Source: an uncultured Actinomycetes bacterium
GTDB lineage: Bacteria; Actinomycetota; Acidimicrobiia; Acidimicrobiales; RAAP-2
Direction: 5' to 3'
Assembly: GCA_903860745.1 (NCBI GenBank)
Contig: CAIORQ010000105.1
Location: 39,283 to 103,282, forward strand
Length of the DNA stretch: 64,000 nt
The notes beneath the pieces were generated by a model. It saw only the letters and a list, made by a program, of their open reading frames with translations, was not told the DNA's origin and did no database searches. This document shows, piece after piece, positions 1 through 64,000 of this stretch; position 1 is the stretch's first letter, and each line of letters starts with the position of its first letter. A program made the translations under genes and the position numbers.

Positions 1-405
1 CACGCCGGCGTCGGCTCCGTCGAGCACGGTGACGCTCTGGTTGGCGTCGAGGCGACCGGTCCCCTCGAAGACGGTGACCTTGCGACCCTTGAGGAGCCCG
101 CTCACTCCCTTGTGGAGGCGGTCGACGATCTCGTTCTTGCGAGCCTGGGACACCGCGAAATCGACCTCGACGCCCTTGGTGGTGATGCCGAAGGCGCTCG
201 AGTGCTCCAGCGTGCGGCGCACGTGGGCCGTCTCGAGGAACTCCTTGGCCGGGACGCAACCACGGTGCAGGCAGGTGCCTCCGACCTTGTCACGCTCGAT
301 CAGCGCGATGTTGAGTCCGGCCGCCGCACCGTAGAGAGCGGCGGCGTAGCCCCCGGGTCCTCCTCCGATTACCACCACATCGAAATTCTGGACCTCGTTA
401 GCCAC
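1..405 (-). CDS. lpdA: Dihydrolipoamide dehydrogenase, N-terminal part (runs off left edge)
   Basis: Reverse strand from GTG at 405: MANEVQNFDVVVIGGGPGGYAAALYGAAAGLNIALIERDKVGGTCLHRGCVPAKEFLET; FAD-binding GGGPGG and redox CxxxxGC-type motif (GGTCLHRGCVPAK). Confidence 0.93.
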   Translation of the reverse strand, partial: MANEVQNFDVVVIGGGPGGYAAALYGAAAGLNIALIERDKVGGTCLHRGCVPAKEFLETAHVRRTLEHSSAFGITTKGVEVDFAVSQARKNEIVDRLHKGVSGLLKGRKVTVFEGTGRLDANQSVTVLDGADAGV

Positions 406-476
406 GGTGTTTCCCTTCACAGAATCGGTGTTGTCCCCCGCGCAATCCTAATGACTCGCGCCCGGGGCGAACACTC

Positions 477-920
477 TCAATCGATCGAGCGGCGTCCGCG
501 TTGCCGGTCGGCCGCCTCGGTGGCGAGCGCGTCGACGAGGTCGTTCATCGGATCGCCCGAGTGACCCTTGACCCAGGAGAAGTGCACCTCGCGACCCGAG
601 TGCAGCACGAGGGGGATCAGCACCTCCCAGAGATCCCGGTTGGCCACCGGTTGGCCCTGGGAGTTCTTCCACCCGCGTCGCAGCCACCCCGCGTGCCACT
701 TGTCGTGAAAACATTTCACGACGTAGGTCGAGTCGCTGACGATGTGGACGTTCCCCTCAGGGTGCGCGCGCAGCGCCTCGATGACCGCGGTGACCTCCAT
801 GCGCTGGTTCGTGGTGTGCGCCTCCGCACCGCTGGCGAAGGAGTCGGAGCTCTCGGCCCAGGCCCATCCGCCGGGACCGGGATTACCTCGACAGGAGCCG
901 TCGGTGTTGATCCGCCTCAC
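477..920 (-). CDS. rnhA: Ribonuclease HI
   Basis: TDGSCRGNPGPGGWA, EVTAVIEAL, SDSTYVV and WVKGHSGDPMND motifs. Confidence 0.93.
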   Translation of the reverse strand: MRRINTDGSCRGNPGPGGWAWAESSDSFASGAEAHTTNQRMEVTAVIEALRAHPEGNVHIVSDSTYVVKCFHDKWHAGWLRRGWKNSQGQPVANRDLWEVLIPLVLHSGREVHFSWVKGHSGDPMNDLVDALATEAADRQRGRRSID

Positions 921-1375
921 GGGTGACGGGTGACCCAGGAATCGGGGTCGTCGATGAACCGCGTGACCGACACGGGGAAGTCCCCGCGCAGCACCTGACC
1001 CAGGGTCACGTGTTCGAGCACCTCGCGCAGGGCCGCGCGCACCGCGACCCAGACGTCGCGCAGATGCGTGGCTTCGCCCTCGTAGTGCAGCGTCTCGGGG
1101 CGCATGCCCCGCACCCCGGCCAGGGGACCCGAGACCACCCGCAAGATATCGGCGATCTGGATGTCGTCGGCGCTGCGCGCCAGACGGAAGCCGCCGTCGG
1201 GACCCCGCTGGGAGGTCACCAGACCTCCCCGGCGCAGGTCGGACATGATCGCGCCGAGGAACTTCGAGGGGAGGTCCTGCTCCTGGGCGAGGTGCTCGGC
1301 GCTGATCGAGGAGTCACTGGCCGCCAGCGTCAGCAACGCCCGGATGGCGTACTCGGCTTTGGCGGGAATCTGCAT
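917..1375 (-). CDS. Rrf2-family transcriptional regulator (no cysteines)
   Basis: MQIPAKAEYAIRALLTLA...LPSKFLGAIMSDLRRGGLVTSQRGPDGGFRLAR typical Rrf2 wHTH; ATGA overlap with rnhA. Confidence 0.85.
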   Translation of the reverse strand: MQIPAKAEYAIRALLTLAASDSSISAEHLAQEQDLPSKFLGAIMSDLRRGGLVTSQRGPDGGFRLARSADDIQIADILRVVSGPLAGVRGMRPETLHYEGEATHLRDVWVAVRAALREVLEHVTLGQVLRGDFPVSVTRFIDDPDSWVTRHP

Positions 1376-1498
1376 CCCCCCATTCTGCCCCATGGACCCG
1401 CTCGGAGGGAACACCGTTCCTGACGAGCATCCCTGCGGTCCTGACGAGCTTCCGCGACCCCATCCCCACGCGGTGGCGTCGCCGAGGGGCCGAGGGTC

Positions 1499-2245
1499 TC
1501 AGCGGTGGCGGTCCAGCCAACCGAGCAGCGTGGCGACCATGCGCGGATCGGCCCGCAGCTGGTGGCCCGCTCCCTGGATGATGCGCAGCTCGCAGCGACC
1601 GTCGGCGGCGTTGACCAAGGAACGGGCGTCGGCCACCGGGATCTCCATGTCGTCGGATCCGTGTCCGATGAGGAGACGTCGCGGCGGGATCTTCGCGATG
1701 GAACCCAGGGCGTCGATCGTCACGACGTCGGCGCGCAGCTCTTCGGGGCCCAGCAACTCACCGGGGTCGCCCACGACGCCCGCCACCTGCACCGCGTGGT
1801 GGAACTCCTCGGCGTCACCGCACCACTGGTCCAGGTCGGCCGGCGCCGCGAAGGTCGCCACGCCGCGAATGCGGTCGTCCTGGGCGGCGACGTGCAGCGC
1901 CAGCGCCCCCCCGAAACCGAAACCGGCCAGGGAGATGCGCACGTCGCCCTGGGCGACGCGGTCGATGATGGTCATCAGGTCGGCCTTCCACGTGGAGGCG
2001 CAGAAGGTCCCGGTGCTCGATCCCACCCCCGAGAGGGTCCCGGTGGCCACGAGCCACCCGGACTCGTTCGCCAGGTGCTCGGCGAGCTCGGGTAGCAGTC
2101 CGGCGGCCTGGCGGCCCATGCCCATGGCCCGGGGCAGTCCGTGCACGAGGACCAGGATGTGGCTGGCCAGCGGTCGGCTGTCGGAGTGCGCGACGCGCAG
2201 GTCCAGCACGGAGGTCCCCGAGGTGAGCTGCTCGTGTTCGATCAT
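1499..2245 (-). CDS. Alpha/beta hydrolase
   Basis: GFGFGGALALHVA nucleophile elbow-like region, LVHGLPRAMG, GHGSDD...GAGHQL. Confidence 0.75.
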   Translation of the reverse strand: MIEHEQLTSGTSVLDLRVAHSDSRPLASHILVLVHGLPRAMGMGRQAAGLLPELAEHLANESGWLVATGTLSGVGSSTGTFCASTWKADLMTIIDRVAQGDVRISLAGFGFGGALALHVAAQDDRIRGVATFAAPADLDQWCGDAEEFHHAVQVAGVVGDPGELLGPEELRADVVTIDALGSIAKIPPRRLLIGHGSDDMEIPVADARSLVNAADGRCELRIIQGAGHQLRADPRMVATLLGWLDRHR

Positions 2246-2300
2246 GGTTCGTCCATGGTAGGGCGTGGCGCCCCCGGGGCCGCTCTGGCACACTGGGGCC

Positions 2301-2918
2301 ATGAAGAACGTCGCCCTGGTGTGGTCCAACGCGGCGGCCGAGGTGCACCGCTTCGTCGTCGGACCCGTCGACAACAACGTCTACGTGGTGCGCTGCCGCC
2401 GTAGCGGCGTGGCCGCCTTGATCGACGCGGCCAACGAGCACGAGCGGCTCCTCGAGGTGTCGAGGCGTCTGGGGGTGGCCACGGTGCTCGAGACCCACGG
2501 TCACTGGGACCACATCGGCGCGGTGGCCGAGGTGCGCGAGGCCGGCATCGGCGTCTGGGTACGTGCCGAGGACGCGGGACTGCTGCCCGGTTACGACCAC
2601 CTGCTCGACGACGACATCGACATCGCCGTGGGCGACCTGCGTCTGCGCACCGTGCACACGCCGGGCCACACGCCCGGGTCCATCTGCTTCGCCCTGGTGG
2701 ACACCCCGGTGCTCTTCAGCGGCGACACGCTGTTCCCCGGGGGGCCGGGGGCCACCAGCTTCGAGGGCGGGGACTTCCCCACCATCATCGCCAGCATCGA
2801 GGAGCGCCTGTTTCGCCGCTTCGACGCCGAGACCATCGTGTGGCCGGGTCACGGCGCCGCCACCACGATCGGCGTCGAGCGTCCCCACCTCGACGAGTGG
2901 GTCGAGCGCGGCTGGTAG
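2301..2918 (+). CDS. MBL-fold metallo-hydrolase (glyoxalase II-like)
   Basis: ETHGHWDHIGAV, HTPGHTPGSICF, FSGDTLFPGGPG, VWPGHG. Confidence 0.9.
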   Translation: MKNVALVWSNAAAEVHRFVVGPVDNNVYVVRCRRSGVAALIDAANEHERLLEVSRRLGVATVLETHGHWDHIGAVAEVREAGIGVWVRAEDAGLLPGYDHLLDDDIDIAVGDLRLRTVHTPGHTPGSICFALVDTPVLFSGDTLFPGGPGATSFEGGDFPTIIASIEERLFRRFDAETIVWPGHGAATTIGVERPHLDEWVERGW

Positions 2919-2953
2919 GAACGGTTTCGGGCCTGCCCCGGTAGGCTGAGGCC

Positions 2954-3712
2954 GTGACTTCCCCCCTACTGGAACTGCGGAACCTCCACGCCCAGGCCGA
3001 CGGCGCCGACATCCTGCGCGGCGTCGACCTGGTGGTCGGCGAGGGCGAGGTCCACGCCCTCATGGGCCCCAACGGGGCCGGCAAGTCGACCCTGGCCAAC
3101 GTCATCATGGGGCACCCGGGCTACCAGGTCACCGAGGGATCCGTGCTCTTTCGCGGCGAGGACATCACCGCCTGGGCGCCCGACGCGCGAGCGCGCGCCG
3201 GGGTCTTCCTGGCCTTCCAGTACCCCGAGGCCATCTCGGGCGTGTCCGTCGTGCAATTCCTGCGCCAGGCGATCGCCGCGCGCAAGGGCCTCGACGAGTT
3301 GAGCGTGCTCGAGGTACGCCTGGACCTGATGGAGTGGATGGACCGCTTGGGCATGGACCCCGCCTTCGCCGAGCGCCACCTCAACGAGGGCTTCTCCGGT
3401 GGTGAGCGCAAGCGCAACGAGGTGCTGCAGATGGCGCTGCTGGCCCCCGCCCTCGCCCTGCTCGACGAGACGGACTCCGGCCTCGACATCGACGCGCTGC
3501 GCATCGTGGCGCGCGGCGTGCGCACCGTGCGCGACGAGCACCCCGAGATGGGCGTGCTCGTGGTGACCCACTACGTCAAGCTCCTCGAGGAGATCCGCCC
3601 CGACCGCGTGCACGTCCTGATCGACGGACGCATCGAGGTCTCGGGCGACGCCTCGCTGGCCCAGAGCATCGAGGAGCACGGCTACGACGGGCTGCGCCCG
3701 GTGGGCCTGTGA
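2954..3712 (+). CDS. sufC: Fe-S assembly ABC ATPase SufC (copy 1)
   Basis: GPNGAGKSTLANVIMGHPGY, SGGERKRNEVLQMALL, LDETDSGLDIDAL. Confidence 0.93.
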   Translation: MTSPLLELRNLHAQADGADILRGVDLVVGEGEVHALMGPNGAGKSTLANVIMGHPGYQVTEGSVLFRGEDITAWAPDARARAGVFLAFQYPEAISGVSVVQFLRQAIAARKGLDELSVLEVRLDLMEWMDRLGMDPAFAERHLNEGFSGGERKRNEVLQMALLAPALALLDETDSGLDIDALRIVARGVRTVRDEHPEMGVLVVTHYVKLLEEIRPDRVHVLIDGRIEVSGDASLAQSIEEHGYDGLRPVGL

Positions 3713-4944
3713 CGCGCTTCGACGCCCGGCGGGTCCGCGCAGACATCCCCCTGCTGACGCGCGAGATCAACGGGCGCCCGATCACCTACCTCGACTCCGG
3801 CGCCTCGTCGCTGACCCCGCGCTGCGTCATCGAGGCGATAGACCGCTACTACGAGCTGCACCACGCCAACGTGCACCGCGGGGTCTACCAGACGGCCAAC
3901 GAGGCCACCGCCATCTACGAGAACGCCCGCGCCGCGACGGCGCGCTTCCTCAACGCCCCCGGCGGCTCCGACGAGATCGTCTTCACCAAGAACGCGACGG
4001 AGTCCTTCAACCTCCTGGCCCACTCCTGGGGCGGGAGCTTCCTCGAACCCGGCGACGTGGTGCTGGTCAGCGAGATGGAGCACCACGCGAACATCGTGCC
4101 GTGGTTCCAACTGCGCGAGCGCCTCGGCATCGAGGTGCGCTTCATCCCGGTCACCGACGACTTCCGCCTCGACCTCAGTGACGTCGAGGGTCTCCTGCGC
4201 GGCGTCAAACTGGTCTCGGTCACCGGCATGTCCAACGTGCTGGGCACCATCAACCCCGTCAAGGAGCTCGCGGCCATCGCCCACGCGAACGGCGCGCTCA
4301 TCGCGGTGGATGGCGCGCAGTCGGTGGCCCACCTGCCCACCGACCTCGTCGACCTCGACGTCGACTTCATGATCTTCTCCGCCCACAAGATGCTCGGCCC
4401 CACCGGCCTGGGGATCCTCTGGGCCCGCGCCGAGCTGCTCGCCGCCATGGCGCCCTTCCTGGGCGGCGGCGGCATGATCAAGGACGTGAGCGTCGAGGGC
4501 TTCTCCCCCGCCACCGGCCCCTCGAAGTTCGAAGCCGGTACTCCCCCCATCGCGCAGACCGCGGGACTCGGCGCCGCCCTTCGCTACCTCGAGGGACTGG
4601 GCATGGCCAACATCGCCGCCCACGAGCACGACCTCACCGGTGACGCCCTCACCCGCCTGGAGCTCGAGTTCGGCGGGCGCGTGCGCGTCATCGGCCCCGC
4701 GGACACCCGCGAGCGCGGTGGCGTCATCTCCCTCGACGTCGATGGGGTCCACCCCCACGACGTCGCCCAGGTCCTCGACCAGTTCGGCGTCTGCGTGCGG
4801 CCGGGGCACCACTGCGCCAAGCCGCTGATGAAGCGCTTCGGCCTGTCGGCGACGGCGCGCGCCTCCTTCGGTCCCTACTCGCTGGTGCGCGACACCGACG
4901 TGCTCTTAGAGGCCCTGAGCCACGCCGTGGAGATGTTCGGATAA
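3709..4944 (+). CDS. sufS: Cysteine desulfurase SufS
   Basis: FTKNATESFNLLAHSWG, SAHKMLGPTGLGILWAR, RPGHHCAKPLMKRFG active-site Cys. Confidence 0.95.
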   Translation: MTRFDARRVRADIPLLTREINGRPITYLDSGASSLTPRCVIEAIDRYYELHHANVHRGVYQTANEATAIYENARAATARFLNAPGGSDEIVFTKNATESFNLLAHSWGGSFLEPGDVVLVSEMEHHANIVPWFQLRERLGIEVRFIPVTDDFRLDLSDVEGLLRGVKLVSVTGMSNVLGTINPVKELAAIAHANGALIAVDGAQSVAHLPTDLVDLDVDFMIFSAHKMLGPTGLGILWARAELLAAMAPFLGGGGMIKDVSVEGFSPATGPSKFEAGTPPIAQTAGLGAALRYLEGLGMANIAAHEHDLTGDALTRLELEFGGRVRVIGPADTRERGGVISLDVDGVHPHDVAQVLDQFGVCVRPGHHCAKPLMKRFGLSATARASFGPYSLVRDTDVLLEALSHAVEMFG

Positions 4945-4946
4945 CC

Positions 4947-5423
4947 GTGGCCGGCCTCGACGACCTCTATCGCGAGATCATCCTCGACCACTACCGATCG
5001 CCGCGCAACCGCGGCGAGCTCGCGCCCCCCGCTCACCGCACCGAGGGTTTCAACCCGCTCTGCGGCGACGAGATCGTGGTCTACATCGACGTCGACGTCG
5101 ACAACGGCGTCCTGCGCGACATCAAGCTCACCGGACACGGCTGCTCCATCTCCCAGTCCTCCTCCTCACTGATGAGCGCGGCCGTCAAGGGCAAGACCCT
5201 CGCTCAGGTGCGCGAGACCATCGCCACCTTCAAGCAGCTGATGACGGTGCACGAGTCCCAGCTCGACGCCGAGGGCGGATCGGCACCCAGCGTGGACGCC
5301 GACCTGCGACGACTCGGCGAACTGGCCGCGCTCGCGGGCGTGGTCAAGTTCCCCGTGCGCATCAAGTGCGCCACCCTGGCCTGGAACACGCTGGCCCAGG
5401 CGCTCGACGAGACCTCGGCCTAG
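4947..5423 (+). CDS. sufU: Fe-S scaffold / sulfur-transfer protein SufU
   Basis: LYREIILDHYRSPRNRG, NPLCGDEI, GHGCSISQSSSSLM, RIKCATLAWNTL; three conserved Cys. Confidence 0.94.
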   Translation: MAGLDDLYREIILDHYRSPRNRGELAPPAHRTEGFNPLCGDEIVVYIDVDVDNGVLRDIKLTGHGCSISQSSSSLMSAAVKGKTLAQVRETIATFKQLMTVHESQLDAEGGSAPSVDADLRRLGELAALAGVVKFPVRIKCATLAWNTLAQALDETSA

Positions 5424-5433
5424 CGGCCGCGGG

Positions 5434-6801
5434 TCACGGGTTGCAGGGGTAGGGATCGAAGAACTGGTCGCCCTCGGGCGGCGCCGTGGTGGTGGTCGTG
5501 GGCGCCGTCGAACTCGAGGCCGCCAGGTTCACGAGGAAGTGGCCCGCGGGGATGTGCACCGCCGCGGCCGTCTTCGCGGTCGTGGTCGTCGTGGGCGGGT
5601 TCCAACTCGGCGTGTCACCTGCTGAGTCGATGGGCGGCGGGTTCGTGGGCTTGAGCAGCTGGGTGCCGAAGATCGAGAAGAGCATCTTCTGCATCGCCGG
5701 CTCCTGGACGAAGAGGATCGAGCCCAAGCCCCCATAGGATCCAGGCGCCGTGGGCAGGGTGTCGGTCTGGAGGTTGGCGACGTCGATGTTGTGGAACTTC
5801 TCGGCCAGGCCGATCATCTCGCCGGCCGAGAAGTTGGAGTCCACCGCGATACCCGAGGTCAACTTCGAGACGAAGGAGGCGAGGGTCAGGGGGTTGTAGG
5901 TGCGCTTGGCCTTGTCGATCATTGCCTTCAGGAACTCGTTCTGGCGATAGATGCGCCCGTAGTCGCTGGTAACGTCGGTCCACCACTGTCCGTGTTCGTA
6001 CCACTGGTAGTGGCGGCTGCGCACCAGCTCAAGGGCGGTCCGGTTGGTCACCAGTTGACAGCCCGCGTGGGTGATATTCAGTGCGGAGTAGGTGTCCTTG
6101 GCCGGGTAGGGGAAGTCCATGTAGACCCCGCCGATGGCGTCGGTGGCGTTGATGACCCCGAGGAAGCTCACCACCACCGTGTGGGCGATGGTGATGCCGA
6201 AGTTGGCCGTGATGGTCTGGGCCAGAAGAGCAGGACCGTTGCCGAAGTTGACGTTGATGCGATTGAACTTGCCGTAGAGGCCCTGATTGGCCAGCAAGGT
6301 GGTCATCGTGTCGCGGGGTATGGACAGAACGGTGATGGTCCCCTTGCCCGGGTCCACGTGCAGGATCTTGACCACGTCACTGTGTTGGTACCCCGTCGCC
6401 CCCGAAGAAGCGCCCGTCTGGTTGGCCAGCCATCCCGTCAGGCCCGCGCGCGAGTCCGAGCCGATCTCGAGGATGTTGAAGGGCTGGTTGCCGATGCGCA
6501 GAACCTCGCCGGGGACATTGACACGCTTGATGTGGTTCAGCTGGTAGTAGGCGTAGAAGTAGCCGCCACCCAGGACCAGGGCGATGACCACGACGACCGA
6601 GACGCCGGAGATCCACCAGCCCCTGTGACGGCGCCACCCGGTGCGCGCGGCCTTGGGCAGCTTGTTCTTGTGCTTGACGCCGGCCTTCTCGTCGATCGCC
6701 GCGCCCAGGGCGGCCAGGCGGTGCGAGTTCGCGATGCCGCCGGCGTGGGGTGCCGTACGCCGCGTACGACGGCGCGCGTCGTCAGAGGGTCCTGATGGCA
6801 T
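5434..6801 (-). CDS. LytR-CpsA-Psr (LCP) family cell-wall protein
   Basis: N-terminal TM, IGSDSRAG, SIPRDTMTTL, RINVNFGNGP, RSRHYQ...DYGRIYRQNEFLKAMI. Confidence 0.92.
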   Translation of the reverse strand: MPSGPSDDARRRTRRTAPHAGGIANSHRLAALGAAIDEKAGVKHKNKLPKAARTGWRRHRGWWISGVSVVVVIALVLGGGYFYAYYQLNHIKRVNVPGEVLRIGNQPFNILEIGSDSRAGLTGWLANQTGASSGATGYQHSDVVKILHVDPGKGTITVLSIPRDTMTTLLANQGLYGKFNRINVNFGNGPALLAQTITANFGITIAHTVVVSFLGVINATDAIGGVYMDFPYPAKDTYSALNITHAGCQLVTNRTALELVRSRHYQWYEHGQWWTDVTSDYGRIYRQNEFLKAMIDKAKRTYNPLTLASFVSKLTSGIAVDSNFSAGEMIGLAEKFHNIDVANLQTDTLPTAPGSYGGLGSILFVQEPAMQKMLFSIFGTQLLKPTNPPPIDSAGDTPSWNPPTTTTTAKTAAAVHIPAGHFLVNLAASSSTAPTTTTTAPPEGDQFFDPYPCNP

Positions 6802-6839
6802 TGGGAAATCCTACCAGCGGAACTTAAGAATTCCCTGTA

Positions 6840-7562
6840 CTAGAGCCCAATTCGGAAGGGCTCGTAACCGTCCTTCTCCAGGATCTCCGCCATCTCCGGG
6901 CCTCCCGTGGCGACGACCCGACCGTCGGTGACCACGTGGATCTTCGTCGCCGTGAGCTCGTGCAGCAGTCGGCGGAAGTGGGTGATGGCCAGTACGCCAC
7001 AGCCCCACTCGGTGGTGGTCTCCTGGAGGCGGCGCGCCACCGCGCCGAGCGCGTCGACGTCGAGGCCCGAGTCGATCTCGTCGAGCATGGCGAACTTGGG
7101 CCGCAGCACGGCGAGCTGCACCATCTCGGCGCGCTTGCGCTCGCCCCCCGAGAGGTCGACGTTGACGAAGCGCTCCAGCACCTCGGGGCGCAGTTCGACG
7201 CGCCGCGCCTCCTCGGCCATGAGCTCGGCGAGCCCCTCGCGGGGCGCCCCCGCGGCCGCCAGGAGGTCGACCGGTCGCACGCCGGGCACCTCCATCGGAT
7301 GCTGGAGGGCCAGGAAGAGTCCGTGTCGCGTGCGCTCGGTCGGCGAGAGCTCCAACAGCTCCACGCCGTCGATGCGCGCCGAACCCGCGGTCACGCGATA
7401 GCCGGGGTGTCCGGCGAGCGCGTGGGCCAGGGTCGACTTGCCCGAGCCGTTGGGCCCCATGATGACGTGCACCTCGCCCGAGGACATGGCCAGGTCGAAG
7501 CCCTTGAGGACCTCCTTGCCCGCCACCTCGACGCGCAGCCCTTGGATCGTCAGCGTGCTCAA
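6840..7562 (-). CDS. sufC: Fe-S assembly ABC ATPase SufC (copy 2)
   Basis: From TTG at 7562: STLTIQGLRVEVAGKEVLKGFDL...GPNGSGKSTLAHALAGHPGY...LSGGERKRAEMVQL...LDEIDSGLDVDAL; TTGA overlap with upstream gene. Confidence 0.93.
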   Translation of the reverse strand: MSTLTIQGLRVEVAGKEVLKGFDLAMSSGEVHVIMGPNGSGKSTLAHALAGHPGYRVTAGSARIDGVELLELSPTERTRHGLFLALQHPMEVPGVRPVDLLAAAGAPREGLAELMAEEARRVELRPEVLERFVNVDLSGGERKRAEMVQLAVLRPKFAMLDEIDSGLDVDALGAVARRLQETTTEWGCGVLAITHFRRLLHELTATKIHVVTDGRVVATGGPEMAEILEKDGYEPFRIGL

Positions 7563-7873
7563 CTCACCACCACCTGGAGTCGTCCGCCGTCCACGAGCAC
7601 GTCGTAGCGGGCGACGGGGCGCGTCGCCGGGAACGACGTGGGGTGGCCGTCTTTGAGGTTGAACATCGCGCCGTGGCGCGCGCACTCGATCTCGCAACTG
7701 TCGACCTCGACCTCGCCGAGGGCCAGGGAGAAGTCCTCGTGGCTGCAGCGGTCGTCGAGCACGTAGACGTCGTCGTCGATGCGCACCACCACGAGCACCC
7801 GGTCGCCGCGGCGCACCTGGACGGCCTGGCCGTGCACGTAGTCCTCGAGGACGCCGATGTCGTAGGTCGTCAC
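7559..7873 (-). CDS. Rieske-type [2Fe-2S] ferredoxin (suf-operon type)
   Basis: RCSHEDFSLALGEVEVDSCEIECARHGAMFNLKDG; CxH...CxxH Rieske ligands. Confidence 0.9.
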   Translation of the reverse strand: MTTYDIGVLEDYVHGQAVQVRRGDRVLVVVRIDDDVYVLDDRCSHEDFSLALGEVEVDSCEIECARHGAMFNLKDGHPTSFPATRPVARYDVLVDGGRLQVVVS

Positions 7874-9090
7874 GCTCTCACCGTGGCCAGTCGTCCCAGG
7901 GTCGAGCCCAGGTCGTCCTCGACCACCGCCGCGAGCTCGCGCGGCAGGGTGGCGAGCATCTCGTAGAAGAAACCCTGGATCATGAGTCGCTCGGCGTCGG
8001 GGCGGGTGACGCCGCGCGACTCCAGGTACCAGCGCTGCAGCTCGTCGAGCGGTCCCACGCTCGAGGCGTGGGCGCACATGACGTCGTTCTCGCGGATGTC
8101 GAGGTTGGGCACCGAGTCGGCGTGCGCGTGGGGCGAGAGCAGCAGGTTGTGGTTGGTCTGGCGGGCGTCGGTGCGCTTGGCGCCCTTCTCGATCTCGATG
8201 AGTCCGGTGTAGACCGAGCGCGCGGTGTCGGCCACGGCACCCTTGGACAGCAGCGTCGAACGGGTCCGGCCGACCTTGTGGAACTGACGGGTGCGAAAGT
8301 CGTGGACCTGGTCGCCGAAGCCCAGGAAGGTGGTCCGCAACTCGTTCTCCGCGCCGGTGCCCAGGAACTCCGCGTCGTTGCGCGAGCGGTTGTAGTGCGC
8401 GCCCACCGAGATGACCGACTGGTGCAGGCGCGCGCCGCGGCCCAGTCGACCCGTCGAGCGCGCGATGTGCCAGGCGCTGGTGTGCAGGCGCTGATAGGAG
8501 CTCACCACCAGGTAGGCGTCGTCGCCGACGTCGAACTCGGTCAGGGGAACGACCAGGGAGTCCGCACCCCCGTCGAGGAACTCCACGACCGAGGCCCGCG
8601 AGCCACGGGCCGACACGACGCGCAACTGGGGGAAGGAGGCGCCGGCCGTGATCGTGTTCACCACGAGGATCGGCTCGTCGACGCTGACGCCGTCGGCCAC
8701 CCGCAGGGTGACCGTCGTCGGATGCAGGGCGCAGTTGAGCTGGGCGAAGGCGTCGGAGTCGTAGTGCGCCGACCAGTCCGACTCCTCGGCGGTGACGCTG
8801 ACGCCGGCGAGTTCGCCGCTCACCTCGGCCAGCTCGCCGTCGATCATGGTCACCACCAGGCCGGCGTGCTGCGCCAGGGAGCGCGCGAGCGCCGAAGGTG
8901 CGCTCGCGTCGGCCCGCGTCGCCAGCGCGAAGCGGTCGAGGTCGAGGTCCCCCAAGGGCGCGTAGCGCCACACCTCGTCCGACGTGGTCGGCAGACCCAG
9001 GGTCGTGAAAGCCCGCCAGGCGTCGCGCCGGTCGCTCGAGGCGTCACGGTCGTCGAGCAGGGAGAGGGCGGAATCGGCGAAGGAGGTCAT
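7870..9090 (-). CDS. sufD: Fe-S cluster assembly protein SufD
   Basis: DEVWRYAPLGDL..., C-terminal DARQTNHNLLLSPHAHADSVPNLDIRENDVMCAHASSVGPLDE. Confidence 0.93.
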   Translation of the reverse strand: MTSFADSALSLLDDRDASSDRRDAWRAFTTLGLPTTSDEVWRYAPLGDLDLDRFALATRADASAPSALARSLAQHAGLVVTMIDGELAEVSGELAGVSVTAEESDWSAHYDSDAFAQLNCALHPTTVTLRVADGVSVDEPILVVNTITAGASFPQLRVVSARGSRASVVEFLDGGADSLVVPLTEFDVGDDAYLVVSSYQRLHTSAWHIARSTGRLGRGARLHQSVISVGAHYNRSRNDAEFLGTGAENELRTTFLGFGDQVHDFRTRQFHKVGRTRSTLLSKGAVADTARSVYTGLIEIEKGAKRTDARQTNHNLLLSPHAHADSVPNLDIRENDVMCAHASSVGPLDELQRWYLESRGVTRPDAERLMIQGFFYEMLATLPRELAAVVEDDLGSTLGRLATVRA

Positions 9091-9138
9091 AACTGGGGGC
9101 TTGGGCAGTGTACTGGTCGGGTGAGTTCGCCCGGGCGC

Positions 9139-9495
9139 TCAGCGGCGCCAGAACTTCCATCCGCGCCGCTGCTTCCTCTCCATCTCCTCGAGCACGCGGC
9201 GGCGCTCCTCGAAGAGTTCGGGGGCCACCGCGTCGATGATGTCGCTGGCGGCGTTGAGGACGTCGCGGCGATCCTCGACGGGCACGTCGGGCGCCGGAGG
9301 TTCTTCGACGTTGGGGCGTCGCGCCAGGGAGCCGTGCGCCCAGCCGACGTCGGCGAAGCGCCGCTCGTAGGTGATGCAGTCCTCGGGACAGCTCCAGGGC
9401 TGGTCGGGCGCGTTGCCGAGGACGCAGAATCGCGCGACTTCACCAGAGGCGTAGGTACGGCTCTGGAAGTGCTTGCATTCCTCGCGCATTCCCAT
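9139..9495 (-). CDS. Conserved-looking cysteine-containing protein of unknown function between sufB and sufD
   Basis: 118 aa MGMREECKHFQSRTYASGEVARFCVLGNAPDQPWSCPEDCITYERR...; GGAG ribosome-binding site before ATG; co-directional within the suf operon. Confidence 0.8.
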   Translation of the reverse strand: MGMREECKHFQSRTYASGEVARFCVLGNAPDQPWSCPEDCITYERRFADVGWAHGSLARRPNVEEPPAPDVPVEDRRDVLNAASDIIDAVAPELFEERRRVLEEMERKQRRGWKFWRR

Positions 9496-9555
9496 GTCGT
9501 CTCCATTGTGTCACGCTCGCTACGACCGGACCGGGGCGCCGCGGCGCCCAAAGTC

Positions 9556-10956
9556 CTAACCGATCGAACCCTCCATCTGCAGCTCGATCAGGCGCGACCA
9601 CTCCACGGCGTACTCCATCGGCAGGGTGCGCGTGACGGGCTCGATGAAGCCGTTGACGATCATGCCCATGGCCTGGCTCTCGGTCAGCCCGCGGCTCATA
9701 AGGTAGAACAGCTGGTCGTCGCCGATCTTCGAGACCGTGGCCTCGTGGCCGATGGAGGCGTCGCGCTCCCCGACCTCCATGTAGGGCTTGGTCTCGGAGG
9801 TCGAGAACTCGTCGAGCAGCAGGGCGTCGCAGCGCACGAAGCTCTTGGCGCCGGTGGCCCCCTCCTCGACCTTCACCAGACCGCGGTAGGTGGTGAGCCC
9901 GCCGTCCTTGGAGATGGACTTCGAGACGATGGTCGAGGTGGTCTCGGGCGCGCAGTGCACCATCTTGGCGCCGGCGTCTTGGATCTGACCGGGTCCGGCG
10001 TAGGCCACCGAGAGGACCTCGCCCGAGGCCTTGGGGCCCATCAGGTAGACGCTCGGGTACTTCATCGTCAGACGCGAACCGATGTTCCCGTCGATCCACT
10101 CGACGTGAGCCTCCTCCTCGGCGCGGGCGCGCTTGGTGACGAGGTTGTAGACGTTGTTGGACCAGTTCTGGATCGTGGTGTAGGTGATGCGCGCGCCCTT
10201 GAGGGCCACGAGCTCCACCACGGCCGAGTGCAGGGAGTCGGTCGAGTACACCGGCGCCGAGCAGCCCTCCACGTAGTGGACCTGGCTACCCTCGTCGGCG
10301 ATGATCAAGGTGCGCTCGAACTGGCCCATGTTCTCGGTGTTGATGCGGAAGTAGGCCTGCAGGGGCTGGTCCACCTTGACGCCCGGCGGCACGTAGATGA
10401 ACGACCCCCCGCTCCACACCGCCGAGTTGAGCGCGGCGAACTTGTTGTCGTTCGGGGGGATGACCGTGCCGAAGTACTTGCGCACGAGGTCGGGGTACTC
10501 GCGCACCGCGGTGTCCATGTCGCAGAACAGCACGCCGAGGCGTTCGAGGTCCTCACGGTTGCGGTGGAAGACCACCTCGGACTCGTACTGCGCGGTGACC
10601 CCGGCGAGGTACTTGCGCTCGGCCTCGGGGATGCCCAGGCGCTCGTAGGTGTTCTTGATGGCGTCGGGCAGGTCCTCCCAACGCTCCACCCGGTTCTCGG
10701 TGGGCTTGATGTAGTAGTAGATGTCGTTGAAGTCGAGGTCGGGCATGCGTGTCGCGAACCACTCCAGCATCGGTTTCTTCTCGAAGCGCTTGAGCGCATT
10801 GAGACGGAAGTCCAGCATCCAGGGCTCCTCGCTCTTGATGCCCGACATCTCGCGGACGATGGCCTCGTTGATCCCCTTCTTGGGTTTGAAGACCGGGATC
10901 TGGTCGTCGGACCAGCCCAACTGGTATCTGCTGAAATCCAGGTTGTCGACGGTCAT
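9556..10956 (-). CDS. sufB: Fe-S cluster assembly protein SufB
   Basis: [85 protein letters not shown]. Confidence 0.96.
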
Positions 10957-11047
10957 CGGCCCTCCGAGAGATTTGTCCTACGGCCATAGTAGTAACTGGC
11001 AGCACCACCATGACCGTCCCGGTGGCAGGTTCTGGCAGAGTTGAGGG

Positions 11048-13222
11048 ATGCCGACCGCCCCCCGTGTCCCCCAACGCCCCTTCGAGATTACCCGTCACGG
11101 CGACACCCGCGTCGACCCCTACCACTGGCTGCGCGACCGCGACGACGACGCGGTCCTCGCCCACCTCCTCGCCGAGAACGCCTACCTCGCCGAGCAGCTG
11201 GGCTACCTGGCGCCCCTCGAGAGCGAGCTCTTCGAGGAGATCAAGGCCCGCATCGAGGAGACCGACATCTCGGTGCCGGTGCGCCGCGGCGGCTGGTGGT
11301 ACTACGAACGCACCCGCGAGGGCCTCAACTACCCCATCAGCTGCCGCCTGGCGGTGGGTCCCGACGCCGTCGGGCCACCCGTGATCGACCCCGACGTCGA
11401 GATCGAGGGGGAGCAGGTGATCCTCGACGAGAACCTCGAGGCCGAGGGTCACGACTTCTTGTCCGTCGGCGTGCTGGCGGTGAGCCCCGATGACTCCTGG
11501 GTCTGCGTCGGAGTGGACTTCGAGGGCGACGAACGCCACCGCGTCACGGTGCGGCCCCTGGCGGGCCAGGCTCCCCTCGACGACGAGCTCGAGGACGTCT
11601 ACTACGGATTCGCCTGGGCCGGCGACAGCCGCCACTTCTTCTACACCCGCGTCGACGAGGCCATGCGGCCCTGGCAGTTGTGGCGTCACGAGATCGGCAC
11701 GCCGGCCGGCCGGGACGTGCTCATCTTGTCCGAGGAGGACGCGCAGTACAACGTGTCGGTGGGCCGCAGTCGTGACGACGAGGTGATCCTCGTGGCGATC
11801 TCCTCGTCCACCACCTCGGAGTACTACTACCTCGACGCGAACCAGCCGAGGGGCGAGTTCACCCTGCTCGAGGGGCGCCGTCAGGACATCGAGTACGGCG
11901 TCGAACACCTGCGTGACGCCCAGGGTCGACGCTGGTGGCTCAAGATCACCAACGAGGACGCGACCGACTTCCGCCTCCTCGCGCGCCCGGTCGAGGACGC
12001 CGGGTCCCCGTGGCGCGAACTCGTCGCCCATCGTCCCGGACGGCGGCTCGACGGGGTGGACGCCTTCTCGAACTTCCTGGCGATCTCCGAGCGGGTGGAC
12101 GGCTGCGCCGCCGTCGCCATCGTGACCCTGCTCGAGGGCGAGGACCCCTTCGGCGACCTGGTGCAGCGCATGCGCCTCGTCGACGGCGGTCCCGCGCCCA
12201 CGACCGTGTCGCTGTCGGCCAACGCCATGTACGAGACCGGGAACCTGCGCGTGTCGATCACCTCGATGGTGACGCCGCGGCTGGTGGCCGACGTCGACGT
12301 CGTCAGCGGCGAGGTCACGGTCCTCAAGCAGCAACGCGTCCTGGGGGGCTACGACGCCAGCCGTTACGTCACCGGCCGGCTCTGGGTGACGGCCAGCGAC
12401 GGTGTGCGGGTGCCCGTCTCGGTGGTGGCGCGCCGCGACCGGGTGCGGGTGAACGACGACGGCAGCCTCGAGCCGGTGGCGCCCTCGCCCCTCCTGCTCT
12501 ACGGCTACGGCAGCTACGAGATCTCCATCGACCCGGGCTTCTCCTCCCTGCGACTGTCGCTGCTCGACCGGGGCGTCGTCTTCGCCATCGCCCACGTCCG
12601 CGGCGGTGGCGAGATGGGGCGCTCCTGGTACGAGATGGGGCGTCTGGCCCAGAAACCCACCACCTTCTCGGACTTCGTGCGGGTGGCGCGCCACCTCGTC
12701 GAGACCGGATGGACGACGCCCGAGCGTCTGTGCGCCCGCGGCGGATCGGCCGGCGGACTGCTGATGGGCGCGGTGATGAACCTCGCCCCGGAGCTCTTTC
12801 GCTGCGTCGTGGCCGAGGTGCCCTTCGTCGACGTCGTCACCACCATGCTCGACGAGACCCTCCCGCTCACCGTGGGCGAGTGGGAGGAGTGGGGAAATCC
12901 CGAGGCCAGCGCCACGGCCTATCGGACGATGAAGTCCTACTCCCCCTACGACCACGTGAGCGCCACCAACGACGACGGCTCTCCTCGGGTCTACCCCCAC
13001 CTCTTCGCCGCCGGGGGGCTCAACGACTCACGAGTCGGCTTCTGGGAGCCGGCCAAGTGGGTCCTGAAGCTTCGCGACGCCAACCCGGCGAACGTCGCCT
13101 ACCTCAAGACCGAGATGGGTGCCGGCCACGGCGGCCCCTCGGGCCGCTACGACGCCTGGCGCGACGAGGCCCAGATCCTCGCCTTCGTCCTTCACGAACT
13201 CGGCGCCACGACCCTCGAATAG
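11048..13222 (+). CDS. ptrB: S9 family peptidase (oligopeptidase B-like)
   Basis: N-term DPYHWLRDRDD; catalytic GGSAGGLLMGAV, LNDSRVGFWEPAKW, GAGHGGPSGR. Confidence 0.92.
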   Translation: MPTAPRVPQRPFEITRHGDTRVDPYHWLRDRDDDAVLAHLLAENAYLAEQLGYLAPLESELFEEIKARIEETDISVPVRRGGWWYYERTREGLNYPISCRLAVGPDAVGPPVIDPDVEIEGEQVILDENLEAEGHDFLSVGVLAVSPDDSWVCVGVDFEGDERHRVTVRPLAGQAPLDDELEDVYYGFAWAGDSRHFFYTRVDEAMRPWQLWRHEIGTPAGRDVLILSEEDAQYNVSVGRSRDDEVILVAISSSTTSEYYYLDANQPRGEFTLLEGRRQDIEYGVEHLRDAQGRRWWLKITNEDATDFRLLARPVEDAGSPWRELVAHRPGRRLDGVDAFSNFLAISERVDGCAAVAIVTLLEGEDPFGDLVQRMRLVDGGPAPTTVSLSANAMYETGNLRVSITSMVTPRLVADVDVVSGEVTVLKQQRVLGGYDASRYVTGRLWVTASDGVRVPVSVVARRDRVRVNDDGSLEPVAPSPLLLYGYGSYEISIDPGFSSLRLSLLDRGVVFAIAHVRGGGEMGRSWYEMGRLAQKPTTFSDFVRVARHLVETGWTTPERLCARGGSAGGLLMGAVMNLAPELFRCVVAEVPFVDVVTTMLDETLPLTVGEWEEWGNPEASATAYRTMKSYSPYDHVSATNDDGSPRVYPHLFAAGGLNDSRVGFWEPAKWVLKLRDANPANVAYLKTEMGAGHGGPSGRYDAWRDEAQILAFVLHELGATTLE

Positions 13223-13665
13223 GTGGCGAGGGCCCCCAAGGAGTGGGTCGTCGGATGGTGAGCAGCGTGCAGGAGGGCCACGAGCAGGGCCAGCACCGCG
13301 ACGACGATCACCACCACCCACCAGATCCGACGGCGCAGTCGCGGGAGCGGGGAATGGCGCATCGACCGATTGAGCGCCCACTGGTCGGAGTGGCGCAGGT
13401 GCACCGGCGGCGTCTCCGGCGCCGGCGGGCTGTTCTCGCCGAAGACGAGGTCGGTGTCGGGATCGAGGCGGGGCAGTCGAACGGGGTGGGTCGTGGGCGC
13501 CTCGGTGCCGTCGAGGATGCGAAAGCCCCGCGAGGGCTGATAGGGCGAGGGCGGCAGGGTCGGGCGCACGTCACGGCGGCGGGGCCCCGCGAGGCGGCCG
13601 CGCAGCAGGAAGGCGAGTACGAGTGCGACCAGGACGACACCTCCGGCGACCTTGATCACCATCAT
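13192..13665 (-). CDS. Hypothetical protein with two predicted TM segments
   Basis: Hydrophobic segments VIKVAGGVVLVALVLAFLL and IWWVVVIVVAVLALLVALL; slightly overlaps the convergent ptrB end. Confidence 0.6.
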   Translation of the reverse strand: MMVIKVAGGVVLVALVLAFLLRGRLAGPRRRDVRPTLPPSPYQPSRGFRILDGTEAPTTHPVRLPRLDPDTDLVFGENSPPAPETPPVHLRHSDQWALNRSMRHSPLPRLRRRIWWVVVIVVAVLALLVALLHAAHHPTTHSLGALATYSRVVAPSS

Positions 13666-13728
13666 GCGTCGCCGCCTCTCTGCACTGACCCTCCCGCCTC
13701 GTTCGTCAGCGTAGCCAAGCGGGCCCGC

Positions 13729-14202
13729 TCAGGCGAGCTCGCCGAAGCCCCCGCGGAAATAGACGAGAGGGTGCGCGTGGCGCGCGTGGGCGAAGCTCAC
13801 CTCGACCGTGCAGACGTCGTGGTCCCCGTGGGTGGTGATCCCCGTGATCCGCCCCTCGAGATGCGCGAGGGCGCCCGCGAGTAGGGGCGAACCTCCGGGC
13901 GCGGCGTCCCAGGGCACCTGGGCGAACTTGTCGATCCCCGAGGTCGCGAAGAGTCGGGCCAGAGGCTCCTGCTCGGCGGCGAGGACGTTCACCGCGACGA
14001 GCGCCGACTGTCGAACACGCTCCCAGGACCTCCCCGACGACGTCGCCGCGAAGAGCACCATGGGCGGCTCGAGCGAGAGGGAGCCGAAGGTCTGACAGGT
14101 GAAGCCGGCGGGTCCCTCGGCGGTGGCGGCGGTGACGATCACGAGCCCGGTGACGAAGTGGCCCAGGACCTCCTTGAAGTGCGACGGGTCGGGAGCGCTC
14201 AC
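13729..14202 (-). CDS. Flavin reductase-domain protein
   Basis: FKEVLGHFVTGLVIVTAATAEGPAGFTCQTFGSLSLEPPMVLF...TSSGRSWERVRQS. Confidence 0.88.
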   Translation of the reverse strand: MSAPDPSHFKEVLGHFVTGLVIVTAATAEGPAGFTCQTFGSLSLEPPMVLFAATSSGRSWERVRQSALVAVNVLAAEQEPLARLFATSGIDKFAQVPWDAAPGGSPLLAGALAHLEGRITGITTHGDHDVCTVEVSFAHARHAHPLVYFRGGFGELA

Positions 14203-14211
14203 GAGGGAACC

Positions 14212-15126
14212 CTACCGGGACGGGCGCCGCGCGGTGCCCAGGACCAGGCGCGACCCCAGGACGCTCACGAGACCCTCGCCCACCAGGCCCTCTAAGAGGC
14301 GCTCGAGGCGCGCCGCGTCGACGTCACCGAGTTCGCGGTGCAGGTCACCTCGGGTGCGCGCAGCCTCCTCCAGGAGGCGCAGCAACCGACCACGGATCTG
14401 GCGGTCCGAACCGGCGAAGGAGCCCTGGGGGCGCGACACCGCGGCCGAACGCGGTGCGGGGTCCTCTCCCCCGTCGCGCCGCCACCGGCAGCACCGGGCG
14501 ACCGGGCAGGTGCCGCAGCGCGGCGTGGCCGTGCAGAACTGCGCCCCCAGGTCGAGCAGGGACTGGTTGAACGCCGCCGCCCCGCGGCGCGGCAGCAGGG
14601 CCGCGGCCAGGTCGCGGGCCTCACGCGGGGTCAGGGCGCGGTTGGCCAGGGCTCGCGCCAGGACCCGCCCGACGTTGGTGTCGAGGACGGCGACGCGCTC
14701 GCCGAAGGCGAAGCTGGCCACCGCGTGAGCGGTGTAGCTCCCCACGCCGGGCAGGGCCAGCAGGTCCGGCACCGACGACGGCACGCGGCCCTCGTGGCGT
14801 TCGACCATCAGCCGAGCGGCGTCGTGCAGGGCCTTGGCGCGGCGCGGGTAGCCCAGTCCTCGCCAGGCGCGCAGCACCTCGTCGAGACCGGCCCCGGCGC
14901 AGGCCGCCGGCGTCGGGAAGAGGTCCAAGAAGCGCCGCCACGGCTCGAGCACCCGGGCCGTCGAGGTCTGTTGCAACATGACCTCGGCGACGTAGACCGC
15001 CCAGGGGTCGCCCACGCCAATCCAGGGCAGGTCGCGACGTAGTCGCCCACGCGCCCTCACCAGCGCGGGCCGCAGGGTGGAGACGGCGACTTCGAGGTCA
15101 GCGTCGAGGCGGACGCCCGGTGTCAC
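14212..15126 (-). CDS. mutY: A/G-specific adenine glycosylase
   Basis: LPWIGVGDPWAVYVAEVMLQQT, LLALPGVGSYTAHAVASFAFGERVAVLDTNVGRVL, FeS CTATPRCGTCPVARCC. Confidence 0.92.
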   Translation of the reverse strand: MTPGVRLDADLEVAVSTLRPALVRARGRLRRDLPWIGVGDPWAVYVAEVMLQQTSTARVLEPWRRFLDLFPTPAACAGAGLDEVLRAWRGLGYPRRAKALHDAARLMVERHEGRVPSSVPDLLALPGVGSYTAHAVASFAFGERVAVLDTNVGRVLARALANRALTPREARDLAAALLPRRGAAAFNQSLLDLGAQFCTATPRCGTCPVARCCRWRRDGGEDPAPRSAAVSRPQGSFAGSDRQIRGRLLRLLEEAARTRGDLHRELGDVDAARLERLLEGLVGEGLVSVLGSRLVLGTARRPSR

Positions 15127-15133
15127 GCCGGCG

Positions 15134-15565
15134 CTACAAGAGGGCGGTCAGCGGACGGGTCGTGAACGAGACGGTGCTGCCCGTCAAGGACTCGCCGTCG
15201 ATGACCAGTCGCCACGTGTAGCGCGAGTCCGGCGCCAGGGGCAGCGGCGGAAAGTTCACCGCGATCGGCACGTCCACTGGAGTGCCCGCGGGCAGACCTT
15301 CGGGGGTGGGGATCGTGAAGTCGTTGCGAACCTCGATGGTCTGCACGCCCTCGGGCGTCTCGAACTGCACGAGGTGCCCGTCGGCGTCCTCGAGGAACAA
15401 CTCCCAGTGATGGGCCTGTTCGAACTCGTGGGGCTCGACCTCGACCTTGATGGCGATGGCCGACGGGACCGGGTCCGGACCACTGATGGACCAGCCACCC
15501 CCGAGGATGTAGAGCTTGCCGTCGGCAATCTGGGCGGCGTCGGCGAGCAACATCGTGATGTTCAT
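15134..15565 (-). CDS. Conserved protein of the DUF6941-like type
   Basis: MNITMLLADAAQIADGKLYILGGGWSISGPDPVPSAIAIKVEV; recognised by pattern only. Confidence 0.65.
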   Translation of the reverse strand: MNITMLLADAAQIADGKLYILGGGWSISGPDPVPSAIAIKVEVEPHEFEQAHHWELFLEDADGHLVQFETPEGVQTIEVRNDFTIPTPEGLPAGTPVDVPIAVNFPPLPLAPDSRYTWRLVIDGESLTGSTVSFTTRPLTALL

Positions 15566-15714
15566 GCTGCCAGCCTAGACAATGCCCACGAAGCCCACGA
15601 CCGGCGGCGTCGACGGGAGAGTGGTGGAAATTTCTATACTCTTATCAGGTATTTAATACGATTATTATCGCCGCGCGGGGCGACGGCGCACGTCTGCGCG
15701 GTAGCCTTGCAACC

Positions 15715-16830
15715 GTGACTCACGTCGAGCGTCTCGCGCGCCCTTCGACGCTTCGACTCGCGAGCGGACCCCAAAGGTCCCGGTGGATACTCACCACGTT
15801 CGTCGCACTGGCGGTGTCCTCGGGCGCCGTCATAGCCCAGTCGCACCCGGCCGGCGCCACCAACGTCGCCGCGGAGAAGCAGCAGGCCCAGGACCTCTAC
15901 AAGCAGATCCAGCGCGTCGGCGCCCAGGTGCAGTTCCTCGGCCAGAAGTACGACCTCGCCCACCTCAAGCTCGACCAGATCAGGAACACGATCGCCAACA
16001 CCAAGGCCATCGTCGCGGGCATCCAGGGCAAGGTGCTCTCCGACGACGCCCAACTCAAGTCCGACGCCATCTACGCCTACGTCAACGGCGGGTCGGCGGC
16101 GTCGAACAACCCCCTCTTCACGACCGACGCCAACGCAGTGGGCTCCACGAGCGTCTACAACCAGGTCGCCGAGGGCAACATCGGCTCGGTGATCGCCACC
16201 TTGAAGACCAACCGGGTCGAACTCACCCAGGAGCGCGGCATCCTGGCCGCCGAGGAGGCGGCGGCCCAGGCCAACGCCAACGCCGCCCTGGCGACCTACC
16301 GCCAGTACCTCACGCTCCAGGCGAAGATCGAGCAGGCCCGTTCCCAGGTCGAGGGCCAGATCTCGGCCTACTACAACGCCATCCAGGCGGCCGCCAACGC
16401 CGCCTCCGCCCGGGCGGTGACCACGGCCATCGCCAACCCCTCGCCCTCCAGCGGCGCCGCCCCCGGACCCGATCCCCTGGGCGAGGCGGCCGTGCGCGCC
16501 GCCGAGCAGTACCTGGGCGTCCCCTACGTCTGGGGCGGCGCTTCGAGGTACGGCGTGGACTGTTCGGGCCTCGTGATGCTGGCCTACGACGCCGTCGGCG
16601 TCTACCTTCCGCACTACTCCGGGGATCAGTTCGACGACACCGAACGAGTGCCCCTCTACGACATCCAGCCCGGTGACCTCCTCTTCTACGGCTACAACGG
16701 CGACGAGCACGTGGCCATGTACGTCGGCGGCGGCATGATGATCGAGGCGCCCGAGACCGGCTACACCGTGCACATCACGCCCATCCGCCTGGGCTGGGGC
16801 TTCGCGGGGATCGGTCGCGTGCGCGCCTAG
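15715..16830 (+). CDS. Secreted coiled-coil NlpC/P60 (C40) endopeptidase
   Basis: N-terminal signal/TM, long coiled coil, C-term YLGVPYVWGGASRYGVDCSGLVMLAY...GDLLFYGYNGDEHVAMYVGGGMMIEAP. Confidence 0.93.
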   Translation: MTHVERLARPSTLRLASGPQRSRWILTTFVALAVSSGAVIAQSHPAGATNVAAEKQQAQDLYKQIQRVGAQVQFLGQKYDLAHLKLDQIRNTIANTKAIVAGIQGKVLSDDAQLKSDAIYAYVNGGSAASNNPLFTTDANAVGSTSVYNQVAEGNIGSVIATLKTNRVELTQERGILAAEEAAAQANANAALATYRQYLTLQAKIEQARSQVEGQISAYYNAIQAAANAASARAVTTAIANPSPSSGAAPGPDPLGEAAVRAAEQYLGVPYVWGGASRYGVDCSGLVMLAYDAVGVYLPHYSGDQFDDTERVPLYDIQPGDLLFYGYNGDEHVAMYVGGGMMIEAPETGYTVHITPIRLGWGFAGIGRVRA

Positions 16831-16832
16831 CG

Positions 16833-17606
16833 ATGTCGGGCGTCCCCACCTCGGTGCACCTCGGCCCGCTCGTCTTTCACCTCTACGGACTGGGACTCGG
16901 GGTCGCCGCCTACGTCACCTTCCTCTACTGCGAGCGACGCCTGCGCCGCCACGGTGTCGACGTCGCGCGCTTCGGCCGCTACGCCGCCGCGCTCATCGTG
17001 GCCGGACTCGTCGGAGCGAGAGCGGCCAACATCGCCACCAACTGGTCGTACTACGCGGGGCATCCCGGACGGTGGATCGCGGTGTGGCAAGGCGGTCTGG
17101 CCAGTTTCGGGGGCATCGCCCTGGCCCTGCCGGTGGGCGTCGTGCTGCAGCGCCGCTGGTGGCCCGCGACGGGGCTCGCCACCTTCTGCGACGCCGTGGT
17201 GCCCGCCCTCGTCGCGGGCTGGGCCCTGGGACGGGTGCTGGGACCGCAGTTCATGGTCAACGGCGGCGGTCACGCGACCACCTCCTGGTTCGGCCTGCAC
17301 TACCACGGCCAGGTCGGCAAGCGGGTGCCGGTACCCCTGATCCAGGGGGCCGAGGACGCGGCCCTGTGGCTGGCGCTGTTGCACCTCGAGGCCAGGCGGA
17401 CGCTGCGCGCCGCGGGTCAGCTCTCGGCGGTCGCGATGTTCGTCTGGGGACTCGTGCGCGCGTACGACGAGCACTGGCTCTTGGGCGAGGAGTCCCACAG
17501 CGGCTCCGTCGGCGTCCAGCTGGCGGGGCTGGCCCTCGCGCTCGGCGGCGTCCTTGTGTGGTGGCGCGTGCGCCGACACGACGGGCTGCGCACGGCGTCA
17601 GACTAG
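16833..17606 (+). CDS. Prolipoprotein diacylglyceryl transferase (Lgt)-like membrane protein
   Basis: GARAANIATNWSYYAGHPGRWIAVWQGGLASFGGIALAL, WALGRVLGP; multi-TM. Confidence 0.75.
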   Translation: MSGVPTSVHLGPLVFHLYGLGLGVAAYVTFLYCERRLRRHGVDVARFGRYAAALIVAGLVGARAANIATNWSYYAGHPGRWIAVWQGGLASFGGIALALPVGVVLQRRWWPATGLATFCDAVVPALVAGWALGRVLGPQFMVNGGGHATTSWFGLHYHGQVGKRVPVPLIQGAEDAALWLALLHLEARRTLRAAGQLSAVAMFVWGLVRAYDEHWLLGEESHSGSVGVQLAGLALALGGVLVWWRVRRHDGLRTASD

Positions 17607-18622
17607 AAGAGCGAGTTCCACTCCTCGTCGCTCAACACACCGAGACGGATGACCTCCGTGTCGCCGGACACGGTGTTGCGCGCGTCGTCGACGTAGGAGA
17701 CGTGGTCCAGGCCGAGACGTCGCCAGGGCGAGAAGACCCGACGGGTCGGCGACGGGTTCGAATAGATCCCTCGCACCAAGAGGCCCTGCTCGGAGGCCGC
17801 AATCACCACGGCCGGTCGAACCTTGGACTGCTGCTCGGGCGCGGCGGGGTCGACGGCGTCGAAGGGCACCTCGGTGGTCACGACCGAACCGGCCAGGGGG
17901 TGGGCGACGTCGTAGAGCGCGGCTTCGGCCGGCGTGAGCGAGGCCGAGCGACGGGTGACCTCGAGGTGCGCCGACGGACTCGGCGCGGGGGGGACGGGGG
18001 CAGGGACGACGGGCCTCTTCTTCTCCACCTTCACCTTGGGTCCGTGGGCGGCCTTCGCCTTGGCGGCCTGGGCCTGCTTGCGGGCCTTCTCCTGCTCGCG
18101 GCGCAGTCGGCGCTGCTCGCGCACCGACTCGTCCACCACCTTGGGGGAGAGCAGGGAGGCCTGGCCGATCGTGATCTCGATCTCGGGCAGGGCGAGGGCC
18201 TCGTCCTCGCCGAGGAGACGCCGGCAGTGCGGCGCCGCCGGGAACTCGTTGCCGATGGCGAAACCCAGGACCGCGACGACCTGGTCGTCGTTCAACTCCG
18301 CACCACGCAACGAGGCCACCGCCTCGCTCAACTGCTCGTAGGTGGGGGTCTCGCTGTGCTCTCCCAGGGCCTCGATGACCTTGTCGAGGGGCTCCATGGC
18401 CAACAGCTCCAGCAGGCCCGACACGGCGTCGATGGGCGCACCCGCCGCGAAGGCGCCCACGTCACGCTTCTTCTGCAGGTTCCGCAGGGGTAGGGCCACG
18501 ACCGCGCTGACCTTCGCCCCCTGGAACTGCAAGGAGTCCACGACCGCCATCACGGCGTCGGGATCGAGCTTGGCGATGGTGCGACGCATCACGTCGTGGG
18601 GGCTGGCGGTCAGTGCGGTCAT
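17603..18622 (-). CDS. Protein with basic coiled-coil linker and possible PemK/MazF-like C-terminal domain
   Basis: QREQEKARKQAQAAKAKAA linker; C-term EQQSKVRPAVVIAASEQGLLVRGIYSNPS...LGLDHVSYVDDARNTV resembles PemK/MazF core. Confidence 0.6.
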   Translation of the reverse strand: MTALTASPHDVMRRTIAKLDPDAVMAVVDSLQFQGAKVSAVVALPLRNLQKKRDVGAFAAGAPIDAVSGLLELLAMEPLDKVIEALGEHSETPTYEQLSEAVASLRGAELNDDQVVAVLGFAIGNEFPAAPHCRRLLGEDEALALPEIEITIGQASLLSPKVVDESVREQRRLRREQEKARKQAQAAKAKAAHGPKVKVEKKRPVVPAPVPPAPSPSAHLEVTRRSASLTPAEAALYDVAHPLAGSVVTTEVPFDAVDPAAPEQQSKVRPAVVIAASEQGLLVRGIYSNPSPTRRVFSPWRRLGLDHVSYVDDARNTVSGDTEVIRLGVLSDEEWNSLF

Positions 18623-18959
18623 GGGTTCCTACTTCGAATGGCTGGAGCGACGAGGCCACGGGGAACCTCGTCTCGACGAGGAGCCGCCACGGCGGCCCCG
18701 GGTACCCGTCCACTGTACCGAGGTGCGCGCCAGACCTCGAAACCGGCCACCGACCGGTCGCCGGAAACTCGTCGATACGGGCCGCCGTGTCCCTGGGAGG
18801 GAAGTTCCGACGTGACCGGACCACTCGAAGCTCCCGGGTGGCACGATGACTCACTGCGTAGTTCCCCGCCATTCGGTGGTGGCCGATGGCCCATCAGGTG
18901 GCTCGGGGCGCGACGTCACCCTGCCGCTCGCGGGCGTCATCGGCTCGTCCAGACCATCG

Positions 18960-19360
18960 TCAGGGTGTACGACTCGCCGGTGGTGGCCGCGGGTCCCGGA
19001 CGTATCCTCGCGGTGGCCCTCGCCGTCGGTATCGGCGTGAGGGTCGCGCGACGACGAGCCTCCCTCGTCCACGTCGTCTGGCTGGCGGCGCTCGCCTTGA
19101 CCCTGCGCTGCGTCGTCGAACCCGTGATGGTCCCCTTCTACCTTCTTCCGGGCACGCTGCTGATGACGGTCACGAGCGCGGCGTTGGACCGGTCCCGTCT
19201 CCTCGTGACGACGTCCGCCCTGGCGGCGGTCAACGTGATGAGTTTCTGGCACACCGGGGAGTGGACCTACTACCTGATCATGATGACGCTGCTGGTCATC
19301 GCCCTGCTCGCCTCCCGTCCCGGCGTCACCACGCGCCCCGCACCCGACACCCCACGGTGA
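18960..19360 (+). pseudogene. C-terminal remnant of a multi-TM (possibly glycosyltransferase-like) membrane protein
   Basis: In-frame LVHVVWLAALALTLRCVVEPVMVPFYLLPGTLLMTVTS...LVTTSALAAVNVMSFWHTGEWTYYLIMMTLLVIALLAS without a convincing N-terminus upstream. Confidence 0.4.
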
Positions 19361-19480
19361 CACATGTTGTCAGCCGGAGCGATGGCGCGAAGGCCCGCGA
19401 CATCGCCAGAGGCGACCCACGACCCGAGCGCCACACCGGGAGAGCGCCGCGGACCCAGCGTCGCGATCCCCTAACGATAC

Positions 19481-19499
19481 AATCATTGATACAATGATT
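19481..19499. promoter_or_regulatory. Perfect palindrome (candidate GntR autoregulatory operator)
   Basis: AATCATTG-ATA-CAATGATT, 8-nt arms, just upstream of/overlapping the GntR start; embedded TACAAT -10-like hexamers. Confidence 0.55.
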
Positions 19500-19502
19500 C
19501 CT

Positions 19503-19898
19503 ATGGATTTCGTTCGTACGGACTCTTCGGCCGAAGTGCCGCCCTTCGAGCAGGTTCGTCGTCAGTTGGCCGACGCCATCGAATCAGGAAGGCTCAAGCC
19601 CCGGGACCAGCTGCCGACGGTTCGAAAGCTCGCGGCGGACCTCGGTCTGGCCGCGAACACGGTGGCGAGGGCGTACCGGGAGTTGGAACTGGTGGGCGTC
19701 ATCGAGACCCGAGGTCGCCACGGGAGTTTCGTGGCCGGTTCACTCTCGCCCCACAAGGCCGCGGGTGCGCGGCTGGCGGCCGACGTGGTCCAACGAATGC
19801 GGGACCTCGGTATGGGCGACGCCGAGATGTTGGCGATCCTGCGCGACGCGGTCGAGAGCCATTCGCGCAACCCTCACCCGACCCCGCGTCGCTCCTGA
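19503..19898 (+). CDS. GntR-family regulator, YtrA-like
   Basis: PPFEQVRRQLADAIESGRLKPRDQLPTVRKLAADLGLAANTVARAYRELELVGVIETRGRHGSFV; start may be ATG 19494 or ATG 19503. Confidence 0.9.
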   Translation: MDFVRTDSSAEVPPFEQVRRQLADAIESGRLKPRDQLPTVRKLAADLGLAANTVARAYRELELVGVIETRGRHGSFVAGSLSPHKAAGARLAADVVQRMRDLGMGDAEMLAILRDAVESHSRNPHPTPRRS

Positions 19899-20037
19899 GC
19901 CCTTCGCCGCCCGCGTCGCCGGACGGATCGTTTCCCTTTCGCGACGTCGCCAAATCCCACAATCAGGGCTGATACATTGACAAGCCAGTGCGCCATCCAC
20001 CCACGAGGTGGCCCGACGACAATGAAGGAGGCCCATC

Positions 20038-21711
20038 ATGGGTGGACCTGTCTCTCGGCACGCTTCGCGACGCGGCGTTCATCGCCTGCCTCGAGGAGTG
20101 GTCGTCCTCTTGGCCACCCTCAGCCTGACCGCTGTCGGACTCTCCGGGGTGGGCGCCACGCTGGCGACATCGGCGGGGGCGACGCCGAGCATCTCATCCC
20201 TCACCCTCCCGACGACCGGACTGAATCCCGCGTCGGCTGACTCCACCGTCAACGTCAGGGACATCTCCTGCGCCTCTTCGACCGTCTGCGTCGCGACGGG
20301 CGACTACCTGGTCGCCACCCCCGCCGTCGGATACGACGGCTTCGTCGCCACCGGCGTCTCGACGGCGGGCCGATGGCAGTGGACGATGAGCAGTCTGTCG
20401 ACCTCGAGCTTGACCCCCTCACCGGGACCGTCGTTCCCCATTACCTACCCCTTCGCCATCTCCTGCCCCTCGACCACTGACTGCGTCGTCACCGGTCAGT
20501 ACATCGACGACAACACCGGCTACGACGGCTTCTACGCCGCGGGGACGCTCAACGGCGCCACGTGGACGTGGGCGCTGAGCACCATGCCCACCACGGCGCT
20601 CTCCCCGGCTTCGGCGTCGCTGCCCCTCGTCTACCCCCAGGGCATCTCGTGCCCCACGACCAGCAGTTGCGTCGCCACCGGCTACTACCGCGACGCCGCC
20701 GGGCGCGAGGACGGCTTCGCCGCCGCCGGATCGCTGAGCGGCGGCACCTGGACGTGGAGCTCGTCCACCCTGTCCACGGCCACGATGGCGAACGGCACGG
20801 CCAGCAACTACGTGGAACCCGCGGCGGTCACCTGCCCCTCGGCGACGAGCTGTCTCGCCACGGGTCAGTACCACAGCAACTACGGCTACACCTTCTCCTT
20901 CTACGCCACCGGCGCCCTCGTCGGCGCCAACTGGGACTGGACGCTGTCCACCCTGCCCACCACCGGACTCAGTCCGGCGATGAACTCCAACACCGAAGTC
21001 CTGACCTACGCCGTCTCGTGTCCGTCGACGTCCTCGTGCCTGGTCGCGGGGCAGTACTACGCCACCGACTCGGGTTTCTACGGCTTCGTCGACGCCGGCG
21101 CCCTCGCGGCGGGCACCTGGACCTGGTCGGCCTCCACGCTGAGCGTCACCGGGCTGAGTCCGGCCTCCAATGCAACGGCCTACGTCATCCCCTCCTCGCT
21201 GTCGTGCCCCTCGACGAGCGACTGCGTCGTGTCGGGGTCTTACACCGACACCTCGGGCGACTACGAGGGCTTCTACGCCCAGGGGAACCTGAGCGCCAGC
21301 GCGTGGTCGTGGACGTCGAGTTCGGTGGACACGACGGCCCTCAGCCCCGTCTCGAAGCCCGCCAGCTTCACCGGTGACTTCAGCGCCGAGGTCTCGTGCC
21401 CGTCGCCCGCCCGCTGCATCGTGACCGGGTCCTACGCCGACGCTTCGAGCCACACCGACGGCTACGAGTCCCAGCTCGTCTTCCTCCCGGCCGCCTCCGC
21501 GCCGTCGGTCACGAATCTCCCCGCGACCGCCACCGCCGGCGACAGGTTCACCGCCGTCGTGGCCACCGACGGCGACGGCGTGGTCAGCCTGAGCACGACG
21601 ACGCCGAGCGTCTGCGGGGTGTCGGGCCTGGATGTGACCTTCCTCACCAGTGGCACCTGCACCCTGGTCGCCAGTGTCGGCGACGGTTCCACCTACGCGG
21701 GGGCGACGTGA
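20038..21711 (+). CDS. Secreted protein with seven CPS-x3-C-V-x-[TS]-G repeats; interrupted by in-frame TGA at 21709
   Basis: Signal peptide; repeats such as ISCPSTTDCVVTGQYI / ISCPTTSSCVATGYYR / VTCPSATSCLATGQYH; strong SD AAGGAGG. Confidence 0.8.
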   Translation: MGGPVSRHASRRGVHRLPRGVVVLLATLSLTAVGLSGVGATLATSAGATPSISSLTLPTTGLNPASADSTVNVRDISCASSTVCVATGDYLVATPAVGYDGFVATGVSTAGRWQWTMSSLSTSSLTPSPGPSFPITYPFAISCPSTTDCVVTGQYIDDNTGYDGFYAAGTLNGATWTWALSTMPTTALSPASASLPLVYPQGISCPTTSSCVATGYYRDAAGREDGFAAAGSLSGGTWTWSSSTLSTATMANGTASNYVEPAAVTCPSATSCLATGQYHSNYGYTFSFYATGALVGANWDWTLSTLPTTGLSPAMNSNTEVLTYAVSCPSTSSCLVAGQYYATDSGFYGFVDAGALAAGTWTWSASTLSVTGLSPASNATAYVIPSSLSCPSTSDCVVSGSYTDTSGDYEGFYAQGNLSASAWSWTSSSVDTTALSPVSKPASFTGDFSAEVSCPSPARCIVTGSYADASSHTDGYESQLVFLPAASAPSVTNLPATATAGDRFTAVVATDGDGVVSLSTTTPSVCGVSGLDVTFLTSGTCTLVASVGDGSTYAGAT

Positions 21712-22275
21712 ACCGCACAGAGCCTCTCGGTCACTGCGGTCACCACCACCACGATCCCCATCGGCACGCACGCGACCCAGTCGAAACTGGTGGTCTCAAC
21801 CAGGAAGGACAGTTACTCCCTTCACGCGGTGGTCACCCTCTCCACCTCGGGTGGTTCAGGGTCGGGGAAGGTGACCTTCCGGCTGGTCCACGGTCGATGC
21901 ACACTCAAGAGCAACAAGCTCAGTGCCAAGGCCGCGAGCGCCTGCAGCGTCGTGGCGACCAAGGCGGGTACCTCGAAGTACAAGTCCCGCTCGTCCAACG
22001 CGGACACCTTCTTCTTCGGCTTCGTCGCCCAGTCCCCGTTGACCTTGAAGGTCTCGAGCACCGTCAACAAGACTTCGGCCAAGGTCGCGCTCTCCACGAC
22101 GGGCGGTTCGGGCAAGGGCGCGATCAGCTACACGGTGATCGGGACGCACTGCGTCCTCTCGCGCACGACCCTTCACGCAACCGCCGCGACGACGTGCGTG
22201 GTGTCGGCCACCAAAGCCTGGAACGGCACCTTCTTGCCCGCATCGTCGAAGCCGGTCTCGGTCAGGTTCTCCTAG
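21712..22275 (+). pseudogene. In-frame 3' continuation (C-terminal Cys-containing domains) of the 20038 gene after the TGA
   Basis: Same frame (1 mod 3): TAQSLSVTAVTTTTIP...TTGGSGKGAISYTVIGTHCVLSRTTLHATAATTCVVSATKA...; no stop until 22275. Confidence 0.7.
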
Positions 22276-22552
22276 TCCCTCCGCGCCCGCGAGTTCGAAG
22301 GATCCACCGACACCGATGCGCGACGCGGTGCCTGGCCTTCGCGTCGGCGAGGACGAGACGTCCTTCGCAGCGCAGTAGGTTGGTGCGAGGACGGCCCGCG
22401 ATGATGCGGGGACGAGGAACACTGAGCGTGGTCAGCATCGAGGACCGGTGGTCCCAACCGTTGTAGGTGTCCTGACCTCTCTGCCCTGTCCGGACGGGGC
22501 CGCACGCGACGTGGCCTTGGTGCGACACTCCGTGTCGCCATTCGGCTGCGTC

Positions 22553-23695
22553 CTACTTCAGCAAGTGTTTGGCGACGACCACGCGTTGGATCTGGTTGGT
22601 TCCCTCGTAGATCTGGGTGATCTTCGCGTCGCGCATGAAGCGCTCAACCGGGAAGTCCTTGGTGAAGCCGTAGCCGCCCAGGAGCTGCACGGCGTCGGTG
22701 GTGACGCTCATCGCCGTGTCGGACGCGAAGGACTTCGCGGCCGCTCCGAGGTAGTTCAGGTTGCGGTCGGGGTCCCCGGCGTCGATCGTCGCGCAGGCCG
22801 CGTAGACGAGGGTCCGCGAGGCCTCGGTTCGGATCGCCATGTCGGCCAGCATGAAACGCAAGCCCTGCAAACTTGAGATCGGCGCGCCGAAGGCCTTGCG
22901 CTGGGTCATGTAGCCCGCGGCGTAGTCGATGGCCGCCTGGGAGATCCCAACGGCCTGGGCGCCGATGGTCGGACGCGAACGGTCGAGGGTGTGCATGGCG
23001 ATGCGGAAACCCTCCCCCTCCTCGCCGACCCGGTGTGAGAGCGGCACGCGCACGTTCTCGAAGACCACCTCGCCCGTGGGCGAGGCGCGCAGTCCGAGCT
23101 TGTCCTCGTGCTTGGGGAACTGCACCCCCCACTCCTTCTCCACGAGGAAGCAGGTGATGCCGTGGCTCTTGGCCGTCGGGTCGGTGCTGGCGAAGACGGT
23201 GTAGGTGTCCGACACGCCGGCGTTGGTGATCCAGTACTTCGAGCCGTTCAAGATGTACTCGTCGCCCACGCGCTCGGCGCGCGTGCGCATCGCCGCCACG
23301 TCGGAACCGGCGTCGGCCTCCGAGAGGCAGTAGCTGGCCTGGTGGGTGCCCGCCGCGATGCGCGGCAGGTAGGTCGACTTGAGCTCCTCGGAGCCGAAGT
23401 TCATGATCGGCAGCATGCCGAGCTTGGAGATCAGCCAGGTCACCGAGATCGACGCACAGCCCCTGGCCAGTTCCTCGGCCACGACGGCCTGGGTCACCAT
23501 GTCCGCCCCGACCCCTCCGTAGGCCTCGGGGACCCACAGGGCCGGTAGGTCGAAGTCGACGCAGGCGTCCCAGCTGTCCTGGGGGAAGACCTGCTCGCGG
23601 TCGTAGCGCGCGGCGTGGGGCGCGATGCGCTCGTCGACGAAGGTCTTGAGGACGTCTCGAAAGGCCCGTTGTTCCTCGGTCAAGATGAAGGACAT
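22553..23695 (-). CDS. Acyl-CoA dehydrogenase
   Basis: YCLSEADAGSDVAAMRTRA, YILNGSKYWITNAG, QLLGGYGFTKDFPVERFMRDAKITQIYEGTNQIQR. Confidence 0.96.
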   Translation of the reverse strand: MSFILTEEQRAFRDVLKTFVDERIAPHAARYDREQVFPQDSWDACVDFDLPALWVPEAYGGVGADMVTQAVVAEELARGCASISVTWLISKLGMLPIMNFGSEELKSTYLPRIAAGTHQASYCLSEADAGSDVAAMRTRAERVGDEYILNGSKYWITNAGVSDTYTVFASTDPTAKSHGITCFLVEKEWGVQFPKHEDKLGLRASPTGEVVFENVRVPLSHRVGEEGEGFRIAMHTLDRSRPTIGAQAVGISQAAIDYAAGYMTQRKAFGAPISSLQGLRFMLADMAIRTEASRTLVYAACATIDAGDPDRNLNYLGAAAKSFASDTAMSVTTDAVQLLGGYGFTKDFPVERFMRDAKITQIYEGTNQIQRVVVAKHLLK

Positions 23696-23716
23696 GCGGG
23701 CTCCTCGTTGAGTCGG

Positions 23717-24154
23717 TTAGGTGTTGGGGAAGAGGTCATCCTCGCTCACGGCGTCGACGAAGCGGCGCTGGGCGACGTAACTGTGCGCGAGACCGGCGAA
23801 GTCCGCGGTGGGCTCACCGTGGTTCTCGCCCAGCCCGAAGTGTTCGAGTGCGGCGCGCACGTCATGGATCGTCGGACCCCGGCCCGCGATGCTGGCGCGC
23901 TTGGCGGCCACCAGGGCGATGCCCACGACCAGGTCGTGGTGCTCGACGCCCTCGACGTGCAGGTCGGCGCAGGCCCGCTCGGCCAGGGCCAGGGCGAAGC
24001 CCTCGCCGGGCGCGTTCGTGCCGGTCATGGCCGCCTTCGAGGCGTGACGGAGCAGTCCGGGCTTCTTGGCGCGTCCGATGGTCGGGGTGGCGGTCGCCAT
24101 GGTGGGACGGACCTCACCACTGCGCGACACCGGGAAATAGGTGGGTTGTGTCAC
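23717..24154 (-). CDS. Hypothetical protein
   Basis: 145 aa ORF in a gap between two co-directional genes; FAGLAHSYVAQRRFVDAV; no family recognised. Confidence 0.6.
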   Translation of the reverse strand: MTQPTYFPVSRSGEVRPTMATATPTIGRAKKPGLLRHASKAAMTGTNAPGEGFALALAERACADLHVEGVEHHDLVVGIALVAAKRASIAGRGPTIHDVRAALEHFGLGENHGEPTADFAGLAHSYVAQRRFVDAVSEDDLFPNT

Positions 24155-24178
24155 GTTTCGACACTAGCCCTTGGCGGG

Positions 24179-25105
24179 TCAGACCCTGGTCAGCCAAGCC
24201 TCGTACTGGGCCAGCTCGCCGCGCACGGCCTGGAAGTAGGTCGACTGGATCGCCTTGGTGATCGGGCCGGGGCCACCCTCGCCCACCACGCGCTCGTCCA
24301 CCGAGTAGATCGGCACCACTTCGGCGGCCGTGCCGGTCAAGAAGGCCTCCTCGGCGATGTAGAGGTCGTCGCGGCGCAGGGCCTCGAAGCTCACCTTGTA
24401 GCCCAGGTCGTGGGCGATGGTGATCACCGAGTGCTGGGTGATGCCGTGCAGCGCGCCGGCCTCCGAGGGCGGGGGCGTCACGACGCGGCCACCGCGCACG
24501 AGGAAGAGGTTCTCGCCGGTGCACTCCGAGATGCGTCCGTCGGGGCCGAGCATGATGGCCTCGTCGTAGCCGGACTTGATGGCCTCGACCTTGGCCAGGG
24601 TGGAGTTCACGTAGCCGCCGACCGTCTTGGACGAGGTGGGCATGGCGTTGGGCGCGTGGCGCACCCACGACGAGACCTTCATTCGCACGCCGTTCTCGAT
24701 GCCGTGGTCACCCAGGTAGGCGCCCCAGGGCCACGCGGCGATGGCCACGTTCACCGGGCAGTTGAGCGGGTTGATGCCCATCTCGCCGTATCCCAGGTAC
24801 ACGAGGGGGCGCAGGTAGCAGCCGTCGGCGAGGTCGTTGACCCGCACGACCTCGACGCAGGCCTCGACGAGCTCGTCGACGGAGTAGCTCATGGGGATCA
24901 TCAGGATCTTGCAGCTGCGCATCAGGCGCTCGATGTGCTCGCGCAGGCGGAACACCGCGGGACCGCTCGGCGTCTTGTAGGCGCGGATGCCCTCGAAGGC
25001 ACCCGTGCCGTAGTGCAGGGTGTGGGTCAGGACGTGGGTCGTCGCGTTGTCCCAGTCAACGAACTGACCGTCCATCCAGATCTTCTTGGTGGGGGTGATG
25101 GGCAT
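24179..25105 (-). CDS. ilvE: Branched-chain amino acid aminotransferase
   Basis: IWMDGQFVDWDNATTHVLTHTLHYGTGAFEGIRAYKT, ECTGENLFLVRGG, EAFLTGTAAEVVPI. Confidence 0.95.
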   Translation of the reverse strand: MPITPTKKIWMDGQFVDWDNATTHVLTHTLHYGTGAFEGIRAYKTPSGPAVFRLREHIERLMRSCKILMIPMSYSVDELVEACVEVVRVNDLADGCYLRPLVYLGYGEMGINPLNCPVNVAIAAWPWGAYLGDHGIENGVRMKVSSWVRHAPNAMPTSSKTVGGYVNSTLAKVEAIKSGYDEAIMLGPDGRISECTGENLFLVRGGRVVTPPPSEAGALHGITQHSVITIAHDLGYKVSFEALRRDDLYIAEEAFLTGTAAEVVPIYSVDERVVGEGGPGPITKAIQSTYFQAVRGELAQYEAWLTRV

Positions 25106-26125
25106 CTACAACCTCTCTAACAATTGTCGCGTGATACCGGCGGTTCCGAGTTGCGCGGCGTCACCGTGAAAGTCTCTCACGGCGCGCGCTATGCGCGCAG
25201 CCGCCTCGTCCTCGCCCAGGTGCTCGAGCATCATCACCGCCGAGGACACGCAGGCCAGGGGGTTCGCCCGCCCCAGGCCGGCGATGTCGTGGGCGGCGCC
25301 GTGCACCGGCTCGAAGAGCGAGGCGCCCGAGCGGGTGGGGTTGAGATTGGCGCTGGCGGCGTAGCCGATGCCCCCGCTCACCGAACCGGCCAGGTCCGAG
25401 AGGATGTCGCCGAAGAGGTTGTCGGTGACGATGATGTTGTAGCGCGCCGGGTCCTCGACCAGGTAGATGCACGCGGCGTCCACGTGGTTGTAGTCCACCT
25501 CGACGCCGGGATACTCCGCGTGCACCTCGGCCATCACCCGCGACCACAGGTCGCCGGCGAAGGTCAGGACGTTGGTCTTGTGCACCAGGGTCACCTTGGG
25601 CCGCGCCGACGCCGCCGCGCGCTCGAAGGCGTAGCGCACGCAGCGCTCGACGCCGAAGCGCGTGTTCACCGAGCCCTGGGTGGCCACCTCGTAGGGCGTG
25701 CCCCGGCGCAGGGTCCCGCCCTCGCCCGCGTAGGGGCCCTCGGTGTTCTCGCGCACGATCGCGAAGTCGCAGCCCTCGGCGAGGGAGCCCTCGACCCCGT
25801 GGAAGGGGCGGTAGTTGATGTAGAGGTCGAGTCCGAAGCGCAGGCGCAGCAGCAGGCCCCGCTCCAGGGTGCCGCCGGGGATGCGGGTGTCGCCGATGGC
25901 CGGACCGATGGCGCCGAGCATGATGGCGTCGAAGCCGCGCAGCCGCTCCAGGGTCGCGTCGTCGAGGACGAAACCGTCGCGCAGGTAGCGCGCAGCGCCC
26001 AGGTCGAAGACCTCCACGTCGAAGGAGACGCCGGCGGCGGCCACCACCTCGAGGGCGGCGGCCGTCACCTCGGGGCCGATGCCGTCGCCGCCGATGACGG
26101 CGAGTGAATGGACGCGCTGGGACAT
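25106..26125 (-). CDS. leuB: 3-isopropylmalate dehydrogenase
   Basis: [64 protein letters not shown]. Confidence 0.94.
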
Positions 26126-26225
26126 GGGACACTCCTTGGTCGCCTCCATTTTGCTCGGCCCGCCCCGGGGCAGGCAAAAGCGGCGAGGCGACTCGGTAGA
26201 ATCGAGGTCTCTCGTCTAGTTGGGG

Positions 26226-26708
26226 ATGGCCATGGCCGGCGAAATTCACCGCATCACACAAGAAACCCTGCAGAAGCTCCGTGAGGAGTACCACCACCTC
26301 ACGACCGTCGGGCGCACCGAGATCGCCCGCATCATCGAGTCGGCGCGCCTGCTGGGTGACCTGAGCGAGAACGGCGACTACCACGCGGCCAAGGACGAGC
26401 AGGGCAAGATGGAGTCGCGCATCCGCCAGATCGACAACGTCATCCGCAACCACGAACTGGTGGAGCGCGACGAGAACGCCGGACAGGCCCAGCACGCCTC
26501 CATCGTCCAGATCGTCTACGAGGGTGACGCCGACGACGACTTCCAGGAGTTCTTCATCGGCTCGATCGAGGAGAAGCCCGAGGGTGTCCTGGTCGCCTCG
26601 CCCACCTCGCCGCTGGGCTCGGCCCTGCTCGGACGCGCCGTGGGCGACCTCGTGGAGTACGAGGCCCCCTCGGGAGTGCTGCGCGTGAAGATCGTGGGGT
26701 TGCGCTAG
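26226..26708 (+). CDS. greA: Transcription elongation factor GreA
   Basis: LRNEYHHL-type N-term coiled coil, ARLLGDLSENGDYHAAKDEQGKMESRIRQID, SPLGSALLGRAVGDLVEYEAPSG. Confidence 0.94.
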   Translation: MAMAGEIHRITQETLQKLREEYHHLTTVGRTEIARIIESARLLGDLSENGDYHAAKDEQGKMESRIRQIDNVIRNHELVERDENAGQAQHASIVQIVYEGDADDDFQEFFIGSIEEKPEGVLVASPTSPLGSALLGRAVGDLVEYEAPSGVLRVKIVGLR

Positions 26709-28115
26709 GTGGCCGGTCGCACCCTCTACGAGAAGATCTGGGACGAGCACCTGGTCTGCGCCCCCGAGGGCGAATCGGCCCTGCTCTACATCGACCTGCA
26801 CCTGGTGCACGAGGTCACCTCGCCCCAGGCCTTCGACGGTCTGCGGCTGAACGGACGCGGCGTGCGCCGCCCCGACCTGACGCTGGCGACGGCCGACCAC
26901 AACGTGCCCACCGACCCGATCTCGGTCCCCGTCACCGACCCCGTCTCGCGGCGCCAACTCGAAGCGCTCGAGGAGAACTGCGCCGAGTTCGCCATCACGG
27001 TCTTCCCGCGGGGCCACGAGAACCAGGGCATCGTGCACGTGATCGGACCCGAGCTCGGCGTGACCCAGCCCGGCATGACCATCGTGTGCGGCGACTCGCA
27101 CACCTCGACCCACGGCGCCTTCGCCGCGCTGGCCTTCGGGATCGGCACCAGTGAGGTCGAGCACGTGCTGGCCACCCAGACCCTGCCCCAGCAGCGCGCC
27201 CGGACCATGGCCGTCGTGGTGGAGGGCGAGACCCCCGAGGGGGTCAGCGCCAAGGACGTCGTGCTGGCCATCGTCTCGGCCCTGGGCACGGGCGGCGGCG
27301 CCGGCTACGTCGTCGAGTACCGCGGAGCGGCGATCCGGCGCCTCTCGATGGAGGGTCGCATGACCCTGTGCAACATGAGCATCGAGGCCGGCGCGCGCGC
27401 CGGACTGGTCGCCGTCGACGACACCACGATCGACTACCTGCGCGGCCGACCCGGGGTGCCGTCGGGTGGCGCCTTCGAGGAGGCCGCGGCGCGCTGGCGG
27501 GGCTACGTCAGCGACGACGACGCCGTCTTCGACAAGGTCGTCACCCTGGACGCGGCGAGCATCTCGCCCAACGTCACCTGGGGCACCAACCCTGCCCAGG
27601 TCGTCTCCCTCGAGGGGGTCGTGCCCGACCCCGCGGACTTCGCCGACCCCGACCAGGCGAGCACCACCGAGCGCTCCCTGGCTTACATGGGGCTGACGCC
27701 GGGCACGCCGATCAAGCAGATCCCCGTCGACGTCGTCTTCATCGGCTCGTGCACCAACAGCCGCATCGAGGACCTGCGCGCCGCGGCCGCCGTGGCGGCC
27801 GGCGCCCGCGTGGCCCCGGGCGTGCGCGCCCTGGTGGTCCCGGGTTCGCACCGGGTGAAGAAGCAGGCCGAGGCCGAAGGCCTCGACCAGGTCTTCCTCG
27901 AGGCCGGCTTCGAATGGCGAGAGCCGGGTTGCTCGATGTGCCTGGGGATGAACCCCGACCAGTTGCGGCCCGGCCAGCGCAGCGCCTCGACGTCGAACCG
28001 GAACTTCGAGGGTCGACAGGGCCGCGGTGGCCGCACCCACCTGGTCTCGCCCGCCGTGGCCGCGGCGACGGCGATCCTGGGACGATTCGCCACCCCCGAG
28101 GAGGTGGCCCGATGA
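26709..28115 (+). CDS. leuC: 3-isopropylmalate dehydratase large subunit
   Basis: [68 protein letters not shown]. Confidence 0.96.
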
Positions 28116-28732
28116 AGGCGGTGCGCGTCATCGAGGGTCGCGCGGTGCCCCTCGAGCGCTCCGACGTGGACACCGACCAGATCATCCCCTCGGAATGGCT
28201 CAAGCGCGTCGAACGCACCGGTTTCGGCCGGGGGCTCTTCAGCGAGTGGCGCGACGACCCGGACTTCGTGTTGAACGACGCCCGCTTCGCGGGCGCCACC
28301 ATCTTGGTGGCCGGTCCGCGCTTCGGGACGGGTTCCTCGCGCGAGCACGCCGTGTGGGCGCTCATGGACTACGGCTTCGCCGCGGTCATCGCCCCCTCCT
28401 TCGGTGACATCTTCCGCAACAACTCCTCCAAGCAGGGCTTGGTGATCGCGCAGTTGAGTGGCGAGGACGTCGAGGAGCTCACCGCCCTCATCCACGAGGA
28501 CCCGTCGCGCCTGGTGGTCGTCGACGTCGACCAGATGAACGTCGAGGTGCCCTCGACCGGCTGGCTGCGCTCCTTCAACCTGGATCCGATGACCCGACAG
28601 CGGCTGCTCAACGGCTGGGACGACATCGGCCTGTCACTGCGCCACGCCGAGGAGATCGCGCACTACGAGGCGACCTCTCGCGCACCGAGCCTCGCGGGTC
28701 TCTTCGACGCCGCGGGCCACATCCGGCGCTAG
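28112..28732 (+). CDS. leuD: 3-isopropylmalate dehydratase small subunit
   Basis: [64 protein letters not shown] overlap with leuC. Confidence 0.96.
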
Positions 28733-29355
28733 CTCATCTGCGCGAAGACCTCGAGGCGCACCAGTTCCTCGGTCGCCTGGCGGTGCCGCCACACGGTCAG
28801 CGAGGCGATGAGCAGGCTGCCGGTCCCCGACGCCGCCGTGGCGATGAGGGGCGCCCATAACTGAACCTGCGAGTAGTAGACGATCCAGAGGACCGCGCAA
28901 CCCACGCCCAGGAACCACGAGGCCGCCGAGACCCCGCTGGCGTCGCGCGTGCGCAGGAGTTCGAGCAACTGGGGACCGCGCAACAAGGTCATCGCGAGGC
29001 CGCAGCCGTAGACGCACCAGGACCATCCGCCCACCAGTCCCGGCGCGACGCAGGTCGCCAGGAACATCGCCACGGCCTGGAGCGAACCGCGAGGGTGGCG
29101 CCAGGGGGCGAGGCGAAAGACGATGGCCAGCTGCAGGGGCCAGATCAGCAGACTGCCCATGACCACGGCGAGGGAGTGCGCGCTCAGCGAGCCGTAGGCC
29201 ATCCAGAAGGCGCCGATGAAGGTGAAGAGGAGCCAGGTGGCCGAGGACACGCCCTCGATGCCGGTAGCGGTGACCCGTCGGAACTGGGCGATGGTCGAGA
29301 GCGACCCCGCCGTCACCGCCGTCCAGGAGACCAGCGTGATGGCGAGTGAATTCAC
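28729..29355 (-). CDS. PQ-loop / SWEET-SemiSWEET-like membrane protein (copy A)
   Basis: Two PQ-loop-like units: TIAQFRRVTATGIEGVSSATWLLF and LRGPQLLELLRTRDASGVSAASWFL; ~7 hydrophobic segments. Confidence 0.75.
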   Translation of the reverse strand: MNSLAITLVSWTAVTAGSLSTIAQFRRVTATGIEGVSSATWLLFTFIGAFWMAYGSLSAHSLAVVMGSLLIWPLQLAIVFRLAPWRHPRGSLQAVAMFLATCVAPGLVGGWSWCVYGCGLAMTLLRGPQLLELLRTRDASGVSAASWFLGVGCAVLWIVYYSQVQLWAPLIATAASGTGSLLIASLTVWRHRQATEELVRLEVFAQMS

Positions 29356-29424
29356 GGTCCCCAGCCTAGACACCGCAGCGTCGTCACCGGACGACCGTCG
29401 CGGCCCACGCCGACCGTCCCCGCG

Positions 29425-30045
29425 CTAGTTGGCGAAGACCTCGAGGCGCACGAAGTCCCGGGCCCCTTGACGGTGGCGCGCGGTGGCCAACAGGGCGATG
29501 CTCAGGCTGACCACCCCCGAGATCAAGGTGGCGACGAGCGCGGCGACGAGGTCGACCTGGGCGTAGTAGATGATCCACAGGGCCGCGCAACCCGCGCTGA
29601 AGTACCACGACGTCGCCGAGACCCCGCTGGCGTCGCGCGCCAGCAGCAACTGGCGCAACTGGGGAGTCCGCAACACCACCATCGAGACGCCGCAGCCGTA
29701 GACGCACCAGGTCCAACCACCGACCAGACCAGGTGCGACGCAGGTGGCGGCGAAGAGGGCCAGCGCCTGGGAGCTGCCGCGCCGGTGGCGCCAGGGGGCG
29801 AGACGAAAGGTGATGACGCCCTGCAGCGGCCAGCACAGCAGACTCGAGACCACGATCACGGCGGAGTGGGCGCCGAAGAGCCCGTAGGCGATCCAGAAAC
29901 CGCCGTTGAGGGTGAACAGGAGCCAGGTGGCGGTGGAGACGCCCTCCACCCCCTGGACCGCCACGCGTCGGTACTGCACGAAGGTCGACGCCACTCCCGC
30001 GCTCACCGCGCACCAGGAGATCAGGGCGATGAGGAGAGAATTCAC
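29425..30045 (-). CDS. PQ-loop / SWEET-SemiSWEET-like membrane protein (copy B, paralogue of A)
   Basis: TFVQYRRVAVQGVEGVSTATWLLF and LRTPQLRQLLLARDASGVSATSWYF; strong similarity to adjacent copy A throughout. Confidence 0.75.
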   Translation of the reverse strand: MNSLLIALISWCAVSAGVASTFVQYRRVAVQGVEGVSTATWLLFTLNGGFWIAYGLFGAHSAVIVVSSLLCWPLQGVITFRLAPWRHRRGSSQALALFAATCVAPGLVGGWTWCVYGCGVSMVVLRTPQLRQLLLARDASGVSATSWYFSAGCAALWIIYYAQVDLVAALVATLISGVVSLSIALLATARHRQGARDFVRLEVFAN

Positions 30046-30070
30046 CCCTCCAGCCTAGGAGTGAAAATAC

Positions 30071-31865
<1,795 letters not shown>

Positions 31866-31871
31866 CCCATC

Positions 31872-31900
31872 ACTCTACCGCGCGACGCGCCGGCGTCCAA
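31872..31900 (-). promoter_or_regulatory. Putative sigma-A promoter of leu leader
   Basis: TTGGAC (31895-31900) - 17 nt - TAGAGT (31872-31877); 6 nt before leader GTG. Confidence 0.5.
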
Positions 31901-31929
31901 AGGAGCGGGGCCGCGGGTAAGGTGAGCAC

Positions 31930-32079
31930 ATGGGTCTCATCAAATTCCTGCTGAAAATCGCGGTGCTCCTGGCGGTCGCCGCCGCCATCGCCGGCGTGGT
32001 CGCACTGGTCAAGAAGCCCGCCGACGAACCGGTCTCCTTCGAGAGCTGGCCCGACGTCCCGCGCAAGGCCACCGTCTAA
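31930..32079 (+). CDS. 49-aa single-TM small protein
   Basis: MGLIKFLLKIAVLLAVAAAIAGVVALVKKPADEPVSFESWPDVPRKATV*; below the ORF-track length cutoff. Confidence 0.6.
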   Translation: MGLIKFLLKIAVLLAVAAAIAGVVALVKKPADEPVSFESWPDVPRKATV

Positions 32080-32109
32080 CGTCACCGCAGTACCTTCCGA
32101 GGAGGAAAC

Positions 32110-33093
32110 ATGGCACAGATGCAATATCGTCGCGTCGGCACGTCCGGACTGCAGGTCAGCGTGCTGTCCTTTGGCAGTTGGGTGACCTTCGCCACCTCCA
32201 ACCAGCTCGAGACGGCCGCCCAGGCGGCCGAGTGCCTCCAGGTGGCCAAGGACGCCGGGGTGAACTTCTTCGACAACGCCGAGGGCTACGCGGCCGGTGA
32301 GTCCGAACGGGTCATGGGCGCCGCCTTTCGCGAGTTGGGCTGGGCGCGTCACGAATTCGTGGTCTCGACCAAGCTCTACTGGGGCCTGCACGACGTCCCC
32401 AACATGAAGAACACGCTCAATCGCAAGTACCTCAGCCAGGCCATCGAGGGCTCGCTCGAGCGCTTCGGCCTGGACTTCGTGGACCTCGTGTTCTGCCACC
32501 GTCCCGACCCGAACACGCCGATCGAGGAGACCGTCTGGGCGATGAGCGACATGATCACCCGCGGCCAGGCGCTCTACTGGGGCACGTCGGAGTGGTCGGC
32601 CGACGAGATCCGCGCCGCCTGGGAGATCGCCGAGCGCCACCACCTGCACAAGCCCATCGTCGAGCAGCCCCAGTACAACCTCCTGCACCGCAGTCGGGTG
32701 GAGCGCGAGTACGCGCGGCTCTACGACGACATCGGCCTGGGCACCACGATCTGGTCACCGCTGGCGTCGGGCTTGCTGACCGGCAAGTACCAGCACGGTG
32801 TCCCCGAGGGCTCGCGGGCCTCGCTGCCGGGCTACGAGTGGCTGCGCGGCTACCTCACCGACCCCGCCCGTCTGGCCACCGTCGAGAAGCTGTCGGCCAT
32901 CGCCAAGGACCTCGACGTGCCGCTGTCGAACCTGGCCCTGGCCTGGTGCGTGAAGAACCCGCGGGTCTCCACCGTCATCACGGGCGCCTCCTCGCCCCAG
33001 CAGGTTCGCGAGAACATGACCGCCCTGGACGCCGTGGAGCTCCTGAGCGACGAGGTCATGGCGCGCATCGACGCCGTGGGCGGCGCCGAGTAG
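32110..33093 (+). CDS. Aldo/keto reductase (Kv-beta-like)
   Basis: [55 protein letters not shown]-like and [31 protein letters not shown]. Confidence 0.95.
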
Positions 33094-33121
33094 TCGCGAC
33101 GTCGCGGACTCGCGGGGACTG

Positions 33122-34354
33122 ATGGACGACGACGCCGGCGTTCTGGTCGTCGGCGCGGGCCTGGCCGGGCTGCGCGCGGCGCAGGTGCTGGGTGACGCGG
33201 GCGTCGACGTCACCCTCATCGAGGCGTCCGACGAGGTCGGTGGCCGGGTCCGTTCGCGCGACGTCGACGGCTACGTGCTGGACCAGGGCTTCCAGCTCAT
33301 CAATCCCACCTACCCCGAGTTGATCGCCACCGGGGTGCTGGACGGACTCGGCCTGCGCCCCTTCGCCCCGGTCGTGCGCTTCGTCGACGACCGCGGGCAC
33401 TACGACCTGCTCGACCCGCGCTGGGCCCCCTGGCGCGCCCCGGCGATGCTGCGCCACCCCGACCTCTCCGTGCGCGACGCCTGGCGCCTGGCCGCGCTGA
33501 TGGCCGCGATCTGGCGCTCGCCGGTCGCTCGCCTGACGAGCGGGCGCGACACCTCGACGCGCGAGGCCCTGATCGGGGCCGGCGTGAGCGCCAGGGCCGT
33601 CGACGGCGTGCTGGCGCCCTTCCTGCGCGGCACCCTCCTCGACGACGAGCTGGCGACCTCGTGGCACTACAGCGAACTCGTCTTGAAGAGCTTCACCCGA
33701 GGGCGTCCCGGCACGCACCCCAGTGGCGTGGGCGCCCTGCCCGCGGCGATGGGTCGGCGACTTCGTCGCACCACGTTACGCCTGGGCGAGACGGTCCTCG
33801 ACGTCGGCGCCACCGGGGTGGAGACCGACCACGGTCGTCTCCAGGGTCGAGCGGTGATCGTCGCGACCGATCACTCCAGCGCGCATCGGCTGGTGGGTGT
33901 CGAGGAGACCGGTTGGCGCGCCCAGACCACCTGGTGGTTCTCGCTGCCCGAGCTCACCCACAGCGACCAGTTGCGCATCGACCGGCGACGCCGCTTCCTC
34001 TCGAGTGCCCTGGACGTGTCGAGCGTGGCGCGCGAGCGCGCACCGCGGGGTCACTCCCTGGTGGCGGCCAGCGCCAATGGCGAGTGGGACGCCAGTTGTG
34101 ACGCTGACGTCGTGACCGACGTCGCGCGCCTCTACGACGTGGCGAGCTCGGAGGTCTCCCTCGTCGCGCGCGACGTGGTGGCCCGTGCCCTGCCGACGCT
34201 GGCGACGCCGCTCGACCTGAAGCGTTCTCAGAGCGTCGACGGCGTCATCGTGGCGGGCGACTACCTGCAGACCCCCTCAATCCAGGGGGCGCTGGTGAGT
34301 GGACGGCGCGCGGCCGCGCTGGTCCTCGCTCGACTGGAACGGGGCCGGCCCTAG
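33122..34354 (+). CDS. FAD-dependent amine oxidase/phytoene desaturase-like oxidoreductase
   Basis: VLVVGAGLAGLRAAQVLGDAGVDVTLIEASDEVGGRVRS dinucleotide-binding motif; C-term VDGVIVAGDYLQTPSIQGALVSGRRAA. Confidence 0.93.
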   Translation: MDDDAGVLVVGAGLAGLRAAQVLGDAGVDVTLIEASDEVGGRVRSRDVDGYVLDQGFQLINPTYPELIATGVLDGLGLRPFAPVVRFVDDRGHYDLLDPRWAPWRAPAMLRHPDLSVRDAWRLAALMAAIWRSPVARLTSGRDTSTREALIGAGVSARAVDGVLAPFLRGTLLDDELATSWHYSELVLKSFTRGRPGTHPSGVGALPAAMGRRLRRTTLRLGETVLDVGATGVETDHGRLQGRAVIVATDHSSAHRLVGVEETGWRAQTTWWFSLPELTHSDQLRIDRRRRFLSSALDVSSVARERAPRGHSLVAASANGEWDASCDADVVTDVARLYDVASSEVSLVARDVVARALPTLATPLDLKRSQSVDGVIVAGDYLQTPSIQGALVSGRRAAALVLARLERGRP

Positions 34355-34815
34355 GGAAGCGTCGTGGTCGTGGTCGTCGTCGGCGGCGTCACCGGCGCGG
34401 AGTGGACCCGCGGGGCGGGTGGCTGGGGCAGCGGCCCGAGGTCCTTGATGGCCGTCTGACGCGTGAGCACCGCGAGGGCGCGCGCCTGGTTGAAGCGCTG
34501 GCGAGCGAGGATCTTCTGGATCGGGCGGCGGGCGGCCTTGAGGGCGGCCTTCTCCGTGGCCGTGGCCGTGGCGATCGCCTGGTTGAAGGCCTTGTTGATC
34601 AGATTCATCTGGTGGTTGTAGGCGCGCAGGGCGGCTCGATAGGCCTGCATCGGCGTCAGGGTCGGCGTCGTGGTGGTCGTCGTCGGCGCGAGGGTCGTGG
34701 TGGTCGTGGTGGGGGTGAGCGCCGTCATCTTCGCTCCGGCCACGCCGGGCGCGACAAGAGCCACCGACGCCATCAGCGCCGTGATGACAACTCTGCGGGG
34801 GCCCAGCAGCCTCAC
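34351..34815 (-). CDS. Secreted Thr-rich protein of unknown function
   Basis: GTG at 34815 with AAAGGA SD; signal peptide VITALMASVALVAPGVAGA, TTTTTTLAPTTTTTT, helical Ala-rich core. Confidence 0.6.
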   Translation of the reverse strand: MRLLGPRRVVITALMASVALVAPGVAGAKMTALTPTTTTTTLAPTTTTTTPTLTPMQAYRAALRAYNHQMNLINKAFNQAIATATATEKAALKAARRPIQKILARQRFNQARALAVLTRQTAIKDLGPLPQPPAPRVHSAPVTPPTTTTTTTLP

Positions 34816-34968
34816 GACGTTCCTTTCACGATGGTTCCAATCTATCGGGCCCGCCTTAGAAAACGCTGTGAAGTTCCGACGAGGCTCGTGGGAATGGCCC
34901 CACCGCTCCCTTGCCCGTCCCTTCACGGTGGGCGCCGCCCGATACGCTCGTGCTATGGGGAATCGGTC

Positions 34969-35658
34969 ATGACAACGGTCCTGGTGGTCGACGACGAAAT
35001 CGGTGTGCGCGACCTCCTGAGCGACGCGCTGCACTTCGCCGGCTACGACACCGAGGTGGCCACCCAGGGTCGCGAGGCCCTCGAGCTGTGGCGCCTCAAA
35101 CAGATCGACCTGTGCGTCGTCGACATCAACATGCCCGTCATGGACGGCTTCGAGTTCCTCGAGACCCTGCGCAAGAGCGACCTGACCACGCCCGTCCTGC
35201 TGCTCTCCGCGCGCGATGCCCCCGAGGACATCGCCCGCGGCCTGCGCTACGGGGCCGACGACTACGTACGCAAGCCCTTCAGCGTGGAGGAGTTGCTCCT
35301 GCGCGTCGGGGCCATCCTTCGTCGGACCCAGGGCGTCGAGAACGACAACCAGGTCTACAGCTGTGGCCCCCTCTCGATGGACACCGACCGCCACGAGGTC
35401 GCCTTCGGCGACGAGCCCATCGAACTCTCGGCGACCGAGTTCCGACTCCTCGAGATGCTGATGAGCCGCCTCAACCGCCTCGTCACCCGCGAGCAGCTCC
35501 TGCGCGACGTCTGGGGCATGGACTTCGAGACCGAGACGACGGTGGTCGACACCTACATCTCCTACCTGCGTCACAAGCTGCACCGCGACGGTTTCGCCCC
35601 CATCACCACGGTGCGTGGCGTGGGCTTCAAGATGGTCACGCCCGCCCCGACCGCGTGA
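34969..35658 (+). CDS. OmpR/PhoB-type response regulator
   Basis: VLVVDDEIGVRDLLSDAL, LCVVDINMPVMDGFEFLETLR, PFSVEELLLRV, C-terminal winged helix. Confidence 0.95.
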   Translation: MTTVLVVDDEIGVRDLLSDALHFAGYDTEVATQGREALELWRLKQIDLCVVDINMPVMDGFEFLETLRKSDLTTPVLLLSARDAPEDIARGLRYGADDYVRKPFSVEELLLRVGAILRRTQGVENDNQVYSCGPLSMDTDRHEVAFGDEPIELSATEFRLLEMLMSRLNRLVTREQLLRDVWGMDFETETTVVDTYISYLRHKLHRDGFAPITTVRGVGFKMVTPAPTA

Positions 35659-37034
35659 GACTCTCGGTCCGCTTGACCCTGCTGTTGGTGGCGGTCACCG
35701 TCGTGATGGCGGTGGTCGTGGGCTGGTTCGCGGTGAACTCCTCCACCCAGTCGCAGTACGCCATCATCGACGCGCAGATCAACGCGGTCATCTCGGCCGA
35801 CGCGGGCCACCCGGTCAACGCCCTCGTGGACGCGCTCAACGTCGTCCAGGCCAACAGCTACGACCTGACCCTGGACGTCGTCGACCAGCACGACGTCGTC
35901 ACCGAGCTCAACACCGCCACCGTCGCTCCCGCGACCAAGCCCTCGCTGGCCGACGTCGCGCACTCCCTGCACGCGGTGCGCACCAGCGGCGACCTGGCGG
36001 GGTTCCGCTACCGCTCCGAGCCCGCGGGGGCCGACGAGTACCTCGTGGTCGTCGCGTCCACCTCCGCCATCGGCCGCGCGGCTCACCACCTCGAGGGCAA
36101 CGTCGCGCTGGTCGGCCTCCTGGCCGCCCTCGCCTCCATCGCGATCGCCTTCCTCTTCACCCGTCGCGACATCCTCCTCATCCAGCGCCTGAACGACTTC
36201 GCCGGGCGCATCGCGCGCGGCGAGGACTCCCCCGAGGTGCCGCCCGAGTCGGGCAGCCCCGAACTGCGCGGACTGCGCTCCTCGCTGGTGAGCATGGTGG
36301 GATCGCTGCACCGTGCGCTCGACACCGAGCGCCGCACCAGTCGAGAGATGCAGCGCTTCATCGGTGACGCCTCGCACGAACTACGCACGCCGCTCACCGT
36401 CATCAAGGGCTACGGCGAGATACTCGAACGCCCGGACCTCGACGACGCGATGCGCCAACGCGCGCTCGCGCGGGTGCGCGACGAGGTGGTGCGCATGGAC
36501 GCCCTCATCACCGACCTGCTGTTCCTGACCGAGGTGCGCGAGGCGGGCTCGCGCAGCCTCGCCCCGGTACCCCTGAGCGACCTCGTCGCGGAGAAGGTGG
36601 GCACCTTCGCCCAGGACCACCCCGGACGTGAGGTCCGCAGCCGCCTGGCGCCCGAGGTCTGGGTCACCAGTCGCAGCGAATACGTCGAGCGCCTGATCAA
36701 CAACGCGCTCACCAACGTCGCGCGACACACCCCGCAGGACGCCGCGATGGCCGTCGCCCTGGGCGTCGAGGGCACGACGGTGGTGTTGACCGTGGACGAC
36801 GCCGGTCCGGGCCTGCCGCAGGAGGCCTACCTGCACGACGCCCGACAGTTCCAGCGCTTCGACCCCTCGAGGTCGCGCGACTCGGGCGGGACCGGGCTGG
36901 GGATGAGCATCATGGCCGACATCGTCGCCACGATGCACGGGACCCTCACGCTGGAACCGAGCCCCCTCGGGGGGCTGCGGCTGCGTTTCTCGCTACCGAT
37001 CGGCCAGGCTCCGACGCCCTCGCGCGAGTCCTAG
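35655..37034 (+). CDS. Sensor histidine kinase
   Basis: Two TM segments, FIGDASHELRTPLTVIKGYGEIL H-box, LTVDDAGPGLPQE, DSGGTGLGMSIM; GTGA overlap with the regulator. Confidence 0.95.
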   Translation: MRLSVRLTLLLVAVTVVMAVVVGWFAVNSSTQSQYAIIDAQINAVISADAGHPVNALVDALNVVQANSYDLTLDVVDQHDVVTELNTATVAPATKPSLADVAHSLHAVRTSGDLAGFRYRSEPAGADEYLVVVASTSAIGRAAHHLEGNVALVGLLAALASIAIAFLFTRRDILLIQRLNDFAGRIARGEDSPEVPPESGSPELRGLRSSLVSMVGSLHRALDTERRTSREMQRFIGDASHELRTPLTVIKGYGEILERPDLDDAMRQRALARVRDEVVRMDALITDLLFLTEVREAGSRSLAPVPLSDLVAEKVGTFAQDHPGREVRSRLAPEVWVTSRSEYVERLINNALTNVARHTPQDAAMAVALGVEGTTVVLTVDDAGPGLPQEAYLHDARQFQRFDPSRSRDSGGTGLGMSIMADIVATMHGTLTLEPSPLGGLRLRFSLPIGQAPTPSRES

Positions 37035-38605
37035 CGCAGCGAGATCAGGTGGATGCCGAGGATGCCCTCGGTGGCGCCCACCCGCTCGACCACGGCGGCG
37101 GGGGTGGGTGCTCCGGTCGACATCACCATCAGCGCCGTGCCGTTGTTGTGGTCGGGCCCCACGGCCATCGAGGTGATCGAGATGCCGGCCTCGCCCAGGG
37201 CGACGCCGACGAGCCCGATCATCCCCGGACGGTCGACGTTGCGGACCACGAGCATCGACGCCGCCGGGGCGATCTCCACGCTGTGGCCGTCGACGCTCAC
37301 GATGCGGGTCTCGACCCTCGTACCGACCGTCATCAGGGTGCCCGAGACGGCGTGCTCACCCGAACGCACCGTGATGACGTTGACGTACTCGGGCGACTCG
37401 TGGGTGGACACCTCCGAGAAGGTGATCGAGTGGTCGGCCGCCATCTGGGGGGCGTTGACGAAGGAGGCGGTGTCGTGACCGGTGGCCACGAGGAGCCCCT
37501 TGAGCGCGCACAGGGTCAGGATCTTCGTGCCCGAACCGGCGATCTCGCCCTGGTAGATCACTTCGAGGTCGGCTGGCTCCCCGTCGAGCAGTCCGCCGAT
37601 GAAGCGTCCCAGCAGCTCGGCCAGACCCATGAAGGGCCGCACCATGTTGGAGACCTCACCCGCGGCGACGTTGACCGCGAAGGGGACGAAGTCGCCCGCC
37701 AGGGCCAGTTGCACCTGCTCGGCGATGGTCACGCCGGCCTTGTCCTGGGCCTCGACGGTGGAGGCGCCCAGGTGGGGCACCACGACGACCGAGGGCAGAT
37801 CGAAGAGGGGCGACTCGGTGGTGGGCTCCTTCTCGAAGACGTCGAGGGCCGCCCCCTGCACGTGGCCGGCGCGAATGGCCGCGGCCAGGTCGGCCTCGTT
37901 GACGATACCGCCGCGCGCGACGTTGACGATGCGCACGCCGGGCTTGGTCTTGGTGAGCGCTTCGGCGTCGAGGAGGTTGGTGGTCTCCTTGTTCTTGGGC
38001 AGGTGGACCGTGATGAAGTCGCTCTGGGCCAGGAGCTCGTCGAGGGTCACGCTCTCGATGCCCATGTGGCGCGCCCGCTCCTCGGTGATGTAGGGGTCGA
38101 AGGCCACCAGGCGCATGCCGAAGGCGTGGGCCCGTTGGGCCACCAGGGCGCCGATCTTGCCCAGGCCGATGATGCCCAGGGTCTTGCCGTGCAGCTCCAC
38201 GCCCTCCCACTTCGAACGCTCCCACTTGCCGTTCTTCAGGGCCGAGTGGGCCTGGGGGATGTTGCGGGCCTGGGCCAGGAGCAGGGCCATGGTCTGCTCG
38301 GCGGCCGACAGGATGTTCGAGACCGGGGCGTTCACCACCATGACGCCGAGCTCGGTGGCCTTGGCGACGTCCACGTTGTCGAGCCCGATGCCCGCGCGGC
38401 CCACGACCACCATGTCGGTGGCGGCCTCGAGCGTGGCGGCGTCCACCTGCGTCGCCGAGCGGATGATGAGGGCGTGGGCGCCCTTGACGGCCTCCACCAG
38501 CTCCGCCGGCGACAGTCCGAGACGCACGTCCACCTCGTGTCCGGCGTCGCGCAACTCCTGGAGTCCGGACGCGGCGATTTCTTCGGTGACTAAGACACGG
38601 GCCAC
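37031..38605 (-). CDS. serA: D-3-phosphoglycerate dehydrogenase
   Basis: VVGRAGIGLDNVDV, GKTLGIIGLGKIGALVAQRA, ARGGIVNEADLAAAI, C-terminal ASB and ACT domains. Confidence 0.95.
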   Translation of the reverse strand: MARVLVTEEIAASGLQELRDAGHEVDVRLGLSPAELVEAVKGAHALIIRSATQVDAATLEAATDMVVVGRAGIGLDNVDVAKATELGVMVVNAPVSNILSAAEQTMALLLAQARNIPQAHSALKNGKWERSKWEGVELHGKTLGIIGLGKIGALVAQRAHAFGMRLVAFDPYITEERARHMGIESVTLDELLAQSDFITVHLPKNKETTNLLDAEALTKTKPGVRIVNVARGGIVNEADLAAAIRAGHVQGAALDVFEKEPTTESPLFDLPSVVVVPHLGASTVEAQDKAGVTIAEQVQLALAGDFVPFAVNVAAGEVSNMVRPFMGLAELLGRFIGGLLDGEPADLEVIYQGEIAGSGTKILTLCALKGLLVATGHDTASFVNAPQMAADHSITFSEVSTHESPEYVNVITVRSGEHAVSGTLMTVGTRVETRIVSVDGHSVEIAPAASMLVVRNVDRPGMIGLVGVALGEAGISITSMAVGPDHNNGTALMVMSTGAPTPAAVVERVGATEGILGIHLISLR

Positions 38606-38650
38606 TGGGGGGGTCCTTTCAATCTGCTGGGGTGAAGCCTAAAGGGGTTC

Positions 38651-41006
<2,356 letters not shown>

Positions 41007-41182
41007 CTCGCTGGCGCACCGCCACGCCGGAGGTCCGGCGCCCCTCTCCACCGCCGGGCGACCGTCTCAGGTCGATCGACACCCACGGACGGGCCCGGGC
41101 ACATGGCACCGTAGCGGTGCCCGCGCGTGGTCGCCACTACGATGAGGGCCGTCGCGAGGACCACGTCGTACGGGAGGCCCCA

Positions 41183-42286
41183 GTGGCACGGATCGATCGC
41201 GTTGTCGTGCACCACACCGTCGTCCCGATGCTCCGGCCCTTCGTGACCGCCCAGCGCACGGCCTTCTCCGTCGACGCGGTGCTCGTGCAGGTTTTCGACA
41301 CCGACGGTCGCTGCGGCTGGGGCGAAGCGCCGACGAGCTGGCGAGTGACCGGCGAGAGCGCCGCGAGCGTGACGGCCGCGGTGGAGGGCCCGTTGCGCGA
41401 GGCCATCGTGGGGTGGCGGACCGACGAGCCCGACGCCACCGGCGCCGCCCTCGAGGGCGCGGTCGTGCGCAACTCGTCGGCGCGCATGGCCCTGGAGTGC
41501 GCGCTCTTCGACCTGGCCGCCCAAGATCGTGGGGTGCCCCTCTTCGAGTACTTGGGGGGCCGCACGGCGGTCGTGCGCACCGACATGACGGTCTCGGCGG
41601 CGAGGAGCGACGAGAACATCGACACGCTCGTGGCGACGGTGGCCGAACACGTCGCCCGAGGCTTCACCACCCTCAAGGTCAAGGTCGGCGCCGGCGGAGA
41701 GGACGCGAAGACCCTGATCCGCGTGCGCGAGGTCGTCGGGCCCGAGGTCGTCCTGCGCGTCGACGCCAACCAGGGCTGGAGCGTCGACCAGGCGGTGCGC
41801 ACCATCCGCACGCTCGAGGACGCGGACGTCGGCCTCGAGTTCGTCGAACAGCCCGTGCACCGCGATGACCTCGACGGCCTCGCCGAGGTCACGTCCCGGG
41901 TCGAGACGCCGATCATGGTCGACGAATCGGTGTGGACGCGACGCGACCTCCGCGAGGTCCTCGCGCGCGCCGGCGCCGACATGGTCAACGTCAAGCTCGC
42001 CAAGACGGGTGGTCTTCGCGAGGCCCGCGCCCTCGTCGACCTCGCCCGACAGCACGATATGCGCGTCATCATCGGCTGCATGGCCGAGACCCACGTGGCG
42101 ATCGCCGCGTCCGCCGCGCTGGCGTCCGTCGTGGACGCGACCCAGGGCCCCACGGTGCACGACCTCGACGGGGGGCTCTGGCTCAGGCACAGTCCCGTGG
42201 TGGGCGGTGTCGCCTACGAGGGCCCCGTCGTCCACCTCGCCCCCGCCCCCGGTTCGGGCATCGTCAAACTGGCCAGCCCCTCGTAG
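41183..42286 (+). CDS. Enolase-superfamily enzyme (dipeptide epimerase / muconate cycloisomerase-like)
   Basis: FTTLKVKVGAGGEDAKTLIRVRE, LRVDANQGWSVDQAV, FVEQPVHRDDLDGL, PIMVDESVWTRRDL, VNVKLAKTGGL. Confidence 0.9.
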   Translation: MARIDRVVVHHTVVPMLRPFVTAQRTAFSVDAVLVQVFDTDGRCGWGEAPTSWRVTGESAASVTAAVEGPLREAIVGWRTDEPDATGAALEGAVVRNSSARMALECALFDLAAQDRGVPLFEYLGGRTAVVRTDMTVSAARSDENIDTLVATVAEHVARGFTTLKVKVGAGGEDAKTLIRVREVVGPEVVLRVDANQGWSVDQAVRTIRTLEDADVGLEFVEQPVHRDDLDGLAEVTSRVETPIMVDESVWTRRDLREVLARAGADMVNVKLAKTGGLREARALVDLARQHDMRVIIGCMAETHVAIAASAALASVVDATQGPTVHDLDGGLWLRHSPVVGGVAYEGPVVHLAPAPGSGIVKLASPS

Positions 42287-42396
42287 CGACGCACCAGCCC
42301 CAGCGGGCACCTCGTCCTCGCCAGCACCCGCGTGAGCCGGTATCGTGGTCCACAACCGGACGGGCGATCGTCCGCGCTAGCCGGGAGGACCCGAAC

Positions 42397-42585
42397 GTGT
42401 CGTCAGAGAACGAGAAGTTGACGTGCCCCGCCTGCGGCAGTGAGCGGGTGAGTTTCGCGACGGTGGGAAAGAGCGGCGGTGGCGAAGCACTGCGGGCGTC
42501 GGTCGGCAAGTCCAGCGGTGCCGAGGCCCCCGACGTCACCTGCGACGACTGCGCCCACGTCTGGCGGGCGCCCACGTCCATCTGA
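42397..42585 (+). CDS. Small zinc-ribbon-like protein (62 aa)
   Basis: SSENEKLTCPACGSERVSF...APDVTCDDCAHVWRAPTSI; GGGAGG SD before GTG. Confidence 0.65.
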   Translation: MSSENEKLTCPACGSERVSFATVGKSGGGEALRASVGKSSGAEAPDVTCDDCAHVWRAPTSI

Positions 42586-42593
42586 CGAGATCC

Positions 42594-45386
42594 TCAGTCC
42601 CCGGACGCTTCGCTTCCCGCGTGAGGGCGCGCGAGGAGCCCGTCCACCAGGGCCAGGGACTCCTCTTGGCCCAGCGAGCGCCCACGAGCCGTCAAGTCGT
42701 CGAACCGACCGGGTTCGACCCGACCCCGTAGTCCTTCGAGGTCCCGCTCGCGCAACGCGGCCTCGACGGCCTCTCGCTGCATCGCGTAGTGCTCGATGAG
42801 CGCGTCCGAGGCCCCGTGCAGAACGACGGCGGTCTCGAGGTCGCCGCGCAGCGAAGCGCAGAGCGCGCCGAAGAGCACCTGGTAGGGGACGAGTTCCACC
42901 CAGCGACGATCGTAGGAGAGCGAGTCGGCGATCCGCCCGGCGAGGGCGTCGACGTCGCCGTCCATGATCGCGACCGTCGCCAGGTTGATCGAGACGTTGG
43001 CCAGGCGTCGCCGTTGCCCGGTCCCGGGTGAGTAGCTCTTGGCCAGGGCCACGACGCGCTCGAAGTCCTCACGGGCCGCCGCCGCGTCGCCGGCCTGGAT
43101 CGCCATGAGGCCCAGGTCCTCCAAGAGACGAATCTCGTTGCGCACGTCACCCAGCTCACGAGCCAGGGCCAGGGCCTCGGCGCTCTCGCGTCGGGCGAGT
43201 TCGACCTGAGCCCCACCGAGTTCGGAGCGGAAGGCCCCCGCGATGCGCAGGGCCACGACCAGGTCGCTGCGGTAGCCCTCACCGGCCGCGCGCGCGAAGC
43301 GCACCGCCTCGCGCGCGCCCGCGACCGCCTCGTCCCAGCGCCCCTCGTTGAAGTCGAGGTAGGCGCCGAGCTGGGCCAGTCGACCCAGCGCCACGCCGTC
43401 GTCAGCGTCACGCGCCAGGACGAGTCCCCGCTCGAGCGCGTCGCGGCTGGCCTCGATCCGCCGTGATTGGTTGTAGCAGCGGCCGGCCACCTCCCAGGCC
43501 CGTGCGAGGAGCGAGGCCGAGGCGCCCTCGACGTGGGCGAGCGCCCTCGACACCAGGGTGGCACCCTCGTCGGTCTTGAAGCGATCGAGGAAGAGGGTTC
43601 GCAGGTTCACCGCCGCCTCCAGGGCGTCGGGCACCGTCGACGCCCGTTCGGTGAGGAACTCGATGGCGCGCACGATGTTGTCCCACTCGACCTCGGCTCG
43701 GGCGAGCCACACGAACTGGTCGTGGCCGTGGAAGTGCGCGCTGGCCTCGGCGCAGAACTTCTGGAAGTGGCGTGCGTGGCGCTCTTGGACCTCGACGAGC
43801 GTCTCGTCCTCGCGCAGTTTCGCCACGCCGTATTGGCGCACGCTCTCGAGCAGGAAGTACCTCGTCGCATCCCTGGTGGGTCGCACCTGGACCAGGGACT
43901 TGTCCACCAGTTGGCTCACCACCTCGAGGACTCCGACGGCGTCGGCCCCGACGACGACGTCCTCGGCGGAGGCGATGCCCCAGTCACCCGCGAAGACGCT
44001 CAACTGGCCCAGGGCCTCGCGCTGGACGTCGTCGAGGAGCTCAAAGGACCAGTCCAGCATGGCCCGCAGCGAACGTTGGCGCGGCGAGGCGGAGCGGCTC
44101 GAGCCCGCGAGCAGACGAAGGTGGTCACCGAGACGTCCCTCGACGTCGACGAGCGACATCGTGCGCAGTTTGGTGGCAGCCAGTTCGATCGACAGCGCGA
44201 CGCCGTCGAGCTGGCGGCACAGTGACGCCACGATCGCGGCGTTGTCGTCGTCGACCTCGAAGCCCGGGGACTGCAAGCGAGCCCGGTCCTCGAAGAGGCG
44301 GACCGCGTCGCAACTGCGCGCCGCCGCGGCATCGATCCGTCCTTCGTCGAGCACGGCCATCGACGGCAGGCGGAAGACGCACTCGCCGTCCACGCTCAGC
44401 GGCTCGCGACTGGTCGCCAGCACCCGCACCCCCGGACAGCGCTTCAACAGGTCGATGGCCAGCGCGGCGGCGGCGTCCAGGAGGTGTTCGCAGTTGTCGA
44501 GGATGACCACGGCCTCGCTGTCGCCCAGGGTCGCGGCGATGGCGTCGAGGGAGCTGCCCGCCGCGGCCGTGTTGATCAGACTCGCGAGGGAGGCCGCCAC
44601 GTGGTCGGCCTCGCGCAACGAGCCCAGCTCGACGAACCAGACCCCGCCGGCGTAGCGCCCGACGTAGTCGGCGGCGAGCTGCAGCGAGAGCCGGGTCTTG
44701 CCGGTGCCGCCGGCACCCACCACGCTGACCAGGCGCTGAGAACCCACCAATCCCGCCAGCGCGGCGATCTCCGCGTCGCGCCCGATGAAGGAGGTCAGCT
44801 GCAGGGGCAGGTTGTGGTGCGCGAGCGCGGAGCTGAGGGTCCGCAGAGGAGGGAAGACGTCGCCAAGCCCCGGCACGTCGAGCTGGTAGATGGCTTCGGG
44901 TCGCGTCAGGTCCTTGAGGACGTGCTCGCCGAGGTCGTGCAGGGACGCGCCGACCGGCGCGGCGGCGCCGACCTGGGAGAAGGTGGCCTGCGAGACCACG
45001 ACCTGACCTCCGTGGGCCGCGGACTCGAGGCGCGCCACCCGATTGAGCGCGGGGCCGAAGAAGTCGCCGTCACGCTCCTCGCACAGCCCCGTGTGCACCG
45101 CCATCCTCACCCTCAGGGAGGCGCTCCCCGGCCAGGGCTCGGCGCGCAGGGCGCGTTGGACGTCCGCGGCGCAGCCGAGCGCGGCGGCGGGGACCTCGAA
45201 GGATGCGCGAAAGGCGTCGCCGACGGTCTTGAAGACCGCTCCCCCGTGGTCGCGGATCGCCGAACGCAGGATCTCGTCGTGGCGGCGCAGGGCCGCGGAC
45301 ATCGCCTCGGGGTCCTCCTCCCACAGACGCGTCGAACCCTCGATGTCGGTGAAGAGGAATGTCACCTCTCGATAGGGTGTCGCCAC
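42594..45386 (-). CDS. Class III adenylate/guanylate cyclase domain fused to STAND-type NTPase and TPR-like region
   Basis: TFLFTDIEGSTRLWE, FKTVGDAFRASF, LNRVARLESAAHGGQVVVS; VVGAGGTGKTRLSLQLA P-loop, VVILDNCEHLLDAAA. Confidence 0.9.
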   Translation of the reverse strand: MATPYREVTFLFTDIEGSTRLWEEDPEAMSAALRRHDEILRSAIRDHGGAVFKTVGDAFRASFEVPAAALGCAADVQRALRAEPWPGSASLRVRMAVHTGLCEERDGDFFGPALNRVARLESAAHGGQVVVSQATFSQVGAAAPVGASLHDLGEHVLKDLTRPEAIYQLDVPGLGDVFPPLRTLSSALAHHNLPLQLTSFIGRDAEIAALAGLVGSQRLVSVVGAGGTGKTRLSLQLAADYVGRYAGGVWFVELGSLREADHVAASLASLINTAAAGSSLDAIAATLGDSEAVVILDNCEHLLDAAAALAIDLLKRCPGVRVLATSREPLSVDGECVFRLPSMAVLDEGRIDAAAARSCDAVRLFEDRARLQSPGFEVDDDNAAIVASLCRQLDGVALSIELAATKLRTMSLVDVEGRLGDHLRLLAGSSRSASPRQRSLRAMLDWSFELLDDVQREALGQLSVFAGDWGIASAEDVVVGADAVGVLEVVSQLVDKSLVQVRPTRDATRYFLLESVRQYGVAKLREDETLVEVQERHARHFQKFCAEASAHFHGHDQFVWLARAEVEWDNIVRAIEFLTERASTVPDALEAAVNLRTLFLDRFKTDEGATLVSRALAHVEGASASLLARAWEVAGRCYNQSRRIEASRDALERGLVLARDADDGVALGRLAQLGAYLDFNEGRWDEAVAGAREAVRFARAAGEGYRSDLVVALRIAGAFRSELGGAQVELARRESAEALALARELGDVRNEIRLLEDLGLMAIQAGDAAAAREDFERVVALAKSYSPGTGQRRRLANVSINLATVAIMDGDVDALAGRIADSLSYDRRWVELVPYQVLFGALCASLRGDLETAVVLHGASDALIEHYAMQREAVEAALRERDLEGLRGRVEPGRFDDLTARGRSLGQEESLALVDGLLARPHAGSEASGD

Positions 45387-45426
45387 GTCGCCCGCCTCCC
45401 GGTGAGAAACCAGACTACGGCAGGGC

Positions 45427-46155
45427 TCAGAAGTTGAGCGCCGGCACCGGGTAGGCCAGGGTGAGGGCCGTCACGTCGGCCCCCTGGCTGAACTGGTGGT
45501 CGAGGGTGGAAAAGGAGAGGCAGAATGTGCCGTTGCCCAGTGCGCCCCAGGTCTCGCCCCAGGACTGGTAGAACCACACCATCTGGGTGACGGGGTCGAC
45601 GCCGAAGGCCTCCACCTCGTGACCGCCGCGCACGACGGCCCCCGGCGTCACCACGCACTCGCCGCTCGCCACGGGCGTGTCGAAGCTCGCGTACCACTGC
45701 AGGCCGAAGATCACCGGGCCGCGGGTCATCAGGCCCAGCGCGGTCGTGAGGTCGGTGGCGTGCTCGGCCCGCGAGACCAGGCCGTCCCTCTCGAGCGCAT
45801 CGGCCACGCAGGGTCCCGAGGATCCGACGTCGTGGGGCGGGTAGACCCCGTCACCGGGGTTGAAGCGGGACGCCCGTTCGTAGATCGTGACGGCGTCGGC
45901 CTCGCCGAGCTGCCAACCCGGCTGGTGGAAGGGCTCGGTCATCAACAGGCCGGCGGCGGCGTTGCCGGTGCACGAGCCCAGCGCGCCCTGGTCGAAGGGC
46001 GGGCACAGGCGCCGCCAGTTCAGCGTCGACGTGGGGGGTGCGGGCACGTCCGCGGCACTGACGTGGTGGGCACCGAAACTCGCCCGACGGTCGATGTGAC
46101 GCCCGAGGCGTCCGCCCCCGGTCGTCGACGGCGCCTCGTCGATATGGGTGTACAT
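45427..46155 (-). CDS. Papain-like (C1) cysteine peptidase
   Basis: FDQGALGSCTGNAAAGLL, GGHEVEAFG, FYQSWGETWG; GGAGGGG SD before ATG 46155. Confidence 0.8.
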   Translation of the reverse strand: MYTHIDEAPSTTGGGRLGRHIDRRASFGAHHVSAADVPAPPTSTLNWRRLCPPFDQGALGSCTGNAAAGLLMTEPFHQPGWQLGEADAVTIYERASRFNPGDGVYPPHDVGSSGPCVADALERDGLVSRAEHATDLTTALGLMTRGPVIFGLQWYASFDTPVASGECVVTPGAVVRGGHEVEAFGVDPVTQMVWFYQSWGETWGALGNGTFCLSFSTLDHQFSQGADVTALTLAYPVPALNF

Positions 46156-46298
46156 GGCTAATGCCCCCTCCGTGGCCGCGTTGGTCGTGCACTCGCGGCT
46201 CACTCTACCGGGCGCGTCCGCCACGGGGGCGCCACGGCGAGCGCTGCTCGCCCGGCTCGAGGTCGGTAACCTGCTGACATGGCAACCACCTCGGGTCG

Positions 46299-47735
46299 AT
46301 GAGTCGCGTCCTGGTCACCGGAGCCACCGGCTACGTCGGTGGTCGACTCGTCCCACGACTGATCGAGGAGGGCCACCAGGTGCGCTGCCTCGTGCGCACG
46401 CCCGCCAAGCTCGCCGCCGCGCCCTGGCGCGAGGAGGTCGAGGTCGTCGCCGGCAGCGTGGACGGACCCCTGGCGGAGGCGATGCGCGACGTCGACGTCG
46501 CGGTGTACCTCGTGCACGGCATCGGCGACGGGGACGACTGGGCGGCCAAGGAGTCACGCGACGCCCGCCACTTCCGCGAAGCGGCCGAGGCCGCCGGGGT
46601 GGGGCGCATCGTCTACCTCGGCGGCATGGGCGCCGACGGGCGGGCCCTGAGCGAGCACCTGACCAGCCGCCACGACGTCGGGCGCGAACTGGCGGCCGGC
46701 ACGGTGCCGGTGACCGAGCTGCGCGCCGCCGTCATCATCGGATCGGGTTCGGCGAGCTTCGAGATGCTGCGCTACCTCGTCGAGGTCCTGCCGGTCATGG
46801 TCACGCCCAAGTGGGTGACGACCAAGTCCCAGCCGATCGCCATCTCCGACGTCCTCAACTACCTCGTGACCTGCATCAGCTCGCCCGAGCCCTTCACCGG
46901 CGTCTTCGAGATCGGCGGACCCGACGTGGTCAGTTACGCCGAGATGATGGACCTCTACGCCGCCGAGGCCGGACTCAGCCCACGACGCCTGATCCCCGTC
47001 CCCTTCTTGACCCCGCGCCTGTCGAGCCACTGGGTGGGCCTAGTGACCCCGGTGCCCGCCTCGCTCGCGCGGCCCCTGGTCGACAGCCTGGTCAACGAGG
47101 TGGTGGTTCGCGACACCCGCACCCTGGAGATGCTCGGGGCGCCCGAGCGCAGTCTGCGCGAAGCGATCTCCCTCGCCCTGGGGCGCACGAGCCGCCACGA
47201 CGTCCCCACGTCCTTCACCGACGCGGACCTGCAACCCTTCCGCGCCTACGCCACCGACCCGAGCTGGGCCGGCGGCACCGAGCTCGTCGACGAGCGTCAG
47301 CGGCGGAGCCGCGCCAGCGCCCACGACGTCTTCGCCGCGCTGTGCGCGGTGGGGGGCGAGACCGGGTGGTACTCGGGCGAATGGCTCTGGCGCCTGCGCG
47401 GACTGGTCGACCAGGTCTGGGGCGGGCCCGGTCTGCGGCGGGGACGGCGCCACCCCAGCGAGCTGCGCGTGGGTGACTACGTCGACTTCTGGAGGGTGGA
47501 CGAACTGGTGGAGGACCAGTTCGTGCGCCTGCACGCCGAGATGCGCCTGCCCGGCGAGGCCTGGCTGGAGTGGCGCATCACCACGGCCGCCGACGGCACC
47601 CACCTCGTCCAACGGGCGCGCTTCAAGCCGCGCGGCCTGCTGGGACGCCTCTACTGGTACGCGGTGGCACCCTTCCACGGCCTGGTGTTCCCCGGGCTGC
47701 TGCGCGGCATCGTCGCCGACGCCGAGGCGCGCTGA
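46299..47735 (+). CDS. NAD(P)-binding SDR-family protein with C-terminal DUF2867-like domain
   Basis: RVLVTGATGYVGGRLVPRLIEEGHQVRCLVR; WRVDELVEDQFVRLHAEMRLPGEAWLEWRI. Confidence 0.9.
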   Translation: MSRVLVTGATGYVGGRLVPRLIEEGHQVRCLVRTPAKLAAAPWREEVEVVAGSVDGPLAEAMRDVDVAVYLVHGIGDGDDWAAKESRDARHFREAAEAAGVGRIVYLGGMGADGRALSEHLTSRHDVGRELAAGTVPVTELRAAVIIGSGSASFEMLRYLVEVLPVMVTPKWVTTKSQPIAISDVLNYLVTCISSPEPFTGVFEIGGPDVVSYAEMMDLYAAEAGLSPRRLIPVPFLTPRLSSHWVGLVTPVPASLARPLVDSLVNEVVVRDTRTLEMLGAPERSLREAISLALGRTSRHDVPTSFTDADLQPFRAYATDPSWAGGTELVDERQRRSRASAHDVFAALCAVGGETGWYSGEWLWRLRGLVDQVWGGPGLRRGRRHPSELRVGDYVDFWRVDELVEDQFVRLHAEMRLPGEAWLEWRITTAADGTHLVQRARFKPRGLLGRLYWYAVAPFHGLVFPGLLRGIVADAEAR

Positions 47736-47736
47736 G

Positions 47737-49339
<1,603 letters not shown>

Positions 49340-49343
<4 letters not shown>

Positions 49344-51052
49344 TTGGACTCTCTCTGCTGGGGGTGGACCATGATGTCGTCGTTGCTCGCGCCCGCGGCG
49401 ACCATGGGGAAGACCTTCTCCGAGGAGTCGGTGCGGAAATCGATGACCACGGGCACGTCGTTGATGGCGTTGGCTGCGGCGATGGCGGCGTGCATCTCGG
49501 TGACGGTCGTCGCGCGAAGGCCGACGCAGCCCATCGCCTCGGCCCACTTGACGTAGTCGGGGAGGTCGGGCGAGAGGTAGACCTCGGAGTAGCGCTCGTC
49601 GTAGAACATCTCCTGCCACTGGCGCACCATCCCGAGGTAGGCGTTGTTGAGGATGGCGACCTTGATGGGGATGCCCTCGGAGCGAGCGGTGACCAGCTCC
49701 TGGGCGGTCATCTGGAAGCAGCCGTCGCCGTCGATGCACCAGACGGTCCGGTCGGGTCGGCCGGCCTTGGCGCCGATGGCGGCGGGCACGCCGAACCCCA
49801 TGGTGCCCGCACCACCGGAGTTCACCCAGGTGCCGGGCTCCTCGAACCTCCAGAACTGGGAGGTCCACATCTGGTGCTGACCGACACCCGAGGCCACGAT
49901 GGTGCCCGGCGCGGCGGCGGCCGCGATGGACTCGATGACGAACTGCGGGCGCAGCGGACCCTCCTCGGAGGGCGCGTCGTAGACCAGGGGGTAGGTCTCG
50001 CGCCAGCCGTCGACCTCCTTCCACCACACCTCGAGGCTCTGGGGGCTCGCCCCGGCGGCGTCCCACGCGGTGAGGACGTCGGCCACGTTCGAGCGGATCG
50101 CGACGTCGGCGCGGCGCACCTTGTTGAACTCGGCCTTGTCGATGTCGACGTGGATGACCTTGGCCTTGGGGGCGAAGGCCGGGATCTTGCCGGTGACGCG
50201 GTCGTCGAAGCGCGCGCCCAGCGAGATCAGGAGGTCCGAACGCTGGATGGCGATCACCGCCGCGTAGGCGCCGTGCATGCCCGGCATACCCAGGTGCTGG
50301 GGGTGAGAGTCGGGAAAGGCGCCCCGGGCCATCAGGGTCGTCACCACCGGCATGCCGGTGCGCTCGGCGAAGGCCAGCAACTGGGCCGAGGCGTGGGACT
50401 TGAGGGTGCCACCGCCCACGTAGAGCACCGGACGCTCACTCGCCTCGATGAGCTCGATCGCCTGGGCGACCGCCGCGTCGTCGAGGTCGACCACCGGGTG
50501 GTATCCCGGCAGGTCCAGCTCCTCGATGCTCTCGGGGTACCACCACTCCATGGTGGACTGGGCGATGTCCTTGGGCACGTCGACCAGGACCGGACCGGGA
50601 CGTCCGGTGGTGGCGATGTGGAAGGCCGCCGCCACCGCGCGCGGGATCTCGTGGGCGCTCTTGACGAGGAAGTTGTGCTTGGTGATCCCCATGGTGATGC
50701 CGGTGATGTCGCACTCCTGGAAGGCGTCGGTGCCGATCGCCGCCGAGGAGACCTGGCCGGTGATGACCACCAGGGGCGTCGAGTCCATGTGGGCGTTGCC
50801 GATGGGGGTCACGATGTTCGTGGCACCGGGTCCCGAGGTCACCATCGCCACGCCGGGGCGGCCGGTGGCCAGGGCGTAGCCCTCGGCCATGTGGCCGGCG
50901 CCCTGCTCGTGGCGCACCAGTACGTGGCGGATGCTCGAGTCGATCAGGGGGTCGTAGACCGGGAGGATGGCGCCGCCGGGCAGGCCGAAGATGATCTCGA
51001 CCCCTTCCATCTCCAGGCTCTTGATGAGGGCTTGCGCTCCGGTGAGTTGCAC
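49340..51052 (-). CDS. ilvB: Acetolactate synthase large subunit
   Basis: [81 protein letters not shown]; start GTG 51052 with AAAGGA SD. Confidence 0.96.
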
Positions 51053-51073
51053 GCTCTTCCTTTGATCTCGGAT

Positions 51074-51104
51074 AAACAAAAAGGCCTCCCATTCTGGGAG
51101 GCCT
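51074..51104 (-). terminator. Leader terminator upstream of ilvB
   Basis: Minus strand AGGCCTCCCA-GAA-TGGGAGGCCT then TTTTTGTT: perfect 10-bp stem. Confidence 0.88.
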
Positions 51105-51125
51105 CCGGTATACGACAATGCGTGA

Positions 51126-51179
51126 CTACCGGCGCCAGGCGCCTACCACTACCTCGAGAACGCAGTCGCGAAATGTCAC
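51126..51179 (-). promoter_or_regulatory. Putative BCAA leader peptide ORF (attenuator) for ilvBNC
   Basis: GTG ACA TTT CGC GAC TGC GTT CTC GAG GTA GTG GTA GGC GCC TGG CGC CGG TAG = [18 protein letters not shown]. Confidence 0.78.
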
Positions 51180-51185
51180 GGTCCA

Positions 51186-51214
51186 AATATAGCCATACCG
51201 GCGGTGACGCACAA
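51186..51214 (-). promoter_or_regulatory. Putative sigma-A promoter of ilvB leader
   Basis: TTGTGC (51209-51214) - 17 nt - TATATT (51186-51191); 6 nt before leader GTG. Confidence 0.5.
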
Positions 51215-51269
51215 ACCCGGCGCCGGCACGACGCCGGGCCCGTCAACGTCCGGGTCCTCGCCTCGGAGA

Positions 51270-54089
51270 TCACTCGGTGAACACGAAGTCCTTCGCCATC
51301 GAGGTCGCGGCGCGGTAGAGCGCGCTGGCTCCACGGTGGGCTCGCACCACGCAGGTCGTCGCCGCCGAGGCGCGCAAGGTGGAACCATGGAGCGCGCACT
51401 GCGTGCCGCTCACGGTGAAGGTGGTCCTCCCGCTCCCCGCTCCCCCACTGGTCACGAGCTTGACCGCGTGAGTCGTCGTGGTCAACTTCGTGTTGGCGAT
51501 GCGCAAGGTCGGCTGCGTCGCCAACGCGAAGCTGAAGGCGACGGGCTTGGAGGTCACCGACAGGTACGCCGTGGTCGCGGCCTCGGTGGCGCGGACGATG
51601 CACGAGGTCGCTCTGGTGACGGAGAGGACGGACCTCTTCACCACGCAGCCGCGGCCGAGCGCCCGGTAGCTCACCGCACCGGTCCCCGAGCCACCGCTGC
51701 TCACCAGGGCCAGCTTCGCGGTGTCGGGGGAGCGGTGGGTGGCGTTCGCCACCCTCAGGGGCTTCGCCATCACGGCGGTGAAGCCCACCGCGACCCGCAA
51801 GGTGACCGCGGGCGCGACGCTCGCCGAGCCATCCTGTTCGAGGTCGATCTCGCAGCGGCCGCCACTCGAGGCGCTCACGTCTCCACTCGACGTGACCCGA
51901 CAATCGGCGGCCGTCGAGCCGGGCACGCTCACGCCGTAGTCGACGGGCAGGCCCGAACTCGAGGTGGCCGCCACCGAGATGAAGGTCGACCAGGGTTGGG
52001 GCTCCTGGGCCGCGGGCGGGTTGATGGCCTGGGAAGTCGCCTCGTCGTAGAACTGGGCCGTCCCGCCGCCCACGTCACCGTTCGTCGTCGAACCCACCGT
52101 GGCGCCGACCAGGGCCTCGGCTCCGGCGAGCGCCACCGAGACCCCGAAGTACGACAGCGAGTTGGCCGTGGGGTTGGTGAGCGGCGACGTGCGCTGCCAC
52201 GAGGTCGTTCGGTTGTAGGCGTAGACCGATCCCGACTCGTTCGTGGAACCGACCGAACCGACGAGGGCGTTGGTGCCCGAGAGGGCCACCGACGACCCGA
52301 AACCGTCGTCGGCCCCCGTCGCAGGGTCGCCCAGCGTCGCCGTGACGACCCATCCGCTCGACTCGAGGGACCAGACGTAGGCCACGCCGCCGCCGTCGCC
52401 GCTGGCCCCCACCAGCGCGTCGGAACCCGAGAGGGCCACCGCATCGGCGAAGTCGTCGTTCGCGTTGTCGGCCGGGTCGTTCGCACTGGTCCCGGAGGCC
52501 CACAGCGCCCCGTTGAACTGGTAGAAGTGGACCGCGCCCCCCGCGGGCGTGCCGTCCTCACCGACCACCGCGTTGATCCCGTCGATGGCCACCGCGTCAC
52601 CGAAGTGGTACCCGGCGGCGCCGGCGGCGTCGTTGACCTTCGTGACGAAGGACCAGAGGCTCGTGCCCAAGCGGTAGAAGAAGGCCAGGCCCGTGCCCCC
52701 GCCGCTGCCGTCAGCGCCGATGACGGCGTTGTCGCCCGACAGCGCGACCGCCGAACCGAAGAGGTCGCCGGCCGTCAGGTTCGCGTCCGTCACGGGCGTG
52801 CTCGGGGACCAGCTGCCGTTGCGCCACTGGTAGAAGTAGGCGGCGCCCTCGTTGGCGTCCGCCCCCGGCGCGCCCACCAGCGCCCAGTCCCCGGAGATGG
52901 CGACCGACTGTCCGAAGAAGTCGTCGTTGGTGGCGTTGGGGTCGCTCTCGAATTCGATGGACTGCCACTGGCCGAGCTCGCGCTTGAAGAAGAAGACCTG
53001 CCCCTGGCCGAGCGGGCTCGGATACCCCGGTTCGCCCACGATGGCGCTGTCACCCGATATGAACACCGAGAGCCCCTCGCGGTCGAAACCCTTGGTCCCC
53101 GAGGCGCTCGCCCCGGCCAGCCACGTTCCCGAGGCGAGGTCCACGGTGTAGGCCACGCCCGCGGAGGTGCCCGCCGGTGACGTGCCCACCAGGGCCTCGT
53201 CCCCCGAGAGCGCGATGGCCGATCCGAAGTAGTCCTTCGCGGCGCCGGGGTCGTGGATGACCACGGCTGGGCTCTGGGTCGAGTTGTCGACGTCGAGGTC
53301 GTAGACGTAGACCGCGCCCTGGCCGGCGTCGATCCCGTCGGCGGCCACCAGGATCTTGGAATCCGACACCGCGACCCGGTACCCGAAGTCGGCGTCGGCC
53401 GCTGCGTCGGGATAATTGAGCACCTGGACGATGGACCAACCGTTGGCGCCGAAGTCGAGGACGTAGGCACCCCCCCTCTTGTTGGCCGAGGCGTTGACGC
53501 CGATCACCGCGGTGCCCCCCGAGATGGCCACCGCCCCGCCGTAGCCGTCACCGGCGGCACCGGGGTCGGCCGGCGACACCAACTGGGTCCACCCCGACGC
53601 GCCCAACTCGTAGAAGTACGCGGCGCCGGTGCCCAGGTCGTCGGCGTCCGCCCCGATCACCGCGTTGGTGCCCGAGAGGGCGAGCGACGAGCCGAACTCG
53701 TCGAGGTTGGTCGCGCCAGGATCGTTGAATTCCCCGTCCTGGGTCCAGCCCCCGCCCCTGAACTGGTAAAAGTAGGCCGCTCCTTGGTCCGAGGTGGTGC
53801 CCCAGGCGCCGATCACCGCGTTGTCCCCCGAGATCGCGACCGCGGCGCCGAAGTCGTCCGACGACACGCCCACCGTGTCGATCTCCTCCTGGGACCGTTG
53901 CCAGCCACTCGCACCCAACTGGTAGAAGTACGCCACGCCGCCCACCGGGGCGCCGGGAGCACCGATCAGCGCCATGCCCCCCGAGATCGCCACGGATTGT
54001 CCGAAGTCGTCGACCGACGAGTGCCCGGGGTCGCTGACGGTCTGCACGAGGCTCCACCCGCTCGCTCCGAGCTGGTAGAAGTAGACCAC
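51270..54089 (-). CDS. FG-GAP-type repeat secreted protein, 3' part of a frameshifted gene
   Basis: 13 repeats of the form DDFGxSVAxSGxxAxVGAxG + C-terminal Cys domains; 5' end continues in another frame. Confidence 0.8.
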   Translation of the reverse strand: MVYFYQLGASGWSLVQTVSDPGHSSVDDFGQSVAISGGMALIGAPGAPVGGVAYFYQLGASGWQRSQEEIDTVGVSSDDFGAAVAISGDNAVIGAWGTTSDQGAAYFYQFRGGGWTQDGEFNDPGATNLDEFGSSLALSGTNAVIGADADDLGTGAAYFYELGASGWTQLVSPADPGAAGDGYGGAVAISGGTAVIGVNASANKRGGAYVLDFGANGWSIVQVLNYPDAAADADFGYRVAVSDSKILVAADGIDAGQGAVYVYDLDVDNSTQSPAVVIHDPGAAKDYFGSAIALSGDEALVGTSPAGTSAGVAYTVDLASGTWLAGASASGTKGFDREGLSVFISGDSAIVGEPGYPSPLGQGQVFFFKRELGQWQSIEFESDPNATNDDFFGQSVAISGDWALVGAPGADANEGAAYFYQWRNGSWSPSTPVTDANLTAGDLFGSAVALSGDNAVIGADGSGGGTGLAFFYRLGTSLWSFVTKVNDAAGAAGYHFGDAVAIDGINAVVGEDGTPAGGAVHFYQFNGALWASGTSANDPADNANDDFADAVALSGSDALVGASGDGGGVAYVWSLESSGWVVTATLGDPATGADDGFGSSVALSGTNALVGSVGSTNESGSVYAYNRTTSWQRTSPLTNPTANSLSYFGVSVALAGAEALVGATVGSTTNGDVGGGTAQFYDEATSQAINPPAAQEPQPWSTFISVAATSSSGLPVDYGVSVPGSTAADCRVTSSGDVSASSGGRCEIDLEQDGSASVAPAVTLRVAVGFTAVMAKPLRVANATHRSPDTAKLALVSSGGSGTGAVSYRALGRGCVVKRSVLSVTRATSCIVRATEAATTAYLSVTSKPVAFSFALATQPTLRIANTKLTTTTHAVKLVTSGGAGSGRTTFTVSGTQCALHGSTLRASAATTCVVRAHRGASALYRAATSMAKDFVFTE

Positions 54090-54445
54090 TCCCGCCCCCC
54101 TGGCGCCGCCACGATGGCGTCGCGGCCCGAGACGGCGACCGAGCCACCGAAGTCGTCACCGCTGAGGGTGCCCGGGTCCTTCAGGGTGGAACTCACGAGG
54201 GAGGCGCCGGTGAGGTGAGGCCGCCGCAGGCCCGGCGTGCGCATGATCGCGGCCTGGAGTCCCGTGGGCGCCTGGGCGAAGGTCATCGACGACGCGCCCG
54301 ACGCCGCCTTGGACGACGCGCCCGCGACCCCGGCGGGGGCGAGCGTACCCGAACCCACGCCGCTCAGCGCTGCCGTGATCGCCACCGCGCCCAAGGGACG
54401 CAGATACCGCCCGTGCCGGTGTCGCCGCGTACCCCTGGTCACCAC
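53966..54445 (-). pseudogene. 5' portion (signal peptide + first FG-GAP repeat) of the 51270 gene, out of frame
   Basis: MVTRGTRRHRHGRYLRPLGAVAITAALSGVGSGTLA...DDFGGSVAVSGRDAIVAAPGG then nonsense tail; +1 nt at C6 54095-54100 restores AAPGGAGVVYFYQL. Confidence 0.7.
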
Positions 54446-54573
54446 GGAACTGCTCGGGCCCGTCGTCCGGTCGCCTCCCCAAATGCTGGCGACATTAGTA
54501 CGGCGACCGGGGAGAACACGTTCATCGCGCCAAAGACTGCTTCAGGATTGGGCCGGCGAGACCGGGGGACTCG

Positions 54574-56385
54574 CTAGTCCGAGGCCATGCCCCCGCCCGC
54601 CAGGGCCGGTCGAGCACTCGCGCGCATGCGCCGCAGCACGCGGTGGGTCACGTCGACGGCGTCGGGGTGCTGGCCACCGTTGGCCCGGGATCGCTCCTGC
54701 CACGTCGCGGCGCGCGCCGCCAAGATCGCCGGGTCGCGGAACTCGACGCAGTCGAGCCGGTCGGCGTTGACGTCGACGACGATGGTGTCGCCGTCCTCGA
54801 CGAGGGCGATGGGACCGCCCAGCAACGCCTCGGGCGCCACGTGGCCGATGACCAGGCCCACCGAGCCGCCCGAGAATCGCGCGTCGGTCATGAGCGCGAT
54901 GGTGATGCCGCGCTGGCGGCAGATGGTGGTGATCTTGGAGGTGGGATCGAGCATCTCGGGCATGCCGGGCGCCCCGCGGGGGCCCTCGTAGCGGATGACC
55001 ACCATGTCGTTGTCCGCGAACTCGTCCGCGCGCTCGTCGAGCGCGGCGATCAGGTCGTGCTCGCCGTTGAAGACCCGCGCGGTGCCGGTGAAGACGCCCT
55101 CGACGATGCCGCTCTCCACCCCGGCCAGCTTCAAGATGGCCCCGCCCTCGGGGGCGAGGTTGCCGCTCAGCAGTCGCAGGCCTCCGGTGGGCTTGAAGGG
55201 CCGGGCACAGGAGAAGATGACCTCGTGGTCCGCGGGCGGCGGCACCAGGCGGGCGACCTGCTCGGCCAGGGTCTCACCCGTGCAGGTGATGGTGGCGCCG
55301 TCGAGGTAGCCCGCGGCGAGCAGCTCCGCCACCACCGCAGGCAGCCCGCCCGACGCCTCGACGTCGACCATCGAATAGGCGCCGAAGGGCCGCATGTTGA
55401 CGATGACCGGCAGGCGCCGCGACAGCTCGTTGAACTCCTGCTGGCTCATCACCTCGTCCCACAGGTCGATCCCCGCGGCCCGGGCGATCTCCACGCTGTG
55501 CAGCATCACGTTGGTCGAGCCACCCATGGCGATCGCCACCGTGAGCGCGTTGCGCAACGCGGCGGGCGTCACGATGTCGCGAGGGCGGATGCCCCGCGCG
55601 GTCATGGTCACGAGGCAGTCGACGAGCTCGGCGGGGAACTGCTCGAGGCGACGCGGGTCGTCCGAGGGGGGCGCCACCATGTGCAGGGGCTCGAGTCCCA
55701 GCACGCCGAAGAAGGTCTGCATGGTGTTGTAGGTGAACATGCCCCCGCAGCTGCCCTGGCCGGGGCAGGCGTGCAGGGTGATCTCCTCGCGCAGCTCCTC
55801 GTCGGGGCTCGAGGCCACCTGGAAGGCGTCCACGAGGTCGATGCGCTCGCCGGTCCTCGAATGGCGTCCGGGCTTGATCGAGCCGTCCGAGAGCACCACC
55901 GAGGGCACGTTCTGTTCGACCATGGCCGCCACCGTCCCCACCGGGGGCTTGTCACAGGCGACGACGGCCACGAGCCCCGCGACCTGGTTGGCGGCCACGT
56001 GCACCGAGACCGCGTCGTTGACCAGCTCGCGTCCGATGAGCGAGAAGCGCATCTGCGGCGTGCCGTTGAGTTGTCCGTCCGACACCCCCACGGTGAAGGT
56101 CGGTGCGATGAGACGGATCGCCAGGGCGTCGCGCGCGATGCGCGCCGACATGGCCGCCTGGACCGCCGCCACCTTCTCCGAGACGCCCAGGTAGCACTGG
56201 CTGTCGCCGAGGTTGCCCACCACGGCCCAGACGGGGTCGTGGATCTTGGTGACGTCCTCGCCGAGGAATCGGGCGGTGCCCACGCGCTGGACGTCGCGAC
56301 CCGGGTTCGAGGACTTGATGTCGGCGAAATGGCGCCCGGTGGCGCTCGCGGGGTCGGTCGTGGAGTGGCGGGGGTCGGCGGACAT
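54574..56385 (-). CDS. ilvD: Dihydroxy-acid dehydratase / ILVD-EDD family
   Basis: HACPGQGSCGGMFTYNTMQ, MGGSTNVMLHSVEIARAAGI, GGLRLLSGNLAPEGGAILK, TDARFSGGSVGLVIGHVAPEA. Confidence 0.82.
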   Translation of the reverse strand: MSADPRHSTTDPASATGRHFADIKSSNPGRDVQRVGTARFLGEDVTKIHDPVWAVVGNLGDSQCYLGVSEKVAAVQAAMSARIARDALAIRLIAPTFTVGVSDGQLNGTPQMRFSLIGRELVNDAVSVHVAANQVAGLVAVVACDKPPVGTVAAMVEQNVPSVVLSDGSIKPGRHSRTGERIDLVDAFQVASSPDEELREEITLHACPGQGSCGGMFTYNTMQTFFGVLGLEPLHMVAPPSDDPRRLEQFPAELVDCLVTMTARGIRPRDIVTPAALRNALTVAIAMGGSTNVMLHSVEIARAAGIDLWDEVMSQQEFNELSRRLPVIVNMRPFGAYSMVDVEASGGLPAVVAELLAAGYLDGATITCTGETLAEQVARLVPPPADHEVIFSCARPFKPTGGLRLLSGNLAPEGGAILKLAGVESGIVEGVFTGTARVFNGEHDLIAALDERADEFADNDMVVIRYEGPRGAPGMPEMLDPTSKITTICRQRGITIALMTDARFSGGSVGLVIGHVAPEALLGGPIALVEDGDTIVVDVNADRLDCVEFRDPAILAARAATWQERSRANGGQHPDAVDVTHRVLRRMRASARPALAGGGMASD

Positions 56386-56459
56386 GACGTGAATTCTAGA
56401 CAGGGCGACCTGGTCGGCCCGTGGCCCCGGGCGGTGACGCCCGTCGGTAGGCTCGCACT

Positions 56460-57380
56460 GTGTCAACGCGTCTGAGCGTCAGCGTCTCCGAAGACTTCCT
56501 CTACGAGGCCCTGGTCGGCGACGAGGGACTCGACGTGCTGCGCTGGGACCTCGAGGGCCCCGCCCCGCGCGAGGCGATCGACCTCGTGGTCCCCGACTAC
56601 CTCGCCCCCAAGTCACGCCTGGCCAACCTGGTCGGGGTCCGCAGTCGCCTCGTGCAGAGCCAGATGATCGGTTACGACGGCGTGGCGGCGCTGCTGCCCC
56701 CGGGCGTCGTCTACGCCAACGCCGCCTCGGTGCACGAGACCTCGACGGCCGAGCTCGCCCTGGCCCTCGTCCTGGCCGCCCAGCGCGGACTCCCCGACTT
56801 CGTGCGCGCCGCCGAGCTCGGTCGCTGGGCCTTCGACTACTACCCGAGCCTGGCGGACAAACGCGTGCTCCTCCTGGGATACGGCGGGGTGGGACGCGCC
56901 ATCGAGGCCCGCCTGGCGCCCTTCGAGGTCGACGTCGTGCGCGTCGCGCACCGCGCCCGGGTCGCCGAGACCGGTCCGGTGCACGGCGTCGGCGAGCTGG
57001 GCGCCCTGCTTCCCCACGCCGACGTGGTCATCGTGTCGCTGCCCCTCACCGCAGAGACCCACCACCTCGTCGACGCCACCTTCCTCGCGGCCATGGCCGA
57101 CCACAGTCTCTTCGTCAACGTCGGGCGGGGACCCGTGGTGGCCACCGAGGACCTGGTGGCCTGTGCCGCCACCGGTCGCCTGCGCGTGGCCCTCGACGTG
57201 GTCGAGCCCGAGCCCCTGCCCGAGGGGCACCCGCTGTACTCGATGCCCAACGTGCTGATCTCGCCCCACGTGGGTGGCGCCACCAGCGCCATGCGCCCAC
57301 GGGTCCTGCGTCTGATCGCCACCCAGATCGAACGCCTGCGTCGCGGCGAGGAGCCGCTCAACGTGGTGCTGCGGACCTAG
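56460..57380 (+). CDS. D-isomer-specific 2-hydroxyacid dehydrogenase
   Basis: KRVLLLGYGGVGRAIEARLAPFEVDVVRV, NVGRGPVVATEDLVACAATG, ISPHVGGATSAM. Confidence 0.92.
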   Translation: MSTRLSVSVSEDFLYEALVGDEGLDVLRWDLEGPAPREAIDLVVPDYLAPKSRLANLVGVRSRLVQSQMIGYDGVAALLPPGVVYANAASVHETSTAELALALVLAAQRGLPDFVRAAELGRWAFDYYPSLADKRVLLLGYGGVGRAIEARLAPFEVDVVRVAHRARVAETGPVHGVGELGALLPHADVVIVSLPLTAETHHLVDATFLAAMADHSLFVNVGRGPVVATEDLVACAATGRLRVALDVVEPEPLPEGHPLYSMPNVLISPHVGGATSAMRPRVLRLIATQIERLRRGEEPLNVVLRT

Positions 57381-58393
57381 ATCCTCGCGAAGTAGTCCCG
57401 CGACACTTCGGTGAGCGCAGCCAGGGTGTCGCCCAGGGCGCGGCGCTCGCCCACCGCCGACACCAGGTCGCGCACCTCGACCCAGGGGTAGCGGGCGCGC
57501 AACTGCGCCACGGCGTGCTCCTCGGCCGCGCCGCAGACGACGAGCACGCGCTGGTCGGGTCGGGTCAGCGCACAGACCCCCGACACCACCTTGCCCTCGA
57601 GGCTGCCCGTGTCGACGCGTCCCTCGCCGGTCACCACGTGGGTCGCCACCGAGAGCCGCGCCGCGAGCCCGGTGACCTCGGCCACGACGTCGAAGCCCCC
57701 CACGAGTCGCGCGCCCAGGGCGCCCAGGGCGCCCGGGATCCCCCCGGCGGCCCCGGCGCGCTCGAGTCCGTTCACGTCGACGCCCCCGCGTGCGCGGTAG
57801 GTGGTGGCCAGTTCCCTCAGCCGTTCCTCGAGCGGTCCGAGGTCCTCGCTCGCCACGCCCTTCTGCTCGGCGTAGCGCAGAGCGCCGAGGAAGCGCGCGG
57901 TGATGTCGGTGGCGCAGGAGACGCGCAGGGGCAGCCCGCCGCGCTCGCTCAGGGCCTCGTAACAGCCCCAGCCCCCGTCGGAGGTGGCCGAACCCCCACA
58001 GCCGATCACCACCTCCTCCAGGTCGAGCTCGCGGGCCGCGACGAGCGCGTCGGCCACCCCCGCACTCGTCGCGGCCAACGCCTCGGCCGGGCTGGGCTGG
58101 GCCCGGTGCCCCCGCCCCACGATCTCGGCCACCTCGAGGACACCGCGCCGGCCGGGCCCCGCGAGCAGGGTCAGCGGTGCCTGGTGGACCTCCCCCCAGG
58201 GACCGCGCACGCTGAGCATGACGACCTCGCCGTCGAAGACCCGGCGGAAGCCCTCGCCGCCGTCGGACATCGCCACGACGTCCACCACGCTCATGGGGGC
58301 GCCCAGCGCCACGGCGCCCGCCACGTCGGCGGCCTCGGCGGTGGAGCGGAACTTGTCCACGGCCACCACGGCGCGCACCGGATGGGAGCTCAT
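57377..58393 (-). CDS. Glycerate kinase
   Basis: VVAVDKFRSTAEAADVAGAVALG, VVDVVAMSDGGEGF, GCGGSATSDGGWGCYEALS, VTGEGRVDTGSLEGKVVSGV. Confidence 0.93.
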   Translation of the reverse strand: MSSHPVRAVVAVDKFRSTAEAADVAGAVALGAPMSVVDVVAMSDGGEGFRRVFDGEVVMLSVRGPWGEVHQAPLTLLAGPGRRGVLEVAEIVGRGHRAQPSPAEALAATSAGVADALVAARELDLEEVVIGCGGSATSDGGWGCYEALSERGGLPLRVSCATDITARFLGALRYAEQKGVASEDLGPLEERLRELATTYRARGGVDVNGLERAGAAGGIPGALGALGARLVGGFDVVAEVTGLAARLSVATHVVTGEGRVDTGSLEGKVVSGVCALTRPDQRVLVVCGAAEEHAVAQLRARYPWVEVRDLVSAVGERRALGDTLAALTEVSRDYFARI

Positions 58394-58443
58394 GGCCGCA
58401 TCGACGTCTCGGTGACCGCGCGTGTCGGGGCGCGGCCCGCCAC

Positions 58444-59867
58444 TCAGCGCCGCGCCTGCAGCGCCGCGATGACGGCCTTGCCGTTGGCCTGGCCGCGGGT
58501 CAGCTTCATGACCTGGCCGATGAAGAACTGGGCGAGCTTGTCGTCGCCCTCGCGGTAGCGCCGCCACTCCTCGGGGTGGGCGACGATCAGGGAGTCGACG
58601 GTGTCGGTGAGACTGTCGTCGGAGAGCTGTTCGAAACCCTTCGCCGCGGCGATGGCCCGGGGGTCCCCGCCGTGGCTCAGCAGCTCGGCGAGCACGGTCT
58701 TGGCCTGGGTGGCCGAGAGCTCGCCGCGCTGCTCCATGGCCACGGTCGCCACGAAGGCCTCCGTGGACAGGCGCTCGACGTTCTCCAGGTCGCCGGCGAG
58801 CTCGTTGGCCACGCGCGACAGCGCCAGGGCGACGTCACCCGCGGCCTCGGCCACCGCGTGCACGTAGCGCTCGAGCCCGAGGTCGATCACGACCTCCACG
58901 GCGTCGAGCTGGGCCGGCGTGGGCGAGGCGAGCCGGGCGACCACCTCGGCGCGGCGCTGCGCGGGCATGGGGCCCAGAGCGGCGCGCACCCGGTCCTGCC
59001 AGGCCTGGTCGGGTGCCAGGTCCACGAGGTCGGGGTCGCGGAAGTAGCGGTAGTCGTCGGCGTCCTCCTTGACGCGCAGCGTGGAGGTCTCGCCCAGGCC
59101 CTCGTCCCAGTGTCGCGTCTCCTGGCGCACGACGCCGCCGTCGCCGATCAGCTCGATCTGGCGCAGCGCCTCGTAGTCGATGGCGCGCCCCAGGCTGCGC
59201 AGGGAGTTGAGGTTCTTGATCTCGCAGCGCGTGCCGAAGGGCTCGCCGCTGCGGCGCACCGAGACGTTGGCGTCGAAGCGCATCGAGCCCTCCTCGAGGC
59301 GCCCGTCGGAGGCGCCGGTGGCGATGAGGATGCCGCGCAGCTCGCTGGCGTAGGCGCGGGCCTGCTCCGCCGAGCGGATGTCGGGCCCCGAGACGATCTC
59401 TACGAGGGGCACCCCGCAGCGGTTGTAGTCCACCAGCGAGGAGTCCGCCCCCGCCAGTCGTCCCGAGCCGCCCAGGTGGGTGGACTTGCCGGTGTCCTCC
59501 TCCATGTGGGCGCGCTCGATGGAGACCCGACTGCCGTCGGGCAGGTCGAGGTAGCCGCCGGAGTTGATCGGCAGGTCGTACTGGGAGATCTGGTAGTCCT
59601 TGGCCTGGTCCGGGTAGAAGTAGTTCTTGCGGTGGAAGGTCGAGGGCGCGATGGTGCAGTGCAGGGCCATGCCGATGCGCATGGCGTAGTCCACGGCCTC
59701 GCGGTTGAGCACCGGCAGCGAACCGGGCAGACCCAGGCAGACCGGGCAGATGTTGGTGTTGGGCTCGGAACCGAAGTTGTTCGCGCAGCCGCAGAAGAGC
59801 TTGGACTTGGTGAGCAGCTCGGTGTGGACCTCGAGACCCACCACCATCTCCCAGCCGTCGGGCAGCG

Positions 59868-59871
<4 letters not shown>
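58444..59871 (-). CDS. gatB: Asp-tRNA(Asn)/Glu-tRNA(Gln) amidotransferase subunit B
   Basis: [20 protein letters not shown]...[60 protein letters not shown]. Confidence 0.97.
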
Positions 59872-61288
<1,417 letters not shown>

Positions 61289-61292
<4 letters not shown>

Positions 61293-61591
61293 GGGGCCTC
61301 CCCCAGGATGCTCGGCACCGCGAAGCGGTGGTCGCGGGCGTCGGGGGCCTCGGCCAGGACGGCCTCGCGGTCCAGGCTCGGCGTGACGACGTCCTCGCGG
61401 ACCACGTTGGTGAGCCCGAAGGGGTGCGCCGTCGCCACCACCCCGGAGAGGTCGAGGCTGTTCATGTCGCGCGCGTGCTCGAGGACCTGGCCGAGCTGCT
61501 CGGTGAAGAGGTCCAGCTCGGCCTCGCTCAGGGTCAGGCGCGCCAGGCGGGCCACCTTGGCCACGTCGTCGCGCGAGAGGGCGTCGCTCAC
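61289..61591 (-). CDS. gatC: Asp/Glu-tRNA amidotransferase subunit C
   Basis: [47 protein letters not shown]. Confidence 0.95.
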
Positions 61592-62343
61592 CGTCCCAGC
61601 TCCCGGGCCAGGAAGTCCATCGTGCGCGTCTCGATCAGCTCGCGGTCGTTGTCCAGCGTGGCCACGTGATAGGAGTTCTCCAGCCAGATCCGCTCGACGG
61701 GGCCGTTGGACTTGTTGACCAGCTCGTCGCCGTTGTCGGTCTCGACGACGTGGTCGATGGTGCTGGTGAACAGCAGGCTCGACGCGGTGATGGCGCTCAG
61801 GCTCGCGTTGACCCCCGGCACCGCCTTGAGCCAGCTCAGGGCGGGGCCGATGGGCGTCTGGTCGTAGGAGGTCTCGGTCGAGCCCTCCTTCTTGATGTCC
61901 GAACCGACCGAGTCGTAGGTGAGCACACCGGCGTCGAGCATGCCCTGGGCCAGGTCGTCCCAGTCGGGACCGGGGTGCTTGATGTAGGGGTTGATGAGGA
62001 CCAAGGCGGCGACGTCGGGGCGCTGGGCGGCGACGTGCACGGCCAAGCCCCCGCCCACCGACAGTCCGATGATCGCCACGCGCTCGCAGCGGGCCGCCAG
62101 CTCGTCGTAGGCGGCCAGCGCCGCCGAGGACCAGTCGGCCCAGCCCGTCGTCATCAGGTCCTCGACCGAGGTCCCGTGTCCGGGCAGTCGAGGCGCCAGC
62201 ACGCTGTAGCCGGCCCGCGCGCAGAGCCGGGCCAGGTCGACGACGCTCGAGACGGTACCCGTCAGCCCGTGCAGGACCAACACGCCCAGGGGGCCACCGG
62301 GGGAGGAATACGTCTCGCCCCCGGGCATCACCACGTCACTCAT
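61588..62343 (-). CDS. Alpha/beta hydrolase (carboxylesterase/lipase-like)
   Basis: [62 protein letters not shown]. Confidence 0.92.
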
Positions 62344-62382
62344 AGTGCACCAGACTACCTTTTGGCCCCGACCCCTCCGTCC

Positions 62383-62661
62383 TCACCCGCGGCGGGCGTG
62401 AGCGTGGTAGTGGTCGGGGATCTTGCGCATGTGGTCGTCGTAGTACCACGCGGCGCCGCGGTAGAAGTCCTCGGCCACCGGGGTGATCGCCTGGACCAGG
62501 CGCTCGCGCACCGGCGTCGGCGGCGAGGGATCGTGACGGCGCCACACCACCATCGGGACCCGACACACCAGGCAGTCGGCGATCCAGTACTCGGGCTCCT
62601 GGGCGTAGCGGGTGGTGAGACTCTCGTCGGCGCAGAGCTCGCAGCCGCTACTGGGTGACAT
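62383..62661 (-). CDS. Small Cys-rich protein of unknown function
   Basis: SGCELCADESLTTRYAQEPEYWIADCLVCRVPMVVWRRHDPSPP; two CxxC pairs; overlaps preceding kinase stop. Confidence 0.65.
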   Translation of the reverse strand: MSPSSGCELCADESLTTRYAQEPEYWIADCLVCRVPMVVWRRHDPSPPTPVRERLVQAITPVAEDFYRGAAWYYDDHMRKIPDHYHAHARRG

Positions 62662-64000
62662 TGAGCGTCACGGTCGACTGGTACGGGACCTTGGTGCCCG
62701 CGGCCGGGATCTCCGACACGACCTTCGTCCAGGTCCCGTTGGAGGTCGGAGTCCCGTGCCCCGGGCCCTGGGTCTTGTAGAAGAGCTTGGCGGTCCTCAT
62801 CGCGGCCAGCACCTGAGCCTGGTCCATCCCGACCACGTTGGGCATCAGCACCGTCGCGGGGACCGACGTGGTCGTCGTGGGCGCCGTCGCGGCCGTCGTC
62901 GTGGTCACGCCCGTCGCCGTCGTGGTCGTCACCGAGCTGGCCGCGGTCGTGGTCGTCACCGCGGCGCTCCCCGTCGAGCTGACCAGCACCACCGCGGCAC
63001 CGCGGGGGACGCCCGTCGGATTCTTCGTCGTGCCGTAGAGGACCTCGGCCACCAGTCCGGCCGCCACGCTCGAGGGCGTCGTCGACGTCGCCGGGCAGGT
63101 GGCGGTGACCTTGAGGGTCGCCAACTCCGCGATCGCCGCCGGGCAACTCTTGCCCACGAGGTCGGTGGGCATCGTCACGACCACGGGCGGTGGGCCGCTC
63201 GAGCGCACGACCGACAGCGTCGCCCCGCCGGCCATGCTCGTCCCGGCGGCCGGTGACTGGCTGACGATGTCCCCCTTCGCCACCGTCGCCGACGCGGCGT
63301 AGCCCGCGACGCTCAGCGTCAGTCCGTCGTTCTTCACCAGCGTGGAGGCCTCAGCGAGCGTCAGACCGGTCAGGGGCGGCGCGGTGTGCTTCGAGGAGAG
63401 ATACCCCAGCTTCCACGCCAGTCCCCCACCGACCGCCAGGACCAGGACCAGCGCCGCGGCCACGAGGTAGAGCGGACGGCGCCGGCGACCGCCGATGGGT
63501 CCGAGGTCGTCGAAGCTCCCCGGCGCCGACCGGCGCGGCGGGGCGCCCAGGCGCACGCTCGGCGACTGCGCGAAGGTGGAGGACGAGCGGGACGAGGAGA
63601 CGATCTGCGTGGGCGAGGGCGGACGGAACCCGACCGACTGGCGGGGCTCGGCCAGGGTGAAGCCGCCGAGCAGGGACGCCGGCGGCTCGTCGTACTTCAC
63701 GAAGGAACCTTCGTCGGGCACCACTCCCGAGAGGCGCTGGGTCAGCTCCTCGGCCGTCAGGCGCACCAGCGCGTCGGGCACGGTGGCCAGGGCCAGCACG
63801 ATGTCGAGGCCGCCGAGCTCGGGACGGGTGGGCAGCGGGGCCCGCTGGCGCTCGTGCAGGATGGCTTCGACCGACGAGCCCTCGAAGGGCGAGGTGCCGG
63901 TGGCGACCTCGAAGAGGATCAGGCCGAGGGCGTAGACGTCGGAGGCGGCCGAGGCGACGTCGCCGCGGGCCTGTTCGGGCGAGAAGTAGCGCACGTCCTC
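62648..64000 (-). CDS. Ser/Thr protein kinase with PASTA domains (C-terminal part, runs off right edge)
   Basis: VRYFSPEQARGDVASAASDVYALGLILFEVATG kinase C-lobe; one TM; PASTA-like MPNVVGMDQAQVLAAMRTAKL...EIPAAGTKVPYQSTVTLNV. Confidence 0.93.
   Translation of the reverse strand, partial: EDVRYFSPEQARGDVASAASDVYALGLILFEVATGTSPFEGSSVEAILHERQRAPLPTRPELGGLDIVLALATVPDALVRLTAEELTQRLSGVVPDEGSFVKYDEPPASLLGGFTLAEPRQSVGFRPPSPTQIVSSSRSSSTFAQSPSVRLGAPPRRSAPGSFDDLGPIGGRRRRPLYLVAAALVLVLAVGGGLAWKLGYLSSKHTAPPLTGLTLAEASTLVKNDGLTLSVAGYAASATVAKGDIVSQSPAAGTSMAGGATLSVVRSSGPPPVVVTMPTDLVGKSCPAAIAELATLKVTATCPATSTTPSSVAAGLVAEVLYGTTKNPTGVPRGAAVVLVSSTGSAAVTTTTAASSVTTTTATGVTTTTAATAPTTTTSVPATVLMPNVVGMDQAQVLAAMRTAKLFYKTQGPGHGTPTSNGTWTKVVSEIPAAGTKVPYQSTVTLNVTQ

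Follow-up and report, generated by a model that had tools for sequence, protein, structure and literature searches.

In the ilvBNC leader of Corynebacterium glutamicum, three hairpins are found, a boundary GCC is common to antiterminator and terminator, the leader start codon lies one nucleotide from the transcription start site, and CUU and GUA are the control codons (PMC11857589). The ilvB-II motif of Corynebacterium has been published for this genus only (PMC10272879). In Mycobacterium tuberculosis, ilvB1 is preceded by an upstream open reading frame (uORF) for branched-chain amino acids (BCAA) with a GUA regulatory codon (PMC13236596). Leader peptides and terminators before ilvB were predicted in 2005 for Corynebacterium, Mycobacterium, and Streptomyces (Seliverstov et al., PMC1262725), the mode of ilvB regulation being left open there; the passage of that paper on S. 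coelicolor cites a study in which candidate regulatory codons of the ilvB leader were altered without effect. That codon choice is biased in attenuators is likewise an accepted notion (PMC1183508). While the principle of attenuation and its layout are thus already known, the occurrence in Acidimicrobiia is without earlier description in the literature searched: no account of leader-peptide attenuation in this group was found, with most subscription journals lying outside the coverage of the search.

The window analysed here, a stretch of 64,000 nucleotides, is part of a 2.1-Mb draft genome, the nearest named relatives of which are Acidimicrobiaceae/Acidimicrobiales metagenome bins, several of them tagged bog, palsa, or fen. 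On its minus strand, a promoter, a leader ORF, and a terminator with U-tract are followed by ilvB (acetolactate synthase large subunit, 49340-51052, with Pfam TPP enzyme domains), by ilvN (small subunit, 48789-49343, Pfam ACT_AHAS_ss and ALS_ss_C), the start of which overlaps the ilvB stop, and by ilvC (ketol-acid reductoisomerase, 47737-48771, Pfam KARI_N and KARI_C). Upstream on the same strand, a gene of 939 aa with FG-GAP repeats (51273-54089) is situated between the leader and ilvD (54577-56466, identified by Pfam). In many relatives, unlike in the window with its intervening FG-GAP gene, the end of ilvD seems to lie immediately before the leader. Concerning the beginning of ilvB, the ORF list gives a start at 51118, which the initial annotation had already doubted in favour of the GTG at 51052 preceded by AAAGGA. 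The latter is the right start, since the homology of relatives begins at that residue and the listed upstream extension is the leader itself, the leaders of relatives falling within this "extra" N-terminus; the ilvB start codon is thereby fixed by the leader analysis.

The initial annotation took the region upstream of ilvBNC for a BCAA attenuator, and the features on which it relied, namely the leader ORF with its Val run, the terminator, and a competing fold, are all conserved in relatives. Judging from sequence comparison and folding models, we consider it very probable that the region functions as a ribosome-mediated transcription attenuator of ilvBNC responding to charged tRNA-Val, mainly to the GUA-reading isoacceptor. 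Comparison among relatives supports the promoter, the conservation of the ORF and of its in-frame codons, the terminator, and the pairing of region 2 with region 3 (2:3 pairing); the start site, translation, stalling, and the direction of regulation are what we infer.

In its organization, this predicted attenuator is closest to the ilvBNC leader of C. glutamicum and the ilvB-II motif (PMC11857589; PMC10272879), with which it shares the operon, a BCAA leader ORF about one nucleotide from the (here predicted) transcript start, GUA among the control codons, the succession of anti-antiterminator (here a candidate), antiterminator, and terminator, and a boundary GCC contested by the latter two, with a GGC further upstream as its alternative partner. 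There are also differences from C. glutamicum: the host belongs to the Acidimicrobiia, three consecutive Val codons, mostly GUA, are present, the primary sequence and loop sizes differ, and the arms of antiterminator and terminator adjoin directly. A BCAA uORF, a GUA codon, and a choice between terminator and antiterminator set by the ribosome footprint, which is predicted here, are likewise features of M. tuberculosis ilvB1 (PMC13236596), whereas its codons (LVVI), the length of its leader (166 nt vs. about 127 nt here), and its hairpins are different. The locus further resembles the class predicted in 2005 (PMC1262725) in having an Ile/Val/Leu leader ORF of the kind that overlaps terminators upstream of ilvB.

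The promoter comprises a -35-like hexamer TTGTGC (51209-51214) and a -10 box TATATT (51186-51191), and with its arrangement TTGTGC-17-TATATT (51214-51186) it is consensus-like. For the comparison, a genus set of 42 distinct leaders from the genus of the window and its near relatives was used; promoter, ORF, hairpins, and terminator recur across about 40 same-genus leaders. Of 38 distinct genus leaders, 79% keep TTGTG at a spacing of 16-18 nt, whereas none of the shifted control windows contains it. The start codon is situated 5-7 nt past the -10 box in the genus leaders and 6 nt past it in the window, such that transcription probably begins at the leader GTG or within about 1 nucleotide of it and the leader mRNA is probably leaderless or near-leaderless.

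The leader ORF, with GTG start and TAG stop (51179-51126, minus strand), is the 18-codon ORF with V-L-E-V-V-V that had been noted before, i.e., 17 residues and a stop, and its sequence is as stated then. Its conservation, on which the earlier reading depended, is borne out by the 42 distinct leaders, in which only ORF lengths of 36, 45, 48, and 51 nt occur, all multiples of three, while the linker behind the stop changes in length by one base at a time. The putative regulatory Val codons GTA GTG GTA (51144-51152) stand out by sequence and codon counts. In the genus leaders, 101 GTA trinucleotides are in frame, vs. 11 and 2 off frame, and in 72 other Acidimicrobiales leaders the ratio is 112:9:1 (in frame first); GTA is therefore selected in one frame, which argues that the codon is kept and not the RNA alone. 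An in-frame GUA is present in 40 of the 42 genus leaders and in all 72 others, there usually three or four codons ahead of the stop; the ORFs of this wider set had been picked partly by BCAA content near the stop and by a -10-like box, not by GUA. GUA accounts for 101 of 131 Val codons (77%) in the genus leaders vs. 3.1% in the corresponding ilvB genes, and for 63% vs. 3.6% in the other Acidimicrobiales, background codon usage being approximated by ilvB for the relatives and by ilvB, ilvC, and ilvD for the window. Among the tRNA-Val genes decoded in the genome, there is one each with anticodons UAC, CAC, and GAC, a tally that excludes ten further undecoded tRNA matches. The phrase "GUA codon" was not found in the ilvB leader-peptide literature searched, which covered few subscription journals. 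Instead of all three branched-chain amino acids counting equally, valine, via the GUA codons, looks to be the favoured effector. The near-invariant GUA, which makes up only 3-4% of the Val codons in ilvB, together with a gene for tRNA-Val(UAC), offers a clean test case for isoacceptor-specific sensing as treated in selective-charging theory.

The intrinsic terminator (3:4 stem-loop, 51080-51106, GAA loop) had been described as a perfect 10-bp stem with U-tract, and AGGCCTCCCA-GAA-TGGGAGGCCT indeed forms 10 Watson-Crick pairs; counting two G-U pairs in addition, the stem comprises 12 pairs (51106-51080), the last G-U pairs being overlapped by the U-tract (51074-51082). It is the sole terminator-like site in a 500-bp region, for which shuffles yield 0.2 +/- 0.4. 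Across the 42 leaders, 98% of the cells are paired and the covariation score exceeds that of all 500 shuffles. RNA folding, suggested earlier as a check, agrees with a structured leader of 110 nt (-44.6 vs. -34.8 kcal/mol; more stable than 200 of 200 dinucleotide shuffles, z -2.9).

The inverted repeat 51127-51132/51105-51110, from which a competing fold had been proposed, is present and forms the core of the antiterminator; taken alone, however, its contact with the terminator is limited to two marginal G-U pairs. Genuine overlap with the terminator is due to the adjoining GGC (51136-51134), which pairs with GCC (51102-51100), such that the 2:3 antiterminator (51100-51136; GGC and CCGGUA, the latter at 51132-51127, with UACCGG, 51110-51105, and GCC) extends beyond the 6-bp repeat and occupies the 5' arm of the terminator. 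The boundary GCC, situated close to the foot of the terminator, can pair alternatively with this GGC or with the 3' arm of the terminator. A third hairpin, missing from the initial annotation, is the 1:2 hairpin GGCGC-CUG-GCGCC (51131-51143, -8.5 kcal/mol), a candidate anti-antiterminator, the covariation score of which is matched by 1 of 500 shuffles and which is weak or absent in several relatives (L018, L023, L026, and L075).

Fixed-column covariation of the antiterminator is modest (the score is matched by 12 of 500 shuffles, the number of double-changed pairs by 79 of 500), partly owing to register shifts between lineages. Since fixed columns are too conserved and shift too much in register to decide, regions 2 and 3 were put to a swap test: own partners reach -13.1 kcal/mol vs. 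-11.1 +/- 0.37 kcal/mol for permuted ones, a value attained in 0 of 20000 permutations, a figure that is optimistic because the permutation ignores the relatedness of the sequences. Several leaders that have departed from the CCGG motif possess matching 2:3 pairs of their own: GGCCUCGGUA/UACCGAGGCC (10 bp) in L027, GGCCUCG/CGAGGCC (7 bp) in L064, and others in L007, L023, and L071. In L032 and L074 region 2 is situated after the stop codon, with the 2:3 pairing still maintained.

In the mechanism that we propose, transcription would begin at or near the leader GTG, and a leaderless or near-leaderless mRNA would encode the peptide. With ample Val-tRNA, the ribosome would reach the UAG stop and mask region 2 (GGCGCCGGUAG), region 3 would then pair with region 4, and the resulting terminator would halt transcription. 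With scarce Val-tRNA, the ribosome would stall at the first codons of GUA-GUG-GUA and leave region 2 bare to pair with region 3 (GGC-G-CCGGUA/UACCGG-AG-GCC), which would consume the 5' arm of the terminator and let RNA polymerase continue into ilvBNC. Without translation, the 1:2 hairpin should sequester region 2 and favour termination. When only the RNA outside the ribosome footprint was folded, up to the terminator 5' arm, at least two of the three boundary GCC bases were paired upstream in 40 of the 42 leaders if the A site held the first Val codon of the run; if it held the last one, the GCC was captured in 11 of 42, and if it held the stop codon, complete pairing of the three bases occurred in 0 of 42. 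Simple folding free of the ribosome still allowed the antiterminator in 19 of 42 leaders. As modelled, this geometry would fit antitermination during a stall at the first codon of the Val run and termination once the ribosome is at the stop.

To assess the distribution, a covariance model was built from the genus leaders; it detects a single strong copy in the genome to which the window belongs (E 1.2e-24); further matches up to E 1 are the reverse strand of the same palindromic stem (E 0.09) and one elsewhere (E 0.85). Other GTAGTAGTAGG sites in this genome are unrelated, judged by their surroundings. In the order, 50 of 148 sampled genomes contain matches, and those with known ilvB position lie just upstream of this gene (e.g., in G053, G046, G039, G060, and G044, further in G043, G050, G055, and G056). 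Direct inspection of distinct leaders revealed that, among other Acidimicrobiales, no fewer than 72 loci carry a divergent form before ilvB, in which an RTG 5-9 nt past a -10-like box begins a short peptide often ending in LVV(V/L/I)T. In 33 of the 72 leader peptides outside the genus, threonine is the last residue before the stop. A hairpin, P1, starts at the stop codon, typically as UAG-CGCACGC...GCGUGCGC, and the terminator is most often CGACCUCCC...GGGAGGUCG. Swap tests on these leaders (L034-L055, L080-L139) confirm the arms of P1 (z -16.8) and of the terminator (z -11.7) as partners, while for no ORF segment did the terminator 5' arm prove to be a specific partner (z +2.6 and +1.3), and P1 arms with terminator arms as well as ORF with P1 at best equalled permuted partners or fell behind them. 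A borderline signal between the P1 5' arm and the terminator 3' arm (z -1.8, 171 of 5000) is not significant after nine tests. As no overlapping antiterminator was found in these leaders, it seems to be particular to the genus of the window and its near kin. This restriction and the near-invariant GUA are the points that go beyond routine annotation.

Other explanations of the locus have to be weighed against attenuation by ribosome stalling. The FG-GAP gene (51273-54089) ends on the same minus strand, with about 165 nt separating it from the terminator downstream, so that hairpin and U-tract might simply terminate this gene, with the short ORF being incidental; given that leader and terminator recur behind different upstream sequence, often the end of ilvD, that a conserved promoter follows the upstream gene and precedes the terminator, and that GTA is selected in a single reading frame, we regard this as very unlikely. 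A metabolite-binding riboswitch or a protein-binding RNA would agree with a structured and conserved RNA, and ppGpp riboswitches do precede ilvB in some Firmicutes (PMC10272879). In the whole window, however, no Rfam family attains its gathering score, and at gathering and relaxed thresholds the scan of the window gave no riboswitch or T-box aptamer family, nor a convincing one below threshold. The best weak match, Phe_leader (RF01859), is itself an attenuator; it has the classical layout and a similar terminator in common with our locus, which is not a member, as it scores 23.8 bits vs. a gathering score of 55 and as Phe codons and other operons characterize that family. With conservation residing in codons and switching arms and no large aptamer-like core, such an RNA is extremely improbable here.

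Control might also be exerted on a transcribed leader by something other than codon-dependent stalling, such as constitutive partial termination or regulation by translation or growth state. The codon changes in the S. coelicolor ilvB leader, reportedly without effect according to their citation in PMC1262725, would suit this explanation, as would the fact that in most other Acidimicrobiales leaders no antiterminator overlapping the terminator was found. Against it stand the near-invariant in-frame GUA codons and the antiterminator pairing kept in the genus, the geometry of which fits stalling at the first codon of the Val run; we consider it improbable and prefer stalling on the GUA codons.

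The data extend predicted ilvB attenuation to an uncultured order and suggest an old age of the mechanism in Actinomycetota. A broader scheme is conceivable, although we put it forward tentatively and with more doubt than belief: in Acidimicrobiales, and probably in much of Actinomycetota, the ilvB attenuator might be built around one obligatory rare GUA and read the charging of tRNA-Val(UAC). Most families would do so without a canonical antiterminator, P1, disrupted or allowed by the ribosome, affecting a non-overlapping terminator via an undescribed route, and the genus of the window would have rebuilt P1 into an overlapping antiterminator. For the long-standing puzzle of the Streptomyces ilvB leader, the lack of such an antiterminator in most families may be relevant. 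Among other Actinomycetota that were sampled, short ORFs rich in BCAA before ilvB mostly hold one GTA, a count that is unfiltered and only indicative. In L180, from a genome of another class, the leader MRTRILVLGKRVG, followed by its stop, contains one GTA upstream of ilvB; it resembles a Streptomyces ilvB leader.
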